The position numbers and the translations under genes are program-made. This document shows positions 1 to 64,000 of a stretch of DNA of 64,000 nucleotides, piece by piece (the first letter of the stretch is position 1; the number at the start of each line of letters is the position of its first letter). The notes beneath the pieces are model-generated. The model made no database searches, had not been told where the DNA came from, and saw nothing but the letters and a program-made list of their open reading frames with translations. Origin of the DNA: Nocardioides humi (GTDB lineage: Bacteria; Actinomycetota; Actinomycetes; Propionibacteriales; Nocardioidaceae); NCBI RefSeq assembly GCF_006494775.1, contig NZ_CP041146.1, positions 1,426,001 through 1,490,000 on the forward strand. Direction: 5' to 3'.

Positions 1-756
1 CCGGCAGGGCAGGTCGTAGACGGACTCGATCAGCTCGGGGGTGACGATCCGGGTCGGGTCGCCCTGGGCCACGATCGCCCCTCGTGACATCACGACCAGG
101 TGGTCGGCGTACCGGAACGCCAGGTTCAGCTCGTGCAGCACCGTCACGACGGTACGTCCCTCGACGCTCAGCCGCCGGGCGAGCTCGAGAACCTCCACCT
201 GGTGGGCGATGTCGAGGTACGTCGTGGGCTCGTCGAGCAGCAGCAGCCCGGTCTCCTGGGCCAGCACCATGGCCAGCCAGACCCGCTGCCGCTGGCCACC
301 CGACAGCTCGCCGACCCCGCGGTCGGCCAGGTCGGTGACGTCGGCGGCCGCCATGGCCGCGTCGACGGCGGCGCGGTCCGCGGGCGACCACTGCCGCAGC
401 AGGCTCTGGTGCGGGTAGCGGCCCCGGGCGACGAGGTCGGCGACGGTCAGGCCGTCCGGTGCGGTCGGCGACTGCGGGAGCAGGCCGAGGCGGCGGGCCA
501 GCTCCTTGGCGCCGTAGTCCGCCAACGGCCGGTCGTCCAGGGTCAGCGTGCCGGCGGCCGCCGGCACCAGCCGGGCCAGGGCCCGCAGCAGGGTGGACTT
601 GCCGCAGGCGTTGGGCCCGACGACGACCGTCATCCGGCCGTCGGGGATCACCACGTCGAGGTCCTCGATCACGACGCGGTCGCCGTACCGGACCGCGAGT
701 CCGTCGGCCCGCAGCCGCCCCTCGGCGGACTCGGGCACGGGTGCCGGCTCAGCCAC
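1..756 (-). CDS. fepC: Ferric-siderophore ABC transporter ATPase, FepC/FecE-like (3' end outside window)
   Basis: Cytoplasmic ATP-hydrolysing subunit that would drive import of a ferric siderophore through the two permeases encoded just upstream. The frame starts at a GTG and runs off the left edge with 252 codons present. In order it shows Walker A GPNACGKST, Q-loop LPQSP, signature LSGGQRQR, Walker B LLLLDEPTTYLD and the switch His in LHELN, all intact. The start overlaps the end of the permease gene by 8 bp and has GGAGGA a few bases upstream, so translation is probably coupled. Family assignment is secure. The catecholate substrate is inferred from the adjacent ent genes. Confidence 0.92.
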   Translation of the reverse strand, partial: MAEPAPVPESAEGRLRADGLAVRYGDRVVIEDLDVVIPDGRMTVVVGPNACGKSTLLRALARLVPAAAGTLTLDDRPLADYGAKELARRLGLLPQSPTAPDGLTVADLVARGRYPHQSLLRQWSPADRAAVDAAMAAADVTDLADRGVGELSGGQRQRVWLAMVLAQETGLLLLDEPTTYLDIAHQVEVLELARRLSVEGRTVVTVLHELNLAFRYADHLVVMSRGAIVAQGDPTRIVTPELIESVYDLPCR

Positions 757-1783
757 GTTGCTTCCTCCACTCCCCTGCCAGCAGCAGGACCAGGTAGACC
801 CCGCCGACCGCGCCGGTGACGACACCGACGGCGAGCTGGGTCGGCGCGAAGAGCCGCTGGGCGGCGAGGTCGCTGGCCACGACCAGGACCGCGCCCGTCA
901 CCGCCGACGACAGCAGCCCGGGCGTGGGCTGGCCGCCGACCCGGCGCGCGACCTGCGGGGCGGCGAGGGCGACGAAGGCGAGCGGTCCGGTCACGGCGAT
1001 CGCGACCGACACCAGCGCGACGGCGACGACGACCGAGGCGTTCCGCACCCGCTGGACGCGTACGCCGGTCCCCGCGGCGAGGTCGTCGCCCAGGGCGAGC
1101 ATCCCCAGCGGACGGGCGAGCAGCGCGGCCGGCACCAGCAGCACGGCGACCGAGACCGCCAGCAGCGCGGTGCGCGGCCAGAGCACCGCGTTGAGCGAGC
1201 CCGCCGTCCACTGGGCGGCGGTCTGCGCGGCGTCGAGTGAGGCGCGCACGATCAGCAGCGAGTTGATCGCCGCGAGGACCGCGCCGACGCCGATGCCGAC
1301 CAGCACCAGGCGGTTGCCGGTCAGCCCGGCGGCGCGGGTGAGCCCGAAGACGAGCGCCGCCGTGCCGAAGCCGCCGAGGAGCGCGCCGAGCGCCACCGCG
1401 TCGGTGTCGCCGCCCAGCAGCAGGATCTGCACCAGCGCACCGGTCGCCGCACCCGTCGTGAAGCCGATGATGTCGGGGCTGCCGAGCGGGTTGCCGGTGA
1501 CGTTCTGGAAGATCGCGCCGGCGACGCCCAGGGCGATGCCGACGAGCGCGGCCGCCGCGACCCGGGGCGCGCGGGTCTCCTGCACGAAGTAGATGCCGAG
1601 GCCGTCGTCCCCCCGGCCGACCAGGGCCCGGAGCGTCTCGCCCAGCGTCATGTCGTAGTCGCCGACGAGCAGGCAGGCGACGGACAGCCCGGCCAGGACG
1701 ACCAGCCCGACGAGGACGGCGACGGTCGTACGGACGGGGAGGCGCAGGGTCACCGCGCCGCGGCCCACGAGCAGGTGCCTCAC
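749..1783 (-). CDS. fepG: Ferric-siderophore ABC transporter permease, FepG-like
   Basis: Second inner-membrane permease of the importer, 344 residues, with many hydrophobic helices typical of the FecCD family. The EAA-like cytoplasmic loop reads GPLAFVALAAPQVARR, and the GNPLGSPDIIG stretch after the first helices is a family hallmark. It starts with a GTG whose last two bases are part of the TGA of the preceding permease (GTGA overlap), and its own end overlaps the ATPase start. Expected to pair with the FepD-like subunit as a heterodimer. Iron-regulated expression is inferred from the box upstream of fepD. Confidence 0.9.
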   Translation of the reverse strand: MRHLLVGRGAVTLRLPVRTTVAVLVGLVVLAGLSVACLLVGDYDMTLGETLRALVGRGDDGLGIYFVQETRAPRVAAAALVGIALGVAGAIFQNVTGNPLGSPDIIGFTTGAATGALVQILLLGGDTDAVALGALLGGFGTAALVFGLTRAAGLTGNRLVLVGIGVGAVLAAINSLLIVRASLDAAQTAAQWTAGSLNAVLWPRTALLAVSVAVLLVPAALLARPLGMLALGDDLAAGTGVRVQRVRNASVVVAVALVSVAIAVTGPLAFVALAAPQVARRVGGQPTPGLLSSAVTGAVLVVASDLAAQRLFAPTQLAVGVVTGAVGGVYLVLLLAGEWRKQRG

Positions 1784-2781
1784 AGTGCCGGCACCTTCCG
1801 GCGCGACACGACGGCGACGAAGACCGGGGCGCCCAGCAGCGCGGCCACGATGCCGACCTCGATCTCGGCCCGGGGTACGACGACCCGGGCGAGCGTGTCG
1901 GCCGCCAGCAGCCACGCCGGCCCCAGCAGCAGGCACAGCGCGGTGATCCAGCGCTGGTCCGCCCCGACCAGCGTCCGGGCGATCAGCGGCACGCCGAGCC
2001 CGACGAACCCGATCGGGCCCACGGCGGCGGTCGCGGCGCCCGCCAGCAGGGTCACCGCGACGATCGCGAGGGTGCGCGCCCGGCCCAGGCGCACCCCCAG
2101 GCCCTGCGCGGTCTCGTCGCCCAGCGCCAGCGCGTTGAGCGCCGGCCCGAGGAGCACCGCGACGGCCACGCCCAGGACGAGGAACGGCCCCACCGCCTGC
2201 AGGACCGGCCAGCCGCGGCCCTCGGTCGAGCCGACGACCCAGAAGCGGAGCTCGTTGAAGACGACCTGGTCGAGCAGCATCACGGTCTGCACGATCGCGG
2301 TCAGCGCCGCGCTGACCGCGATGCCGGCGAGAGCGAGCCGCGCCGGGCTGGCGTTGGTGCGGCCGGTGCCGGCCAGGACGTAGACGGCGACCGCCGCGAC
2401 CGCGGCCCCGGTGAAGGCGAACCAGAGGTAGAACCAGATCCCGGCGACGCCCGCGACCGCGACCGCGAGCACCACGGCCAGGGTGGCGCCGGCGTTGATG
2501 CCGAGGATGCCGGGGTCGGCGAGCGGGTTGCGGGTCAGCGACTGCATGAGCGCGCCGGCGACGCCGAGCGCGGCCCCCACCACCCCGGCCACCACCGTCC
2601 GCGGGATCCGCTGGTCGTGGACGACGCCGGACGCCGTACTCCCGTCGGGGTGCAGCAGCAGGCGCCACACGTCGCCGAGCGGGATCGGGTTGGACCCGAA
2701 GGACAGGCTGAGCACGATCGCCCCCAGCAGCACCAGGAACGCACCGCCGAGCAGCAGCGGGCGGCGGGCGACTGGCGACAA
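1780..2781 (-). CDS. fepD: Ferric-siderophore ABC transporter permease, FepD-like
   Basis: First permease of the importer, 333 residues, FecCD family. It shows RNPLADPGILGINAG and the ATPase-contacting loop GPIGFVGLGVPLIAR. The only start I can support is a TTG at 2781, because an in-frame TAG lies about 50 bases upstream with no ATG or GTG between. Only a weak Shine-Dalgarno-like CGGAAG precedes it. It heads the fepD-fepG-fepC group and is preceded by an iron box at 2823-2841. No substrate-binding protein gene of the FepB type lies beside it in this window. Confidence 0.9.
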   Translation of the reverse strand: MSPVARRPLLLGGAFLVLLGAIVLSLSFGSNPIPLGDVWRLLLHPDGSTASGVVHDQRIPRTVVAGVVGAALGVAGALMQSLTRNPLADPGILGINAGATLAVVLAVAVAGVAGIWFYLWFAFTGAAVAAVAVYVLAGTGRTNASPARLALAGIAVSAALTAIVQTVMLLDQVVFNELRFWVVGSTEGRGWPVLQAVGPFLVLGVAVAVLLGPALNALALGDETAQGLGVRLGRARTLAIVAVTLLAGAATAAVGPIGFVGLGVPLIARTLVGADQRWITALCLLLGPAWLLAADTLARVVVPRAEIEVGIVAALLGAPVFVAVVSRRKVPAL

Positions 2782-2822
2782 GATGACTTCCGGGGACGGC
2801 GCAGGACGACCTGGACCCCTGC

Positions 2823-2841
2823 GAAACTAAGCCGACCCTAA
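2823..2841 (-). promoter_or_regulatory. Candidate IdeR/DmdR iron box before fepD
   Basis: Read on the minus strand the 19 bases are TTAGGGTCGGCTTAGTTTC, matching 12 of 19 positions of the actinobacterial iron-box consensus TTAGGTTAGGCTAACCTAA, with the left half TTAGG intact. It lies 42 bases before the fepD TTG, where an iron-loaded DtxR-family repressor could block transcription of the importer. The match is partial, so this is a candidate supported mainly by context. Confidence 0.5.
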
Positions 2842-2862
2842 CATTCATCGGATCTTGAGTTG

Positions 2863-3531
2863 CTACCGGGCCGGCGCGCCGCTCCCGGGGGCGATGTCGC
2901 GGCACGCGTGGGTGCCCGCCAGCTCGCCCGCCTCCCGGACCCGCCCGGCCGCGATCGCCTCGAGCAGGCCGGCGTGCGCGTCGTGGCGCTCCTGCTCGTC
3001 CTGCCCGATGTGCAGCGCACCGCTCTCGATCCCCCGGCGCAGCGCGGCCATCAGGCCCGAGTAGAGCTCGGAGAGCAGCCGGTTGCCCGACAGGTCCACC
3101 AGCAGCGCGTGGAACTGCCCGGGGGTGCGTCCGCGCTCCGAGCCGTCGCTGGCGGCGAGATCCGCCTCGTGCGCCGCGCGCAGCCGGTCCACGCCGTCGG
3201 CGTCGGCGAGCTCGGCGGCGAGCTCGGCGGCCTGCACCTCCAGCGCGCGCCGCACCATGAGCAGGTCCTCCCAGGAGTGCTCGGCGGCGAAGTCGGTCAG
3301 CACGCTGCGCACCGGGTTCAGCGAGCGCACGAAGGTGCCGCGTCCCGGCGCCGGCTCGAGCATGCCGAGATGGGCGAGGCTGCGCACCGCCTCCCGGACC
3401 GTGCTGCGGCCGACGCCCAGCTCCGCGGCCAGCTCGGCCTCGGTCGGGATCTTGCCGTTGACCGGCCACCGGCCCGAGGTGATGTCGGCCTGCAGGCGAC
3501 GCACCGTCTCGCGCGCCCGATCGCTACCCAT
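2863..3531 (-). CDS. GntR-family (FadR-type) transcriptional regulator
   Basis: A 222-residue DNA-binding regulator. The N-terminal winged helix-turn-helix is typical of GntR proteins (IPTEAELAAELGVGRSTVREAVRSL split across residues about 28-52, followed by GRGTFV). The C-terminal all-helical FCD domain (from about residue 75) carries the spaced His residues that usually bind a metal or ligand. It lies between entF and fepD on the same strand, about 50 bp after entF. A GTG six bases upstream (3537) is an alternative start: TAGACT lies 8 bases before it, as a leaderless -10 would. Target genes and ligand are unknown, and there is no direct evidence that it controls the siderophore genes. Confidence 0.88.
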   Translation of the reverse strand: MGSDRARETVRRLQADITSGRWPVNGKIPTEAELAAELGVGRSTVREAVRSLAHLGMLEPAPGRGTFVRSLNPVRSVLTDFAAEHSWEDLLMVRRALEVQAAELAAELADADGVDRLRAAHEADLAASDGSERGRTPGQFHALLVDLSGNRLLSELYSGLMAALRRGIESGALHIGQDEQERHDAHAGLLEAIAAGRVREAGELAGTHACRDIAPGSGAPAR

Positions 3532-3580
3532 GCTCACGTGGGGTGAGTCTAGGCCCGGGACGCCAGCACGTCGGTCACCC

Positions 3581-6500
3581 TCAGTCCAGCAGGGCCGCGA
3601 GGACGTCGGCCACCCGGTCGACCGCGGGGCGGCGTACGAGATCGCCGTGGGTGGCGGCGACGTCGTGGCGGCGCACCTCCCCCTTCGTGTACGACGACCA
3701 GCCGGTCGCCTCCAGCCAGATCTCCGCCCGCGGGCGGTCGCGACGACGACATCGACGTCGCCGTCGAGGATCGGGTGCCGGGAGCTGCGCACGATCCGGG
3801 CGGCGTTGACGACGCCGGCGATGCAGCCGGCGAGGACGTCGGGCGGCAGGGCGGCGAGGGCGGAGCCGCCGGCGCGCAGCACGTCCACCACGATGGCGCG
3901 GTCGAGGACGGGGGCACCGTCGGCGTCGTCGGGCAGGAGTCCCTCGACGCCGCCCATCCGCAGGATGCCGCGCAGCGCCTCCTGCTCGGTGGGCTCGGCG
4001 AGGTGCTGCCACTGCTCGGAGGGATAGGCGTCGAGCAGCAGCACGGCGCCGACGTCCTGGTCGTCCGCGCGGGCGAGGGCGGCGACGGCGTGCGCGGCCA
4101 TCCCGCCCAGCGACCAGCCGGCGACGTGGAACCGGCCGGTGCCGACCACGGCCCGGATCGCGGCCAGCTGGTGGCGGGCGAGGGCCTCGAGGTCGTCGAA
4201 AGCGGTGGGCGTGCCGGTGGCGAGCCCGGCCGCCTGGAGGGCGTGGACGGGCAGGTCGGCCGGCAGGGCGCCGAGCAGGCTCGTGTAGCACCAGCCCAGG
4301 CCGCCGGCGGGCGGGAGCAGGAACAGCGGCGCGCGGTCGCTGTCCCGGGCGGCGCGCAGGGTGAGGACCTCGTCCAGGCCTCCCCGCCGGCGCTCCCGCC
4401 GGACACGAGGGCCGCCAGCCCGGCCGGGGTGGGCGCCGCGAACACGTCGGCCAGGCCGAGCTCGACGCCGAGGTCGTCCTCGACCCGCCCGAGCAGGCGC
4501 AGTACGCCGAGCGAGTCGCCGCCGCTGGAGAAGAAGTCGGCGTCGGGGGCGAGCGGCGAGCCGCCGAGCACCTCGCCGAAGATCGCGCACAGCTGCTGCT
4601 CGACCAGTGTCGACGGCGCCTCGGCGCCGGCCGCGGCGCCGGTGTCGGGCGGCGCGAGCTCCGCCAGCCGCGCGCGGTCGGTCTTCCCGCTGGTGCCCAG
4701 CGGCATCGCGGCGACGGGCACGTAGTGGCTGGGCATCCAGCCCTCGGGCAGCGCCGAGGCGGCCCGTGCGCGCAGACCGCCGACCACCTCGTCCGCACCG
4801 ACGCCCGGGGCCGGGACGAACCAGACGACCAGCCGGCCGTCCACGACCCCGGCCGCCACCGCGTCGGCCCCGTCCGTCCCGGCGACGGCGGCCTCGATCT
4901 CGCCGAGCTCGATCCGCTGGCCGCGGACCTTGACCTGGTCGTCGGTGCGGCCGAGATAGCGCAGCGCGCCGTCGGGGCGCCAGGCGGCGAGGTCTCCGGT
5001 GCGGTAGAGGCGGCCGAGGCCCGGAACGTCCACGAACCGCTCGGCGGTCAGATCGGGCCGCCCGACATACCCCTCGGCGAGCTGGACGCCGCCGAGCCAC
5101 AGCTCGCCGACCACCCCGATCGGCACCGGCCGGCCGCCCGGATCGAGCACGTGACAGGTGGTGTTCCACACCGGCCGGCCGATCGGCACCGCTCGCTCGT
5201 CGTCCGGCGAGCAGTCCCAGACGGTGACGTCGACCGCGGCCTCGGTGGGTCCGTAGAGGTTGGTCGGCGCGACGCCGAACCACTCCACGCAGCCCGCCAC
5301 CAGGTCCGGCGTCAGCGCCTCGCCGCTGCACACCAGGGAGCGGACTACGCCGGAGCGCACCCGCTCGCGGCTGACCCGGTCGGCGAGAAAGGCGCGCAGC
5401 ATCGACGGCACGAAGTGCAGCGTGGTCACCCGCTCCTCGACCACGAGCTCGGCCAGTCGCCGCGGATCGCGGTGGGCGCCGGGCTCGGCGATCACGACGC
5501 AGCCTCCGGCCTGCAGCGGCCAGAACAGCTCCCACACCGAGACGTCGAAGGAGATCGGCGTCTTGTGCAGCACCCGCTCGCCGGGCGCGAGCCGGAAGTA
5601 GTGCTGCATCCAGGCCAGCCGGTTGTCGATCGCCGCGTGCCCGACCAGGACGCCCTTGGGCCGGCCGGTCGAGCCGGAGGTGAAGAGCAGGTACGCCGGC
5701 GCGGCGGGGTCGGCGAAGACGTCGGCCACCGGCTCGGCGGCCGCGAGCTCCTCGAGCGGGAACGCTTGCCCAGTTCCGCGTCGTCCAGGGCGGGTGATGG
5801 CAAAGGCCACTTCGTTCAGACCTCGGCGCGAAGGCATGCTGGGCGCACGTCGAGCGTCGGCAACGCCGCCAGCGCGCGTCATGGGCGGCGCGGGGCGGGC
5901 GGGGTCGGTGACCACCAGCGCCACGTCGGCGTCCTCGCACATCGCGGCCAGCCGCGCCTCGGGGAGGTCCGGGTCGAGCGGCAGGTACACCGCGCCGAGC
6001 AGCTGGACCGCGTGGATCGTCTCGTAGAGCCCGAGCCCGCGGGGCAGGCGGACGCCGACGACATCGCCCGGGCCGACGCCCCGCTCGCGCAGCCCGCCGG
6101 CGATCCGGCGGCTGCGATCGAGCAGCTCGCCGTAGGTCCGGGTCGCGCCGGCGAACACCAGGGCCGGCGCCTCCGGGGTGGCCTCCGCCTGCCGGACGAA
6201 CCGCTGCGCGAGGGTCGCCGCGTCGTGCGGGTGGGCCGTGGCGTTGAAGCCGTCGATCATGCGCAGCTCGTCCGGCGTCGCGAGCGGCAGCGCCTCGACC
6301 GGGAGGTCGGGCTCGGCGCCGGCGAGGGCGACCAGCCACGACCGCAGGCGCGCCAGGTGGGCGGCCAGCTCGCCGGCGTCGTACAGGTCGGGGTGGGCGT
6401 CGAGCTCGAGGCGTACGGCGCGGCCGCGGCCGGGCGTGCCGCGCAGCCCGATGGTCATGTCCTCGACCGGGCCGGCGGTGAGATTGCGGACCGCACCCGC

Positions 6501-7580
6501 GACCTCGCCCAGCGAGATCTCGAGGTCGAACGGGATCAGGTTGAGCTGAGCGCCGAACAGCTGAGCGCCCGGATGCTCACGGGCCAGCATCCGCTGGAGC
6601 GCCTCCTGCCGGACGAACGGGTGCTCGCGCACCTCGCGCTGGCCGGCCGCCACGGCGGCCAGGACGTCCGCGACGGTGCCGCGGCCGGGGATGGTCAGGG
6701 GCAGCACGTTCGTCGCGGTGCACACGGTGCGGGCCGCAGCCAGCTGGCCGACGCCGGGGACGGCCCGGTTCATCAGCGGCAGCCCGATCCGGGTGGCGTC
6801 GCGGCCGGCCATCCGGGCCAGGTAGGCGCCCACCGCGGCGGTCACCAGGTCGGTCCAGCCGACGCCGAGCCGGCGGGCGCCCTGCACCAGCGCGGTCTGG
6901 GCCTCCTCGTCGAGCGGGACCACCGCGCGTCGGGCGCGGGCTGCCGGGGACGACGTCCGCCCGGCGAGCGCGACGACGCCCGTCATGCCGGCCAGCCGCT
7001 CCTGCCAGGCCGACGTGGCGGCGGTGTCGTCGCGGGCGGCGTCCTCGGCGACCACGTCCGCGAGAACGGCGCCCGGCTCGGCACGGGGTGCGCGCTGCTC
7101 CACGATCGCGTCGTGGTGCTCGGCGATGCGGCGGAGCAGCTGCTGCGCGGCGTACCCGTCGGCGACCAGGTGGTGCGCCGCGTGGTACCACCAGCAGCGG
7201 CCGTCCGGGAGCCGGAGCAGCGCCGACCGCACCAGCGGATCGCCCCCGGTCAGGCGCATCGGGACGGCGAGGTCGTCGCGCAGCCACGCCTCGGCGGCCT
7301 GCTCGCCGGCGACGTCGACCACGGGCAGCGCCACCTCCGGCACCTGCCCTTCAATCAACTCCGTGACGCGCTGCCGCGGCCCGTCCGGGGCCACGGCCAG
7401 CTCGACGCGGACCTGCTCGTGCTCGGCGTACGCCCGCCGGTGCGCCTCGCGGAGCACGTCGGCGTCGACCGGGCCGGCGAGCTCGACGACCTCGGCGGTG
7501 GTGTAGCAGGGGTTGTCCGGCGCGAGCTCGTGGGCGAAGAACAGGCCCAGCTGCGCGCTGGTGAGCGGAAGGTCAGACAC
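3581..7580 (-). CDS. entF: Single-module siderophore synthetase EntF-like (C-A-T-TE), two apparent frameshifts
   Basis: Condenses aryl-carrier-bound 2,3-dihydroxybenzoate with an amino acid and releases the product. Corrected length is about 1,333 residues, like EntF. Condensation domain: HHLVADG at residues 136-142. Adenylation domain: LLFTSGSTGRPKG near 625, NLYGPTEAAVDVT, YRTGDLAAW and PLGTSGKTDR. Carrier: FFSSGGDSLGV near 1020. Thioesterase: GWSLGG near 1155. The stretch FDVSVWELFW with LHFVPSM and CSGEAL closely resembles serine-activating EntF. GTG start, overlapping entB by 8 bp. One base is missing near 4382-4385 and another at 3726-3737, and the thioesterase frame is restored only if each is added back. 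An in-frame repeat lies at 5790-5879. No MbtH-like gene is adjacent. Confidence 0.9.
5790..5879. repeat. Dispersed repeat family A, copy inside entF
   Basis: A 90-base unit (30 codons) that keeps the entF frame open. It shares an identical 34-base run (5798-5831) and an identical 23-base run (5852-5874) with the copy at 8525-8615, separated by about 20 diverged bases. Its ends are only weakly inverted (8 of 12). It falls in the adenylation-domain linker between VVTDPARPAP and the ATP loop. The encoded residues include MPSRRGLNEVAFA, unlike anything expected in this domain. Confidence 0.85.
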
Positions 7581-8471
7581 CGACGACGAGCGCGCGCTCA
7601 CGGAGGAAGGAGATCGTGGGCCGGCGGGTGAACTCGCCGAAGTCGACGTCGACGCCGGACTCGGCGAGCACGTCGAGCACCTCGAAGGCGCGCAGCGAGT
7701 CCAGGCCAAGAGAGAACAGGTCGGTCTCCGGGTCCGCGAACGCGGTCGCGACCAGGTCGGCGTCCAGGTGGACGGCGAGCTCGTCGCGCAGCACGGCGTC
7801 GAGCCCAGCGCCGGCACCGGCGGCGGCCGGCGCCGCCGGCGTGAGGGCCGCGACGACGCTGTCGGCCGTGGCGACCACCCCGCAACAGCTGGCGATCTGG
7901 CGCAGCGCGAGCGCATGCTCCTCGGGCCCGAAGTCGGCGACGGCGTCGGCCACGACGAACGGGTGCACCTCGCGCTGGAAGGCCTCCAGCGCGGTGGCGG
8001 TGACGCCGATGTGGGCGTAGACGCCGGTGATCACCAGCTGGTCGCGACCGGCCGCGGCCAGCTCCTCGGCGAGCTCGCTGCGCGCGAAGGCGCTGTAGCG
8101 GTGCTTCACCAGCACCCGCTCCCCCGCCTCGGGCGCGACGGCGTCGAGGATGTCGGTGTGCTCGGGCACCGCGCGCATCCCGGGGCCCCACAGGTCCCGC
8201 TGCAGGCCCGCGCGGTCTGGTCCTGGTCGCCGCGCTGCGCGGTGTAGAAGACGGGTACGCCGGCGGCGCGCGCGGCGCCCAGGATCTCCGCGGTGCGGCG
8301 TACCGCCTGGTGCAGGGCGGCGCAGTCGGGCGCGTAGGGCCGGGTGAAGTACCGCTGCAGGTCGTGGACCAGGACCGCGGCCCGCTCGGCCCGCAGCGTC
8401 CATCCGGCCCGGCTGACGGGCAGGGCGGACAGGTCGGGACCGGCGTAGTCGATCGACGGCGGCAGGGGCAT
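7573..8471 (-). CDS. entB: Isochorismatase with aryl carrier domain (EntB-like), one apparent frameshift
   Basis: Bifunctional protein: hydrolyses isochorismate to 2,3-dihydro-2,3-dihydroxybenzoate and carries 2,3-dihydroxybenzoate for EntF. Corrected length is 299 residues. The isochorismatase half has LVHDLQRYF with the catalytic Asp, VLVKHRYSAF with the Lys, and ITGVYAHIG as in EntB. The C-terminal carrier has FSLGLDSLR, whose Ser takes the phosphopantetheine. The start ATG has a strong GAGGAG five bases upstream. One base is missing in the run at 8205-8215: QRGDQDQT continues as GLQRDLWGPGM only after a one-base shift. It overlaps entF by 8 bp. Confidence 0.92.
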
Positions 8472-8524
8472 CAGGGCTCCTCGATGGGTAGGTCCAAGGG
8501 ATCGTGCAGCGAGTGGTGCTCAGG

Positions 8525-8615
8525 GCGCGCGCTGGCAAAGGCCACTTCGTTCAGACCTCGGCGCGAGGGCATACCGGGTCGTCTGGTGAGCGTCGGCAAC
8601 GCCGCCAGCGTGCGC
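8525..8615. repeat. Dispersed repeat family A, intergenic copy between entE and entB
   Basis: A 91-base unit bounded by a 12-base inverted repeat (8525-8536 and 8604-8615, 11 of 12 matching). The interior shares 34-base and 23-base identical runs with the copy in entF. The block at 8567-8587 matches the copy at 53440-53605 instead (GGCATACCGGGT followed by GTCTG). It occupies about half of the 177-base gap between entE and entB. Confidence 0.85.
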
Positions 8616-8648
8616 TCTGGGCGCCGCGCAGCGCGCGAGACCTTGGGA

Positions 8649-10421
8649 CTACTCATCGGACAGACGGGCGGCGAGCAGCCGGCGCAGGTCGCGCCGGCTG
8701 TTCTTGCCGACGTGGGTGACCGGGAACTGGTCGAGGAACTCGAACTGGTCGGGGAGCTTGTAGGTGGCCAGGCCGCTGGCCCGCAGGTGCTCGGTGAGCT
8801 CGGCGCCGAGATCCGGCCCGGACCGGACGCCGGCCTCGGGGCGGACGACGACGCAGATCCGCTCGCCGAGGTAGGGGTCGGGCAGCCCGACGACGACCGC
8901 GTCGAGGACGTCGGGGCGCGCGAGCAGCGGGCCCTCGATCTCCTCGGTGGCGACCTTCTCGCCGCCGCGGTTGATCTGGTCCTTGGCGCGTCCGGTGACG
9001 ACGAGGTGCCCGCTCGGCAGTCGGCGGACCAGGTCGCCGGTGCGGTAGAACCCGTCGGCGGTGAACGCGTCGCGGTTCACCGGGTCGTCGGCGCCGCCGG
9101 GGGCGTAGTAGCCGCGGATCGTGTACGGCCCGCGGGTCTGCAACGCGCCCTCCTCCCCGTCGGGCACCTCGGCCTCGTCGGGGTCGGCCGGGTCGACGAT
9201 CCGGATCTCGTCGTCGGGGCTGATCGGGCGGCCCTGCGTGGTGAGCACCAGCTCGTCGGGGTCGTCGAGCCGGGTGTAGTTGACCAGGCCCTCGGCCATC
9301 CCGAACACCTGCTGCACCCGGGCGCCGAGCACCGGCCCGATCTCGGCGGCGACGGCGTCGGAGAGCCGGGCGCCGCCGACCTGGATCACCTCCAGCGAGG
9401 ACAGGTCCGGCGTACGACGGCGGGCCGACGAGATCCACGCCTGCGCCAGCGGCGGGACGAGCGAGGTCCAGGTCACCCGCTCCTCGGCCACCAGCCGGAA
9501 CGCCGTGCGCGGACTGGGATCCCGGGCCAGCACCACGGTGCCGCCGACGTGCAGGACGCCGAGGATGCCGGGCGAGCTCATCGCGAAATTGTGCGCCGCC
9601 GGGAGCACGACGAGCAGCACGGTCTCCTCGCCGAGCCCGCAGATCTCCGCCGAGGCCCGCACCGAGTACAGGTAGTCGGCATGGGTCCGCGGGATCAGCT
9701 TCGCCACCCCCGTCGTCCCCCCTGACAGCTGGAGGAACGCCACCTCCTCCGCCCGACCCGGCGCAAACAGACCTTCAGAAGACGTCGACCCGGCGCATCC
9801 TGACCTCCGGAGGACGCCGACCCGACCCGTCCCCAGGTCAGGATGCGCCGGGTCGGCGTGAATTCGGGGTTCGGATGAGCCGGGTCGGGGCCATTGTTGG
9901 ACGTCGACCAGCGCCGGCGGCTCGACCCCCTGCGCCCGCAGCCGCTCGGCCACCCGGTCCACCAGCGCGCGGTGGTCGTGGCCGTCGGTGTCGCCGGAGA
10001 CCACGATCGCCGCGGCGTCGGCGATCGCGCAGAACTGGCTCAGCTCGGTCTCGCGGTGCCCGGGCTGCGCGAAGACGGGCAGGATCCCGGCCCGGAAGCA
10101 GCCGAGGACGACGGCCACGAACTCCACGACATTGGGCAGGGCGAGCACCACCCGGTCACCCGGTACGACGCCCGCGCCCGCCAGCCGGGCGGCGGCCGCG
10201 TCGGCGGCGGCCGCCAGCTCGGCGTACGTCCAGCGCACGGGCGTGCCGTGGGCGTCGACGCCGACGACCGCCGTACGGTCCGCGAACCGGGTGGTCCGGT
10301 CGGCGACGAAGTCCGCGAAGGTCTCGTCGATCCAGTAGCCGGCTGCGCGGTAGCGCGCAGCGAATTCCTCGGGATGGGCAGCCACAGGAGCGAGCGGTGA
10401 CCGCGCGGACGCGCGGCTCAC
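8649..10421 (-). CDS. entE: 2,3-Dihydroxybenzoate-AMP ligase (EntE/DhbE-like) carrying an in-frame palindromic insert
   Basis: Activates 2,3-dihydroxybenzoate with ATP and loads it on the EntB carrier. 590 residues, longer than the roughly 540 usual for the family. Hallmarks: LQLSGGTTGVAKLIPRTHAD (ATP loop), FGMAEGLVNY, YRTGDLVRR and GRAKDQINRGGEKVATEEIE with the hinge region, plus the C-terminal GKNSRRDLRRL. Residues about 178-222, just before the ATP loop, are encoded by the four-arm palindrome at 9755-9886 and account for most of the extra length. It starts with GTG in a GTGA overlap with entC. The frame is open throughout. Confidence 0.93.
   Translation of the reverse strand: MSRASARSPLAPVAAHPEEFAARYRAAGYWIDETFADFVADRTTRFADRTAVVGVDAHGTPVRWTYAELAAAADAAAARLAGAGVVPGDRVVLALPNVVEFVAVVLGCFRAGILPVFAQPGHRETELSQFCAIADAAAIVVSGDTDGHDHRALVDRVAERLRAQGVEPPALVDVQQWPRPGSSEPRIHADPAHPDLGTGRVGVLRRSGCAGSTSSEGLFAPGRAEEVAFLQLSGGTTGVAKLIPRTHADYLYSVRASAEICGLGEETVLLVVLPAAHNFAMSSPGILGVLHVGGTVVLARDPSPRTAFRLVAEERVTWTSLVPPLAQAWISSARRRTPDLSSLEVIQVGGARLSDAVAAEIGPVLGARVQQVFGMAEGLVNYTRLDDPDELVLTTQGRPISPDDEIRIVDPADPDEAEVPDGEEGALQTRGPYTIRGYYAPGGADDPVNRDAFTADGFYRTGDLVRRLPSGHLVVTGRAKDQINRGGEKVATEEIEGPLLARPDVLDAVVVGLPDPYLGERICVVVRPEAGVRSGPDLGAELTEHLRASGLATYKLPDQFEFLDQFPVTHVGKNSRRDLRRLLAARLSDE
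9755..9886. repeat. Palindromic element of four 20-base arms inside entE
   Basis: Four copies of a roughly 20-base motif (consensus GACCCGGCGCATCCTGACCT) lie at 9755-9775, 9787-9806, 9835-9854 and 9868-9886, the first two direct and the last two inverted. The inner pair is a perfect 20-base inverted repeat around a 28-base loop. The outer pair is diverged. The whole element is translated in frame as part of EntE (about 44 codons). Confidence 0.9.
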
Positions 10422-11602
10422 CCCGGTGGCTCGGTGGTGTCGGGCGGCGGGGTGAAGCCGGTGACGCGCGCCATCGTGGCGAGCTTGGCGCCGGTCTCGC
10501 GCACCTCGAGGAGGGGGTCGGAGCCGGCGACGATGCCGGCGCCGGCGAACAGCCGCAGCCGGTCGCCGTCCATCACGGCGGCGCGGATGGTGATGGCGAA
10601 CTCGCCGTCGCCGTCGCCGTCGACCCAGCCGACGCACCCGGCGAACCAGTCGCGCAGGTCGCCCTCGAGGTCGGCGATGACCGCATTGGCCGCGGCGGTG
10701 GGCACGCCGCCCACGGCCGGGGTGGGGTGCAGCAGCTGGGCCAGGCGCAGCGCGCTCGGGCCGTCGACCCCGGGCGCCAGCCGGGCGTGGATCGGGGTGG
10801 CGAGGTGCCACACGGTGTCGGTCGAGAGCAGCTCCGGCGTCGCGGGGTACTCGATCTCGACGCAGACGTCCTTCAGGGCGTGCACGATCGCCTCGACCAC
10901 GAAGGCGTGCTCGGCGAGGTCCTTCGCCGAGGCCTGCAGGCCCTCCGCCCGGCGGGCGTCCTCGGCCGGGTCGTCCGAGCGGGGCACCGAGCCGGCGAGC
11001 GGGGTGCACGCGATGGACCGGCCCTCGCGCCGGACCAGCAGCTCGGGACTGGCGCCGACGAGGATCGCGCCCTCCCCCGGCAGGCTGCCGTCGCCGGCGG
11101 CCGGCACCAGCGGGACGCTGAACACGTAGCGCCCGGGCCGGGTGGTCAGCAGCCGGTCGATGATCTCGGCGGGCACCAGCGGCGGGGTGCTCACCACGTC
11201 GAGGCAGCGGCCCAGGACGACCTTGTGCAGGGAGCCCTCGGCGATCCGCTCCAGCGCGGCGGTCACCATGGCGGCGTACTCCGCGGGCGTGGGGAACGCG
11301 GTCACGTCGTACCGGCGCTCGACGACTCCGTCGTGCTCGTGGCGCAGGAGCGCGCGCTCGGAGCCGGCGACCTGGTGGGCGATGCCGGGCGCGCCGGAGG
11401 CGAAGGACAGCGCCACCAGCGCCCGCTCCCCCTCGGCGAGGGCGTCGACGACCTCGTCGGCCCAGGCGACGTCGGCGCCGTCGGGCGTCTGCCAGGTGCG
11501 GAGCACCCGGTCGGCGACGTACGCCTGCTCGCCGGACGCGAACAGCAGCGGCCGCGCCGCCAGTGCGGCAGGGGTGATCGGTGCGGTCTCTCGATCGTTC
11601 AC
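10418..11602 (-). CDS. entC: Isochorismate synthase (EntC/DhbC-like)
   Basis: Converts chorismate to isochorismate, the entry step to 2,3-dihydroxybenzoate. 394 residues, matching the family. The chorismate-binding fold shows LVGASPELLVRREG, CTPLAGSVPRSDDP, AKDLAEHAFVVEAI, HPTPAVGGVP and the Mg-site region near FAGAGIVAGSDP. Starts with GTG in a GTGA overlap with entA and ends in another GTGA overlap with entE, so entA-C-E form a tightly coupled message. Confidence 0.95.
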   Translation of the reverse strand: MNDRETAPITPAALAARPLLFASGEQAYVADRVLRTWQTPDGADVAWADEVVDALAEGERALVALSFASGAPGIAHQVAGSERALLRHEHDGVVERRYDVTAFPTPAEYAAMVTAALERIAEGSLHKVVLGRCLDVVSTPPLVPAEIIDRLLTTRPGRYVFSVPLVPAAGDGSLPGEGAILVGASPELLVRREGRSIACTPLAGSVPRSDDPAEDARRAEGLQASAKDLAEHAFVVEAIVHALKDVCVEIEYPATPELLSTDTVWHLATPIHARLAPGVDGPSALRLAQLLHPTPAVGGVPTAAANAVIADLEGDLRDWFAGCVGWVDGDGDGEFAITIRAAVMDGDRLRLFAGAGIVAGSDPLLEVRETGAKLATMARVTGFTPPPDTTEPPG

Positions 11603-12363
11603 AGCGAGGCTCCTCCGTCGACGAACATCTGTTGCAGCGTCACATGCCGCGCAGCGTCCGACAACAGGAAGGTCACGACCGAGGCCACGTCCTCGGGCGA
11701 GGCGATCCGGCCCAGCGGGATGCCGACCCGGAAGGCCTGCGGGTCGCCGTGGACAGCGCGTGCCGCACCATCCTCCGGGTCCGGCCACAGGTCGCGTTGC
11801 ATGGGGGTGTCCGTCGAGCCCGGCTCGACCACATTGCAGCGCACGCCGCGGGCGGCGAGCTCGAGCCCGGCGGCCCGCGTGGCCGCCGACGCGGCTGCCT
11901 TGGAGGCGGCGTACGCGATCATCCCGGTCCGCGGCACCCGGGCCGCGTTGGAACTGACCACGACGACCGAGCCGCCGTCGCGCACGTGGCGGGCGGCGCC
12001 CTGGAGGCAGTGCAGCGCCCCGCCGGCGTTGACGGCGAGGTGCCGCTGCCAGTCGGCCTCGGTGACCTCCGCCAGCCCGCCCGGGACCAGGACGCCCGCG
12101 GCGGAGACCACCCCGCCCAGCGGTCCGAGGGTCTCGGCCGCCCGCCCGAAGCCATCGCGTACGGCGACCGCGTCGGCGACGTCCGCGACGACCTCCAGCA
12201 CGGAGCCGGTCAGCTCGGCCGCGACCGCGCGCAGCCCGGCCTCGTCGCGGTCGAGCAGCGCCAGCGGCGTCCCGCCGGCGCCCAGCTGCCGGGCGACCGC
12301 CCACCCGATGCCCGAAGCGGCACCGGTGACCAGCACCGGTGCCGCAACGGACTCGCGAATCAT
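11599..12363 (-). CDS. entA: 2,3-Dihydro-2,3-dihydroxybenzoate dehydrogenase (EntA-like SDR)
   Basis: NAD-dependent short-chain dehydrogenase that oxidises 2,3-dihydro-2,3-dihydroxybenzoate to 2,3-dihydroxybenzoate. 254 residues. Cofactor motif TGAASGIG at residues 14-21, catalytic Ser in VVVSSNAA and YAASK Tyr/Lys pair are present, as is the C-terminal FVDGGASL typical of the class. First gene of the siderophore operon. The ATG lies six bases after a TATTAT box and has no Shine-Dalgarno sequence, so a leaderless message is likely. The 50-base gap to the surface-protein gene upstream contains the iron box and no evident terminator. Confidence 0.94.
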   Translation of the reverse strand: MIRESVAAPVLVTGAASGIGWAVARQLGAGGTPLALLDRDEAGLRAVAAELTGSVLEVVADVADAVAVRDGFGRAAETLGPLGGVVSAAGVLVPGGLAEVTEADWQRHLAVNAGGALHCLQGAARHVRDGGSVVVVSSNAARVPRTGMIAYAASKAAASAATRAAGLELAARGVRCNVVEPGSTDTPMQRDLWPDPEDGAARAVHGDPQAFRVGIPLGRIASPEDVASVVTFLLSDAARHVTLQQMFVDGGASL

Positions 12364-12369
12364 GTGATG

Positions 12370-12392
12370 ATAATAAGGCGCACCTTACCTAG
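12370..12392 (-). promoter_or_regulatory. Promoter with iron box for the ent operon
   Basis: Minus-strand reading gives CTAGGTAAGGTGCGCCTTA (12374-12392), 12 of 19 matches to the actinobacterial iron-box consensus and partly palindromic (TAAGG, four bases, CCTTA). It overlaps TATTAT at 12370-12375, a good -10 whose expected start point is the A of the entA ATG. Repressor binding here would cover the -10 region. No clear -35 is visible. Confidence 0.6.
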
Positions 12393-12413
12393 GCGTCCAT
12401 CGGCGTCCATCCG

Positions 12414-15400
12414 TCAGACGGCGCGCCGACGACGTCCTCCGATCGCAAGGCCGACACCCGCCAGCAGGAGAAGCAGGCCGAGAGCCAGATGCCACGGGCG
12501 GAACGACGCGCCGGCATTCGGAAGACCGCCGTCGCCGCGCGAGCCCTCGCCGCCCGCCACGGAGTCGAACCGGTTGACGACCCGGACCGATGCCTCGCCG
12601 GGCCCAGCGGTGGGCGTGAGGTCGACGGCGATCGCCGGCTTGCGGGCCTTGGTCACCGCCCCCGCGACGGTCGCCGTCATCGTCGTCGACGCGGCACCGC
12701 CGTCCTTGGTCTCGGTGAGCGTGCAGGCCGCGCTCGACGGCAGGTCGTCGTACGACGCCCGGTAGCCGTTGCCGCGCGACAGCAGCCGGTCCGCACCGCC
12801 GGGCACGTCGAAGGCCACTCGCTGGCCGTCGACGATCCAGGTGCAGGAGAGCGAGACCCGGAACGGCCCCTTCGCCCCCGGGGCGGTCGCGTCCCCGACC
12901 ACCTCCTTGGTCACCTCGAGCGAGGTCAGCCGGAAGGTGTTCGTCGCGGTGAGCGTCACCTGGCTCACGCCGCCCTGCTGGGCGGGCGGCGGCACCTCGA
13001 CGATGCCGTCCACCGGGGCGAGCACCGTCGACGTGGCGCCGCCGGAGCCGGACTCGGTCACCGTGCAGGACGTGCCGATCGCGAACGGGCCGATGGTGCG
13101 CGACTCCCCGGCCGCGAGCCGGATCGTGTCGTCGTACGGCGTCTGGCCGCGGTAGGTGCAGCGCACCGGGAAGGTGAACGTGGCCGTGCCGTAGCGCGTC
13201 GCACCGTCGCCGTCGACCTTCTTCTCCACGGTCACGGTGCCCGCGTCGTAGGCGTTGGTCACCTCGACGCCGGCCACGTCCGTGCCGGGAGTGATGCTCG
13301 CCGAGCCGTCACCGTGGTCGACGACATTGTCGCCGGTGACCACGATCTGGTCGGCGAAGAACCGGTCGGTCTCGGTGAGCTCGCAGGTCGCGCCGACCGG
13401 GATGGTGTCCGTCGGCGCCACGAACGTCTCGTCGGCCTCCAGCGTGAACTCCAGCTCGGTGGTGCCGGCGCCGTCGAAGGTGACGTCCCGGCCGGAGATC
13501 GACACGCAGCTCAGGGTGAAGGTGAACGGCCCGAAGGTGGTGCCGCTCGCCTGGGTCTGCACCCGCTTGGTCACCGTCAGCCCGGTGAACTGGTAGTCGT
13601 TGGCGATGGTCGCCGACGCCGGGACGTCGGTGACGGCCACCGTGACCGGGGTGCCCGAGCGCGAGGTCTCGCCGAACGTCCCGACGGCGCCCTGCTCGGT
13701 GAAGGTGCAGGAGCTGCCGTGGGCGCTGATCGGCACGCCGTCGATGCGCGCGGTCAGCCCGTCGGCCTGGCGCAGCTCGGTCACCGCGGCGGCGCCGAGG
13801 TCGAGCGCGACGCCGCCGGCCTCGCAGGCGGCGTCGACCCGGAGCTCCTCGGGGGCGTACGACGCCGCCGGGCCGGTGAGCTGCTTGGTGATCTCGACCG
13901 AGCCGGTGCGCAGGTGCACGCCGACCCGGTTGGGCGCGATCTGCCGGAAGCCGTTGATCCCGGTGTACTTGAACTTGATGCCGTGCTGGTTCCAGGCCAG
14001 CAGGTCGTCGCCCGGGACCGTGCGCGAGACGCCGCTCGGGTCGGCGTCCGAGGCCATCACGTTGGTCGTGGAGAACGTGACGTCGACGGCCTGGCCGGCA
14101 CGCAGCGAGCCCGCCGTCGTCGTCCGGAAGTCGAGGTGCACGCGGATGCCGGTCACCTGCGACCAGTCCGTGCTGCCGTCGGCCACGGTCCAGGTCTCGC
14201 CGTTCTGCTCACAGACCGGCTGGGTGGCGAGGTCGGTCCAGGTGTCGACGCACACGCCCGCGCTCGTGGTCACCTCGACCGTCCGGGTCGTGCCGGCCGG
14301 CGCGGAGACCTGCAGCGAGCCGGCGACCAGCTGCGGCCGGAAGGCCGAGCCCCGGGCGCTGCCCGACACCAGCTGCCGGTCACCGCGGACCGGGAGCTGG
14401 TCGAAGACCGTCATCTCGTCGATGGCGACGGTGCCGGCGTTGACGCTGTGCAGCACCCAGTCGTCGGTGCCGTCGACCTCGCTGTTGGCCACGCACGGCG
14501 AGCGGTAGTAGGAGCCACCCGTCGCGGCGAGGTTCTGCGCGCACGTCGCCGCCGGGTTGGCCGGCTGGAAGGCGCCGGCGAGCGAGCCCCGCACACCCTT
14601 GACCGTGTACAGGTTGGGCCCGGTGACGGTGCCGACGAAGTCGGTCGTCCCGCAGGTGTGGGCGTCCTGGCCCCAGTCGCCGGTGAGCGGGCCGCCGGCC
14701 ACGGTGTTGCGGCAGGCGCCCAGCACCTCGTCGGTGCGCACCGTCATCGTGTTCGTGGCGGTCTGCCCGGTGGACAGGCCGGGCTGCAGCTCGAGGAACA
14801 GCCGGATCCGGAACACCTCGCCCGGGCGCATCTGGCGGCCGTCGGCCGGCCAGGCGAACCGGAGCACCGTGCCGCCCGACTCGGGCGTCACCGTCACCTG
14901 GTCCGACAGCGTGCCGGTGGGGTCCGCGGTGAAGACCGGCGCCGGCGTGCCCGTGTAGAGCAGCTCCGGCGGGAGCGTGTCGGTCAGGTCGGTGAGGGTG
15001 AGGAAGCCGGTGCCCGTGTTCTGCACGGTCAGGTCGAACGGGACCGCGTCGCCGACCGAGGCCAGCCGGTTGCCGTCGTTGGTGAGCTTGCGGACGGCGA
15101 TCTCGCGGGTGCCCGGCGAGAGCTGGATCGCCGCGGCGGCGTCCTTGCGCTCGGAGTCGTTGCCGTCGGGCCGGGTCGTCCAGGACGTCTGGGTGTTCGG
15201 GACGGTGCCGGCGAACACGACGGGGTCGCCCGAGCCGCGGTGGGTCTCCCGCAGCCTCACCTGGAAGCGCGCGGTCGCGGACCAGTTCGGGGCCGGGACG
15301 GTGGTGGAGAAGAGCCGGCCGTCGGCCCGGGTGAAGGTGAACCGGACGCCCTGGATGTCGGCGAGCGGGAGGTCGCCGGGCACCTGCCCGGGCAGGGTCG

Positions 15401-18400
15401 CGGCGGCCGCGGGCGTGCCCGTGACCCACTGCTGGCCGTCGTACACGTCGACCTGGACGCGGTCGGCGCCCGCCGGCAGGCTCACCGTGCCGAGGCCGGT
15501 GAAGGTGAAGACGTCCCAGAAGTCGGGCGACTCCGCCTGGTCCTCGATGACCAGGCGCTGCGGCGAGAGCGTGCTGCGCGGGCCGCTGCCCTGGTTGGCG
15601 CCGAGCGTCACGGTCACCGGTACGTCGGGCGACGGCTCGTTGATCAGGGTGGGGCTGACCGACTTGCTGGGCGTGATGTTGACGATGCCGCCGGTGAGCC
15701 GGATGGTCGCGTCGGCGACGTCGCCGGTCGCGACGCCGGGGCTGGTGACCGGGTCGTAGGACTGCGCGAAGACCCGGTTCACGACGTCGAGCGTGTCGCC
15801 GGCCCGCAGCACCTGGTCGGCCCCGGTGTCGCGCAGGGTCGGTCGCAGGCGGGTCGCCAGGGTGATGCTGAGGTCGTTGTCCTGGGTGATCGTGCCGCCG
15901 CCGGTCGCCGGGGCGGTGTCCTGGAAGGTCACGCTGATGCCGACGATGGTGCCCGGGCTGGTCACGCCGCCGTTGACGGCGGCCGCCGTGGTCTGCTCGG
16001 CCGTGTAGGTGCCGGCGGACGCGTCGTACCGCAGCAGCCAGACGACGCTCGCGGCGAGGTCCACCTGGCCCGGCCGGCTGGCCGCGATGGTGATGCCGGT
16101 GACGTCGAAGCGGTTGAGCGGGTTCGGCCGCGACGGGTCGCCGAGGTGGTCCTCGGCCAGGTCGAACGGGTTGGCGTGGGCGCCGGTCGCGTCGGCAGTG
16201 CTCGCGCAGGCCGCCAGCGTGGTGTCGGTGCAGGCCGCCGGGTCGGTCAGCCGGACGTACGACGCCCGCGCGGTCGAGCCGTTGTGGCCGACCATCGTCC
16301 AGGTCGCGGTCGGGTAGTCGCCCGCGGAGGTGCCGACGGGCGGCACGTGCACCGGGTCCGTGGGCGCGACGGTCTTGGTCACCGCGACCGCCGGGTCGGG
16401 GTCGAGGATCTGGATGGTGTCGTCGTCAGTGCCGGTCACCGGCATGCCGCCCCCAGCGGCATGCCGGTGATCCGGACGTCGTTCTCGACCAGGCCCTGGT
16501 CGGGGGTGTTGTAGTCCCGCTCCTCGACGACGAACGCGCCGTCGGAGCGGGCCTTGTCGCGCACCTGCCACAGCAGCGAGAACCGGCGGTCGGTGCTGCC
16601 GGCCCCGACGCCGGTGCCGGCGTCGGGCGCGTACGGGTCGAAGGCCGCGCCGGGCTGCTGGGCCGCCTGCCGCGCCGCGGTGTCGGCCGCCGTCTCGGCG
16701 AGCGTGATCCGCACCCCGGTGGTCGAGGCGCGCTGCGGACCACTGAGCTCGTAGCCCTTGAAGCCGCGGGAGCCCTCCATCCAGGAGCCGCCGGGCGGGG
16801 CGACCGGCTCCCACTGGTCGGTGACGTCGTTGTAGAGAGCGACCTCGGTGACGGTGTCGTAGCGGAGGTACCAGCCGTTGGTGTACGGCGTGCCGCTGGC
16901 CGCGACCGGCTCGATCCGGACCAGGTCGAAGGCGTCGTACACCGTCTGGGCGACCGGCGTGGTGGCCGGGTCGGCGGCGCCGTCGGTGATCGTCACCGGC
17001 GAGAGGCCGCGGCCGACGTGCCAGTCCAGGTGGGTCGTGGCCCGGTCGCCGGACTGCGCGTCCACGGCCGCCTCGACCCAGTTCTTGCGGAGGTGGACGC
17101 CGGTGCCGGGGCCGTCGGGATCGGTGACGACGGTGCCCGTGCCGGTGTCGCCGTCGGCGTCGTGCAGGTCGTTGCCGCCGGCGGACTCGCCGTCGGCCTC
17201 GACCGTGGCCGAGTTGACGTAGGGGGTCGGCTGGTCGGGTCCGGGCGTGATGGCGCCCCCGCCGCGCAGGTCGCTGCGCGCCTCGAACTCGATGTTCGGG
17301 GTGACCGTCGTGTCGGACGCGAAGCCCGCGGCGTTGTGGAACGAGAAGCGGATGCCCTGCACGTCCTCGCCGGTGAGCGGCGCCAGCGCGGCCGCGGTCG
17401 CGGCGGCGTCGAGCCGCAGGACCGAGGCGCCTGCCTGCGGACCGTGCACGACCAGCTCGTGCCAGGCACCGGCGGTGTCCTGGACCTCGACCGTCAGGAC
17501 GGTTCCGGCCGGGACCTGGGTCGGCGCGATGGAGACCAGGTCGAAGGCGTCCCAGAACTCCGCGCTGCCGCCGCCGACGGCGTCCTCCACGACGATGTCG
17601 TGCACGAGCGCGCCGTCGCCGTGCGCGACCGCGTTGGCCGACAGCGACGAGATCACGGCGTCGCCGGGCTCGACCGCCGCCGAGGGCCGGACCGTCTTGG
17701 TCAGGGTCGTGGTGATCGCCGGGTCGACGATCCGCAGCGTGTCGCTGTCGTCGTCGGCGTCGGTGAGGCCGTTGGCGGCGCGCACGTCCGCGTCGACCCG
17801 GTTGGTGAGCGTCTTCTCGGGCAGGCCGCCGGTGGCGTCCTCCGTGGTGGCGATGGTGAAGGTGGCGCCGCCGGACTCGTCGGCGCCGATCGGGCCGGTC
17901 CAGGTGATCTCGAACCCGGAGATCCTCGCGCTCGGGCCGGTCGGCAGCTGGCCGCTCGTGACGGTCTCGCTCTCCTGACCGCCGCCCAGCAGGTGGTAGG
18001 TGATGGTCGCCTCGGTCGCCGCGGCGGGCCAGTTCAGCGCAGCGGTGAACCCGCCGAAGGTGACCTCGTCGTCGAAGAAGTCCAGGTCGGCCACGTGCAG
18101 CCGGGTGACCGGGACGCCGCCGTTGGTGCCGGTGATCGTCGCCGTGGCCTGCTGGCCGGCGGTGATGCTGCCCGGGGAGATGTCCTTGTTGGCCTCCACC
18201 GAGGGGATGGCCGGCCGCACGACGTACGACGCCGTGCCGTCGTCGTTCGCGGTCGGCTGGCCGCTCAGCTGGGCGCTGCCGGTCGCGGTGTTGTCGACCT
18301 GGTGCTCCGCGGTCGACAGGTCGGCTTCGTCGTTGCGGTGGGTGGCGCGCTGCTCGAGGCCGAGGTCGAGCTCGACCCGCTGGCCGGGCGCGATGGTCCC

Positions 18401-19372
18401 CTCGCAGGTCAGCCGGATGCCGCCGACCTGGCCGTCGGTGACACCGCTCGGCAGGCTGAGCGGGTCCGTCGCGGGGGCCGCGTCGCCCTGCTGCCAGCTC
18501 CAGGTGCCGCCCGTGCGGACGTAGGCGTCGACACGCACGGTCGTGCAGCCCGCGGGCAGCGACACGTCGCCGAAGCCGGTGAAGTCGGTGATGGTGAACG
18601 GGTTGCTCGCGGCGAGGGTGGACGCGCCGTCCGGCGCGGCCTTCGGCTCCTGGATCGTCAGCCGGTCGACCGCGACATTGCTGTTGTTGCGCACGTCGAG
18701 GCCGATGGTCGAGTCCGCGCCGGGCTCGAACGACTGGCTCGCCGGCGTCCACGACTTGTCGACGGTCACGCCCATGCCGACCGGCGCCTCGACGTTGATC
18801 GTCGCGCTGCTCTGCTTGGTGTCCGCATTGGACGCCGACACCCGAGCGGTGTTGACGATGTCGGGGCTGCGGCCCGGCGGGTAGTCGTCGGGGACCTTGA
18901 GCGAGACCGAGATCGTGTATGTCGTACCGGCCTCGAGACCGACGCCGACGGGACCGTCGGTCGGCTGGGCCAGGTCGACGGTCAGGCTGGTGCCCGCGGT
19001 CACCGCGGCCGGCGGCGCGGACCCGCCGCCGGGCTGCCAGGTCACCGTGCGCGGCACCGTGCCGGCGTTCGGGCTGAAGGTGACGTTCTGGATCGGGAAG
19101 CCCACCAGCTCCGCGGGCAGCTCGTCCACGACCCGGGTGTCGAGGCAGTCGTCCTCGGAGCACCGCACCTGGATCAGGTAGGTGAAGGTCTCGCCGGGCT
19201 GCGGCTCCGCCTTGTCCACCGTCTTGTCGATCTGCAGCGAGTTGGGTGCCCCCGACGACGGCGAGACCACCGCCACCACACCCAGCACCGCCAACAGCAC
19301 AGCCAGGACCCCGATGCCCCAGCGTCGAACATTTCCACCCGACTGCGGGCGCACGTCATCCACGATTTTCAC
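12414..19372 (-). CDS. Giant cell-wall-anchored surface protein with DUF11-like and DUF5979-like repeats, one apparent frameshift
   Basis: A secreted protein of about 2,319 residues once one base is restored in the CCCCC run at 16450-16454. Without it, the first frame ends after 978 residues. The N terminus has a basic stretch and a hydrophobic signal (WGIGVLAVLLAVLGVVAVV). The body is a chain of beta-rich modules, many opening with V-x-K-x-V/L (LTKTVRP, VTKTVAP, VRKLTN). At least four C-terminal modules resemble DUF5979/prealbumin-like repeats (VEITKQL, LTVTKRV, VTVEKKV, LEVTKEV). The end has LPNAG, a hydrophobic helix and GGRRRRAV, a sortase-type anchor. GTG start with GAGGGAG upstream. An adhesin or stalk role is inferred. 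No sortase gene is in the window. Confidence 0.88.
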
Positions 19373-19486
19373 TTCACTCCCTCTCCCGCCGAGGACCGTA
19401 CGGGTGAAAGGAGGCCGCCCATGGCCGAATCCGGGTAAAAGCTATGCAGGTCGCACCGGTTTCACCCGGTTTGTCACCCGAAGGGA

Positions 19487-20329
19487 CTACACAGACCCAC
19501 CGAAAGGCACCCCCAGGGCGCTCAGCCGCGCCTCACCGCCGTCCTCGGCGGTGAGCACCCACACCCCCGCCTCGGTCAACGCGAAGGTGTGCTCGTAGTG
19601 CGCCGCCCACCGGCCGTCGGTGGTGACGACGGTCCAGTCGTCGTCGGCGACGTCGGTGTCGGGGGCGCCGAGGGTGATCATCGGCTCGACGGCCAGGGCG
19701 ATGCCCTGCCGCAGCCGCGGCCCGCGGCCGGGCCGGCCCTGGTTGGGGACGTCGGGCTCCATGTGCATGGCGGTGCCGATGCCGTGGCCGGTGTAGCCCT
19801 CGACGATGCCGTAGTCGCCCTGGCCGTGGACGTACGACGCGACCGCGTGGGAGATGTCGCCGACCCGGCCGCCGGCGCGGGCCGCCGCCAGGCCGCGCCA
19901 CAGCGCCTCCTCGGTCACCCGCATCAGCTCGGCGACCTCGTCGCGCACGGTGCCGACGGCGACGGTGATCGCGGCGTCGCCGTGCCAGCCCTGCCCGGCG
20001 TCGTCGAACACGATCGCGCCGCAGTCGATGGAGATGACGTCGCCGTCGGCGAGCACCCGGGGACCGGGGATGCCGTGGACGACCTCGTCGTTGACGGAGG
20101 CGCAGATGCTCGCGGGGAACGGCGGCTCGCCGTACCCGAGGAAGGACGGGACGCCGCCCTGCTCGCGGATGCTCTGCTCGGCCAGCGTGTCGAGCTCGGC
20201 GGTGGAGATGCCGGGGCGGACGGCCTCGCGCAGCCGGGCCAGGGTGCGGCCGACGACGAGGCCGGCCGCACGCATCACGCGCACCTGGTCCGGGGTCTTG
20301 ATCTCGATCCGGCGCTGGTCGAAGAACAT
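19487..20329 (-). CDS. map: Methionine aminopeptidase, type I
   Basis: Removes N-terminal Met from nascent proteins. 280 residues. The metal ligands are visible in order: Asp in ISIDCGAIV, Asp in GWHGDAAIT, His in GYTGHGIGTAMH, Glu in AVEPMI and Glu in HYEHTFALT. It starts with ATG (MFFDQRRIEIKT) and follows adk after a 49-base gap that holds a dispersed repeat. As in many actinobacteria it follows secY-adk, but here the next gene is the surface protein and not infA. Confidence 0.96.
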   Translation of the reverse strand: MFFDQRRIEIKTPDQVRVMRAAGLVVGRTLARLREAVRPGISTAELDTLAEQSIREQGGVPSFLGYGEPPFPASICASVNDEVVHGIPGPRVLADGDVISIDCGAIVFDDAGQGWHGDAAITVAVGTVRDEVAELMRVTEEALWRGLAAARAGGRVGDISHAVASYVHGQGDYGIVEGYTGHGIGTAMHMEPDVPNQGRPGRGPRLRQGIALAVEPMITLGAPDTDVADDDWTVVTTDGRWAAHYEHTFALTEAGVWVLTAEDGGEARLSALGVPFGGSV

Positions 20330-20340
20330 GATCAGCTCGC

Positions 20341-20378
20341 CCGGGCGGCGAAGGCCGTCTGCGACACGCTCGGGCAGA
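20341..20378. repeat. Dispersed repeat family B, copy between adk and map
   Basis: Begins at the base after the adk stop codon. It shares an exact 18-base run, CGTCTGCGACACGCTCGG (20356-20373), and about 80% of roughly 38 bases with the copy at 41780-41818, which also abuts a stop codon. A TGATC-type half at 20331-20335 partly mirrors GATCA near 20377, so a weak hairpin is possible. Confidence 0.7.
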
Positions 20379-20953
20379 TCAACTCTGCGGGACGGAGTCG
20401 AGCGCGTCGAAGATCCGCTGCTGGACCTCGGCGATGTCGCCCATGCCGTCGACGGAGACGACCAGGCCCCGCGTGGCGTAGACCTCGATGAGCGGCTCGG
20501 TCTCCTCGGCGTACACCTCGAGGCGGCGCCGGATGACGTCCTCGGTGTCGTCGGGCCGGCCCTCGATCTCGGCCCGCTTGAGCAGGCGGCCGACGACGGC
20601 GTCGGTGTCGACGGTGAGCACGAGGACGGCGTCGAGCTGGTGGCCGGTCGCGTCGATCATGCCGTCGAGCTCGGTGACCTGGGCCAGCGTCCGGGGTAGC
20701 CGTCGAGCAGGAAGCCCTGCTCGGCGTCCGGCTCGGCGATCCGGTCGCGGACCATGTTGTTGGTGATCTCGTCGGGGACGTACTCGCCGGCGTCCATGTA
20801 GCGCTTCGCCTCGACGCCGAGCGGCGTGCCCTGGCCGACATTGGCGCGGAAGATGTCGCCGGTGGAGATGGCCGGGACGCCGAAGTGGTCGGCGACCGCC
20901 TTCGCCTGGGTGCCCTTGCCGGCCCCGGGCGGGCCCATGATCAGAAGCCTCAA
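20379..20953 (-). CDS. adk: Adenylate kinase, one apparent frameshift
   Basis: Interconverts ATP, ADP and AMP; essential. The first part reads [18 protein letters not shown] with the P-loop, then [10 protein letters not shown] and GFLLDGYP. The second part runs from [12 protein letters not shown] to the stop. The two are one base out of register at the GGGG run 20693-20696. Restoring one C on the coding strand gives [16 protein letters not shown], exactly what the family requires. Corrected length is 191 residues, the short actinobacterial form without an extended lid. TTG start in a TTGA overlap with secY. As the gene cannot be dispensable, I treat the break as a sequence error. Confidence 0.95.
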
Positions 20954-22263
20954 CGCAGGAATCCTTCGTAGTTGCGCTGCTGGAGCTGGCTCTCGATCTG
21001 CTTCACCGTGTCGAGTGCGACGCCCACCATGATCAGGATGGACGTGCCGCCGAACGGGAAGTTCTGATTGGCATTGATCATCACGAACGCGATCAGCGGT
21101 ACGAGCGAGATCAGACCCAGGTAGAGAGCGCCCGGCAGCGTGATGCGGGACAGGACGTAGGACAGATAGTCCTGGGTCGGCTTGCCCGCCCGGATCCCGG
21201 GGATGAAGCCGCCGTACTTCTTCATGTTGTCGGCCACCTCTTGCGGGTTGAAGGTGATCGACACGTAGAAGTAGGTGAAGAAGATGATCAGGGCGAAGTA
21301 CGCCGCCATGTGCAGCGGGTTCCCCTGGTCGACGAGGTACTTGTTGACCCACCGGATGATCTGGTTGGGGTTCTCCTGGTTGAACTGCACCGCCATCGCC
21401 GGCAGGTAGAGCAGCGACGAGGCGAAGATGACCGGGATGATGCCCGCCTGGTTGACCTTGAGCGGGATGTACGTCGAGCTGCCGCCGAACATCTTGCGGC
21501 CGACCATCCGGCGGGCGTACTGCACCGGGATGCGGCGCTGCGCCTGTTCGATGAAGATGACCGCGGCCACCAGGACGAGGCCGATCGCGACCACGATGCC
21601 GAAGGTCCACCAGCCCTGGCTGATCCTGACCTGCCACAGCGCGGTCGGGAAGGTCGCGACGACCTGGCAGAAGATCAGGATCGACATGCCGTTGCCGACG
21701 CCGCGCTCGGTGATGAGCTCGCCGAGCCACATGATGACGGCGGTACCGGCGGTCATGGTCACGACCATGACGAGGAAGGTCGTGGTGTCGTTGCTGTGCA
21801 GCAACGGGAATTGCGAGCTGTCACATCCCTGCAGCAGGTTGCCGGTGCGCGCGAGCGCGACGATGCCGGTCGCCTGCAGCACCGCGAGGCCCAGGGTGAG
21901 ATAGCGGGTGTACTGCGTGATCTTCGTCTGACCGGCCTGGCCCTCCTTCTTGAGGGCCTCGAGCCGCGGGATCACCACGACGAGCAGCTGCAGGATGATG
22001 CTCGCGGTGATGTACGGCATGATGCCGAGCGCGAAGATCGTCAGCTGGAGGAGCGCTCCACCGGAGAAGAGGTTGACCAGGCTGTAGAGGCTGGCGTTGC
22101 TGCCCTCCTCGACGACCTTGATGCACTTCTCGACATTGGCCACATGGACGCCAGGGGCCGGGATCTGCGATCCGGCCCTGAAGATGACGATGATCATCAG
22201 GACGAACAGCAGCTTGCGCCGCAGGTCCGGGGTCCGGAAGGCGTTCACGAACGCGGTGAGCAC
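20950..22263 (-). CDS. secY: Preprotein translocase subunit SecY
   Basis: Central pore of the Sec translocon in the plasma membrane, 437 residues with about ten transmembrane helices. Family segments are clear: the N-terminal [18 protein letters not shown], the plug region near [20 protein letters not shown], the cytoplasmic loop [14 protein letters not shown] and the C-terminal [15 protein letters not shown] start with AGAGGA upstream. Last gene in the classic spc order, but separated from rplO by 184 bases holding a terminator-like structure and its own promoter candidate. Confidence 0.97.
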
Positions 22264-22282
22264 GCGGGTCCTCTTCTCTCAT

Positions 22283-22311
22283 CGCTGGCCTTGTGGCCAG
22301 CGGGAAGCCTA
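22283..22311 (-). promoter_or_regulatory. secY promoter -10 candidate and leader hairpin
   Basis: On the minus strand TAGGCT (22306-22311) matches the actinobacterial -10 pattern TANNNT. It is followed by CGCTGGCC-ACAA-GGCCAGCG (22283-22302), an 8-pair hairpin 19 bases before the secY GTG. A promoter here would let secY-adk-map be transcribed apart from the ribosomal genes. No convincing -35 is visible. Confidence 0.4.
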
Positions 22312-22378
22312 ACAGGGAGGTCACAGCCCCTTGACGGGGTACGACGAGCAGGCCGGCCGGCGACGTACGGAGACGACA

Positions 22379-22427
22379 CGAGGGGCGCGGCGAGACCTGG
22401 GACAACCCAGGACCGACGCGCCCCTCG
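22379..22427 (-). terminator. Terminator-like double hairpin after rplO
   Basis: An 11-pair outer stem (22379-22389 with 22417-22427, CGAGGGGCGCG) encloses a 6-pair inner stem CCTGGG-ACAA-CCCAGG (22396-22411). It lies 20 bases after the rplO stop and before the secY promoter candidate. No T-run follows, as is usual in high-GC genomes, so it may be a weak terminator or an mRNA-end stabiliser. Confidence 0.6.
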
Positions 22428-22447
22428 CAGCATCAAGGCTCACGCCG

Positions 22448-22888
22448 TCACACGACCGTGACGGTCCCGCCGGCGCTCTCGATCTTCTCCTTGGCCGAGG
22501 CCGAGAACGCATCCGCGCTCACCGCGACCTTGACCGTCAGGTCACCCTGGCCGAGCACCTTGACGGGGTGGCCCTTGCGGACCGCGCCCTTGGCGACCAG
22601 CGTCTCCGGGGTGACGTCGCCACCCTCGGGGAACAGCGTGCTGATCTTGTCGAGGTTGACGACCTGGAAGGTCACCTTGAAGGGGTTCTTGAAGCCCTTG
22701 AGCTTCGGGAGCCGCATGTGCAGCGGCATCTGGCCGCCCTCGAACGCGACCGGGACCTGGTAGCGGGCCTTGGTGCCCTTCGTACCACGACCGGCGGTCT
22801 TGCCCTTGGAGCCCTCACCACGACCCACGCGGGTCTTGGCGGTCTTGGCGCCCGGTGCCGGGCGCAGGTGGTGCAGCTTGAGCGTCAT
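22448..22888 (-). CDS. rplO: 50S ribosomal protein L15
   Basis: Large-subunit protein near the central protuberance, 146 residues. The N terminus [20 protein letters not shown] and the glycine-rich [17 protein letters not shown] are diagnostic, and the C-terminal half ends VEIAxx-like [16 protein letters not shown]. Last ribosomal gene of the spc part, one base after rpmD. Followed by a terminator-like structure. Confidence 0.97.
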
Positions 22889-22889
22889 C

Positions 22890-23078
22890 TCACTCGCCTC
22901 CGACGACCTCGACCGTCACCAGGTGACGGACGGTGTGGACCATGCCCCGGATCTCGGGACGGTCCTCCTTGATCACGACGTCGCCGATCCGCTTGAGGCC
23001 GAGGCTGCGCAGGGTCTCGCGCTGGTTGGCCTTCGTGCCGATCTTCGACCTGGTCTGCTGGACCTTCAGCTGTGCCAT
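22890..23078 (-). CDS. rpmD: 50S ribosomal protein L30
   Basis: Small large-subunit protein, 62 residues, with the typical core [19 protein letters not shown] and [19 protein letters not shown]. The start ATG shares one base with the rpsE stop (TGATG), and rplO starts one base after its end, so the three are translated as a unit. Length is normal for the bacterial family. Confidence 0.97.
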
Positions 23079-23722
23079 CAGACCGACACCGCCTCAGGGG
23101 CCGCCGCCTTGGCGGCCGCCGCGGCGGCCTCGCCCTCGGCCTTGGCCTTCAGCAGCGCCGCCGGGGCGACGTGCTCGACGGGCAGACCACGGCGTGCGGC
23201 CACCGCCTCGGGCTGCTCCATCATCTGGAGCGCCGCGACGGTCGCGTGCACGATGTTGATCTGGTTGGACGAGCCCAGCGACTTGCTGAGCACGTCGTGG
23301 ATGCCGGCGCACTCCAGGACGGCGCGCACCGGACCACCGGCGATGACACCGGTACCGGGGGCGGCCGGGCGCAGGAACACCACGCCGGCGGCCTTCTCGC
23401 CCTGGACCGGGTGCGGGATCGTGCCCTGGACGCGGGGGACGCGGAAGAAGTTCTTCTTCGCCTCCTCGACGCCCTTGGCGATCGCCGCGGGAACTTCCTT
23501 GGCCTTGCCGTAGCCGACGCCGACCAGGCCGTCGCCGTCACCGACGATCACGAGGGCGGTGAAGCTGAAGCGACGACCACCCTTCACGACCTTGGCGACG
23601 CGGTTGATCGCGACGACGCGCTCGACGTACTGGTTCTTGTCGGCGCCGCCACGGCCGCCGTCGCGACCGCCACGGCCACCACGGTCGCCGCCCGAACGCT
23701 GTCCGCGCTGGGGTCCGCTCAT
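23078..23722 (-). CDS. rpsE: 30S ribosomal protein S5
   Basis: Small-subunit protein with an RNA-binding domain and a decoding-fidelity role, 214 residues. The core shows [36 protein letters not shown] and [19 protein letters not shown]. Two unusual extensions flank it: an N-terminal Arg/Gly/Asp-rich tail of about 28 residues ([16 protein letters not shown]) and an Ala-rich C-terminal tail. Both are common in actinobacterial S5. Overlaps rpmD by one base. Confidence 0.97.
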
Positions 23723-23747
23723 GATCTCTCCTCAGTCCTGTTCGCGG

Positions 23748-24137
23748 TCAGAAGGTCAGGCCGCCCTCGCGGGCGCCATCTGCCAGGGCCGCGATGCGAC
23801 CGTGATACTTGTTGCCGGACCGGTCGAAGACGACCGACTCCACGCCCTGCTCCTTGGCGCGGGCGGCGACGAGCTCGCCGACCTTCTTGGCCTTGGCGGT
23901 CTTGTCGCCGTCGAAGGCGCGCAGGTCGCCCTCGAGGGTCGAGGCCGACACCAGGGTCTTGCCGACCAGGTCGTCGACGACCTGCGCGGTGATGTGCTTG
24001 CTCGACCTCGTGACCACCAGCCGCGGCCGCAGGTCAGTGCCAGAAATCTTCTTGCGACCGCGGATCTGGCGGCGCAGCTTGGAGCTGGCGCGAGCCGAGA
24101 GGTTCCGCTGGTGCTTGAGGGTGATCGCCATGGTCAC
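23748..24137 (-). CDS. rplR: 50S ribosomal protein L18
   Basis: 5S-rRNA-binding protein, 129 residues, with [20 protein letters not shown] at the N terminus and the closing [22 protein letters not shown] chose the GTG at 24137, which forms a GTGA overlap with the rplF stop and stands about 8 bases from AAAGG. The ATG at 24131 would remove two residues and sit too far from that site. Confidence 0.96.
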
Positions 24138-24673
24138 TTACCAGCCTTTCCGACCTTGCGACGGACGTGCTCGCCGGCGTACCGGACGCCCTTGCCCTTG
24201 TAGGGCTCGGGCTTGCGGAGCTTGCGGATGTTGGCGGCGACCTCGCCGACCAGCTGCTTGTCGATGCCCTGGACGCCGAGCTTGGTCGGGCCCTCGACGG
24301 TGAAGCTGATGCCGTCGGGCGCGTCGAAGATGATCGGGTGCGAGTAGCCGAGCTGGAACTCCAGCTGGGTCGGTCCCTTGGACAGGACGCGGTAGCCGAC
24401 GCCCACGATCTCGAGCTTCTTCTCGTAGCCCTCGGTCACGCCGACGACCATGTTGTTGATCAGGGTGCGGGACAGGCCGTGGTAGGCCTTGGACTGACGC
24501 TCGTCGTCGGGACGCTTGACGTCGAGGACGCCCTCGCCCTTCTCGACCGTGATCGGGGCGACCACGGTGTGGCTCAGGGTGCCCTTCGGGCCCTTGACCG
24601 TGACGGTGGCGCCGTCGATCTGGACGTCGACCCCAGCCGGGACCGGGACGGGGAGCTTGCCGATGCGCGACAT
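24134..24673 (-). CDS. rplF: 50S ribosomal protein L6
   Basis: Large-subunit protein near the factor-binding site, 179 residues, with [17 protein letters not shown] and the conserved C-terminal [15 protein letters not shown]. The open frame extends 17 codons further upstream, but the ATG at 24673 is preferred: it has AAGGAGAG upstream and matches the family start. Overlaps rplR by 4 bases. Confidence 0.97.
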
Positions 24674-24695
24674 GTTCTTCTCTCTCCTTCCCTTG

Positions 24696-25100
24696 TCACC
24701 AGACGTAGGCGAGGACTTCCCCACCCACGCCCTTCTGGTTGGCCTGGCGGTCGGTCAGCAGACCCTGGCTGGTCGAGATGATCGCCACGCCCAGGCCGCC
24801 GAGCACCTTCGGCAGGCCGGTGTGCTTGGCGTACACCCGCAGGCCGGGCTTGCTGATCCGGCGCACGCCGGCGATCGAGCGCTCGCGGTTGCGGCCGTAC
24901 TTGAGGGTGACGGTCAGCAGCTTGCCGACGCCGTTCTCGTTGTCGGCGACCCCGTAGGAGGTGATGTAGCCCTCCTGCTTGAGGATCTCCGCCACGCCCT
25001 CCTTGAGCTTGCTGTACGGCATGGTCACCGCGTCGTGGTACGCCTGGTTGGCGTTGCGCAGACGCGTGAGCATGTCTGCGATCGGGTCAGTCATCGTCAT
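24696..25100 (-). CDS. rpsH: 30S ribosomal protein S8
   Basis: 16S rRNA central-domain binder, 134 residues. [20 protein letters not shown] opens the protein, and the family-specific end [20 protein letters not shown] with VLAYVW is intact. AAGGAA lies 8 bases before the ATG. In other bacteria S8 is the translational repressor of this gene group. I did not identify its mRNA target here. Confidence 0.97.
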
Positions 25101-25167
25101 GATGTGTTTCCTTCTGCTGTGGTTTCCGCGCGCTCACCGGCGTGCGGACCTGCAACGTCGTTGGGTA

Positions 25168-25353
25168 TTACCAGCTCGACTTGGTGACGCCGGGCAGCTC
25201 GCCGCGGTGGGCCATCTCCCGCAGGCAGATCCGGCACAGGCCGAACTTGCGGTAGACCGCCTTCGGACGGCCGCAGCGCTGGCAGCGGGTGTAGCCGCGC
25301 ACCGCGAACTTCGGCTTGCGCGCCGCCTTGACCTTGAGCGCAGTCTTCGCCAT
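25168..25353 (-). CDS. rpsN: 30S ribosomal protein S14, type Z (zinc form)
   Basis: 61-residue zinc-binding S14 with two CxxC pairs (CQRCGRP and CRICLRE) and the closing LPGVTKSSW. This is the C+ zinc-ribbon form. Many actinobacteria also carry a longer zinc-free paralogue elsewhere, not seen here. It sits between rplE and rpsH with about 70-base gaps on both sides. Confidence 0.97.
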
Positions 25354-25424
25354 GTCAGTTCTCCTTGCTCTGCTGATGGTTCGCTGCGCGCCCCGACATG
25401 ACCGCTTCGCGATTGTTGGTCATG

Positions 25425-25994
25425 TCAGCGCTCCGCGAACGGGAAGCCGAGCTGCTTCAGCAGCGCGCGCCCCTGCTCGTCGTTGGTCGCCGTGGTGACG
25501 ATGGTGATGTCCATGCCCCGCTGGCGGTCGACCTTGTCCTGGTCGATCTCGTGGAACATGACCTGCTCGGTCAGCCCGAAGGTGTAGTTGCCGCGACCGT
25601 CGAACTGCTTCGGCGAGAGGCCGCGGAAGTCGCGGATGCGGGGCAGCGCGAGCGCCAGCAGGCGGTCGAGGAACTCCCACATGCGGTCGCCCCGCAGCGT
25701 GACGTGCGTGCCGATCGGCATGCCCTCGCGCAGCTTGAACTGGGCGATCGACTTGCGGGCCTTGGTGACCGCCGGCTTCTGGCCGGTGATCGCGGTCAGG
25801 TCGCGGATCGCGCCCTCGATCAGCTTCGAGTCGCGTGCGGCCTCGCCGACGCCCATGTTGACCACGATCTTGGTCAGGCCGGGCACCTGCATGACGTTGG
25901 CGATCTCGAACTCGGCCTTGAGCGCCGGGAGGATCTCCTCGCGGTACTTCGTCTTGAGCCGGGGCGTGACCTTCTCGATGGTGCTCTCGGTCAT
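25425..25994 (-). CDS. rplE: 50S ribosomal protein L5
   Basis: 5S-rRNA-binding protein of the central protuberance, 189 residues. Conserved blocks: [58 protein letters not shown] and [20 protein letters not shown]. The ATG shares a base with the rplX stop. A 71-base gap follows before rpsN. Confidence 0.97.
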
Positions 25995-26407
25995 CAGATT
26001 TCCTTCCCGGTCTTGCGGGAGATGCGCACGCTGCGCGTCGAGCTGTACTCGGAACCGTCGGGACGACGCTTGGTGACCTCGACCCGCTTGTAGCCGACCT
26101 TGGTCACGCCGTCGCCCTCGACGAGCATCACGTTGGACACGTGGATCGGGGCCTCGGTGGTGATGATGCCGCCGGTGTTGCCGGAGCGCCCACCCTGGTC
26201 GACGACCTTGGTGTGCTTCTTGATCCGGTTGACGCCCTCGACGATCACCCGCTCCTCCTCACGGAGGACCTTGATGATCTTGCCCTCGGCGCCCTTGTCC
26301 TTGCCGGCGATGACCTTGACGGTGTCGCCCTTCTTGACCCGCAGGTTGGGCTTCTTGCGGTTCTGCTCGGACTTCTTGCGGGTGCTCCGAATGAACTTGC
26401 TGGCCAT
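25994..26407 (-). CDS. rplX: 50S ribosomal protein L24
   Basis: Assembly-initiator large-subunit protein, 137 residues, longer than the roughly 105 of E. coli. The KOW motif region [20 protein letters not shown] is present, followed by [10 protein letters not shown]. The extra C-terminal part ([20 protein letters not shown]) is usual in actinobacteria. I chose the ATG at 26407, with GGAGG seven bases upstream, over the GTG at 26410. Confidence 0.95.
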
Positions 26408-26775
26408 CACAGCACCTCCGGCGCGAGCGAGATGATCTTCATGAACTTCTTCTCACGCAGCTCACGGCCGACGGGGCCGAAGATGCGGGTGCCGCGAGGC
26501 TCGCCGTCGCTCTTGAGGATCACCGCGGCGTTCTCGTCGAAGCGGATGTACGAGCCGTCGGGACGCCGGCGCTCCTTGACGGTGCGCACGACGACGGCCT
26601 TGACGACGTCGCCCTTCTTGACGTTGCCGCCGGGGATCGCGTCCTTGACGGTGGCGACGATGACGTCCCCGATCCCGGCGTAGCGACGACCGGAGCCGCC
26701 GAGCACCCGGATGCAGAGGATCTCCTTCGCACCGGTGTTGTCGGCGACCTTGAGTCGCGACTCCTGCTGAATCAT
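26407..26775 (-). CDS. rplN: 50S ribosomal protein L14
   Basis: Highly conserved 122-residue protein at the subunit interface. [19 protein letters not shown], then [11 protein letters not shown] and [20 protein letters not shown], all fit. In E. coli L14 begins the spc operon. Here a 71-base gap separates it from rpsQ, without a promoter I could recognise. Overlaps rplX by one base. Confidence 0.97.
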
Positions 26776-26846
26776 CGATTTCTCCTGGTTGTCGTGCCGG
26801 TTCTCGACTTCTCAACGCCGAAGCCGAGCCTGGCCGAACGTGTGGA

Positions 26847-27128
26847 CTACTTGGCGCGCTCGAGGATCTCCACCACGCGCCAGCGCTTGGTGGCCGACAG
26901 CGGGCGGGTCTCCATGATGAGGACGCGGTCGCCGACGCCGCAGTCGTTCTGCTCGTCGTGGGCCTTGAGCCGCGTGTTGCGGCGCATGACCTTGCCGTAC
27001 AGGGCGTGCTTGACGCGGTCCTCGACGGACACGACCACGGTCTTGTCCATCTTGTCGCTGACGACCAGGCCCTCGCGGGTCTTGCGAGCGTTGCGCTCGA
27101 CCGTCGTGGCGTCGGTGTTCTCAGCCAT
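26847..27128 (-). CDS. rpsQ: 30S ribosomal protein S17
   Basis: Primary 16S rRNA binder, 93 residues, with the OB-fold core [20 protein letters not shown], the KRNTRL-like [16 protein letters not shown] and the end [20 protein letters not shown]. It has a short actinobacterial N-terminal tail. The start shares one base with the rpmC stop. Last gene of the classic S10 part. Confidence 0.97.
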
Positions 27129-27364
27129 CAGTTCTCCTCCTCGGCACCCGGCGCGGTGCGAATCCCGAGCTCACGCTCGCGAACGACCGTGTAGATCCGG
27201 GCGATGTCCTTCTTGACCGTGCGGAGCCGGCCGTGGCTCTCCAGCTGGCCGGTGGCCGCCTGGAAGCGCAGGTTGAACAGCTCCTCCTTGGCCTCGCGCA
27301 GCTTGGCCTCGAGGTCGATCTCGTTGAGCTCGTCCAGCTCGTGGGCGCGGATGACGTTCGCCAT
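27128..27364 (-). CDS. rpmC: 50S ribosomal protein L29
   Basis: 78-residue two-helix protein at the polypeptide exit, with [34 protein letters not shown] and [17 protein letters not shown]. The C-terminal acidic tail (APGAEEEN) adds about ten residues to the usual length. One-base overlaps with rplP and rpsQ on either side. Confidence 0.97.
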
Positions 27365-27783
27365 CAGAACTCACCAGCCTCTCGCGTGATGAAACGGCAC
27401 TTCATGGGCAGCTTGTGGATCGCCCGGCGCATGGCCTCGCGGGCCACGTCCTCCGGGACGCCGGACAGCTCGAACATGACGCGACCGGGCTTGACGTTGG
27501 CGACCCACCACTCCGGGGAGCCCTTGCCGGAGCCCATGCGGGTCTCGGCCGGCTTCTTGGTCAGCGGGCGGTCCGGGTAGATGTTGATCCAGACCTTGCC
27601 GCCACGCTTGATGTGGCGGGTCATCGCGATACGGGCCGACTCGATCTGGCGGTTGGTCACGTAGTGACCCTCGATCGCCTGGATCCCGAAGTCGCCGAAC
27701 GCGAGCGACGTACCGCCCTTGGCAGCACCCCGGCGCTTCGGGTGGTGCTGCTTGCGGTGCTTGACGCGACGCGGCATCAACAT
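27364..27783 (-). CDS. rplP: 50S ribosomal protein L16
   Basis: Large-subunit protein that helps position A-site tRNA, 139 residues. [19 protein letters not shown] at the start and [20 protein letters not shown] are diagnostic. ATG start three bases after rpsC; the Leu second codon and third-codon Met fit the family start MLxPRR. Confidence 0.97.
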
Positions 27784-27786
27784 GGG

Positions 27787-28622
<836 letters not shown>

Positions 28623-28623
<1 letters not shown>

Positions 28624-29051
28624 TACTTCTTGCCCTTCTTCCCGGCAGCGTTGACGACGTCGGCCGGCTGGACCGCGATGGTGATGTGGCTGGTGCGCTT
28701 GTTGATCCGGGTGGCCCGGCCCTGCGCACGCGGACGCCAGCGCTTCATCGTGGGGCCCTCGTCGACCCGCGCGACCGAGACGACCAGGTCGCCGGTGGGC
28801 AGGCCCTCGGTGGTCGCGGCGTTCGCGACGGCGCTCTGCAGCACCTTGTAGACGGTCTCGGAGGCCGACTGCGGCGCGAACTGCAGCAGCGTCAGCGCCT
28901 CGTCGGCGGGCAGGCCGCGGACCAGGTCGACGACGCGGCGCGCCTTCATCGGGGTGATCCGCACGAAGCGGGCGCTCGCGAACGCGCCGGGCGCGTCGCC
29001 CAGGAGCGACTCGCGGCGCGCGCTGGTGCGGTGACGCTCAGTGGTGCTCAT
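28623..29051 (-). CDS. rplV: 50S ribosomal protein L22
   Basis: Lines the nascent-peptide tunnel, 142 residues. [20 protein letters not shown] and [20 protein letters not shown] with SHITI are diagnostic. A roughly 25-residue N-terminal extension ([16 protein letters not shown]) precedes the core. The start overlaps the rpsS stop by 4 bases. Confidence 0.97.
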
Positions 29052-29329
29052 CGACGGCGTCCCTTCCGGTCTTCCTTGACGTGGCCGCGGTAGGTGCGGG
29101 TCGGCGCGAACTCACCGAGCTTGTGGCCGACCATCGAGTCGGAGATGAAGACCGGCACGTGCTTGCGGCCGTCGTGGACCGCGATCGTGTGGCCGATCAT
29201 CGAGGGGATGATCATCGACCGGCGCGACCAGGTCTTGATGACGTTGTGGGTGCCCTTGTCGTTCTCGGCGTCCACCTTCTTGAGCAGGTGGCCGTCGACG
29301 AAGGGGCCCTTCTTCAGGCTGCGAGGCAT
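29048..29329 (-). CDS. rpsS: 30S ribosomal protein S19
   Basis: 93-residue head protein contacting the A-site finger. [39 protein letters not shown] and [17 protein letters not shown] are all as expected. Twelve bases separate it from rplB, and it overlaps rplV by 4 bases. Confidence 0.97.
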
Positions 29330-29341
29330 CGTCTAATTCCT

Positions 29342-30178
29342 TCAGCGCTTGTTCTTGCCGGACTTGCGGCGACGGATGATCTGGGAGTCGCTGGCCTTGC
29401 GCTTGCGCGTGCGGCCCTCGGGCTTGCCCCACGGCGAGACCGGGTGGCGACCACCGGAGGTCTTGCCCTCACCACCACCGTGCGGGTGGTCGACCGGGTT
29501 CATGACGACACCGCGGACGGTCGGGCGCTTGCCCTTCCAGCGCATGCGGCCGGCCTTGCCCCAGTTGATGTTCGACTGCTCGGCGTTGCCGACCTCGCCG
29601 ATCGTCGCGCGGCAGCGCACGTCGACGTAGCGCATCTCGCCCGAGGGCAGGCGCAGCGTGGCGCGCGAGCCCTCGCGGGCGACCAGCTGCGCGCTGTTGC
29701 CGGCCGAGCGGGCCAGCTTGGCGCCGCCGCCGGGGCGGAGCTCGACGCAGTGGATCGTCGTACCGACGGGGATGTTGCGCAGCGGCAGGTTGTTGCCCGG
29801 CTTGATGTCGGCGCCGACGCCCGACTCCACGCGCATGCCCTGCGTCAGGTCCTTGGGCGCCACGATGTAGCGCTTCTCGCCGTCGGCGTAGTGCAGCAGC
29901 GCGATGCGTGCGGTGCGGTTGGGGTCGTACTCGATGTGCGCGACCTTGGCCGGCACCCCGTCCTTGTCGTAGCGACGGAAGTCGATGATGCGGTAGGCAC
30001 GCTTGTGACCGCCGCCCTGGTGCCGGGTGGTGATCCGGCCCTGGTTGTTGCGACCGCCCTTCTTGGGGAGCGGACGGGTCAGCGACTTCTCGGGGGTGGT
30101 CCGGGTGATCTCGGCGAAGTCGGCCACCGAGGAGCCACGGCGGCCCGGGGTGGTCGGCTTGTACTTGCGGATAGCCAT
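29342..30178 (-). CDS. rplB: 50S ribosomal protein L2
   Basis: Peptidyl-transferase-region protein, 278 residues. It shows [40 protein letters not shown] and the essential [20 protein letters not shown] with its conserved His. Basic C terminus [10 protein letters not shown]. Length and start match the family. Confidence 0.98.
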
Positions 30179-30202
30179 GTCAGATTCCTCTACCTGGCCC
30201 GG

Positions 30203-30508
30203 TCAGGAGACCGGACCTCCGAAGATGTCGATGCGGTGACCGTCGGCCAGGCTCACGATGGCGCGCTTGGTGTCCTTGCGCTTGCCGAGGCCGTTGCGGG
30301 TGCGGCGGACCTTGCCCGGACGGTTGAGCGTGTTCACCGAGGTGACCTTGACGCCGAAGATCTTCTCGACGGCGATCTTGATCTCGGTCTTGTTGGCGTC
30401 CGGGTGCACCAGGAAGGTGTACTTGTTGGCGTCGAGGAGGCTGTAGCTCTTCTCCGACACCACCGGCGCGATCAGGACGTCGCGGTGGTCCTTGTGCAGG
30501 GTGCTCAT
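30203..30508 (-). CDS. rplW: 50S ribosomal protein L23
   Basis: 101-residue exit-tunnel protein, docking site for trigger factor and [23 protein letters not shown] and [20 protein letters not shown] are typical. The ATG shares a base with the rplD stop (TGATG). A 24-base gap follows before rplB. Confidence 0.97.
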
Positions 30509-31128
30509 CAGTTGTCCTCCTCGCTCGCGCCCGCGCTGCCGCCGGCGACGAACGCCTCGTAGGCGGCCTTGCTGAAGACCACGTCGTCGCTCACGAGGAC
30601 GTCGCGGGTGTTGAGCTGGTCGACGGCCACGATGTGCACCTCGGGCGCGTTGCGCAGCGAGAGCCAGGTGAGGCTGTCGGCGCGCTCGAGCACCACGAGG
30701 AACTTGCGGCGGTCGGTCAGCTCGAAGAGCGAGGCGAGCGCGGCCTTGGTCGACGGCTTGTCGCCGGAGACCAGGCCCTCGACGACGTGGATCCGCTCGT
30801 TGCGGGCCCGGTCGGAGAGGGCCGAGCGCAGCGCGGCGGCCTTCATCTTCTTGGGGGTGCGCTGGCTGTAGTCGCGCGGCTGCGGGCCGTGGACGGTGCC
30901 ACCGCCGGCGAACTGCGGCGCCCGGGTCGAGCCCTGGCGGGCGCGGCCGGTGCCCTTCTGCTTGTAGGGCTTCTTGCCACCGCCGCGGACCTCGCCGCGG
31001 GTCTTGGTGGCGTGGGTGCCCTGACGCGCAGCGGCCTGCTGGGCGACGACGACCTGGTGGATCAGCGGGATGTTGACCTCGACGTCGAAGATCTCGGCGG
31101 GGAAGTCGACGGAAACAGTCTTGGCCAT
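30508..31128 (-). CDS. rplD: 50S ribosomal protein L4
   Basis: 206-residue tunnel protein; in E. coli also the repressor of the S10 operon. The loop reads [20 protein letters not shown] followed by [16 protein letters not shown] longer open frame exists upstream, but the ATG at 31128 ([12 protein letters not shown]) gives the family N terminus and begins five bases after rplC. A short acidic C-terminal tail (ASEEDN) is actinobacterial. Confidence 0.97.
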
Positions 31129-31133
31129 CTCGA

Positions 31134-31784
31134 TCAGCCCTTCTTCGCAGCCGTGCGGAGAACGACGAGACCGCCCTTGGGGCCGGGGACGGCGCCCTTG
31201 ACCAGGACGATGCCCTTCTCGACGTCGACGGCGTGGACGGTGACGTTCTGGGTGGTGACGGTGTCGGTACCCATCCGGCCGGCCATGCGCAGGCCCTTGA
31301 ACACGCGGCCGGGGGTGGCGCACGCGCCGATCGAGCCCGGCTTGCGGTGGTTGCGGTGGGCACCGTGCGAGGCGCTCACGCCGGCGAAGCCGTGGCGCTT
31401 CATGACACCGGCGAAGCCCTTGCCCTTGCTGGTGCCGGTCACGTCGACGGCCTGGCCGGCCTCGAACGTGTCGACGGGCAGCTCCTGGCCGACGGTGTAC
31501 TCGCTGGCGTCGGCGGTGCGGATCTCGACCACGTGGCGACGCGGCGTCGTCCCGGCCTTGGCGAAGTGACCCGCCTGCGGCTTGTTGACCTTGCGGCCCT
31601 CGATCTCGCCGTAGCCGATCTGGATGGCGTTGTAGCCGTCCGGCTCGGGCTGGCGGACCTGGGTGACGACGTTCGTGCCGGCGGCGATCACGGTCACCGG
31701 GATGACCCGGTTGTTCTCGTCCCAGAGCTGGGTCATGCCGAGCTTGGTGCCCAGCAGCCCCTTCACGTTGCGCTCAATAGTCAT
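31134..31784 (-). CDS. rplC: 50S ribosomal protein L3
   Basis: 216-residue assembly protein near the peptidyl-transferase centre. [20 protein letters not shown], the central [16 protein letters not shown] and [20 protein letters not shown] fit throughout. The Gln methylated in other bacteria lies in the conserved central loop. ATG start, ten bases after rpsJ. Confidence 0.98.
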
Positions 31785-31794
31785 GTCTCGAACC

Positions 31795-32103
31795 TCAGAG
31801 CTTGATCTCGATGTCGACACCGGCCGGCAGGTCGAGACGCATGAGGCTGTCGACCGTCTTCGGCGTGGGGTCGATGATGTCGATGAGACGCTTGTGCGTG
31901 CGCATCTCGAAGTGCTCGCGCGAGTCCTTGTACTTGTGCGGCGAGCGGATGACACAGAAGACGTTCTTCTCGGTCGGCAGCGGCACCGGGCCGGCGACCT
32001 TCGCACCCGTGCGGGTGACCGTGTCCACGATCTTGCGCGCCGAGGTGTCGATCACCTCGTGGTCATAGGCCTTGAGCCTGATGCGGATCTTCTGTCCCGC
32101 CAT
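31795..32103 (-). CDS. rpsJ: 30S ribosomal protein S10 (NusE)
   Basis: 102-residue head protein that also acts in antitermination with Nus[40 protein letters not shown] and [20 protein letters not shown] are as expected. First gene of the S10-spc cluster. GAGAGAGA precedes the ATG, and a 371-base leader and promoter region lies upstream. Confidence 0.98.
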
Positions 32104-32474
32104 AGGTCTCTCTCGTCCTTACTCGTCGTACGACTCTGGGTCCTTCAGCTCCGACCCCCGCGGTCGGGCGTGTCGCGCCTTGTTCGTGGCACGCACGTCT
32201 CCCGGAGGGGGAAGTGGAGCTGTTGTTCTCGGCTGCCTCGGGTCTCCTGGCGTGCGGTACGAGCTGGAATCTCGACGACCGGGCACGCTCCACGCGGCTT
32301 CGGCTCGGCAGGGCCGAACGCTGACGCTGGGGAGACACGATTCAGTAGTCAAGGTCTAGCGCGCACCCCGACGACCTGCCCGGGGCAACCGGAACATCTT
32401 GGCAGAGTTCGCGGGGGTCGCCAAATCTGCGACGCCCCCGGTCTCCGCAGGGGGTGGATGCAAGGATGGCGCGC
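32104..32474. promoter_or_regulatory. Divergent intergenic region between rpsJ and the DUF-operon; S10 promoter expected here
   Basis: 371 bases without a credible gene. It must carry the S10 promoter on the minus strand and one for the plus-strand membrane operon. The best minus-strand -35 candidate is TTGACT (32347-32352), with CAGCGT 17 bases downstream as a weak -10; that would give a leader of about 210 bases. On the plus side, an imperfect hairpin GGGGGTCGC / GCGACGCCCCC (32413-32437) lies 37 bases before the chosen start. I see no clear L4-type leader structure, but cannot exclude one. Confidence 0.35.
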
Positions 32475-33662
32475 ATGACCGACGGCCCCTCGCAGCAGTA
32501 CCCGCCCCCGGGTGCGCCGCCGCCTGCGGACCCCTACCCGCCGCCCGGCGGCTTCCCCCCGCCCGGCGGTGTGCCGGAGCCGGCGGCAGCCCCCGCGCCG
32601 GGTCACGCGCCCGGGACCGCCCCGGGGTCGGCGACGGGGCCCGGACCGGCCGGCTGGGCGCCGTACCCGACCGGGCCGGGGCCTCGCCCGGCGCCGGGAC
32701 TGCTGCTCGGCGCCGCCCACAAGCCCGGCGCGCTCCCCCTGCGGCCGCTCAACCTCGGCAACATCTACGACGGCGCGTTCCGGATCATCCGGTTCAACCC
32801 GAAGGCGACGGTCGGCGCGGCGGTGCTGGTGACGGCCGTGGCGATGCTGATCCCGGTCGTGGTGACGCTGGTGCTGACCTTCACGGTCGGGCTCGCGGTG
32901 GACGCGTCCGGCGAGCTGGACCCCGACGCGACCACCGCCGACGCGCTCGGCGTGCTCGCGGCGTACGGCACGCTGCTGGTGTCCCTGGTCGTCGCCCAGA
33001 TCGGGGTGGTGTTCGTGACCGGCATGGTCGCCCACGTCACCCACGCGGCGGCGGTCGGCCGCCGGCTCGGGCTCGGCGAGGCCTGGGCGGCGACCCGCGG
33101 CAAGAGGTGGCGGCTGCTGGGGCTCACCCTGCTCCTCAACCTGGCCTTCGGGCTCCTGCTGTTCGTCTACGTGCTGCTGTGGGTCGTCGTGGTGGCGGTC
33201 AGCGGCGACCCGTGGCCGATCGTCATCTGGGGCCTGCTGAGCGTCCCCGCGTTCATCGCCCTGTGCTGCTGGCTGTGGATCCGCTTCTACTACCTGCCGG
33301 TGCCGGCGCTGATGCTGGAGCCGATCGGCATGTTCGCGGCGATCGGCCGGGGCTGGACGCTCACCGCACGGCAGTACTGGCGGACGTTCGGGATCGCGCT
33401 GCTCACCGTGCTCGTCGCCCAGTTCGCCGGCGGGCTGCTCACCGTCCCGGTCAGCATCGTCGGCAATGTCGCGGCGCTCGCCGCGCCGGAGTACGCCACC
33501 CTGCTGCTGGTCCTGACCCAGGCGATCGCGCTGGTGGTCCAGAACGCGTTCATCGCCCCGTTCCTCGCGGCCGTCACCTCCGTCCAGTACGTCGACCTCC
33601 GCATGCGCAAGGAGGCCTTCGACGTCGAGCTGATGCGTGAGGCGGGGATCGTCCCCGCATGA
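32475..33662 (+). CDS. Proline-rich multi-spanning membrane protein
   Basis: 395 residues. About 75 N-terminal residues are Pro/Gly/Ala-rich (YPPPGAPPPADPYPPPGG) and probably disordered in the cytoplasm. The rest has about six long hydrophobic helices (LLVSLVVAQIGVVFVTGMVA, FGLLLFVYVLLWVVVVAV), resembling membrane-domain proteins annotated near glycerophosphodiester-phosphodiesterase-like or DUF7544-type families. I chose the ATG at 32475 with AAGGA upstream over the GTG at 32454. It ends in an ATGA overlap with the DUF4129 gene, so it heads the operon. Function unknown; envelope maintenance together with the MoxR/DUF58 genes is inferred. Confidence 0.8.
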   Translation: MTDGPSQQYPPPGAPPPADPYPPPGGFPPPGGVPEPAAAPAPGHAPGTAPGSATGPGPAGWAPYPTGPGPRPAPGLLLGAAHKPGALPLRPLNLGNIYDGAFRIIRFNPKATVGAAVLVTAVAMLIPVVVTLVLTFTVGLAVDASGELDPDATTADALGVLAAYGTLLVSLVVAQIGVVFVTGMVAHVTHAAAVGRRLGLGEAWAATRGKRWRLLGLTLLLNLAFGLLLFVYVLLWVVVVAVSGDPWPIVIWGLLSVPAFIALCCWLWIRFYYLPVPALMLEPIGMFAAIGRGWTLTARQYWRTFGIALLTVLVAQFAGGLLTVPVSIVGNVAALAAPEYATLLLVLTQAIALVVQNAFIAPFLAAVTSVQYVDLRMRKEAFDVELMREAGIVPA

Positions 33663-34303
33663 ACCACGCGGTCCTCCCGGTGCTCCCGGCCCTGCGGCTC
33701 GACCCTCCGCTCGACCCGAGCGGCGACGAGGCGCGCCGCGAGCTGCGCCGCGAGCTGTTCCGGCCGGAGTACCACCAGGACGACGTCCTCGACCGGCTGG
33801 CCCGCTGGCTCGACCGGCTGATCACCAACACCGTCGACGCCGCCTCGGGCTCCTCGGGCCTGACCACCGCCGTCGCGATCCTGGTGGTGCTGCTCCTCGC
33901 GGCGGGGGTGCTGTTCCTGGTCAGCCGCGCCCGCCGTACGGCGACCGGGCGGGCCGCCGACGCCCCCGCGCTCACCGACGAGGTCGTGACCGCCGACGAG
34001 CTGCGCGCCCGGGCGGAGGCGGCGCTGGCCGCCGGCGACGCCGCCGGCGCCCTGGTGGACGCCTTCCGGTCGGCCGCGGTGCGGCAGATCGAGCGTGGCC
34101 GGGTCGAGGACCTTCCGCAGGCGACCGCGCACGAGCTGGCCACCGCGCTCGTAGCGGTCTTCCCCGACCACCGGGCCGCGGTCCTGCGCGGGGCCGACCT
34201 CTTCGACGGCGTCCTGTACGGCGAGCGCCCGGCCACGCCCGACCAGGCCGGTGAGCTGCTGGCGCTCGACGACGCCCTGGCCGCCCGGGCGGCCCGCCGA
34301 TGA
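33659..34303 (+). CDS. DUF4129 domain membrane protein
   Basis: 214 residues with one transmembrane helix near residues 68-90 (TTAVAILVVLLLAAGVLFLV) and a cytoplasmic helical domain with the DUF4129 pattern (GALVDAFRSAAVRQIERGRV, then TAHELATAL and GADLFDGVLYGERPAT). Overlaps both neighbours by 4 bases. DUF4129 proteins regularly accompany MoxR and DUF58 genes. The biochemical role is not established. Confidence 0.85.
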   Translation: MNHAVLPVLPALRLDPPLDPSGDEARRELRRELFRPEYHQDDVLDRLARWLDRLITNTVDAASGSSGLTTAVAILVVLLLAAGVLFLVSRARRTATGRAADAPALTDEVVTADELRARAEAALAAGDAAGALVDAFRSAAVRQIERGRVEDLPQATAHELATALVAVFPDHRAAVLRGADLFDGVLYGERPATPDQAGELLALDDALAARAARR

Positions 34304-35439
34304 CCCGGCTGCGCGTCGGCCGCGCGCGGGTCGTGGTCATCGCGGCGATCGTGCTCGCCCTCGTGGTCGGCGTGTGGCTGACCCGCGGCGCGGAGGAGTA
34401 CCCCGGCACGGCCGATCCGCGGAACCCGGCGCCCGAGGGCGCCCAGGCGGTGGCGCGGGTGCTGGAGGACCAGGGCGTGGACGTGACGATCGCCCGCTCG
34501 GCCGACGCCTTCGAGGACGCTGTGGTCGACGACGGGACCACGGTCGTGGTCAGCAGCACCCACGAGCTCGCGCCGAGCACGCTCGCGCGACTGCGCGAGC
34601 ACGCCGCCTCCGCAGCGCGGGTGGTGCTGGTGGAGCCGGGCTACGCGCTGGCGCGGGAGATCGACGAGGAGCTCGGCACGCTCCCCGTCGCGGCCGACGA
34701 CGCGGACGCCGTCGCCGCCCGGTGCCCCGACGGCGTTGCGGGCGTGGGCCTCGACGGGCTGACGGTCGAGGTGGACCGGGCGACGTCGTACCGCCTCGAC
34801 GGCGACGGTGAGGAGTGCTTCCCCCGCGAGGCCGGCTCGCTGGTGCGCACCGTCGACGGGCTGGTCCTGTTCGGGGCGGGGCAGGCGCTGACCAATGACC
34901 AGGTGACCCGCGGCGACAACGCCGCGGTGGCACTGCGGCTGCTCGGGCACGACCCACGGCTGGTCTGGTACGTCCCCGACGCCGCCGACGCCGTCGCCGA
35001 CGACGCGGTGACCATCGGCACGCTACTGCCGGACTGGATCGGTCCGGGGCTGTGGGTGCTGGCGCTGAGCGGCGTCGCGCTGGTGCTGTGGCGGTTCCGC
35101 CGGCTGGGACCGCTCTCGACCGAGCCGCTGCCGGTGGTCGTCCGCGCGGTGGAGACGGCGCGCAGCCGGGGCCGCATGTACCGCCGCAGCGGCGACCGCG
35201 CCCACGCCGCCCGCGCGCTGCGCCGGGCCGCGTGCGCCGACATCGCCGGCCGGCTCCGCCTCGACCGCGGCACCGCTCCCCCGGCGGTCGCCGAGGCCGC
35301 CGCGCGCCACCTCGGCGCCCCCGTCGCCACCGTGGCCGCACTGCTCGACGACGACCGCACGCCCCCGGCCACCGACCAGGACCTGGTCCGGTTCGCGCAG
35401 GACCTGGCCCGACTCAGGAGAGAGGTACGACGCTCATGA
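34300..35439 (+). CDS. DUF4350 domain membrane protein
   Basis: 379 residues: an N-terminal membrane helix (VVVIAAIVLALVVGVWLT), an extracytoplasmic DUF4350 domain of about 200 residues with a ThuA/glutamine-amidotransferase-like pattern (VARVLEDQGVDVTIARSAD, VVVSSTHELAPS), a second helix (LWVLALSGVALVLWRF) and a cytoplasmic tail. Starts in an ATGA overlap with the DUF4129 gene and ends in another with the MoxR gene, so the proteins are probably made together. Confidence 0.85.
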   Translation: MTRLRVGRARVVVIAAIVLALVVGVWLTRGAEEYPGTADPRNPAPEGAQAVARVLEDQGVDVTIARSADAFEDAVVDDGTTVVVSSTHELAPSTLARLREHAASAARVVLVEPGYALAREIDEELGTLPVAADDADAVAARCPDGVAGVGLDGLTVEVDRATSYRLDGDGEECFPREAGSLVRTVDGLVLFGAGQALTNDQVTRGDNAAVALRLLGHDPRLVWYVPDAADAVADDAVTIGTLLPDWIGPGLWVLALSGVALVLWRFRRLGPLSTEPLPVVVRAVETARSRGRMYRRSGDRAHAARALRRAACADIAGRLRLDRGTAPPAVAEAAARHLGAPVATVAALLDDDRTPPATDQDLVRFAQDLARLRREVRRS

Positions 35440-36428
35440 CCCAGATGCCACCGCCACCCCCGACCCGCGGGGACGAGCACGCCGTGCGCGAGCGGCTGCT
35501 CGCCGTACGCCAGGAGGTGGCCAAGGCCGTGGTCGGCCAGGACGCCGCCGTGTCCGGGCTGCTGGTCGCGCTGCTGTGCGGGGGCCACGTGCTGATGGAG
35601 GGTGTGCCCGGCACGGCGAAGACGCTGCTGGTGCGGACCCTCGCGCAGAGCCTGGAGGTGCAGACCCGGCGGGTGCAGTTCACGCCGGACCTGATGCCGG
35701 GCGACATCACCGGCTCGCTGGTGATCGACTCCGCCGGCGGCGGCGAGCTCAGCTTCCGCGAGGGGCCGATCTTCACCAACCTGCTGCTCGCCGACGAGAT
35801 CAACCGCACGCCCCCGAAGACCCAGTCGGCGCTGCTGGAGGCGATGGAGGAGGGCCAGGTGTCCGCCGACGGCGTGACCCGGCCGCTGCCGCGGCCGTTC
35901 CTGGTCGCCGCGACGCAGAACCCGGTCGAGTTCGAGGGCACCTACCCGCTGCCGGAGGCCCAGCTGGACCGGTTCCTGCTGAAGGTGGTCCTGCCCGTCC
36001 CGCCGCGCGAGGACGAGATCACCATCCTCACCCGGCACGCCGAGGGCTTCGACCCCCGCGACGTCGCCGGCGCCGGGGTGCGGGCCGTCGCCGGGTCCGC
36101 GGACCTGGAGGCCGGCCAGGCGGCGGTCACGAAGGTGCAGGTCTCGCCCGAGGTGGCGTCGTACATCGTCGACATCGCGCGGGCGACCCGGCAGTCCCCC
36201 TCGCTGTCGCTGGGGGTGAGCCCGCGCGGTGCGACGGCGCTGCTGCGCGCGGCCCGCGCCTGGGCCTGGCTGTCGGGGCGCGACTTCGTGACGCCCGACG
36301 ACGTGAAGGCGCTGGCCCAGGCGTCCCTGGCCCACCGGCTCGGTGTCCGGCCCGAGGCCGAGCTCGAGGGGGTGGACGTCGCGCAGGTGCTGGCCTCCGC
36401 GATCGCGTCCGTCCCGGTGCCGCGCTGA
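35436..36428 (+). CDS. MoxR-family AAA+ ATPase
   Basis: 330 residues. Walker A GVPGTAKT near residue 60, Walker B LLADEINR, sensor region AATQNPVEFEGTYPLPEAQL and the C-terminal lid (SPRGATALLRAARAWAWLSG) make this a clear MoxR (RavA/YeaC-type) ATPase. MoxR proteins act as chaperones for VWA-domain proteins or complexes, and the next gene encodes a DUF58 protein, the usual partner. ATG start in an ATGA overlap with the upstream gene. Confidence 0.93.
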   Translation: MTQMPPPPPTRGDEHAVRERLLAVRQEVAKAVVGQDAAVSGLLVALLCGGHVLMEGVPGTAKTLLVRTLAQSLEVQTRRVQFTPDLMPGDITGSLVIDSAGGGELSFREGPIFTNLLLADEINRTPPKTQSALLEAMEEGQVSADGVTRPLPRPFLVAATQNPVEFEGTYPLPEAQLDRFLLKVVLPVPPREDEITILTRHAEGFDPRDVAGAGVRAVAGSADLEAGQAAVTKVQVSPEVASYIVDIARATRQSPSLSLGVSPRGATALLRAARAWAWLSGRDFVTPDDVKALAQASLAHRLGVRPEAELEGVDVAQVLASAIASVPVPR

Positions 36429-36438
36429 GGGTCTCCTG

Positions 36439-37767
36439 ATGGTCATCTCCGGCCGGGTCCCGCTGCTGCTCCTCCTGGGGGTGGTGGCGGTCGCGCTGCG
36501 CCCGCAGGCGGGCACGGTCTGGCTCTGGCTGCTCGGCGTGCTCCTGCTGGTCGGGCTCGACCGGCTGCTGGCACCCTCGCCCGCCCTCGCCTCGCTGAGC
36601 CGGCGGCCGCCCGGGTCGGTGCGGCTGGGCGACCCGGCCACGTCCGAGCTGGTCGTGGCCGGCAGCGGCCGGCCCCTCCATCTGCAGGTCCGCGACGCCT
36701 GGCAGCCCTCCGCCGGCGCCCACGACAACCGCTTCCGGCTCCGGCTCGCTCCCGGCGACCGGCGCCGGCTGACCACGCCGCTGCTCCCGCGCCGGCGTGG
36801 CGACCTGCGCGGCGACGGCGTCACCGTCCGGTCCTGGGGACCGCTCGGGCTGGTCGCGCGGCAGCGGACCTATGACGTGCCCGGCTCGGTGCGGGCGCTG
36901 CCGCCGTTCGAGTCCCGCAAGCACCTGCCGTCCCGGCTCGCCCGGCTGCGCGACCTCGACGGCCGGGCGGCGGTCCGCGTGCGCGGGCAGGGCACCGAGT
37001 TCGACTCGCTGCGGGAGTACGTCCGCGGCGACGACGTCCGGTCCATCGACTGGCGCGCCTCCGCCCGCAGCCCGCACGTCGTGGTCCGCACCTGGCAGCC
37101 GGAGCGGGACCGCCGCGTCGTCCTGGTCCTCGACACCTCGCGTACGTCGGCCGGGCGGGTCGCGCGCACTGTCGGAGAGTCGGAGACCGACGGGATGCCG
37201 CGACTCGACGCCGCGATGGACTCCGCACTGCTGCTCGCGGCGCTGGCCTCGCGCGCCGGCGACCGGGTCGACTTCGTCGCCGGCGACCGTCGGGTCCGGG
37301 CCCGCCAGCGACTGCACGGCACCCGCGACGTCGCCGCCCGGCTGCAGGAGCAGATGGCCGAGCTGGACCCGGTCCTGGTCGAGGCCGACTGGGACCTGCT
37401 CGCCGGCGCGGTCCAGGGCTTCGGGCGGCAGCGCGCCCTCGTCGTCCTCCTGACGGCGCTGGAGCCCTCCGCCGTCGCCGACGGCCTGCTGCCCGTGCTG
37501 CCCGTCCTCACCCGCCACCACCGCGTGGTGATCGCCTCGGTACGCGACCCGGAGCTGAACCGGACCGCCTCCGTGTCCGACGATCTCGTGCCCACCGCCG
37601 ACGACGTCTACGCCGCCGCGGCGGCCTCCCACGAGCTGCACCGCCGCGCCCGCACCCGCGACATGCTGGTCCGCCTCGGCGTGGACGTCGTCGACGCCGA
37701 CGCCGGCGAGCTGCCGCCCGCCCTGGCCGACCACTACCTCGCCCTCAAGGCACAGGGGCTGTTGTAG
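36439..37767 (+). CDS. DUF58 domain protein (VWA-like MoxR partner)
   Basis: 442 residues: two N-terminal hydrophobic helices (PLLLLLGVVAVAL, LWLLGVLLLVGLD), then a beta-rich part and the DUF58 signature FDSLREYVRGDDVRSIDW followed by RASARS. The region after it (RRVVLVLDTSRTSAGR) has a von Willebrand A-like fold with a DxS site. It starts ten bases after the MoxR stop; CTCCTG rather than a strong Shine-Dalgarno sequence precedes the ATG. Last gene of the five-gene operon. Confidence 0.92.
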   Translation: MVISGRVPLLLLLGVVAVALRPQAGTVWLWLLGVLLLVGLDRLLAPSPALASLSRRPPGSVRLGDPATSELVVAGSGRPLHLQVRDAWQPSAGAHDNRFRLRLAPGDRRRLTTPLLPRRRGDLRGDGVTVRSWGPLGLVARQRTYDVPGSVRALPPFESRKHLPSRLARLRDLDGRAAVRVRGQGTEFDSLREYVRGDDVRSIDWRASARSPHVVVRTWQPERDRRVVLVLDTSRTSAGRVARTVGESETDGMPRLDAAMDSALLLAALASRAGDRVDFVAGDRRVRARQRLHGTRDVAARLQEQMAELDPVLVEADWDLLAGAVQGFGRQRALVVLLTALEPSAVADGLLPVLPVLTRHHRVVIASVRDPELNRTASVSDDLVPTADDVYAAAAASHELHRRARTRDMLVRLGVDVVDADAGELPPALADHYLALKAQGLL

Positions 37768-37808
37768 GCCCGGGTTTGGCGCCACCGCGCGGCGGGCAGC
37801 GTCGGCTC

Positions 37809-38606
37809 GTGCGAGCACGGAGACTCTCGGTCCTGGTCTGCCTCACGGCGCTGATCGTCGCGCTGGTCGGCACGTCGGCGCCCCCGGCCACCGCCGGCGA
37901 TGCGCGCGTCCTGAAGCACGCCTCGATCTACCACGCCAAGAAGATCAAGGGCCACGGCTGCGCGATCCCGACCATCCCCCTGGACACGACGGCGAACGTC
38001 ACCGCCTACTACCAGGCGCTCGCGCCGTGCTTGAAGCGCGATTGGAAGAAGGTCGTCAAGAGCGCCAAGAAGCGGTTCCACGCGCCGAAGCTGGTGGTCT
38101 GGACGGGCGTGTCCAAGAAGAGCAAGTGCGGCGCCTACACCGGGCTGTCCTTCTACTGCAGCGCGAAGCGCGGCACCGTCTTCATGTACGCCGACGAGAT
38201 CACCCAACTGTGGGCCGCATGGCCCGGCAACCCGGTCGCCCAGCGCAACATCAGGCTCGCCGCGCTGCACACCCTCGCCCATGAGTACGGCCATCACATC
38301 CAGCACCTCTCCGGTGTGCTCGGCGCGTGGCATCGCTCCTCGATCCGCGCGGGGGCTGCCAAGAGGGCCACCCTCGAGCGCCGTCTCGAGCTGCAGGCCA
38401 GCTGCCTGGGCAACCTGTTCCTGCAGGCCGAGGCGGCCAGCGTCGGGCTGACGCCCGCCGAGGCGGCAGACTTCGGCTGGAGCACCATCGCGGTGGCGAA
38501 CCACGGCAGCACGACCAGCCAGCAGTACTGGATCACCCGTGGCCGCACCCACGCCCGGGTCAAGGCCTGCAACACCTGGAAGGCGCCCGCCGCACTGGTC
38601 TCCTGA
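37809..38606 (+). CDS. Secreted neutral zinc metallopeptidase (YpfJ-like)
   Basis: 265 residues from the GTG at 37809. The frame stays open to a TTG at 37776, but the GTG places basic residues (VRARR) directly before the signal peptide hydrophobic core LVCLTALIVALVGTSAPPATA. Zinc motif LAHEYGHHIQHL (HEYGH), with the distal acidic residue in RLELQASCLGNLF, as in the putative neutral zinc metallopeptidase family. Probably extracellular. Two Cys pairs may form disulfides. Substrate unknown. Confidence 0.8.
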   Translation: MRARRLSVLVCLTALIVALVGTSAPPATAGDARVLKHASIYHAKKIKGHGCAIPTIPLDTTANVTAYYQALAPCLKRDWKKVVKSAKKRFHAPKLVVWTGVSKKSKCGAYTGLSFYCSAKRGTVFMYADEITQLWAAWPGNPVAQRNIRLAALHTLAHEYGHHIQHLSGVLGAWHRSSIRAGAAKRATLERRLELQASCLGNLFLQAEAASVGLTPAEAADFGWSTIAVANHGSTTSQQYWITRGRTHARVKACNTWKAPAALVS

Positions 38607-38670
38607 CCTCCGCCGCGCCGTGGGAACCGGCAGCGGGGAACCGGTAGGCGGAGCGCGGCGTCGGAGTGCC

Positions 38671-39633
38671 ATGCACACGACACCCGGACCCCGACGTACC
38701 GCACTCGTCCTCGCCGGCCTCGCCACGGTCGTGGCCCTCGCCGGCTGCAGCAGCTCCGACCGCTCCGCCTCCGGCGGCGACTCACGGCCCGCGACCGCCG
38801 ACCTGGAGATGACCGAGCAGGCGGGCGAGCGCTCGGCCGTGCAGGACGCCGACGCGGCGGCCGAGGCGCCGGCCGGAGCGCCGGCCGACGACGCCGGAGG
38901 CAGGGACGCCGGGAAGAACGCAGCGGCCCAGCAGCCCGCCGTCATCTCCACGGGCACCGTCTCCCTGGAGGCCGAGGACGTCGGCAAGGCGCGGCTGGGG
39001 GTCCGCAAGCTGGTGGACCAGTACCAGGGCACCGTCGGCGAGCAGGAGACCACGACCGGCGAGAAGGGCGAGCTGAGCACCGCGCGGCTGGTGCTCCGGG
39101 TGCCGAGCGATCGCTTCGACGACCTGGTGGCGGCGCTGGAGGAGGTCGCGACGCCGACGGGCACGACCACCAACGGCCAGGACGTCACCGCCGAGGTGGT
39201 CGACGTCGACGCCCGGATCCGGGCGCAGCGCAAGAGCGTGGGCCGGATCGAGGCGCTCCTCGCCCGCGCCGAGAGCATCGAGCAGATCGTCGCGATCGAG
39301 GCCCAGCTCGCCAGCCGCCAGGCCGACCTCGACGCCCTCGAGTCCCGCCAGCGCTGGCTCGCCGACCAGACCAGCCTGTCGACGGTCACCGTCTACATCG
39401 AGCAGCCGGCCGAGAAGGACGAGTCGTCCGAGGAGGACACCGCCGACGGCTTCCTCGGCGGGCTCGCCCGGGGCTGGGACGCCTTCGTCGACGGGTTCGG
39501 CGCCGTGCTCCTCGTCGTCGGGTTCCTGCTCCCCTGGCTCGTGCTCCTCGCCCTCCTGGCCACGCCGGTGTGGGTCGTCGTCCGGCGCCGCCGGCGCGGC
39601 GTCACGCCCCCGGCGACACCGGCCGGCCCCTGA
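38671..39633 (+). CDS. DUF4349 lipoprotein with coiled coil and C-terminal membrane helix
   Basis: 320 residues. Lipobox LAGC near residue 28 (VVALAGCSSSD) predicts a lipid anchor. An Ala/Asp-rich low-complexity linker follows, then the DUF4349 domain (ISTGTVSLEAEDV, LVLRVPSDRFDDLVAAL). It includes an amphipathic coiled coil (ARIRAQRKSVGRIEALLARA, QLASRQADLDALESRQRWLA) and ends in a membrane helix (AVLLVVGFLLPWLVLLALLA) with a basic tail. The ATG lies 64 bases after the peptidase gene. The gap holds a direct repeat of GGAACCGG. Function unknown. Confidence 0.85.
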   Translation: MHTTPGPRRTALVLAGLATVVALAGCSSSDRSASGGDSRPATADLEMTEQAGERSAVQDADAAAEAPAGAPADDAGGRDAGKNAAAQQPAVISTGTVSLEAEDVGKARLGVRKLVDQYQGTVGEQETTTGEKGELSTARLVLRVPSDRFDDLVAALEEVATPTGTTTNGQDVTAEVVDVDARIRAQRKSVGRIEALLARAESIEQIVAIEAQLASRQADLDALESRQRWLADQTSLSTVTVYIEQPAEKDESSEEDTADGFLGGLARGWDAFVDGFGAVLLVVGFLLPWLVLLALLATPVWVVVRRRRRGVTPPATPAGP

Positions 39634-39649
39634 CCCGCGGCGGCCCGGC

Positions 39650-40420
39650 TCAGGAGGCGAAGACCTCGTCGAGGGTCGCGGCGGTCGCCGCCCGCCGGAG
39701 CCAGCGCTCGAGCAGGTCGGTATCGGTCGTCGCCAGCACCTTGTCCCGGACGTCGGCGGGAACCGTGATCTCTCGGGCCGCCAGCACGAGCAGCACGTCC
39801 TGGGACTTGCCCTGGGCGGCGCCCGCGGCGAGCGCGTCCGCCTCCATCTTGCGGAACTTCTCGCTGTACCAGCGCTGCGTCGTCGCGGTCATGAAGTCCT
39901 CCCAACGAGAACGAGCACCCGCCGGGAGCCCGGCGAGCACGATGTCATAGTACGAAATCCGGTCGGTCTCCCCAAGCGAGTCCAGAGCGGCGGCCAGCGC
40001 CGGGAACACGTCGTCGATCTCGGCCTCGGAGCCATGGGCCAGGGCGCCCAGGACGGCCACCGCCGGATGGCGCTCCGCCAGGGGGCGGCGCGGGATGTAG
40101 AGCAGGAGCGCCGCGGAGACCTCGAGCTCCATCTCGACGTGGGCCAGGTAGATCCGCCAGGAACGGAGCTTCCCGGGATCCCACGCGCGCTGCACCTCGA
40201 GGACCACCGCCAGCACCGGCCGGTCCGCCTCGTCGCACAGCACCAGGACCGCATCGGCGTGGTAGGTGCTCGGCACCGTGATCCGCGCCTCGGTCGGATG
40301 GGGCCGCACCGAGGCATGCGCCGGCAGCGGCACGCCCGCGACCTCGGACAGCAGCCACGCCACCACCTCCGGGTCGCGCTGCACCAGGGCGATCGGCGTC
40401 TCGTGCTCCGCGGACGGCAT
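39650..40420 (-). CDS. Conserved hypothetical protein, possible Rpn-like PD-(D/E)XK fold
   Basis: 256 residues from MPSAEHETP; the frame continues to 40462. The N-terminal 160 residues resemble a PD-(D/E)XK nuclease-like core: an Asp in HADAVLVLCDE, then VVLEVQRAWDPGKLRSWRIY (E-x-Q in place of E-x-K) and hydrophobic strands (AALLLYIP). The C-terminal part is helical (RWYSEKFRKMEADALAAG, then DVLLVLAAREITVP), as in Rpn/YhgA-type proteins. Actinobacterial genomes often have many paralogues of such genes. No catalytic activity can be claimed. Confidence 0.6.
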   Translation of the reverse strand: MPSAEHETPIALVQRDPEVVAWLLSEVAGVPLPAHASVRPHPTEARITVPSTYHADAVLVLCDEADRPVLAVVLEVQRAWDPGKLRSWRIYLAHVEMELEVSAALLLYIPRRPLAERHPAVAVLGALAHGSEAEIDDVFPALAAALDSLGETDRISYYDIVLAGLPAGARSRWEDFMTATTQRWYSEKFRKMEADALAAGAAQGKSQDVLLVLAAREITVPADVRDKVLATTDTDLLERWLRRAATAATLDEVFAS

Positions 40421-40516
40421 CCCGCCACCCTGCCGGACCCCGCGATTCCCCGCGGGCGTCATCCACAGGCCCCGGAAGCAAGGCCCGTCAGGTCACGCCG
40501 ACGACGACCGCAGTGC

Positions 40517-41677
40517 TCACCGCCCGACCGCGCCGAACGGCACCGAGGCGCTGACCCGGCGCTCGGGGCCGGCGTGCTTCCACAGGCCGCGCTCGGCGAG
40601 GATCGGCAGCACGCCCTCGCCGAACCAGTAGGCGCCCTCGAGGTGCGGGTAGGCGGAGAGCACGAACTCGTCGAGGCCGAGCGCGGCGTACTCGGCGATC
40701 CGGTCGGCGACCTCCTCGTGGCTGCCGACGAGGGCGGTGCCGGCACCGCCGCGGACCAGGCCGACGCCGGCCCAGACGTTCGGGTAGATCTGCAGGTCGT
40801 CGGTGCTGCCGCTGTGCAGGTCCAGCATCCGCCGCTGTCCCTCGGACTCGCTGCGACGCAGTCCCTCCTGCACCGACCGGATCGCGGCCGGGTCGATGCC
40901 GGCCAGCAGCCGGTCGGCCTCCGCCCACGCCTCCGCGGAGGTGTCGCGGGTGATCACGTGCATCCGGATGCCGAACCGGATCGGCCGGTGGTCCGCGCCG
41001 CGACCGGCCCCGGCCACGAGCGAGCGGATCCACGCGATCTTCTCGGCGACGGCCTGCGGCGGCTCGCCCCAGGTGAGGTAGACGTCGGCGTGGTCGGCGG
41101 CGACCCGGCCGGCGGCCGGCGAGGAGCCGCCGAAGTAGATGTCCGGGACGGGGTCGGGGATCTGGTCGAGCCGCGCCGCCTCGACCGAGAGGTGCTTCCC
41201 GGCGAAGTCGACGGTCTCGCCGGCCCAGAGCCGGCGCACGATCTCGAGGAACTCGCCGCACCGCTCGTACCGCTCCTCCTTGTCGAGGAAGTCGCCGAAC
41301 ATCCGCTGCTCGTGGCTCTCCCCGCCGGTCACGACGTTGAGCAGCAGCCGGCCTCCGGTGAGGTTCTGGAAGGTGCCGGCCATCTGGGCGGCGAGGTACG
41401 GCGCGACGATGCCCGGCCGGAACGCGACCAGGAACTTCAGCCGATCGCTGGTCTGGCTGAGCATCGCGGTGGTCAGCCAGGCGTCCTCGCACCACGCGCC
41501 GGTGGGCGTCAGCGCCGCCTCGAAGCCGTTGTCCTCGGCCGCGCGCGCCACCTGGGTGAGATAGGCGACGTCGGCGGGACGGCCCGCCTGGCCGGGGTTG
41601 ACGCCGTGACCGCCGCCGACGACGTGGCGGCCGTCGCCGCCGTTGGTGGGCAGGAACCAGTGGAACTTGAGGGACAT
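40517..41677 (-). CDS. ssuD: FMNH2-dependent alkanesulfonate monooxygenase SsuD
   Basis: Releases sulfite from alkanesulfonates with reduced flavin and oxygen. 386 residues, bacterial luciferase-like barrel. Strong SsuD signatures: KFHWFLPTNGGDGRHVVGG, CEDAWLTTAMLSQTSDRLKF, LTWGEPPQAVAEKI and IYPNVWAGVGLVRGGAGTAL. The ATG has GAAGGAAG upstream. It is the distal gene of the sulfur cluster, 141 bases after sfnB with a family B repeat between. No SsuE-type flavin reductase is present in the window. Confidence 0.93.
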   Translation of the reverse strand: MSLKFHWFLPTNGGDGRHVVGGGHGVNPGQAGRPADVAYLTQVARAAEDNGFEAALTPTGAWCEDAWLTTAMLSQTSDRLKFLVAFRPGIVAPYLAAQMAGTFQNLTGGRLLLNVVTGGESHEQRMFGDFLDKEERYERCGEFLEIVRRLWAGETVDFAGKHLSVEAARLDQIPDPVPDIYFGGSSPAAGRVAADHADVYLTWGEPPQAVAEKIAWIRSLVAGAGRGADHRPIRFGIRMHVITRDTSAEAWAEADRLLAGIDPAAIRSVQEGLRRSESEGQRRMLDLHSGSTDDLQIYPNVWAGVGLVRGGAGTALVGSHEEVADRIAEYAALGLDEFVLSAYPHLEGAYWFGEGVLPILAERGLWKHAGPERRVSASVPFGAVGR

Positions 41678-41779
41678 GAGGCTTCCTTCATCGAGCGCGG
41701 AGCGGAGGAACTCGGCCGGCAGCGTGGCGCACGGCCGCGAAGCGGCACGGTGCGAAGCCCGCTGGCCGAGCGGAGCGAG

Positions 41780-41818
41780 GTCCGTGCGGCGAGCGGCGTC
41801 TGCGACACGCTCGGCCCA
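41780..41818. repeat. Dispersed repeat family B, copy between sfnB and ssuD
   Basis: Directly abuts the sfnB stop codon. It shares the exact 18-base run CGTCTGCGACACGCTCGG (41797-41814) with the copy after adk. The rest of the 141-base gap (41678-41779) is GC-rich with small hairpins such as GCCGCTTCGCGGC and no coding signal. Confidence 0.7.
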
Positions 41819-43036
41819 TCAGACTTGGCCGTGGTTGGGCGGCGGGGTGCCGTCGATCGCGAAGCGACCGAGGTGGTGCACCTTCCACGCGGCGGGGTCG
41901 TGCAGGGTGTGGGTACGGGCGTTGCGCCAGTGCCGGTCGAGGTCGAGACCGCGCAGCGCGGAGCGGGTGCCGGACACCTCGAACAGCCGGCTGGACGCCT
42001 CCAGCGAGGCGGCGGTCGTCGAGGCCCGGGCGGCGGCGACCGCGAGGCTCGCCTCGGCCGCGGTGGCCGCGGTGAGGTCGGCGCGGGCCCGGTCGACGGC
42101 GCGGCCCGCCTCGGCCAGCAGTGCCTCGGCGGCCCGCACCTGCAGCTCGACCTCGCCGAAGGCCTGCACGACGAGCGGGTCGTCGGCGGCGCCGGAGGTG
42201 TCGTAGAGCGCGAGCGCGTCGGGATAGGGCCGGCTGCTCGTGGACACGAACGCGGCGGCATCCCGCACCGCAGCCCGGGCGATGCCCGCGTCGATCGCGG
42301 CGTGCAGCAGCTGCGCGAAGGCGCCGTACACCTGCGGCCGCTCGAAGGTCAGGTGGTACGGCGTCACCCGGTCCGCCGCGACCCGCACTCCCTCGAGCCG
42401 GACGGTCCCGCTGGCGGTCGTGCGCTGCCCGAGCCCGTCCCAGTCGTCGATCACGGTGAGCCCGGGAGCGTCGCGCTCCACCCAGGCCACGGACAGCGGT
42501 CCGCCCTCGCCGAGGTGCGCCAGCACCGGCACCCAGTGCGCCAGCAGCGCGCCGGTCGCGTAGCCCTTCTCGCCGTCGAGCACCCAGCCGCCGGGAGCGG
42601 CGGGGTCGGGCCGCAGCGTGGTCGCGTGCTCCCGCACGTGCCGGCTCCCGATCTCCGACTGCGCGTTGCCGAACCTCCTGCCGGCGACGACCTCGCCGAG
42701 CAGGAACCGCCTCTGCTCCTCGGTGCCCTGCTCGACCAGCGCGTTGACGTAGACGAAGTGGCTGTGCGGGATCTGCGCGATGCTCGGGTCGCCGGTCGCG
42801 ACCAGCCGCACCACCTCGGTGAGGACGGCGGCGCCGAGCCCCGGCCCGCCGTACTCCTCCGGCACGGTGATCGCCAGCAGCCCGGACGCCGACAACGCGT
42901 CGACCTCGGCGACCGGGAGGATCCGCTCGCGGTCGCGGAGGGCCGACTCCTCGGCGAAGCGGTCCGCCAGCTCGGCGGCCGCCGCGATCGCCGACGCGGC
43001 CGTGTGCACATGGCGGGGCGGTGCGGCGACGGTCAT
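41819..43036 (-). CDS. sfnB: SfnB-family sulfur acquisition oxidoreductase (acyl-CoA-dehydrogenase fold)
   Basis: 405-residue flavin-dependent monooxygenase of the acyl-CoA dehydrogenase superfamily. ADRFAEESALRDRERILPVA, ITVPEEYGGPGLG, DPSIAQIPHSHF and GNAQSEIGSRHVREHATTLR match SfnB-type proteins. The end HWRNARTHTLHDPAAWKVHH is shared with the two DszC-like genes nearby. Likely role is oxidation of an organosulfur compound during sulfate starvation. The start forms TGATG with the sfnG stop. Confidence 0.88.
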   Translation of the reverse strand: MTVAAPPRHVHTAASAIAAAAELADRFAEESALRDRERILPVAEVDALSASGLLAITVPEEYGGPGLGAAVLTEVVRLVATGDPSIAQIPHSHFVYVNALVEQGTEEQRRFLLGEVVAGRRFGNAQSEIGSRHVREHATTLRPDPAAPGGWVLDGEKGYATGALLAHWVPVLAHLGEGGPLSVAWVERDAPGLTVIDDWDGLGQRTTASGTVRLEGVRVAADRVTPYHLTFERPQVYGAFAQLLHAAIDAGIARAAVRDAAAFVSTSSRPYPDALALYDTSGAADDPLVVQAFGEVELQVRAAEALLAEAGRAVDRARADLTAATAAEASLAVAAARASTTAASLEASSRLFEVSGTRSALRGLDLDRHWRNARTHTLHDPAAWKVHHLGRFAIDGTPPPNHGQV

Positions 43037-44153
43037 CAGACCCGCTCCAACTCCGCGGCCTCGAGCTCGCGGACCAGCGGGAGCACCTCGCGGCCGAAGT
43101 ACTCGACGTCCTCGAGGTAGTGCAGGAAGCCGAGCAGGAGCAGGTTCACGCCGCGCTTCTTGTACTCGATCATCCGGGTGGCGATCTGCTCGGGCGTGCC
43201 GATCAGGCCGGTGCGGAAGCCGTCGTTGTACTGCACCAGGTCGGCGAACTCGGAGTCCTGCCACATCCCCTTCTTGTCACCGGTGCTCTGGCCGGCCTGC
43301 TTGACCGCGGCGCCGAAGCCCTCGACCGCCTCGCGGTCGGCCTTGTCCACGATCTCGCGCAGCACGTCGCGCGCCTCCGCCTCGGTGTCGCGGGCGATCA
43401 GGAAGCCGTTGACACCGAAGCGCACCGTCCGGCCGTGCACGGTGGCGACGTCGGTGACGTCGCGGATCTGCTCGGCGATGCCGTCGGGGTGTTGCCGTTG
43501 GCGAAGTACCAGTCGGAGACCCGGCCGGCCATGCCGCGGGCGTCGGTGGAGTTGCCGCCCTGGAAGATCTCCGGGTGCGGCCGGCCCTCGGAGGCGAGCG
43601 GCTTGGGCTTGAGGTCGAAGTCGTGCAGGTTGTAGAAGTCGCCGTTGAACTCAGCGTGCTCCGAGGTCCAGATCTCGCGGACGTAGCGGATGAACTCCTC
43701 GGCGCGGCGGTACCGCTCGCCGTGCTCGAGCCACGGCTCGCCGAGCTTGGTGAACTCGTCCTTGAACCAGCCGCTGACGACGTTGATCGCCGCCCGGCCG
43801 CCAGAGATCTGGTCGGCGGTGGCGACCAGCTTGGCGAGCACGCCCGGCTGCCACAGCCCCGGGTGCACGGCGGCGATCACCTTGAGCCGCTCGGTGGCGA
43901 GCAGCAGCGCGAGGCTGAAGCTGGTCGACTCGTGCTGGTAGGCGGCGCCGTACGACGCGATGTAGCGCACCTGGGAGAGGGCGTACTCGAAGCCGTTGTT
44001 CTCGGCGAGGCGGGCGAGCCGGACGTTGTAGTCGTAGCTCCAGTCGGTGCGCTGCTCGATCTTGCTGACCACCAGGCCCCCGCTGACGTTGGGGACCCAG
44101 TAGGCGAACTTGAGCGGCTGCGCGAAGGCTTCGCGGTCGAGGATCTCGGTCAT
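43036..44153 (-). CDS. sfnG: Dimethylsulfone monooxygenase SfnG, one apparent frameshift
   Basis: FMNH2-dependent enzyme converting dimethylsulfone to methanesulfinate. Corrected length is 372 residues. FAYWVPNVSGGLVVSKIEQR, NVVSGWFKDEFTKLGEPW, RVSDWYFANGNTP and DLVQYNDGFRTGLIGTPEQI are close to known SfnG. The frame breaks in the GGGG run 43486-43489: NGNTPTAS continues properly as NGNTPDGIAEQI only with one base restored. ATG with CACGGAG upstream. The sequence motif at 44171-44192 lies just before it. Confidence 0.92.
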
Positions 44154-44170
44154 GGCTGCACTCCGTGAGA

Positions 44171-44192
44171 TAAGTCAAGTAGTTCGATAGAC
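44171..44192 (-). promoter_or_regulatory. Candidate sulfur-regulon operator before sfnG
   Basis: Minus-strand reading starts GTCTATCGAACTACTTGACT. Over 21 bases it matches 17 positions of the sequence at 46862-46882 beside the LysR gene, including the unbroken TACTTGACTT. It ends 18 bases before the sfnG ATG and contains a TTGACT that could be a -35, although little room then remains for a -10. The reverse orientation contains TAGACA. Confidence 0.5.
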
Positions 44193-44225
44193 ATTAATGG
44201 ACGGAGCGCACGCTGCAAGAGCGAA

Positions 44226-44259
44226 CGGGGTCGCCGGCCCCGTGGAACCGACGACCCCG
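44226..44259 (-). terminator. Hairpin between DszC-like gene and sfnG
   Basis: GGGGTCGCCGG (44227-44237) pairs with CCGACGACCCC (44248-44258) with one mismatch and a 10-base loop. It lies 43 bases after the stop of the DszC-like gene and before the sfnG operator. It may end the first transcript or separate two differently expressed parts. No T-run is present. Confidence 0.45.
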
Positions 44260-44301
44260 CGACAGGCAGGACCTTGCACCGTGCGGCCGCCGATCGGGCG
44301 A

Positions 44302-45537
44302 TCAGCGCTCGGTGCGCCCGATCGCCCAGGCGTACGGCGGCGGCGTCCCGTTGACGAGATGACCGCCGACCACGCGGGCCTTGAGGATCCGCGGGTTGTG
44401 CGACGCCACCGTGCGGGCGTTGCGCCAGTGCCGGTCCAGCCCCTTGGCGAGCGCGGTGCCCGAGGCGCCGAGCGTGTCGAACAGGCTCGTGGTGAGCCCG
44501 AGCACGAGCTCGGTGACGACCACCTGCGCCTGCGAGGACTCGATCTCGGCCGCCTCGTTGGCCGCCGCCACCCGGTCCGGCACCCCCGCCGCGTACGGCG
44601 CCAGGTCGGCCACCCGCTGGACGGCGTCCGCCACCCGCAGGGTCGCCGCCTCGGCGGCGTACACCGCGGCCGAGGCCTCCCCGATCCGCGCCAGCACCTG
44701 CGGGTCGTCCCGCACCCGGGCGGCGTTGGCGTGGGAGTAGTTGCGGTCGCGCTGCTGCACGTGGCCGACGAAGTCGTCGAGCGCGGCGCGGCCGATCCCG
44801 GCCAGCACGGCGAGCAGGTTCAGCTGGTAGAGCGCGGTCTGGTAGGGGAACCGCTCGCCGAACGGCAGCACGTTCTCGGCCGGCACCGGCGCGGCGTCGA
44901 AGGTCGTCGTACCGCTGCCGGAGCCGCGCTGCCCGAAGCCGTCCCAGTCGTCGGTCACGGTGACCTCCGGGTCGCGGGTGTCGACCAGCGCGATCGCGAA
45001 CTGCGGCTCGGCGCCAGGGCCGTCGATGCGGGCGTAGACGTCGGCCCACTCGGCGTAGATCGTGCCCGTGGCGTAGAACTTGCTGCCGCTCAGCAGGTAG
45101 CTGCCGTCCTGCTGCCCGGTCAGCATCGTGCGCTGGGTGTCGATCGTGGTCGGCCCCACCTCCGACCACGCGTTCCCGGCGATCTCGCCCGCGGCGAACC
45201 GGTCGAACCACACCCGCTGGTCCCGGCCCTGCGCGTGCTGCCAGAGCCGGTCCTCGACCAGCGCGGCGTGCCCGCGCAGGGCCTGCGGCAGATTGCTGTC
45301 TGCGGCCGCGAGGTCGATCCAGAGCTGCGTGAGCCCGGGTATCGAGACCTCGCGGCCGCCGTACTGGGTCGGGACGCGCAGCGCCCCGAAGCCGGCCTCC
45401 TTGAGCCGGCGCACCTCCTGGTCGGGCAGGACGTCGTCGAGCTCGCGCTGCAGCGCGCCGGCGCCGATCTCGGCGAGGAGCGGTCCATACGCCGCCCGGA
45501 GCTCCTCGAGCAGGGGGCGGGTGTCGGTGATGCTCAT
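44302..45537 (-). CDS. DszC-like flavin-dependent monooxygenase (acyl-CoA dehydrogenase superfamily)
   Basis: 411 residues. N-terminal helical domain (RRLKEAGFGALRVPTQYGGR), central beta domain (GNAWSEVGPTTIDTQRTML, GSKFYATGTIYAEWADVYAR, DDWDGFGQRGSGSGTTTF) and C-terminal helices ending GLDRHWRNARTVASHNPRIL. These are features of the DszC/SfnB group that oxidises sulfur compounds with reduced flavin. The substrate cannot be read from sequence. GGAGGCGGGG lies directly before the ATG, ten bases after the preceding gene. Confidence 0.85.
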   Translation of the reverse strand: MSITDTRPLLEELRAAYGPLLAEIGAGALQRELDDVLPDQEVRRLKEAGFGALRVPTQYGGREVSIPGLTQLWIDLAAADSNLPQALRGHAALVEDRLWQHAQGRDQRVWFDRFAAGEIAGNAWSEVGPTTIDTQRTMLTGQQDGSYLLSGSKFYATGTIYAEWADVYARIDGPGAEPQFAIALVDTRDPEVTVTDDWDGFGQRGSGSGTTTFDAAPVPAENVLPFGERFPYQTALYQLNLLAVLAGIGRAALDDFVGHVQQRDRNYSHANAARVRDDPQVLARIGEASAAVYAAEAATLRVADAVQRVADLAPYAAGVPDRVAAANEAAEIESSQAQVVVTELVLGLTTSLFDTLGASGTALAKGLDRHWRNARTVASHNPRILKARVVGGHLVNGTPPPYAWAIGRTER

Positions 45538-45547
45538 CCCCGCCTCC

Positions 45548-46806
45548 TCACGTGTACCAGCTCGGCTCGGGCAGCTCGCCGAGCAGCGCGTGGCGACCGA
45601 CCTCCGCGCGCTTGTGCGCGACCGGGTCGTGGAGGCTGTGCGTGCGGATGTTGCGCCAGAAGATGTCGAGCCCGACCGAGCTGGCGGTCGCGCGAGCGCC
45701 CGTCACGTCGTACACGCGGGTGCCGACCTCGAGCCCGACGTCGATGGCGACCTGCTTGGCGGCGGCGATGACGACCTCCGCCTCGCCGCGCTCCTCCGGC
45801 GTGACCGTGTCGGCGTGGGCGTTGATGGCCTCGATCAGCGTGACGGCCCGCTCGGTCAGCGCCTCGGCGGCCCACAGCTTGGCGCGGAGGTCGCCATAGG
45901 TCTCGAGGACGTGGAACTCCTGGGTCGCGGACTCCTTGAGGTCCGGCGTGTAGGGCCAGGGCCGCGTCCTCTCCCGCGTGTACGTCGCCGCGGTGGCGAG
46001 CGCACCCTCGGCGATGCCGAGGTAGAGGTTGGCGAAGATGATCTGGATCAGCGGCACGTTGAGCGTGTTGTAGACCCGCGGCCGGAACTCCCAGCCGGCG
46101 TCGGTCCGCACGTAGCCCGCCGCGGCCGCCCACGGCACCCGCACGCCGTCGATCACCACGCCGCCACTCTCGGTCAGCCGCTGGCCGAGGGCGTCCCAGT
46201 CCCCTTGAACCGGATCGCCGGCTGGTCGGTCGGGACGATCGCGAAGACGTGCTTGTCGGTCCCCTCGATGACGCCCTCGAGCACGGTGACGTCGGAGATC
46301 CGGCCGCCGGTGGAGAACGACTTCTCGCCCCGGAACACCAGCTCGTCGCCCTCGTCGACGATGACCAGGTCGGCGTCACGGGGGTTGACGGCGCCGCCGA
46401 AGAACCACTGCTCCCTGGTGGCCTGCTCCTCGACCGCCGCGATCTGCTCGGGCGTGCCGACCAGGCGCACCGCCCAGAACCAGAGGTAGTGGTAGCCGAG
46501 CAGCTGGCCGATCGAGCCGTCGCCGGCGCTCACCGCGCGGACCACCCGCAGCGCGGTGGTCCAGTCCTGGCCGGCGCCGCCGTGCTCGCCCGGGCCGAGC
46601 AGGGTGACCAGGCCGGAGTCCTTGAGCAGCCGGATCTCGGCAGCGGGTACGGCGAGCGCCCGGTCGCGCTCGACGGCGTCGGCCGCGAGCGTGGTGGCCA
46701 CCTGACGGGCGCGCTCGAGCCAGCCCTCGGGAGTGGTCGGGTGCTCGGTCCAGCCGCCGGGCGCGCCGGATGCCGTTGCGGCCGGGGTCGTGAGATCTGC
46801 GGTCAT
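45548..46806 (-). CDS. DszC-type sulfur monooxygenase, one apparent frameshift
   Basis: Corrected length is 419 residues, near DszC of desulfurising rhodococci. AVERDRALAVPAAEIRLLKD, SAGDGSIGQLLGYHYLW, IIFANLYLGIAEGALATAAT, RPWPYTPDLKESATQEFHVL and FWRNIRTHSLHDPVAHKRAE follow DszC block by block. The frame breaks at the CCCC run 46201-46204: FKGTGTP should read FKGDWDALGQRL. No DszA or DszB gene accompanies it, so dibenzothiophene desulfurisation cannot be claimed. First gene of the minus-strand cluster, with GAGGAGAGGAA upstream, divergent from the LysR gene. Confidence 0.88.
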
Positions 46807-46861
46807 CGGAAATGGATTCCTCTCCTCGGTCGATCTGTGCGCACCCCGCGTGTTATTGTTT

Positions 46862-46885
46862 GTCTACAGACTTACTTGACTTTAA
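46862..46885 (+). promoter_or_regulatory. Candidate LysR operator in the divergent sulfur promoter region
   Basis: AT-rich patch in a 136-base GC-rich gap between the DszC-type gene and the LysR gene. It starts GTCTACAGACTTACTTGACT, contains the palindrome-like GTCT-AC-AGAC, and matches the sfnG upstream sequence at 17 of 21 positions. Its central place between divergent genes is where LysR regulators usually bind. Confidence 0.55.
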
Positions 46886-46942
46886 TTCGCGGACAAGGAC
46901 TCCGACCCACGGCGTCACCGATGGATGTGAAAGGCAGCACCC

Positions 46943-47866
46943 ATGCGCATCGAACAGCTGGAGTACCTCACCGCCGTCACCCAGCACGGGTCGCTGCGCC
47001 GCGCCAGCGAGAAGCTCCACCTCTCCCAGCCGGCCCTCAGCGAGGCGCTGACCAAGCTCGAGCGCGAGCTCCGGGTGACCCTCCTCGACCGCCGTCGCTC
47101 CGGCGCCCGGATCAGCCGGGAGGGCCGCGAGCTGCTCCCCTACATGTCCGAGGTGCTCGCCGCCGTCGACCGGCTCCGCACCGCCGCCGGCGACCAGCGC
47201 ACCGACACCCGGGTGATCCGGCTCGGCACCGTGCACGCCGCCACCTCGACCCTCCTCGTCCCCGCGGTCCGGTCGTTCCAGGAGCGCCACCCCGGGACCA
47301 CGGTCGAGGTGCTCACCATGCAGCAGGCCCAGATCGACGAGGCGCTCGCGGAAGGGACCCTCGACCTGGGCCTGGTCAACGTCCTGGACGGCGACGACCC
47401 GCCGATCGGCCTCGACGGGATCGACCTGCTGCACGGCCGACCGGTCGCCGTACTCCCTGCGGGGCATGCGCTCACCGAGCGCCCCCAGGTGACCATCGAG
47501 GAGCTGCGCCAGGAGCGGTTCGTGATGATGCGGGCCGGCTACGTCATGCACCGCTACGTCCACCGGGCCTTCGGCCCCGACGTCCCGCCCGCCGCGCACA
47601 GCACCGACGGCGCCGAGATGGGCAAGGCGCTGGTCGCCGAGGGCGTGGGCGTCACCGTGCTGCCCGACTACTCCGTGCTCGGCGACCCGCTGCACCGCGT
47701 CGGCATGATCGAGTCCCGCCCCATCGCCGGCGACCAGACCTTCCTCACCCTCCAGCTGCGCCAGCGCAAGGCGCTCCAGCAGCCGCTGCCCGTGCGGGAG
47801 CTGCAGGCCGCGCTCACGACGCGGGCCAGCGAGTACCGGGCGTCCACCGCCAGCGCCGCCTCCTGA
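46943..47866 (+). CDS. LysR-family transcriptional regulator of the sulfur cluster
   Basis: 307 residues. The N-terminal winged helix-turn-helix is typical (MRIEQLEYLTAVTQHGSLRR, SEKLHLSQPALSEALTKLER, LLDRRRSGARISREGREL). The C-terminal effector domain shows LGTVHAATSTLLVPAVRSF and DLGLVNVLDGDDPP. AAAGG lies 8 bases before the ATG. Divergent placement from the monooxygenase genes suggests it controls them, possibly in response to sulfate or a pathway intermediate as CysB/Cbl do. That is inference from position. Confidence 0.92.
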   Translation: MRIEQLEYLTAVTQHGSLRRASEKLHLSQPALSEALTKLERELRVTLLDRRRSGARISREGRELLPYMSEVLAAVDRLRTAAGDQRTDTRVIRLGTVHAATSTLLVPAVRSFQERHPGTTVEVLTMQQAQIDEALAEGTLDLGLVNVLDGDDPPIGLDGIDLLHGRPVAVLPAGHALTERPQVTIEELRQERFVMMRAGYVMHRYVHRAFGPDVPPAAHSTDGAEMGKALVAEGVGVTVLPDYSVLGDPLHRVGMIESRPIAGDQTFLTLQLRQRKALQQPLPVRELQAALTTRASEYRASTASAAS

Positions 47867-47898
47867 GCGGGCGGGGATCGGTCGGCCATGATGAGGGC

Positions 47899-48750
47899 GT
47901 GACCACCACCCCGAGCACCACCCGGCTCGCCGTCCTCATCGACGCCGACAACACCTCGCCCAAGCACGTCAGCGCGCTGCTCGAGGAGCTGGCGACGTAC
48001 GGCGTGGCCACGGTCAAGCGCGCCTACGGCGACTGGACCACGCCGCAGCTCGGCGGCTGGAAGGCCGAGCTGAACCGGCACGCCATCGTCCCGGTGCAGC
48101 AGTTCGCGTACACGACGGGCAAGAACGCGACGGACTCGGCGCTGATCATCGACGCGATGGACCTGCTCTACTCCGGCAACCTGGAGGCGTTCGCCCTGGT
48201 GTCGAGCGACAGCGACTTCACCCGGCTGGCGACCCGGCTGCGGGAGTCCGGCAAGACCGTCTACGGGCTGGGGCTGCGCAAGACGCCGCAGTCGCTGGTC
48301 GCCGCGTGCGACACCTTCATCTACCTCGAGGTGCTCGGCAGGGGCGCCGTCGGCGGGCCGGAGGAGGGTGCCGAGGAGGGCGCGGAGCCGGCCGCCCCGC
48401 TGCCCAACCTGCAGAGCCTGCTCAGCCGGGCCGTCAACGCGACCTCGGACGACGACGGCTGGTCCCACCTCAGCGCCATCGGCAAGTACCTCCGCTCGGC
48501 CGACTCCTCCTTCGACCCGCGGCTGTACGGCGCCGCGAAGCTCGCCACGCTCGTCGAGGGCCAGGCCTACCTGACCACCACCGGATCCGGCTCCGGCGTG
48601 AAGGTCGGGCTCAAGGGGCAGACGACGCCGGTGACGAAGCCGGTGACGAAGCCGGTGGCGAAGGCGGTGACGCGGACGGCCACGGCGACGAGGACGACGG
48701 CGGCGAAGACGGCGAGCAAGAGGACGACGAGGAAGGCCGCCGGCTCCTGA
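47899..48750 (+). CDS. NYN-domain (LabA/DUF88) protein with OST-HTH domain and basic tail
   Basis: 283 residues in three parts. Residues 1-150 are a PIN-like NYN fold with the acidic residues of a nuclease site (VLIDADNTSPKH, SALIIDAMDLLYSG, LVSSDSDFTRLATRLRESGK). Residues about 165-235 look like an OST-HTH/LOTUS RNA-binding domain (LLSRAVNATSDDDGWSHLSA, YLRSADSSFDPRLYG). The last 40 are a Lys/Thr/Ala-rich tail with VTKP repeats, similar to histone H1-like tails. GTG start; CATGAT six bases before it could be a leaderless -10. RNase activity is predicted, not shown. Confidence 0.85.
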   Translation: MTTTPSTTRLAVLIDADNTSPKHVSALLEELATYGVATVKRAYGDWTTPQLGGWKAELNRHAIVPVQQFAYTTGKNATDSALIIDAMDLLYSGNLEAFALVSSDSDFTRLATRLRESGKTVYGLGLRKTPQSLVAACDTFIYLEVLGRGAVGGPEEGAEEGAEPAAPLPNLQSLLSRAVNATSDDDGWSHLSAIGKYLRSADSSFDPRLYGAAKLATLVEGQAYLTTTGSGSGVKVGLKGQTTPVTKPVTKPVAKAVTRTATATRTTAAKTASKRTTRKAAGS

Positions 48751-48810
48751 CCGTCACGACGCAGGGCTGGAGCAGGGTCGCCTGCGGCTCAGCTGCGGGT
48801 CGCCCAGCCC

Positions 48811-48924
48811 GCTGTAACACGTCGTTCGCCGACCTACCAGCCCCATGACATCGGTCGAGCAGCCTCGTAGGCGGCTGCTACAGCAGGCATGGGGCGGCTA
48901 GAGCGGCGAACGACGTGTTACAGC
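48811..48924. repeat. Palindromic element between convergent NYN and hemE genes
   Basis: Perfect 21-base inverted repeat (48811-48831 and 48904-48924; arm begins GCTGTAACACGTCGTTCGCC) bounding 72 bases. The next 16 bases inside each arm also match in part, and the core has a further stem (AGCAGCC with GGCTGCT). It could serve as a two-way terminator, but its length and perfect outer arms also fit a small palindromic mobile element. No coding capacity. Confidence 0.8.
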
Positions 48925-48987
48925 GCGTCTCCCGCCCGCCGGCCGAACACTCCGGCCGAGACCGAGAGAGCCACCAGCAGGACCGAG

Positions 48988-50043
48988 TCAGTCCAGCGGG
49001 TACGACTGCACGAACTCCGTCAGCCGCGCCAGCTGGTCCGGGTCCGTGCTGGGGATGACCCCGTGGCCGAGGTTGAACACGTGCCCGCGCGCGGCCCGGC
49101 CGGCCTCGATGATCGCCGCAGCCCGCTCGGTCATCACCTCGGTCGGCGCGAACACGAGCGTCGGGTCGAGGTTGCCCTGCACCGACCGGTCCCCCACGAC
49201 CGGGATCGCCCGCTCGAGCGGGGTGCGCCAGTCGACCCCGACCACGTCGGCGCCGGCCTCGCCCATGAGGTCGAGCAGGTTCGTCGTACCCACGCCGAAG
49301 TGGATGCGCGGCACCCCGAGCCCGCCGATGCGGGCGAGCACCCGGGCGGAGTGGGGCTGCACGAACCGCACGTAGTCGTCGGGCGTGAGCGCCCCGGCCC
49401 AGGAGTCGAAGAGCTGCACGGCCGAGGCACCCGCCGCGACCTGGGTCTCGAGGAACACCGCGGAGATGTCGGCGATCTTGCGCATCAGCGCGTCCCACAC
49501 GTCGGGGGCACCGAACATCAGCGCCTTCGTCTTGGCGTGCTCCTTGGACGGCCCGCCCTCGACGAGGTACGACGCCACGGTGAACGGCGCGCCCGCGAAC
49601 CCGATCAGCGGCGTGCCCCCGTTGATCCCGGCGAGCTCGCCGACCAGCCCGTCGACCGCCTGGCTCACGTACGGAAGCTGCTCCGGGGTCAGCGACGGGA
49701 TCGCCGCGACGTCCTCGAGCGTGCGCACCGGGTCGGCGACGACCGGCCCGACGCCCGGGACGATGTCGAGGTCCACGCCGACGGCCTTCAGCGGCAGCAC
49801 GATGTCGGAGAAGAAGATGGCGGCGTCCACGCCGTACCGGCGCACGGGCTGGAGGGTGATCTCGGTGATCAGCTCCGCGTTCATGCACGAGTCGAGCATG
49901 GCGACGCCCTCGCGCACCTCGAGGTACTCCGGCAGCGAGCGTCCGGCCTGCCGCATGAACCACACCGGCGTGTGGGGCACGGGCTCCCCGCGGGCGGCCT
50001 TGAGGAATGCGCTGTCCTGGAGTGCGGTGCTGCCGGTGGTCAC
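48988..50043 (-). CDS. hemE: Uroporphyrinogen decarboxylase
   Basis: Decarboxylates uroporphyrinogen III to coproporphyrinogen III in heme synthesis. 351 residues. [56 protein letters not shown] with the catalytic-pocket residues, and [19 protein letters not shown] are diagnostic. GTG start; divergent from the DUF3000 gene over a 69-base gap. Confidence 0.97.
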
Positions 50044-50112
50044 GGGCCCAGCGTGTCAGGTCAACGGCGTGGGACGCACATCGATCCGGCCCGGGGGTCC
50101 TAGGGTGGGCCC

Positions 50113-50727
50113 ATGGTCGCCCGCCAGGAGATGAACCAGGGGTCCGGCGCGGCCGGCACTCCCCCCGAGTTCACCCGTGCGGTCGCGGGCCTGCGGGCGG
50201 CGGCGTTCCGCCCCGAGGTGTTCTGCGAGGAGATGCCGGCGCCGCAGCGGATCGCGCCGTACGCCGCGGCGCTCTCCGCCGACGTGACCGTGGACGACGA
50301 CGAGGTCGCCACCGGGCGGCTGGTCCTGCTCCACGACCCGGCCGGCAACGACGCCTGGGAGGGCACCTTCCGCTGCGTGGCCTACTGCCGCGCCGAGATC
50401 GACCACGAGCTGGCGACCGACCCCCTGCTCACCGACGTCGGCTGGACCTGGCTCACCGACGCCCTGACGGCCCACGGCGCCGAGCACGTCGCCGTCTCCG
50501 GCACGGTCACCCGGGTGGCGACCGAGAGCTACGGGTCGATGGCCGACGAGCCGGGCAGCGCGCAGCTGGAGATCCGGGCGTCCTGGACCCCCGTCGACCC
50601 GGGCGACCTGGCCACCCACGCCGAGGCCTGGGGCGAGTTGCTGTGCACCGCCGGCGGGCTCGAGCCGGTGCCCGACGGGATCGCGGTGATGCCGGCCCGG
50701 CGCGGCCAGCGGGGCGGCGCCGGTTGA
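50113..50727 (+). CDS. DUF3000 family protein
   Basis: 204 residues, an actinobacterial family of unknown function usually encoded next to RNase D, as here. Conserved stretches include FTRAVAGLRAAAFRPEVFCE, PAPQRIAPYAAALSADVTVD, GRLVLLHDPAGNDAWEGTFR and DPLLTDVGWTWLTDAL. TAGGGT at 50101-50106, six bases before the ATG with no ribosome site, suggests a leaderless message. The stop forms TGATG with rnd, so the two are translationally coupled. Confidence 0.9.
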   Translation: MVARQEMNQGSGAAGTPPEFTRAVAGLRAAAFRPEVFCEEMPAPQRIAPYAAALSADVTVDDDEVATGRLVLLHDPAGNDAWEGTFRCVAYCRAEIDHELATDPLLTDVGWTWLTDALTAHGAEHVAVSGTVTRVATESYGSMADEPGSAQLEIRASWTPVDPGDLATHAEAWGELLCTAGGLEPVPDGIAVMPARRGQRGGAG

Positions 50728-52055
50728 TGGCGCAGGCCCCGAGCGCCCAGCCGACCCCCGAGGAGGAGCAGCCGGTCGAGTTGCTGACCCTCTCCGACGG
50801 TCTGCCGCCGGTCATCGAGACGCCGGACGCGCTCGCCGCCTACTGCGCGGCGCTCGCCGCCGGGTCCGGACCGGTGGCGATCGACGCCGAGCGCGCGTCC
50901 GGCTACCGGTACTCCAACCGCGCCTACCTCATCCAGGTCAAGCGCGACGGCGCCGGCATCGGCCTGATCGACCCGATCCCCTTCGGCGACCTCGCGCCGC
51001 TCGCCGAGGCGATCGGCGACGCGGAGTGGATCCTGCACGCCGCGACGCAGGACCTCCCCTGCCTCGCCGAGGTCGGGCTGCGGCCGGTCGCGCTGTTCGA
51101 CACCGAGCTCGCCGGACGGCTGCTGAACTACCCCCGGGTCGGGCTCGCGACCCTCGTCGAGACGCTGCTGGACCGCCACCTGCGCAAGGAGCACTCCGCC
51201 GTCGACTGGTCGACCCGCCCGCTGCCCGAGCCCTGGCTGGAGTACGCCGCCCTCGACGTCGAGGTGCTGGTCGAGCTCCGCGACCTGCTGGCCGCCCAGC
51301 TCGAGGAGGCCGGCAAGGCCGACTGGGCGCGGCAGGAGTTCGAGCACGTCCGCGGGTTCGAGCCGGTGGTGCGGGTCGACGCGTGGCGGCGTACGTCGGG
51401 CCTGCACAAGGTCCGCGGCCGCCGCACCCTCGCCGCGGTGCGGGCCCTGTGGGAGACCCGCGACCGGATCGCCCGCGAGCGCGACGTCACGCCGGGACGG
51501 CTGATCCCCGACACCGCGATCATCGCCGCGGCGACCGCGATGCCGACCACACGCGGCGCGCTGCTCGGCACGTCCGGCTTCCACGGCCGCGGTGCCGCAC
51601 GCCACGCCCGCGAGTGGCTGGCGGCGATCCAGGAGGCCGCCGAGCTGCCCGAGGACGCGCTGCCCACGCGGACCACCCACGGCGACGGCCCGCCGGCGCC
51701 GCGGACCTGGGCCGACAAGGACCCCGTCGCCGCCCGCCGGCTCGAGCTCGCGCGGGCCGCCATGAGCGCACTGGCCGAGGAGCACGACGTACCGCTGGAG
51801 AACCTGCTCACCCCCGACAGCCTGCGCCGGGTGATGTGGACCCCGCCGCGGACGCGTGACTCGGTCGACCTGCTGGAGGCGGTCATCGACCAGCTCCGCG
51901 GATTGGGCGCGCGCAGCTGGCAGATCGGGCTCACCGCGCCCGCGCTGACCCGCGCGATCCTCGATGCCGAGGCGACCTCGGCGAAGACGCGTCAGTCGCC
52001 GTCGGTGGCCGACGGCGAGGAGCCGTCCGACGGCGCGTCCGACGGCTCCTCGTAG
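50727..52055 (+). CDS. rnd: Ribonuclease D family exonuclease with HRDC domains
   Basis: 442 residues. DEDD exonuclease core: Exo I in VAIDAERASGYRYSNRAYLI, Exo II near LHAATQDLPCLAEVGL, Exo III Y-x3-D in EYAALDVEVLVELRDLL. The HRDC region follows (ALWETRDRIARERDVTPGRL), then a second helical repeat. 3'-to-5' trimming of structured RNA such as tRNA precursors is the family role. The last 21 codons overlap the end of the opposing solute-binding protein gene by 64 bases. Confidence 0.92.
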   Translation: MAQAPSAQPTPEEEQPVELLTLSDGLPPVIETPDALAAYCAALAAGSGPVAIDAERASGYRYSNRAYLIQVKRDGAGIGLIDPIPFGDLAPLAEAIGDAEWILHAATQDLPCLAEVGLRPVALFDTELAGRLLNYPRVGLATLVETLLDRHLRKEHSAVDWSTRPLPEPWLEYAALDVEVLVELRDLLAAQLEEAGKADWARQEFEHVRGFEPVVRVDAWRRTSGLHKVRGRRTLAAVRALWETRDRIARERDVTPGRLIPDTAIIAAATAMPTTRGALLGTSGFHGRGAARHAREWLAAIQEAAELPEDALPTRTTHGDGPPAPRTWADKDPVAARRLELARAAMSALAEEHDVPLENLLTPDSLRRVMWTPPRTRDSVDLLEAVIDQLRGLGARSWQIGLTAPALTRAILDAEATSAKTRQSPSVADGEEPSDGASDGSS

Positions 52056-53392
52056 TCGGGGTCGAGCAGGGTCCGCGACTTCTCGTCGATGGCCCGCAGC
52101 GCCTCCTGGAGGTCGCCGATGTCGGGCGTGGTCAGCAGTGTCTCGATGTCCGGGTCGACCAGCTCGCGCAGCTCACTGCCCTGGCTCATCAGCGGCGGCA
52201 GCACGATCGAGCGCATCACCGCGTTGAACACGCCCGCGTGCTCGGGCGCCCGCCCGGGCTGGAGGAAGTCGTCGGAGAAGGCGACCGTGAGCTTGGCCGG
52301 CTGCACGTAGCCCGTGCCGGCCACCCGCGCCAGCGCCTCGTCGCTCACCAGATAGCTCAGCACGTTGGCCGACGCGTCCGTGCGCGCCGGCCCGTTGGGC
52401 GCGATGCAGATGGCGTCGAGGTCGGCCACCGTCTGCGGCGAGCCGAGCGACGGCATCGGCATCACGTCGAAGCTGAGGCCCTCGGTCGCCCGCAGCTCGG
52501 GGGTCATCGAGCGGAAGCCGGCGATCATCGCGAGCTTGCCGCGCTGGAACCACTCCACGGCGGAGCGTCGCTCCAGCTGCTGGGAGCTGAGGGTCAGCCG
52601 CGGGTCGCGGAGCAGCTCGAGGGTACGCCGCAGCGCGTCGGTCGAGCCGTCCTCGCCGAGCGCGAGGCTGGCCGGGTCGCCGTCGTTGTCGAACAGCTGG
52701 CCGCCGCCGGAGTAGACGAACGGGGCCAGGCCCCGCAGCGTGGGGTCGATGTAGATGCCGCGGGTGTTGCGGCGCGGCCGGCTCCCGAACTCCGCGGCGG
52801 CGCGGAACTCGGCGAAGTTCCAGCCCGTGTGGTCGCCCCGGGGCACCGGCAGGCCCTCGGCCTCCATCGCCTCGAAGTCGATGAGGTCGGTGTTGTAGTA
52901 GATGACCATCGGCGACGCGGCGTACGGCATGCACTGCAGGTCGTCCTCGATCGAGAACGCCGACACGGCGTCACGGGCGAAGTCGTCGCCGATCGGGATC
53001 TCCCGCTCGTTGATCAGGTCGAGGAGCGGCACGTTGCGCTTCTCCGCGACCGTCTGGGCCAGCTCGCCGCGCGGCAGCAGATAGAGGTCGGGCTTCGCCT
53101 CGTCGCTGCGCATCGCGTCGAGCATCGCGTCGGCGTCCGGCCAGGAGACGATGGCGACGCTGGTGTCCTTGCTGCTGGCGTTGTAGGCGTCGACGACCGT
53201 CTGGTACGCCGCGATCTCCTGCTCGCTGCCCCACACCGCGAGCTCGAGCTCGGTCTTGGCGGCGGCCGGCGGCTTGGGCCGGGTGGCCGGCTGCTGCTGC
53301 TCGGTGCCGCTCGCGAGCGCGATCATGCCGACGAGGACCGCCAGCGCGACCCCGACCACGACTGCACCCGTCCGCCACGTGAACCGACCCAC
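51992..53392 (-). CDS. Extracellular solute-binding protein, membrane-anchored (SBP_bac_1-like)
   Basis: 466 residues. The N-terminal hydrophobic helix (VVVGVALAVLVGMIALASG) lacks a lipobox Cys, so it is probably a signal anchor. The body resembles sugar-type binding proteins (TELELAVWGSEQEIAAYQTV, MVIYYNTDLIDFEAMEAEGL, WNFAEFRAAAEFG, WFQRGKLAMIAGFRSM, NVLSYLVSDEALARVA). The C-terminal tail is Ser/Asp/Pro-rich. No permease or ATPase genes accompany it. TAGGGT (53400-53405 on the minus strand) lies seven bases before the GTG, suggesting a leaderless start. Overlaps rnd tail to tail. Confidence 0.85.
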   Translation of the reverse strand: MGRFTWRTGAVVVGVALAVLVGMIALASGTEQQQPATRPKPPAAAKTELELAVWGSEQEIAAYQTVVDAYNASSKDTSVAIVSWPDADAMLDAMRSDEAKPDLYLLPRGELAQTVAEKRNVPLLDLINEREIPIGDDFARDAVSAFSIEDDLQCMPYAASPMVIYYNTDLIDFEAMEAEGLPVPRGDHTGWNFAEFRAAAEFGSRPRRNTRGIYIDPTLRGLAPFVYSGGGQLFDNDGDPASLALGEDGSTDALRRTLELLRDPRLTLSSQQLERRSAVEWFQRGKLAMIAGFRSMTPELRATEGLSFDVMPMPSLGSPQTVADLDAICIAPNGPARTDASANVLSYLVSDEALARVAGTGYVQPAKLTVAFSDDFLQPGRAPEHAGVFNAVMRSIVLPPLMSQGSELRELVDPDIETLLTTPDIGDLQEALRAIDEKSRTLLDPDYEEPSDAPSDGSSPSATDGD

Positions 53393-53439
53393 GGCGGCAA
53401 CCCTACCGGCCGGTCACAGCCTCGGCTCTGCCGGTCGTT

Positions 53440-53605
53440 CTAGTAGTGTGTCGCGGCTAGAGCGTGGTGTTGGAGGTGTCCAGGTGCGTACATCGCAAGG
53501 CGGCGGAGCGACGGCATACCGGGTTGTCTGCCGAGCTTCGCCAACGCGGCGAGGTGCGTGCCTGGGCGACTCCCAGCCCGCGTTCTAGCTGCGACGCGCT
53601 ACTAG
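53440..53605. repeat. Repeat family A, long form with terminal inverted repeats
   Basis: 166 bases bounded by 25-base inverted repeats (53440-53464 and 53581-53605, 21 of 25 matching, all four differences transitions; left arm starts CTAGTAGTGTGTCGCGGCTA). The interior 53505-53570 is related to the copies at 8525-8615 and, less so, 5790-5879, for example GGCATACCGGGT then GTCTG. No coding capacity for a transposase, so it is MITE-like. Its right end carries part of the TAGGCT box of the next gene. Confidence 0.8.
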
Positions 53606-53614
53606 GCTGTTCGG

Positions 53615-54214
53615 GTGTCCGAGCACCGGCGTCACCACCGCCCCGCGCCGCGGGAGGCCGCGTTCTTCGACGAGTACGCCGACGGCGCCGACCCCGCCCT
53701 GCTCACCGAGGCCGCCGAGCGCGCCGCCGTCCTCCTCGTCCGCGGTGCGCGCTCCAGCGAGGACGCCGGCGTCTCCGAGCGGCTGGTCCACCTCGCCGAC
53801 ACCGAGGGCATCGAGGCCATCGCGGAGGTCTGGTCCCACGCCGCCGCCGACACGCTCGCCGGCTGCCTGTGGCGGCTGTACCTGCTCCGGTCCTGGGTGT
53901 ACGCCGACCCGGCCGGCGTCGCCCGCCAGTTCGAGGCCGGCCGCGGCCGCGCCGAGTTCGCCCGCGTCGTCGCCGGTGTCGCCGACCCGCCCGGCCCCGA
54001 CGAGCTGCGCGGCATGGTCGACGAGGTCCTCCGCGGCATCGCCGAGCGCGAGTTCGCCGACGTCCTCCTCCGCGCCGCCGCCTTCGCCCGGGTCGTCGCC
54101 GCCGGCCGGGCCGGCCTGAGCGAGATCCCCGACGCCGACGTACGCCGCATGCTGGCCCTGGCCGAGCAGCTCGAGGCAGCGGGTCACCTCGAACTCTCAC
54201 GACCACTGGGCTGA
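53615..54214 (+). CDS. Conserved hypothetical helical protein
   Basis: 199 residues, almost entirely predicted helix, rich in Ala, Arg and Glu (ALLTEAAERAAVLLVRGARS, LAGCLWRLYLLRSWVYADPA, GRAEFARVVAGVADPPGPDE). No signal or membrane segment and no motif I recognise. GTG start with TAGGCT (53603-53608) six bases upstream, fitting a leaderless message whose -10 overlaps the end of the repeat at 53440-53605. It converges on hrpA. Confidence 0.7.
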   Translation: MSEHRRHHRPAPREAAFFDEYADGADPALLTEAAERAAVLLVRGARSSEDAGVSERLVHLADTEGIEAIAEVWSHAAADTLAGCLWRLYLLRSWVYADPAGVARQFEAGRGRAEFARVVAGVADPPGPDELRGMVDEVLRGIAEREFADVLLRAAAFARVVAAGRAGLSEIPDADVRRMLALAEQLEAAGHLELSRPLG

Positions 54215-54221
54215 AGGCTCG

Positions 54222-54275
54222 AGAGGTTCCGCCCGTAGGTGATGCAACAGGGCGTCACCTACGGGCGGAGGCTCT
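54222..54275. terminator. Long perfect hairpin after the 53615 gene
   Basis: CCGCCCGTAGGTGA (54229-54242) pairs exactly with TCACCTACGGGCGG (54255-54268) around a 12-base loop. The stem continues outward to 54222/54275 as AGAG-TC with two mismatches, about 21 pairs in all. It starts 8 bases after the stop of the plus-strand gene and is the likely two-way terminator for it and hrpA. Confidence 0.65.
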
Positions 54276-54286
54276 ATAATGGGGAT

Positions 54287-54380
54287 TCGAGCACGCCGGG
54301 TCGCGGCAGCCCCGGGTCCCAACATCTAGCCGCTACGAGCGGCCCTGCGCCGTGAGGCGCTCCCGGCCCGGTGTGCTCGA
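54287..54380. other. Multi-stem structured element between convergent genes
   Basis: TCGAGCACGCCGGG (54287-54300) pairs with CCCGGTGTGCTCGA (54367-54380), 13 of 14. Inside are GCCGCT-ACG-AGCGGC (54329-54343) and GCGCC-GTGA-GGCGC (54347-54360), giving a branched fold. It abuts the hrpA stop. On the plus strand TATAAT (54275-54280) stands seven bases before it, so it could be a small RNA. An hrpA mRNA end structure is equally possible. Confidence 0.45.
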
Positions 54381-57300
54381 TCACAGGGCGTCGAGGGCCT
54401 TGCGGATCCGCACGTCCGAGATCGGGCCGTCGGTGCCGAGCTGCTGGGCCCACAGCGAGACGCGGTACTCCTCCAGCATCCACCGGACCGCCCGCAGACC
54501 CGCGCCCGCGGGCCGGCCCTCGGGGAGGGCGGCGACCCGGGCGAGATAGGCGTCCTGGAGCGGCTGGACGAGGTCCATCCGCTGGCGGTCCTTCGCCAGG
54601 GCGGCGGGCCCGCCGGTCTCGAGGGCGGTACGACGCTCGCGCATCGCCCCGAGCCAGGTGCGGTAGCGGCGCAGCCGCACGGCCCCGGCCTCGCCGACGA
54701 AGCCGTCGTGCACGAGCCGGGCGAGCTGGCCCTGGAGGTCGGTGAGCGCGGGCAGCAGCGGCAGGTCGGCGCGGCCGCTGAGGAGGCGGTCGACCTCGCG
54801 CCAGGCGGCGAGCACGCGGAGCAGCTCGGCGAGCACCTCCCGCGCCCCCGCGGCGGCGGTGGGGCGCAGGGCGGCGAGCAGCGCGTCGTACTCGCTGCGG
54901 GTGCGGACCGGCGGCCGGGCGTCGACGGCGTCGGCCACGACGGCGCGCAGGCAGTCGGCGAGGATCGCCGGCACACCGGAGTACGGCGTCCCGGCGAGGC
55001 CCAGCTTCTCGGCGTTGCCGAGTCCGTCGACCACGCCGTCGAGGGGAGCTTCCCCGAGCGCGAGCAGCAGCAGCCGGACGACACCCTGCCGGTGCCGGGC
55101 GTCGCGCTCGTCGGCGGAGCCGAAGACCTGCAGGCCCACGGTGGCGCCCTCGTCGACCAGGCCGGGGTGGGCCTCGACCTCGTGGCCGGCGCGGGTCCAG
55201 GTGGCGGTCACCGGGATCTCGTCGAAGACCCAGTCGGTCTCGCCGGTGCGCGCGACGCCGGAGTCGGAGGCGACCGCGGCGATCGCCTTGTCGAACTCCG
55301 GCTGCAGCGGCGCCTTGAGCTCGGCGAGCGACTTGCCGCGGCCCTGCACCCTCCCCCGCTCGTCGACCACCCGGTAGCTCGGCTTGAGGTGCTCGGGCAG
55401 GGCGGCGAGGTCCCAGGCGTCGCGCGGGACGTGCACGCCGGTCGTCGAGCGGAGATATCTCTCGAGCGCGGTGAGGAGCGCCTCCTCCCCCGGCGGCACG
55501 GCGGCGAGGAACTCCCGCGCCGTGTTCGGCGCCGGCACGAAGCTGACCCGGAGCGCCTTCGGCAGGCTGCGGATCAGCTCGGTCACCAGCTCCTCGCGCA
55601 GTCCGGGGACGATCCAGGAGAAGTCGTCGTCGTCGACCCGGTTGAGGGTCGCGACGGGGATGTCGATGGTGAGCCCGTCGTCCTTCGCGCCCGGCTCGAA
55701 GTGGTAGCTGATCGGGAACGTGAGGCCGCCCGTGACCGACCACTCCTCGGGGTAGTCCGCCTCCCGGACCTCCTCGGCCGTGTCGTGGGTCAGCATCGTC
55801 GGGTCGAAGGTCAGCAGCTCCGGCTGCTCCCGGCGAGCGTCGCGCCACCAGCGGTCGAAGTGCGCGCCGCTGACGATCCCCTCCGGGACGCGGGCGTCGT
55901 AGAAGTCGAACAGGGTGTGCTCGTCGACGACGAGGTCGCGCCGGCGGGCGCGGTGCTCGAGCTCCTCGGCCTGCTCCAGGAGCCGCTGGTTCTCGCGCAG
56001 GAAGCGGTGCCGGGTGTCCCACTCCCCGTACACCAGCGCGTGCCGGATGAAGATCTCCCGCGACAGCTCGGGATCGACCTTGCCGTAGGAGACGGCGCGG
56101 TCGGCGGCCAGCGGTACGCCGTACAGGGTGACCCGCTCGCGCGCCATCACGGACTGCCGCTTGCGGGACCAGTGCGGCTCGGAGTAGGTCCGCTTCACCA
56201 GGTGGGCGCCGAGCCGCTCGGCCCAGCGGGGGTCGATCGCGGCGTTCTGGCGAGCCCAGAGCCGGCCGGTCTCGACCAGCTCGCCGGCCATCACGAACGG
56301 TGGGTTCCTGCGGGCCAGGCCGGAGCCGGGGAAGATCGCGAACCGGGCGCCCCGCGCGCCGAGGTACTCCCGCGGCCCCGGGCGCCCTTGCCGCCTCTGT
56401 CCCGGCCGTGGCTTCTCCCTCTCCTCCAGCACACCGATGTGGGAGAGCAGGCCGGACAGCAGCGCCTGGTGGATGCCGTCGGCGTCGAGGGTGTCGCCGG
56501 ATGCCTCGAGACGGATGCCCATCTCCTTGGCGACCTGCCGCAGCTGGGCGACGAACTCCTGCCACTCGCGCACCCGCAGGTAGTTGAGGTACTCGCGCTT
56601 GCACATCCGCCGGAACGCGCTGCCCGAGAGCTCCTTCTGCTGCTGGCGCAGGTGGGTCATCAGGTTGAGCCAGCTGAGGAAGTCCGAGCCCTCGGCCTTG
56701 AACCGGGCGTGCAGCTGGTCCGCCTGCGCGCGCTCGGTCGGCCGGTCGGCCCCGGGCCGCTCGCGCGGGTCCTGCAGCGAGAGCGCGGCGACGATGACGA
56801 GGACGTCGCGCACGCAGCCGAGCCGCTCCGCCTCCAGCAGCATCCGGCCCAGCCGCGGGTCGATCGGCAGCCGGGCCAGGCGGCGGCCGACCTTGGTCAG
56901 GTCGCCCTTGGCGGACACCGCGCCGAGCTCCTCGAGCAGCTGGGTGCCGGCCTGCACGTTGCGCCGGTCGGGCGGCTCGACGAACGGGAACCGCTCGATG
57001 TCGCCCAGCCCCAGCGAGGTCATCTGCAGGATCACCGAGGCCAGGTTGGTCCGCAGGATCTCGGGATCGGTGAACTCCGGGCGCGCCTCGAAGTCCTCCT
57101 CGGCGTAGAGCCGGATCGCGATGCCCGCGGCCACCCGGCCGCAGCGGCCGGAGCGCTGGTTGGCCGACGCCTGGCTGATCGGCTCGATGGGCAGGCGCTG
57201 GACCTTGGTCCGGGCGGAGTACCGCGAGATGCGCGCGACGCCGGTGTCGACGACGTACCGGATGCCGGGCACGGTCAGCGACGTCTCCGCGACATTGGTC

Positions 57301-58220
57301 GCCAGCACCACGCGGCGGCGCGAGCCCTTGGCGGGCGCGAAGACGCGGTGCTGCTCCGCGGCGGAGAGACGTGAGTAGAGGGGCAGTACGTCGACCCCGC
57401 GCACGCCGTCGCCCAGCGGGGCCAGCGCCTCGGCGGTGTCGCGGATCTCGCGCTCGCCGGGGAGGAAGACCAGGATGTCGCCCGGCCCCTCGGCGGAGAG
57501 CTCCTTGACCGCGTCGACGATCGCCTCGGTCTGGTCCCTGACGATGGGCTCGCCGTCTCCATCAACACGGTCGTCCTCCGGGAGGCCTGCATAGTCGACC
57601 AGCGGGCGATAGCGCACCTCGACCGGGTAGGTCCGGCCGGACACCTCGACGATCGGCGCGGGCTCCCCGGTGCGTGCGTCCGCGAAGTGCTCCGCGAAGC
57701 GCTCCGGGTCGATCGTCGCCGAGGTGATGACCAGCTTGAGGTCGGGCCGCTTCGGCAGCAGCTGGCGCAGGTAGCCCAGCAGGAAGTCGATGTTGAGGCT
57801 GCGCTCGTGGGCCTCGTCGATGACGATCGTGTCGTAGCGCCGCAGCATCCGGTCGCGCTGGAGCTCGGCCAGCAGGATGCCGTCGGTCATCAGCTTGATC
57901 CGGCTCTGCCGCGAGGTCCGGTCGGTGAACCGGACCTGGTAGCCGACCAGGTCGCCGAGCTCGGTGCCCAGCTCCTCGGCGATCCGCTCCGCGACCGAGC
58001 GCGCCGCGATCCGGCGCGGCTGGGTGTGGCCGATCATCCGCGGCCGGCCGTCCTCGCCGGGCGTCCCCCGCCCCAGCTCGAGGCAGATCTTCGGCAGCTG
58101 GGTGGTCTTCCCGGAGCCGGTCTCGCCGGCGACGATCACGACCTGGTGGTCGCGGATCGCGGCGGCGATGTCGTCACGTCGGGCGCTGACCGGGAGGTCG
58201 GGCGGGTAGGAGATGTCCAC
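54381..58220 (-). CDS. hrpA: ATP-dependent RNA helicase HrpA (DEAH box)
   Basis: 1,279 residues, full length for the family. Motif I AGETGSGKTTQLP at about residue 31, DEAH in IDEAHERSLN, motif III SATIDPERF, motif V VVLATNVAETSLTVPGI and motif VI ANQRSGRCGR are intact. The winged-helix and ratchet regions, OB-fold and long C-terminal HrpA-specific domain follow (KALRVSFVPAPNTAREF, MDLVQPLQDAYLARVAALPE). Likely resolves mRNA-ribosome complexes. GTG start (MDISYPPDLPVSARRDDI), divergent from the lysine operon over 218 bases. Confidence 0.96.
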   Translation of the reverse strand: MDISYPPDLPVSARRDDIAAAIRDHQVVIVAGETGSGKTTQLPKICLELGRGTPGEDGRPRMIGHTQPRRIAARSVAERIAEELGTELGDLVGYQVRFTDRTSRQSRIKLMTDGILLAELQRDRMLRRYDTIVIDEAHERSLNIDFLLGYLRQLLPKRPDLKLVITSATIDPERFAEHFADARTGEPAPIVEVSGRTYPVEVRYRPLVDYAGLPEDDRVDGDGEPIVRDQTEAIVDAVKELSAEGPGDILVFLPGEREIRDTAEALAPLGDGVRGVDVLPLYSRLSAAEQHRVFAPAKGSRRRVVLATNVAETSLTVPGIRYVVDTGVARISRYSARTKVQRLPIEPISQASANQRSGRCGRVAAGIAIRLYAEEDFEARPEFTDPEILRTNLASVILQMTSLGLGDIERFPFVEPPDRRNVQAGTQLLEELGAVSAKGDLTKVGRRLARLPIDPRLGRMLLEAERLGCVRDVLVIVAALSLQDPRERPGADRPTERAQADQLHARFKAEGSDFLSWLNLMTHLRQQQKELSGSAFRRMCKREYLNYLRVREWQEFVAQLRQVAKEMGIRLEASGDTLDADGIHQALLSGLLSHIGVLEEREKPRPGQRRQGRPGPREYLGARGARFAIFPGSGLARRNPPFVMAGELVETGRLWARQNAAIDPRWAERLGAHLVKRTYSEPHWSRKRQSVMARERVTLYGVPLAADRAVSYGKVDPELSREIFIRHALVYGEWDTRHRFLRENQRLLEQAEELEHRARRRDLVVDEHTLFDFYDARVPEGIVSGAHFDRWWRDARREQPELLTFDPTMLTHDTAEEVREADYPEEWSVTGGLTFPISYHFEPGAKDDGLTIDIPVATLNRVDDDDFSWIVPGLREELVTELIRSLPKALRVSFVPAPNTAREFLAAVPPGEEALLTALERYLRSTTGVHVPRDAWDLAALPEHLKPSYRVVDERGRVQGRGKSLAELKAPLQPEFDKAIAAVASDSGVARTGETDWVFDEIPVTATWTRAGHEVEAHPGLVDEGATVGLQVFGSADERDARHRQGVVRLLLLALGEAPLDGVVDGLGNAEKLGLAGTPYSGVPAILADCLRAVVADAVDARPPVRTRSEYDALLAALRPTAAAGAREVLAELLRVLAAWREVDRLLSGRADLPLLPALTDLQGQLARLVHDGFVGEAGAVRLRRYRTWLGAMRERRTALETGGPAALAKDRQRMDLVQPLQDAYLARVAALPEGRPAGAGLRAVRWMLEEYRVSLWAQQLGTDGPISDVRIRKALDAL

Positions 58221-58364
58221 AGCGGGACCAGTCTCCCATCCGTCCCCCGGTCGGCGGCTCGGCGCATCCCCGTGGTCGCCGCCCTGGCGACCGAGCCGCT
58301 CGCGGATCGGCGGCGCGGCGCGCAGGCACCGCTGTCACCCCGGCCGCGGGGTGGGTTACAGTAG

Positions 58365-58418
58365 AGAAAGATTGTCAGTAGTTTGGGCTTTTGACAGCAA
58401 ATCTTTCTGTTCTATCGC
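58365..58418 (+). promoter_or_regulatory. Promoter and inverted-repeat operator of the lysine-catabolism operon
   Basis: AGAAAGATT (58365-58373) and its exact complement AATCTTTCT (58400-58408) flank a perfect -35 TTGACA (58391-58396). TATCGC at 58413-58418, 16 bases on, is the -10 candidate. The right operator arm lies in the spacer, a layout suited to repression. The patch is AT-rich against its surroundings. GTCA and TGAC next to the arms extend the symmetry. Confidence 0.55.
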
Positions 58419-58438
58419 ACAGTGAGCGGAGATAACTC

Positions 58439-59536
58439 GTGACCACTCCTCCGAAGCGCACCATCAACCAGGTCGGGGTGATCGGCCTCGGCAAGGTCGG
58501 CGAGCTGGTGGCCGGCCTGCTGACCGACGCCGGCTTCAAGGTCAGCGGGTACGACAGCAGCCCGCGAGAGGGCCTCCGGTTCGAGACCGCGGAGCTCGAC
58601 GTGCGCGATGCCGACGCCCTGCGCGAGGCGCTGCGCGGCGTGGACGCCGTGGTCTCCTGCCTGCCCTACGACCGCAACATCGAGGTCGCCGAGGCCGCCG
58701 CCGCAGTCGGCTGCCACTACTTCGACCTCACCGAGGACGTCCCCACGACGCAGCGGGTGATCGAGCTCGCCGCGGAGCACCCCGGCGTCGCGTTCGTGCC
58801 GCAGTGCGGCCTGGCTCCGGGCCTGATCGGGATCGTCGGCGCCTCCCTGGCGAAGGGCTTCGAGGAGATCCGCTCGATCGAGCTCAAGGTCGGCGCACTG
58901 CCGCAGAACCCCACCGGCCTGCTCGGCTACGCGTTCAACTGGTCGGCCGAGGGCGTCGTCAACGAGTACCTCAACGACTGCGAGGTGCTCCGCTCCGGTC
59001 GCCGCCAGATGGTGCCGGCGATGGAGGAGAAGGAGCGGGTCGTCATCGGCGGCATCGAGCTCGAGGCGGCGCTCACCTCCGGCGGCCTGGGCACCATGTG
59101 CCAGACCTACGAGGGCAGGGTGCAGCGCCTCGACTACAAGACGCTGCGCTACCCCGGCCACTTCGACCAGATGCACTTCCTCTTCGACGAGCTCGGGCTG
59201 CGCGAGTGCCGTGAGGAGGTCGGTCGCATCCTGGTCAAGGCCAAGCCGCCGGTCAACGACGACATCGTCTACCTGCACGCCGCGGTGGAGGGCACGAAGA
59301 GCGGCCAGCCGTTCCGGGAGAACCACGTCCGCGGGTACCTCCCCGTCGAGATCGGCGGTCGCACGTGGCGGGCCATCTCGTGGACCACGGCGTCCGCGGC
59401 GGTCGCGGTCGTCGAGCTCGTCGCCGACGGAAGGCTGCCGCAGGAGGGCTTCGTGCGGCAGGAGGACATCGCGCTGGAGGACCTGCACGCCACGCATGCG
59501 GGCCGGCGCTTCGCCGACTACGGAAGGATCGCCTGA
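58439..59536 (+). CDS. Saccharopine-dehydrogenase-family enzyme, probable lysine 6-dehydrogenase
   Basis: 365 residues. N-terminal Rossmann fold VGVIGLGKVGELVAGLL, then VDAVVSCLPYDRNIEVAEAA, HYFDLTEDVPTTQRVIELA and VPQCGLAPGLIGIVGASLAK as in lysine 6-dehydrogenases and related saccharopine-type enzymes. With the next two genes it would oxidise L-lysine to 2-aminoadipate 6-semialdehyde. A saccharopine-cleaving role is possible, but no lysine-ketoglutarate reductase is present. GTG start with CGGAG upstream; ends in TGATG with the next gene. Confidence 0.85.
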   Translation: MTTPPKRTINQVGVIGLGKVGELVAGLLTDAGFKVSGYDSSPREGLRFETAELDVRDADALREALRGVDAVVSCLPYDRNIEVAEAAAAVGCHYFDLTEDVPTTQRVIELAAEHPGVAFVPQCGLAPGLIGIVGASLAKGFEEIRSIELKVGALPQNPTGLLGYAFNWSAEGVVNEYLNDCEVLRSGRRQMVPAMEEKERVVIGGIELEAALTSGGLGTMCQTYEGRVQRLDYKTLRYPGHFDQMHFLFDELGLRECREEVGRILVKAKPPVNDDIVYLHAAVEGTKSGQPFRENHVRGYLPVEIGGRTWRAISWTTASAAVAVVELVADGRLPQEGFVRQEDIALEDLHATHAGRRFADYGRIA

Positions 59537-61071
59537 TGACCATGCCCGACCTGACCACACGGACCCGACAGATCCTCGCCGAGCTCGGCGCGGGCGACCC
59601 GTTCCTTGTGGACAAAGCCGCGGACGGCGCCGCGGACGGCGCCCTCGTCGCCCGCTCCCCCATCGACGGCTCCACGCTGGGCCGGCTGGCCGCCCAGACC
59701 CCCGACGACGTGGCGGCCGCGGTGACCCGGGCGCAGGCCGCGTTCGAGCAGTGGCGCGTCGTACCCGCTCCCGTGCGCGGCCACCTGGTCCGTGAGCTCG
59801 GCGAGCTGCTGCGCGAGAACAAGGAGCTGCTCGGCGAGCTGGTCTCGATCGAGGCCGGCAAGATCCGCTCCGAGGGCCTCGGCGAGGTCCAGGAGATGAT
59901 CGACATCTGCGAGTTCGCGGTCGGCCTGTCCCGCCAGCTGCACGGCCTCACCATCGCCTCCGAGCGCCCCGGCCACCGGATGATGGAGCAGTGGCACCCG
60001 CTCGGTGTCGTCGGCGTGATCAGCGCCTTCAACTTCCCCGTCGCGGTCTGGTCCTGGAACGCCGCCCTCGCGCTCGTCGCCGGCGACGCGGTCGTCTGGA
60101 AGCCGTCCGAGAAGACCCTGCTCACCGCCCTCGGCTGCCAGGCGCTGCTCGCCGAGGCGGCCCGCCGGGTCGGTGCTCCCGCGGACATCGCCCAGGTCGT
60201 CGTCGGCGACGCGGCCGTCGGCGAGGCGCTCGTCGACGACCCGCGGGTGCCGCTCGTCTCCGCCACCGGCTCCACCCGGATGGGCAAGCTCGTCGCGCCG
60301 CGCGTGGCCGCGCGCCTGGGCCGCTGCCTGCTCGAGCTCGGCGGCAACAACGCGGCGATCGTCGCCCCCTCGGCCGACCTCGACCTCGCGGTGCGCGGCA
60401 TCGTGTTCGCCGCCGTCGGCACCGCCGGCCAGCGGTGTACGTCGCTGCGCCGGGTGATCGTGCACGAGTCGGTCCACGACCAGCTCGTCACTCGGCTGTC
60501 CAAGGCCTACGGCACCCTCTCGATCGGCTCGCCCCTCGACCCGGCGACGCTGGTCGGCCCGCTGGTCGACGCCGCCGCGACCGAGGGCTTCCTCGCCGCC
60601 GTCGAGCAGGCGCAGGCCGACGGCGGCCGGCTGGTCACCGGCGGCGGCCGCGCGGACGGCGTACCCGGCGGCGAGTACGTCGTGCCCGCCGTCGTCGACA
60701 TGCCGGCCCAGACCGACATCGTCAGGCAGGAGACCTTCGCTCCCCTGCTCTACGTCCTGACGTACCGCGACCTCGGCGAGGCGATCGCGCTCCACAACGA
60801 GGTCGCGCAGGGCCTGTCGTCGGCGATCTTCACCCTCGACGTGCGCGAGGCGGAGACGTTCACCTCCGCGGTCGGCTCCGACTGCGGCATCGCCAACGTC
60901 AACATCGGCACCTCCGGCGCCGAGATCGGCGGCGCGTTCGGCGGCGAGAAGGAGACCGGCGGCGGCCGCGAGTCCGGCTCGGACGCGTGGAAGGCGTACA
61001 TGCGCCGGGCCACCAACACGATCAACTACTCCACCGAGCTGCCGCTCGCCCAAGGGGTCGAATTCGGATGA
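59536..61071 (+). CDS. Aminoadipate-semialdehyde dehydrogenase (ALDH7/antiquitin type)
   Basis: 511 residues. NAD-dependent oxidation of 2-aminoadipate 6-semialdehyde to L-2-aminoadipate. ALDH7 hallmarks: EQWHPLGVVGVISAFNFPVA, KPSEKTLLTALGCQALL, ATGSTRMGK, LELGGNNAAIV with the general-base Glu, and GTAGQRCTSLRRVIVHESV with the catalytic Cys. IGGAFGGEKETGGGRESGSD near the end is typical. Overlaps the genes on both sides (TGATG and ATGA). Confidence 0.93.
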   Translation: MTMPDLTTRTRQILAELGAGDPFLVDKAADGAADGALVARSPIDGSTLGRLAAQTPDDVAAAVTRAQAAFEQWRVVPAPVRGHLVRELGELLRENKELLGELVSIEAGKIRSEGLGEVQEMIDICEFAVGLSRQLHGLTIASERPGHRMMEQWHPLGVVGVISAFNFPVAVWSWNAALALVAGDAVVWKPSEKTLLTALGCQALLAEAARRVGAPADIAQVVVGDAAVGEALVDDPRVPLVSATGSTRMGKLVAPRVAARLGRCLLELGGNNAAIVAPSADLDLAVRGIVFAAVGTAGQRCTSLRRVIVHESVHDQLVTRLSKAYGTLSIGSPLDPATLVGPLVDAAATEGFLAAVEQAQADGGRLVTGGGRADGVPGGEYVVPAVVDMPAQTDIVRQETFAPLLYVLTYRDLGEAIALHNEVAQGLSSAIFTLDVREAETFTSAVGSDCGIANVNIGTSGAEIGGAFGGEKETGGGRESGSDAWKAYMRRATNTINYSTELPLAQGVEFG

Positions 61072-62282
61072 GCCTGATCGGCCCGACCGAGCTGCGGGCG
61101 CGCTTCGCCCGCAGCCTGTCGGCGCTGTACGGCACCGAGGTGCCGGCGTACACGACGCTCGTGGAGGTCTCCGAGGCCGTGAACGCCGACGTACTCGCCG
61201 CGATGGGCCCCGAGGCCGAGCGCCTCGGGTCCATCGCGCGGGTCACGGCCGAACGGCACGGCGCGATCCGGGTCGGTACGCCGGACGAGATCGCCCAAGT
61301 GGCCAAGATCTTCGGCGCGTGCGGGATGCACCCGGTCGGCTTCTACGACCTGCGCGAGGCGAGCCCGCCCATCCCGGTGGTGTCGACGGCGTTCCGGCCG
61401 ATCGACGGCGCGGAGCTCGCGGCCAACCCGTTCCGGGTGTTCACCTCGCTGCTCGTCGTCGACGACCGGCGGTTCTTCGACGCGGCCACGCAGGCGCAGC
61501 TGGAGGAGTTCCTCGGCGCGCGCCGGCTGTTCCCCGACGAGCTGCTCGACCTGGCCGACCTGGCCGAGAAGGGCGGCGGCCTTCCGGCGGCGGATGCGGA
61601 CCGCTTCCTCGAGCTCGCCACCGCGGCCTTCGCGCTCTCGCCGGAGCCGGTCGACCGCGCCTGGTACGACCACCTCGAGGCGATCTCGTCCGTTGCCGCC
61701 GACATCGGCGGGGTCACTTCGACGCACATCAATCACCTCACCCCGCGAGTGCTCGACATCGACGACCTCTACCGCCGGATGACCGAGCGCGGGATCACCA
61801 TGATCGACCGGATCCAGGGCCCGCCGCCGACCACGACCCCGGGGAAGCCGGCGGTGCTGCTGCGCCAGACGTCGTTCCGGGCGCTCGCCGAGCCCCGCCG
61901 CTTCCGGGACCGCGACGGGTCGATCAGCCACGGCCAGTTGCGGGTGCGCTTCGGCGAGGTCGAGGCGCGCGGGGTCGCGCTGACGCCCGAGGGCCGGGCC
62001 GTGTACGACGAGCGCGGGATCGATGCCTTCCCCGATACCGAGCAGGAGCTGCACGAGGCCGGGCTGGCCTACTACCGCCGCGACGAGGACGGCGTACTCC
62101 AGCCGATCGTCTACGAGGACTTCCTGCCGAAGTCGGCCGCCGGGATCTTCGCGTCCAATCTCACCGGCGACGGCACGGTCGACGCCGCCCAGCGGGCGTC
62201 GGCCCGCGACGCCGGGTGGCTGCGGGAGGCCCTGGGCCGGCCGCTGCACGACCCCTACGCGCTGTACGCCGCACAGGTCTGA
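61068..62282 (+). CDS. hglS: 2-Oxoadipate dioxygenase/decarboxylase HglS (DUF1338/YdcJ)
   Basis: 404 residues. Non-heme iron enzyme turning 2-oxoadipate into 2-hydroxyglutarate. Expected metal ligands are visible: His in TAERHGAIRVGTPDE, His in STHINHLTPRVLDID, Glu in RFGEVEARGVALTPEGR. The substrate Arg is plausibly in the same strands. ATGA overlap with the dehydrogenase gene. The transaminase making 2-oxoadipate and the 2-hydroxyglutarate dehydrogenase are not in the window. Confidence 0.92.
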   Translation: MSLIGPTELRARFARSLSALYGTEVPAYTTLVEVSEAVNADVLAAMGPEAERLGSIARVTAERHGAIRVGTPDEIAQVAKIFGACGMHPVGFYDLREASPPIPVVSTAFRPIDGAELAANPFRVFTSLLVVDDRRFFDAATQAQLEEFLGARRLFPDELLDLADLAEKGGGLPAADADRFLELATAAFALSPEPVDRAWYDHLEAISSVAADIGGVTSTHINHLTPRVLDIDDLYRRMTERGITMIDRIQGPPPTTTPGKPAVLLRQTSFRALAEPRRFRDRDGSISHGQLRVRFGEVEARGVALTPEGRAVYDERGIDAFPDTEQELHEAGLAYYRRDEDGVLQPIVYEDFLPKSAAGIFASNLTGDGTVDAAQRASARDAGWLREALGRPLHDPYALYAAQV

Positions 62283-62295
62283 TCAGGGACAGTTG

Positions 62296-63402
62296 TCAGC
62301 GCGGCGGCGGCAGCGCGTCGGTCGCCTCGAGCTGCCCCATCCCGGTGACCATCAGCAGGTCGGCGACGATCGCGCGCAGCTGGGCGAGGATCGCCTCCGC
62401 GGTGAGGATGTCGCTGCGCTCCACCTGGCCGGTCGCCGCGCCCACCGCCAGCACGTCCTCGCGGGCGGCGGTCGCGATCCGGTCGGCGTGCAGCTCGCGG
62501 GCGATGGCGTCGGCGGCCGCGGCGAGGTCGGCGGTCAGCCCGATGTACGACGGCGGCACGGGCAGCCGCCGGTACGCCGTGATGGTGGTCTGCCGGACGA
62601 GCACCCGGGTGCTGCGCAGCGCCCGGTCCAGCGGGTCGACCAGCTCGACCATCCGGCGCAGCGGCTCTCGGTGGCGGATCCGGAACGGCGAGGAGCTGAC
62701 CACCGACATGCCCTCCTCGGCCGCGGCCTGGAGCTCGCGGATCAGCCGGTCCGTCGTACGTGCGTCGGCGAGGAGCTCGAGCGCGGGCGTCACCTCGCCG
62801 TCGACCATCACGTCCGAGGCGGCCCGCAGCAGGTCGGCGATCTTGCGGGCGACGGCGGCGGCCTGCTCGCGAGGCCGGCGCAGCGGCGCGGCGGGCACCA
62901 CCATCGCGGCCACCAGCGCGACGCCTCCACCGACGACCGCGTCGGTCCAGCGCAGGAAGGCGCCCCCGGCTCCCGGCAGCAGCACGGTGACGACGATCGA
63001 CTGCACCGCGGCCTGGTTCACGAACATGATCCCGGCGTCGAACAGCAGCGCCGTCGACATCGACAGGAAGACGATCAGCGCGAGCTGCCAGGCACCCGAC
63101 CCGATGCCCGCCACCAGCACGTCCGCGATGAGCACGCCGATCGCGACCCCGATCGTGACCTCGACGACCCGGCGCAGCCGCTGGCCGTAGGACGTGCCGA
63201 GACACAGCACGGCGGCGATCGGCGCGAAGAACGGCAGGTCGTGGCCGAGCAGGTCATGGGCCACGAACCAGGCCACGCCCGCGGCGATCGAGCACTGCAC
63301 GACCACCCACAGCTTGTCGCGCCAGCGGTCGACGCGGCCGCGCAGCGACAGGCGGCTACGCGACCACATCCGGTCGAGAACCCCGTCGAAGGACGCCTCC
63401 AT
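62296..63402 (-). CDS. FUSC-family membrane protein (aromatic acid exporter-like)
   Basis: 368 residues. Six N-terminal hydrophobic helices with a FUSC/ArAE pattern (FFAPIAAVLCLGTSYGQRLR, RVVEVTIGVAIGVLIADVLV, IVVTVLLPGAGGAFLRWTDA), then a cytoplasmic helical domain (VARKIADLLRAASDVMVDGE, LVDPLDRALRSTRVLVRQTT). Substrate unknown. TAGGGT (63410-63415 on the minus strand) lies seven bases before the ATG, so the message may be leaderless. That box overlaps the terminator stem of the upstream SDR gene. Converges on hglS with 13 bases between. Confidence 0.88.
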   Translation of the reverse strand: MEASFDGVLDRMWSRSRLSLRGRVDRWRDKLWVVVQCSIAAGVAWFVAHDLLGHDLPFFAPIAAVLCLGTSYGQRLRRVVEVTIGVAIGVLIADVLVAGIGSGAWQLALIVFLSMSTALLFDAGIMFVNQAAVQSIVVTVLLPGAGGAFLRWTDAVVGGGVALVAAMVVPAAPLRRPREQAAAVARKIADLLRAASDVMVDGEVTPALELLADARTTDRLIRELQAAAEEGMSVVSSSPFRIRHREPLRRMVELVDPLDRALRSTRVLVRQTTITAYRRLPVPPSYIGLTADLAAAADAIARELHADRIATAAREDVLAVGAATGQVERSDILTAEAILAQLRAIVADLLMVTGMGQLEATDALPPPR

Positions 63403-63410
63403 GCAGGAGA

Positions 63411-63440
63411 CCCTAGCCTCGCGAAATCCCGAGGCTAGGG
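63411..63440 (-). terminator. Hairpin terminator after the SDR gene
   Basis: Perfect 11-pair stem CCCTAGCCTCG (63411-63421) with CGAGGCTAGGG (63430-63440) and an 8-base loop, beginning one base after the SDR stop codon. No T-run. Its distal arm doubles as the TAGGGT -10 candidate of the FUSC gene. Confidence 0.65.
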
Positions 63441-63441
63441 G

Positions 63442-64000
63442 TCAGACCGCCTTGGCGGGCAGCACCCTCTTCGAGACGAGCGCCACGATGTCCTCGTAGC
63501 GCGAGCCGGTGAACTTCTGGAAGTTGTGCAGCGCGTGGGCGTCGAGGCCGACGAGCACCCGGGCCTGGTTGCGCTGGATGCCCTTGACGATGATCTCGGC
63601 GGCGCGCTCGGGCGTCATCTTGGCGAGCTTCTCGTCGAACAGCTTCGCCGTGGCGGCCTTGTCCTCCTTGTCGGAGACCCGGGCGTTGCGGGCGATCGCG
63701 GTCTTGATGCCGCCGGGGTGGACGGACGTCACGCCGACGTTGTGGCCGGCGATGAGCATCTCCTCGCGCAGCGCCTCGGTGAAGCCGCGGACCGCGAACT
63801 TGGTCGCGTTGTAGGCGCTCTGGCCGGGCATCGCGAGCAGCCCGAAGAGCGAGGACAGGTTGACGACATGACCCTCGCCGGAGGCGATGAGGTGGGGCAG
63901 GAACTCCTTGGTGCCGTGCACGACACCCCAGAAGTTGATGCCGACGATCCACTCCATGTCCTTGTAGTCGAGGTCGGTGACGTCGCCCGCCAGCGCGACG
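63442..64000 (-). CDS. Short-chain dehydrogenase/reductase (5' end outside window)
   Basis: C-terminal 185 residues of an NAD(P)-dependent SDR; the frame stays open to the right edge. GDVTDLDY (adenine-side Asp), NFWGVVHGTKEFLPHLI, the catalytic Ser in VVNLSSLFGLLAMPG, YNATK (Tyr/Lys pair) and TSVHPGGIKTAIARNAR are as expected. The cofactor TGxxxGxG motif is off the edge. Substrate unknown. Confidence 0.9.
   Translation of the reverse strand, partial: VALAGDVTDLDYKDMEWIVGINFWGVVHGTKEFLPHLIASGEGHVVNLSSLFGLLAMPGQSAYNATKFAVRGFTEALREEMLIAGHNVGVTSVHPGGIKTAIARNARVSDKEDKAATAKLFDEKLAKMTPERAAEIIVKGIQRNQARVLVGLDAHALHNFQKFTGSRYEDIVALVSKRVLPAKAV

Follow-up and report, generated by a model that had tools for sequence, protein, structure and literature searches.

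Elements within the siderophore operon

The window, that is, the whole 64,000-nucleotide stretch of Nocardioides humi DNA that was analysed, contains a catecholate-siderophore operon with three inserted elements within 4.1 kb (Table 1). Two lie inside genes for adenylation enzymes: a shortened member of a dispersed repeat family (family A) in entF, and a palindrome of an unrelated family (family B) in entE, a gene named by homology. The third, again of family A, separates entE from the gene that we take to be dhbB/entB; it is 83% identical to the entF copy and has two stops in frame. A further family A copy in the window likewise does not lie within one open frame.

Table 1. Positions of genes and elements in the window
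Feature	Position	Strand	Evidence or remark
entF ORF (C-A-PCP)	3549..7916	-	Pfam Condensation, AMP-binding, PP-binding
Family A copy, truncated, in entF	5765..5905	+ (translated on opposite strand)	CM R1, 97.8 bits
Presumed dhbB/entB, isochorismatase-ArCP	7573..8492	-	frame change near 8178-8208
Second family A copy, between entE stop and dhbB start	8500..8641	+	CM R1, 102.6 bits
entE, 2,3-dihydroxybenzoate-AMP ligase	8649..10421	-	Pfam AMP-binding, AMP-binding_C; Foldseek FscC, DhbE, EntE
Family B four-arm palindrome in entE	9754..9888	+ (translated on opposite strand)	CM R2, 106.3 bits
Further family A copy	53460..53586	+	arms CTAGTAGTGTGTCGCGGCT; CM R1, 81.5 bits; classed divergent

That entF and entE carry two different repeats, both read in frame, had been proposed in the initial annotation, and both points stand. 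Besides the CM matches, blastn aligns the entF copy to dispersed family A copies at up to 89-91% identity over stretches of 91-112 nt, and the entE copy to other family B copies at best at 75% over query positions 1-131 (E 1.1e-20); chance resemblance of the inserts to repeat families is excluded. Single ORFs with coding-like flanks read through both inserts, the entF frame staying uninterrupted through its insert over a length of more than 1000 codons, and the entE frame being open over its full length, insert included. The outer paired arms typical of most intergenic family A copies are gone from the entF copy, so that its insertion event is not directly readable.

The two inserts had also been placed at one site directly ahead of the ATP-binding loop. 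This is correct for EntE, where the insert follows the strand ALVDV and immediately precedes the ATP-loop strand, but not for EntF, where it sits one strand earlier, approximately 30 residues ahead of TSGSTG; the inserts occupy neighbouring loops of one variable stretch rather than an identical site. Both inserts are predicted to be disordered (pLDDT below 50 at EntE residues 191-225 and, in the EntF stretch that was modelled, at residues 120-153), and both are missing in six relatives; the extra residues are absent from the nearest relatives, as the initial reading had led one to expect.

The condition of the operon itself is less clear. The presumed dhbB is read in two frames (tblastn with the L255 protein as query), and relative to the intact proteins of G119, a close relative, there is one frame change in dhbB and two at the end of entF, whose thioesterase end runs on in other frames below about 4395. 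These frame changes leave the state of the siderophore operon uncertain. Nevertheless, dN to the outgroup is without excess in the studied genome, being 0.226 for entE and 0.282 for the entF A domain, as against 0.263 and 0.298 in the relative.

Families A and B across the genome

Both families extend far beyond the operon, which, like the insert-free relatives, agrees with the initial reading. CM R1 yields 89 family A matches in the 6.22-Mb Nocardioides genome and CM R2 yields 56 rows, equal to 28 family B loci; the models were built with the entF and entE copies included, and the genome-wide spread is also seen by blastn alone. Family A copies are about 160-180 nt long, which leaves no room for a transposase, and have terminal inverted repeats of several kinds, among them GCCTCGATCC, GAGGTTCCGCC and GAACGTGTT, around one covarying core, in which both sides have changed in 20 of 33 consensus pairs and the internal loops are conserved. 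Such a conserved structure is compatible with transposition and with a structured RNA alike.

Among the 30 family A copies with readable ends, the flanking 3 bp are repeated directly in 20 (19 TNA, one TAG), inversely in one and in neither way in nine; these counts rest on ends fixed by motif, a variant in which the offset was optimized copy by copy having been set aside as leaning towards duplications. One copy is nested inside another, which reveals the empty site, and the genome G106 has nine copies forming two near-identical groups, with CTAG at both ends in six. Moreover, IS5-type elements of the genus (PF13340) have CTAGGGCGTGTCT(CCC) ends in common with three family A copies, one of them with an extra G. 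Neither a PF13340 transposase nor any transposase with ends matching family A was found in the studied genome, none of the other arm types was found at the ends of IS5-type loci, and a blastn search of the core against plasmids and phages gave no match. Taken together, the direct duplications, the nested insertion, the IS-like ends and the near-identical groups point to transposition, and family A behaves as a non-autonomous transposon, a hairpin MITE.

It is possible, though we would stop short of calling it probable, that family A is a modular hairpin in which one core is combined with many end types, is mobilized by several transposases and feeds disordered 54-residue loops into proteins. 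In a comparison of 60 copies (1770 pairs) core and arm identity correlate at 0.25, and the copy at 3507286 resembles those at 920753 and 3910028 in core but not in arm. The other pairs among the seven of this kind were left out, since they set like arms against each other at an offset, involve the shortened entF copy or are borderline, and three pairs with like arms and unlike cores are not trusted, core identity having been computed ungapped. If the modular reading is right, family A would be the actinobacterial equivalent of the coding palindromes of Rickettsia, with a mechanism of transposition that can be read.

Six of the 89 family A copies (about 7%) lie inside one open frame: one each in entF and in genes for a P450, an FAD oxidoreductase and a VanX-like dipeptidase, and two in a single recC, the gene of a DNA-repair enzyme. 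The recC inserts both measure exactly 162 nt, or 54 residues, and at one of them the division into 159 nt of element and 3 nt of duplication can be read. Twelve relatives at the protein level, and 14 at the DNA level, have neither recC insert; in 11 of the 12 each site is shorter by 54 residues, and in the remaining one the two sites are shorter by 54 and 58. Pfam matches span the inserts of EntF, EntE and the FAD oxidoreductase and adjoin those of the other three proteins; for the VanX-like protein, a phmmer search of the PDB returned no match. None of 63 family A loci in relatives lay inside a gene (27 and 36, from samples of 30 and 39 with three of each skipped, in the former at contig ends; the two sets may share copies). 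Coding copies of family A are known from the studied genome, relatives gave no coding case, and the phenomenon may not be general.

Family B has a single coding copy, that in entE; the other 27 of its 28 loci, one of them unclear, are not inside one open frame, and 18 of the 28 lie between convergent genes, where the palindrome may perhaps serve as a two-way terminator. Its units are short, palindromic, paired and extragenic, as in REP/REPIN elements, and family B is a REP-like palindrome unrelated to family A. A RAYT partner (Y1_Tnp, PF01797) was rejected because the profile had no match in the studied genome; five of 14 control genomes did match.

Tolerance, target preference and alternative explanations

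We consider it very probable that two unrelated palindromic repeat families each have a translation-compatible copy in the catecholate-siderophore operon, in a Rickettsia-like manner but at low frequency; for the studied genome the Rickettsia-like reading, offered in the initial annotation, is borne out by the copies in recC (twice), the P450, the FAD oxidoreductase, the VanX-like dipeptidase, entF and entE. Family A would insert with duplication of 3 bp, mostly TNA, as seen in the 20 copies described above, and subfamilies whose 159 nt plus 3 nt give a multiple of three, and whose antisense frames are open, could then enter genes as a 54-residue insert. Purifying selection would then spare a coding copy only in proteins that can accommodate a disordered loop. 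The family B copy in entE would similarly be read as a disordered loop before the ATP-binding strand, and the neighbouring positions in EntE and EntF would reflect the highly variable linker of adenylation domains rather than a common target sequence.

Two explanations had been offered for the coincidence of inserts in this operon, repeated insertion into the island and a safe-site preference. The former is not supported: the 116 elements of both families (the remnant match at 3662348 being left out) form 10 pairs within 5 kb against 10.7 expected, without excess clustering, and an insertion hotspot is rejected. The latter survives as a selection filter, since the seven coding copies form two such pairs against 0.034 expected, a post hoc comparison of small numbers. 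Because coding copies are clustered and elements overall are not, tolerance by certain proteins is favoured over a hotspot. A true preference for the island or for adenylation-domain sequence could perceivably be read from an operon that holds coding copies of both families and a further family A copy between its genes; we regard it as very unlikely, for apart from the lack of clustering the EntE and EntF inserts occupy different loops, and the target signature of family A is a 3-bp TNA or CTAG. That the inserts arose by ordinary variation of the linker, or are old extensions peculiar to the lineage, and just look like the repeats is scarcely credible. Linkers do vary widely, from 14 to 58 residues in 81 other EntE and from 22 to 78 in 52 other EntF proteins, but this would account neither for the DNA identity to dispersed copies nor for the absence of the inserts from close relatives.

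If, on the other hand, the operon were a decaying cluster, inserts would be tolerated anyhow, which would render their tolerance trivial, and the open frames would be luck or a recent accident. The frame changes in dhbB and at the end of entF, and the density of elements, are consistent with this; however, errors in the sequence may account for the frame changes, entF and entE have stayed open across their inserts with dN to the outgroup no higher than in the relative, and in-frame copies also occur in recC, the read part of which is open for 913 residues. We therefore hold decay to be fairly unlikely. That family A is instead a regulatory hairpin or a structured RNA, multiplied by gene conversion and only incidentally mobile, appears improbable. 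Its strong covariation and conserved internal loops, and the matches obtained from 13 of the 37 genera that were searched in the order (E <= 1e-6), would fit such a role, but the signs of transposition listed above would not, and none of the 14 loci tried fits an Rfam family, three sub-threshold matches being taken as chance.

Comparison with described palindromes

Mobile palindromes that code for protein have been described mainly in Rickettsia, and their presence in an actinobacterium is the best reading of our data. Excerpts of one account describe RPEs as short palindromic repeats of about 150 bp that lie in frame within unrelated metabolic genes, nearly half of the copies being inside ORFs, and there Rickettsia is presented as the one group in which mobile palindromes fuse in frame with unusual frequency, and what such fusion contributes to the evolution of proteins as unexplored (PMC10969869). 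Families A and B likewise lie in frame in unrelated protein genes, but in another phylum, with far fewer family A copies coding than the near half given in those excerpts, and with transposon-type ends and target duplications that are readable in family A; the likeness to RPEs is one of description. We would place family A, as a working assumption, with the IS5-family MITEs (TNA or CTAG targets), with which it shares terminal inverted repeats, a short target duplication, the lack of room for a transposase and one arm type matched by IS ends in the genus. It differs from them in pairing one structured core with unrelated end types and in a length that can give in-frame inserts. REP/REPIN elements are paired inverted units, extragenic and in many copies, mobilized by a RAYT transposase; family B resembles them in its paired, inverted, extragenic and numerous units, but differs in its genome, where Y1_Tnp was not detected, and in its frequent location between convergent genes. 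Its units also share the size of about 20 nt given for the REP unit (PMC3733652). For QMITE1 and QMITE2 of Coxiella burnetii, excerpts report about 50 copies per MITE family, some in frame in ORFs, the cases given being the end of one gene (enhC) and proteins annotated as hypothetical (PMC5896051); compared with these cases, the inserts described here form loops within conserved enzymes.

Occupied and empty recC sites, readable duplications and the 159 + 3 nt length rule now make it testable whether mobile hairpins supply usable protein segments, and whether selection acts for subfamily lengths that keep the frame. Annotators should bear in mind that an odd insert of about 54 residues in an actinobacterial enzyme may be a transposon.

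Dispersed repeats read in frame in entF and entE

The initial annotation had described a repeat in entF and a palindrome in entE as being read in frame; both are present, and a single open reading frame runs through each. Searches by blastn and covariance models further revealed that both families are dispersed across the genome of origin (G000, one contig of 6.22 Mb, with the window at 1426001-1490000). Among matches named to species, N. daejeonensis and N. alcanivorans rank with the best for EntE, and the best for RecC belong to Nocardioides, which very probably places G000 in that genus. With blastn, window positions 5786-5902 gave at least 41 rows, and positions 9756-9895 gave 68, many of which are both strands of the same palindrome. 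The family A model, built on 30 copies including that of entF, returned 89 matches at E <= 0.01 (150 candidates scored), 87 of them at 55.8 bits or above; of the other two (37.6 and 33.5 bits), the former, at 3662348, is the remnant of a family A copy split by another. A threshold of E <= 1e-6 places family A in 141 of the 209 Nocardioides genomes searched; across Propionibacteriales it is present in 100 genomes out of 293, representing 13 of 37 genera, counting Nocardioides itself and some weak matches.

The family B model, built on 15 copies including that of entE, gave 56 rows, representing 28 loci each read on both strands. Convergent genes flank 18 of these loci and codirectional genes 8, one is unclear, and only the entE copy falls within a gene; we infer that family B may act as a two-way terminator. 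No RAYT gene, the partner known for REP elements, was found in G000. At G000 6136348-6137636, several blastn matches to the family B unit depart from the standard four-arm form.

Both inserts are absent from EntE and EntF of six relatives, five of the genus (L255, L256, L257, L061 and L072, the last with both genes frame-broken elsewhere) and one from another family of the order (L258). Between fixed anchors, the EntE linker measures 54 residues vs 23-33 in five insert-free relatives (range 14-58 and median 20 across all 81 others, 3 loci dropped), and the EntF linker 71 vs 22-45 (22-78, median 39, in 52 others, 1 locus dropped), each ranking second longest in its set. A few distant lineages carry long adenylation-domain linkers of their own; a gammaproteobacterial EntE (L090, 58 residues) and a Pseudonocardia EntF (L102, 78 residues) are comparable in length to their insert-bearing counterparts.

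The two inserts had been placed at the same site, directly before the ATP loop. AlphaFold models (EntE from 19 sequences, mean pLDDT 82.1; an EntF stretch from 8, mean pLDDT 76.1) and a joint alignment agree on neighboring rather than identical positions. Confidence falls below pLDDT 50 at EntE 191-225 and at residues 120-153 of the EntF stretch. In EntE, the predicted loop follows strand 177-180 and precedes the ATP-loop strand 234-239, as proposed, whereas that of EntF lies between strands 108-111 and 158-161, the latter intervening before the ATP-loop strand 181-186. Pairwise dN to an outgroup is not raised in G000 for either entE (0.226 vs 0.263 in the relative) or the entF A domain (0.282 vs 0.298).

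Family A copies inside genes

When gene context was classed by codon-usage score on both flanks, 6 of the 89 family A matches in G000 fell within one stop-free frame; of the rest, the neighboring genes were codirectional for 35, convergent for 17 and divergent for 5, with 26 unclear. The six reside in entF, a VanX-like dipeptidase, an FAD oxidoreductase, a cytochrome P450 and, twice, one recC, and in each case the gene runs on the strand opposite to that of the model. Pfam matches span the insert in EntF and the FAD oxidoreductase, and adjoin it in recC, P450 and the VanX-like protein, where the pre-insert match is under the family cut-off. Relative to solved structures, the oxidoreductase carries ~54 extra residues and the P450 ~52, its first half aligning weakly. 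None of 63 family A loci from relatives (two sets possibly sharing copies) lies within a gene, and the coding habit is thus seen in G000 only.

Features and their coordinates
Feature	Coordinates	Details
Two family A inserts in one recC (L219, L244)	G000 2579619-2580599	54 residues each
Frame changes, dhbB and entF thioesterase end	window 8178-8208, 4377-4395, 3724-3733	
Family A copy	window 53460-53586	arms CTAGTAGTGTGTCGCGGCT; outside any single open frame

At the protein level, 12 relatives (73-92% identity) lack both recC inserts, the two gaps each measuring exactly 54 residues in 11 of them and 54 and 58 in the other; inspected as DNA, 14 relatives have neither site filled. A recC search matched 198 of 209 genomes, and among the matches listed only that of G000 is uninterrupted, all others breaking at the inserts. 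At the second site the two copies of the target duplication differ, with TGA on the left and TGT on the right.

Thirteen of 19 copies with GCCT-type ends are exactly 159 nt long. Length plus three is divisible by three in 15 of these 19 (one, of 189 nt, is doubtful), in all 4 GAAC-type copies and in none of 7 GAGG-type copies (161 or 176 nt). Of 19 non-coding GCCT-type copies, 17 have a particular antisense frame free of stops, as compared with 1 to 8 for each of the remaining five frames. On these figures, the frame would be kept by element length together with the open antisense frame, with selection acting afterwards.

In the titles and abstract openings covered, which include few subscription papers, we found neither a report of such elements in Nocardioides nor an account of in-frame mobile palindromes in actinobacteria. 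According to a MITE review (PMC10969869), in-frame fusion is unusually frequent for the Rickettsia elements and in-frame MITE fusions are otherwise not unusual, a similar mechanism of protein evolution being deemed conceivable in other prokaryotes; in-frame QMITE copies are reported for Coxiella (PMC5896051), and coding palindromes for mitochondria of Nematomorpha (PMC6649704).

Hotspot, tolerance or decay

The neighboring inserts had been taken to suggest either a safe-site preference or repeated insertion into this island. All 116 elements form 10 pairs within 5 kb where 10.7 are expected, whereas the seven coding copies form 2 (entF-entE and recC-recC) where 0.034 are expected, by a test devised after the data had been seen. 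Since only the coding pairs are in excess, the counts favor tolerance of certain genes over an insertion hotspot. Compared with the proteins of the relative G119, dhbB shows one frame change and entF two near its end, which could reflect decay of the siderophore operon or errors in the sequence.

Family A as a putative transposon

Family A is most probably a transposon. Its copies are mostly long hairpins of ~160-180 nt, and at 20 of 33 consensus pairs at least one sequence has both sides changed with pairing kept. The outer arms are of several unrelated kinds. An identical 52-nt core stretch is shared by copies 3507286 and 920753, whose arms are no more alike (0.36) than shuffled sequences. 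The core stretch AGGCCACTTCGTTCAGACCT is variably present among copies with the same arm type.

Recognizable ends, of three kinds, occur in 30 of the 89 matches, and the three flanking bases form a direct repeat in 20 (19 TNA, 1 TAG), an inverted one in 1 and neither in 9. Copy 3662213 (ends CTAGGGCGTGTCTGG) is nested within another copy, and the CTAG on both its sides corresponds to the CTAG found there in undisturbed copies of that host kind. TNA and CTAG targets are grouped with the IS5 family. IS5-type elements of the genus (~965-1004 bp) terminate in CTAGGGCGTGTCT(CCC) or close variants, and three family A copies have similar ends; in one of these a G is added, and in one the left end agrees over 16 bases. 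The IS5-type transposase domain PF13340 occurs in 33 of 209 genomes and was not found in G000; for the other end types, the IS5-type loci yielded no transposase with matching ends.

In the relative G106, nine family A copies with GATGAGTAATTCC-type arms (L318-L326) form two near-identical groups, a sign of recent spread. In two other genomes (G134 and G136), several contigs start or stop within ~150 bases of a family A copy, and the element may break assemblies.
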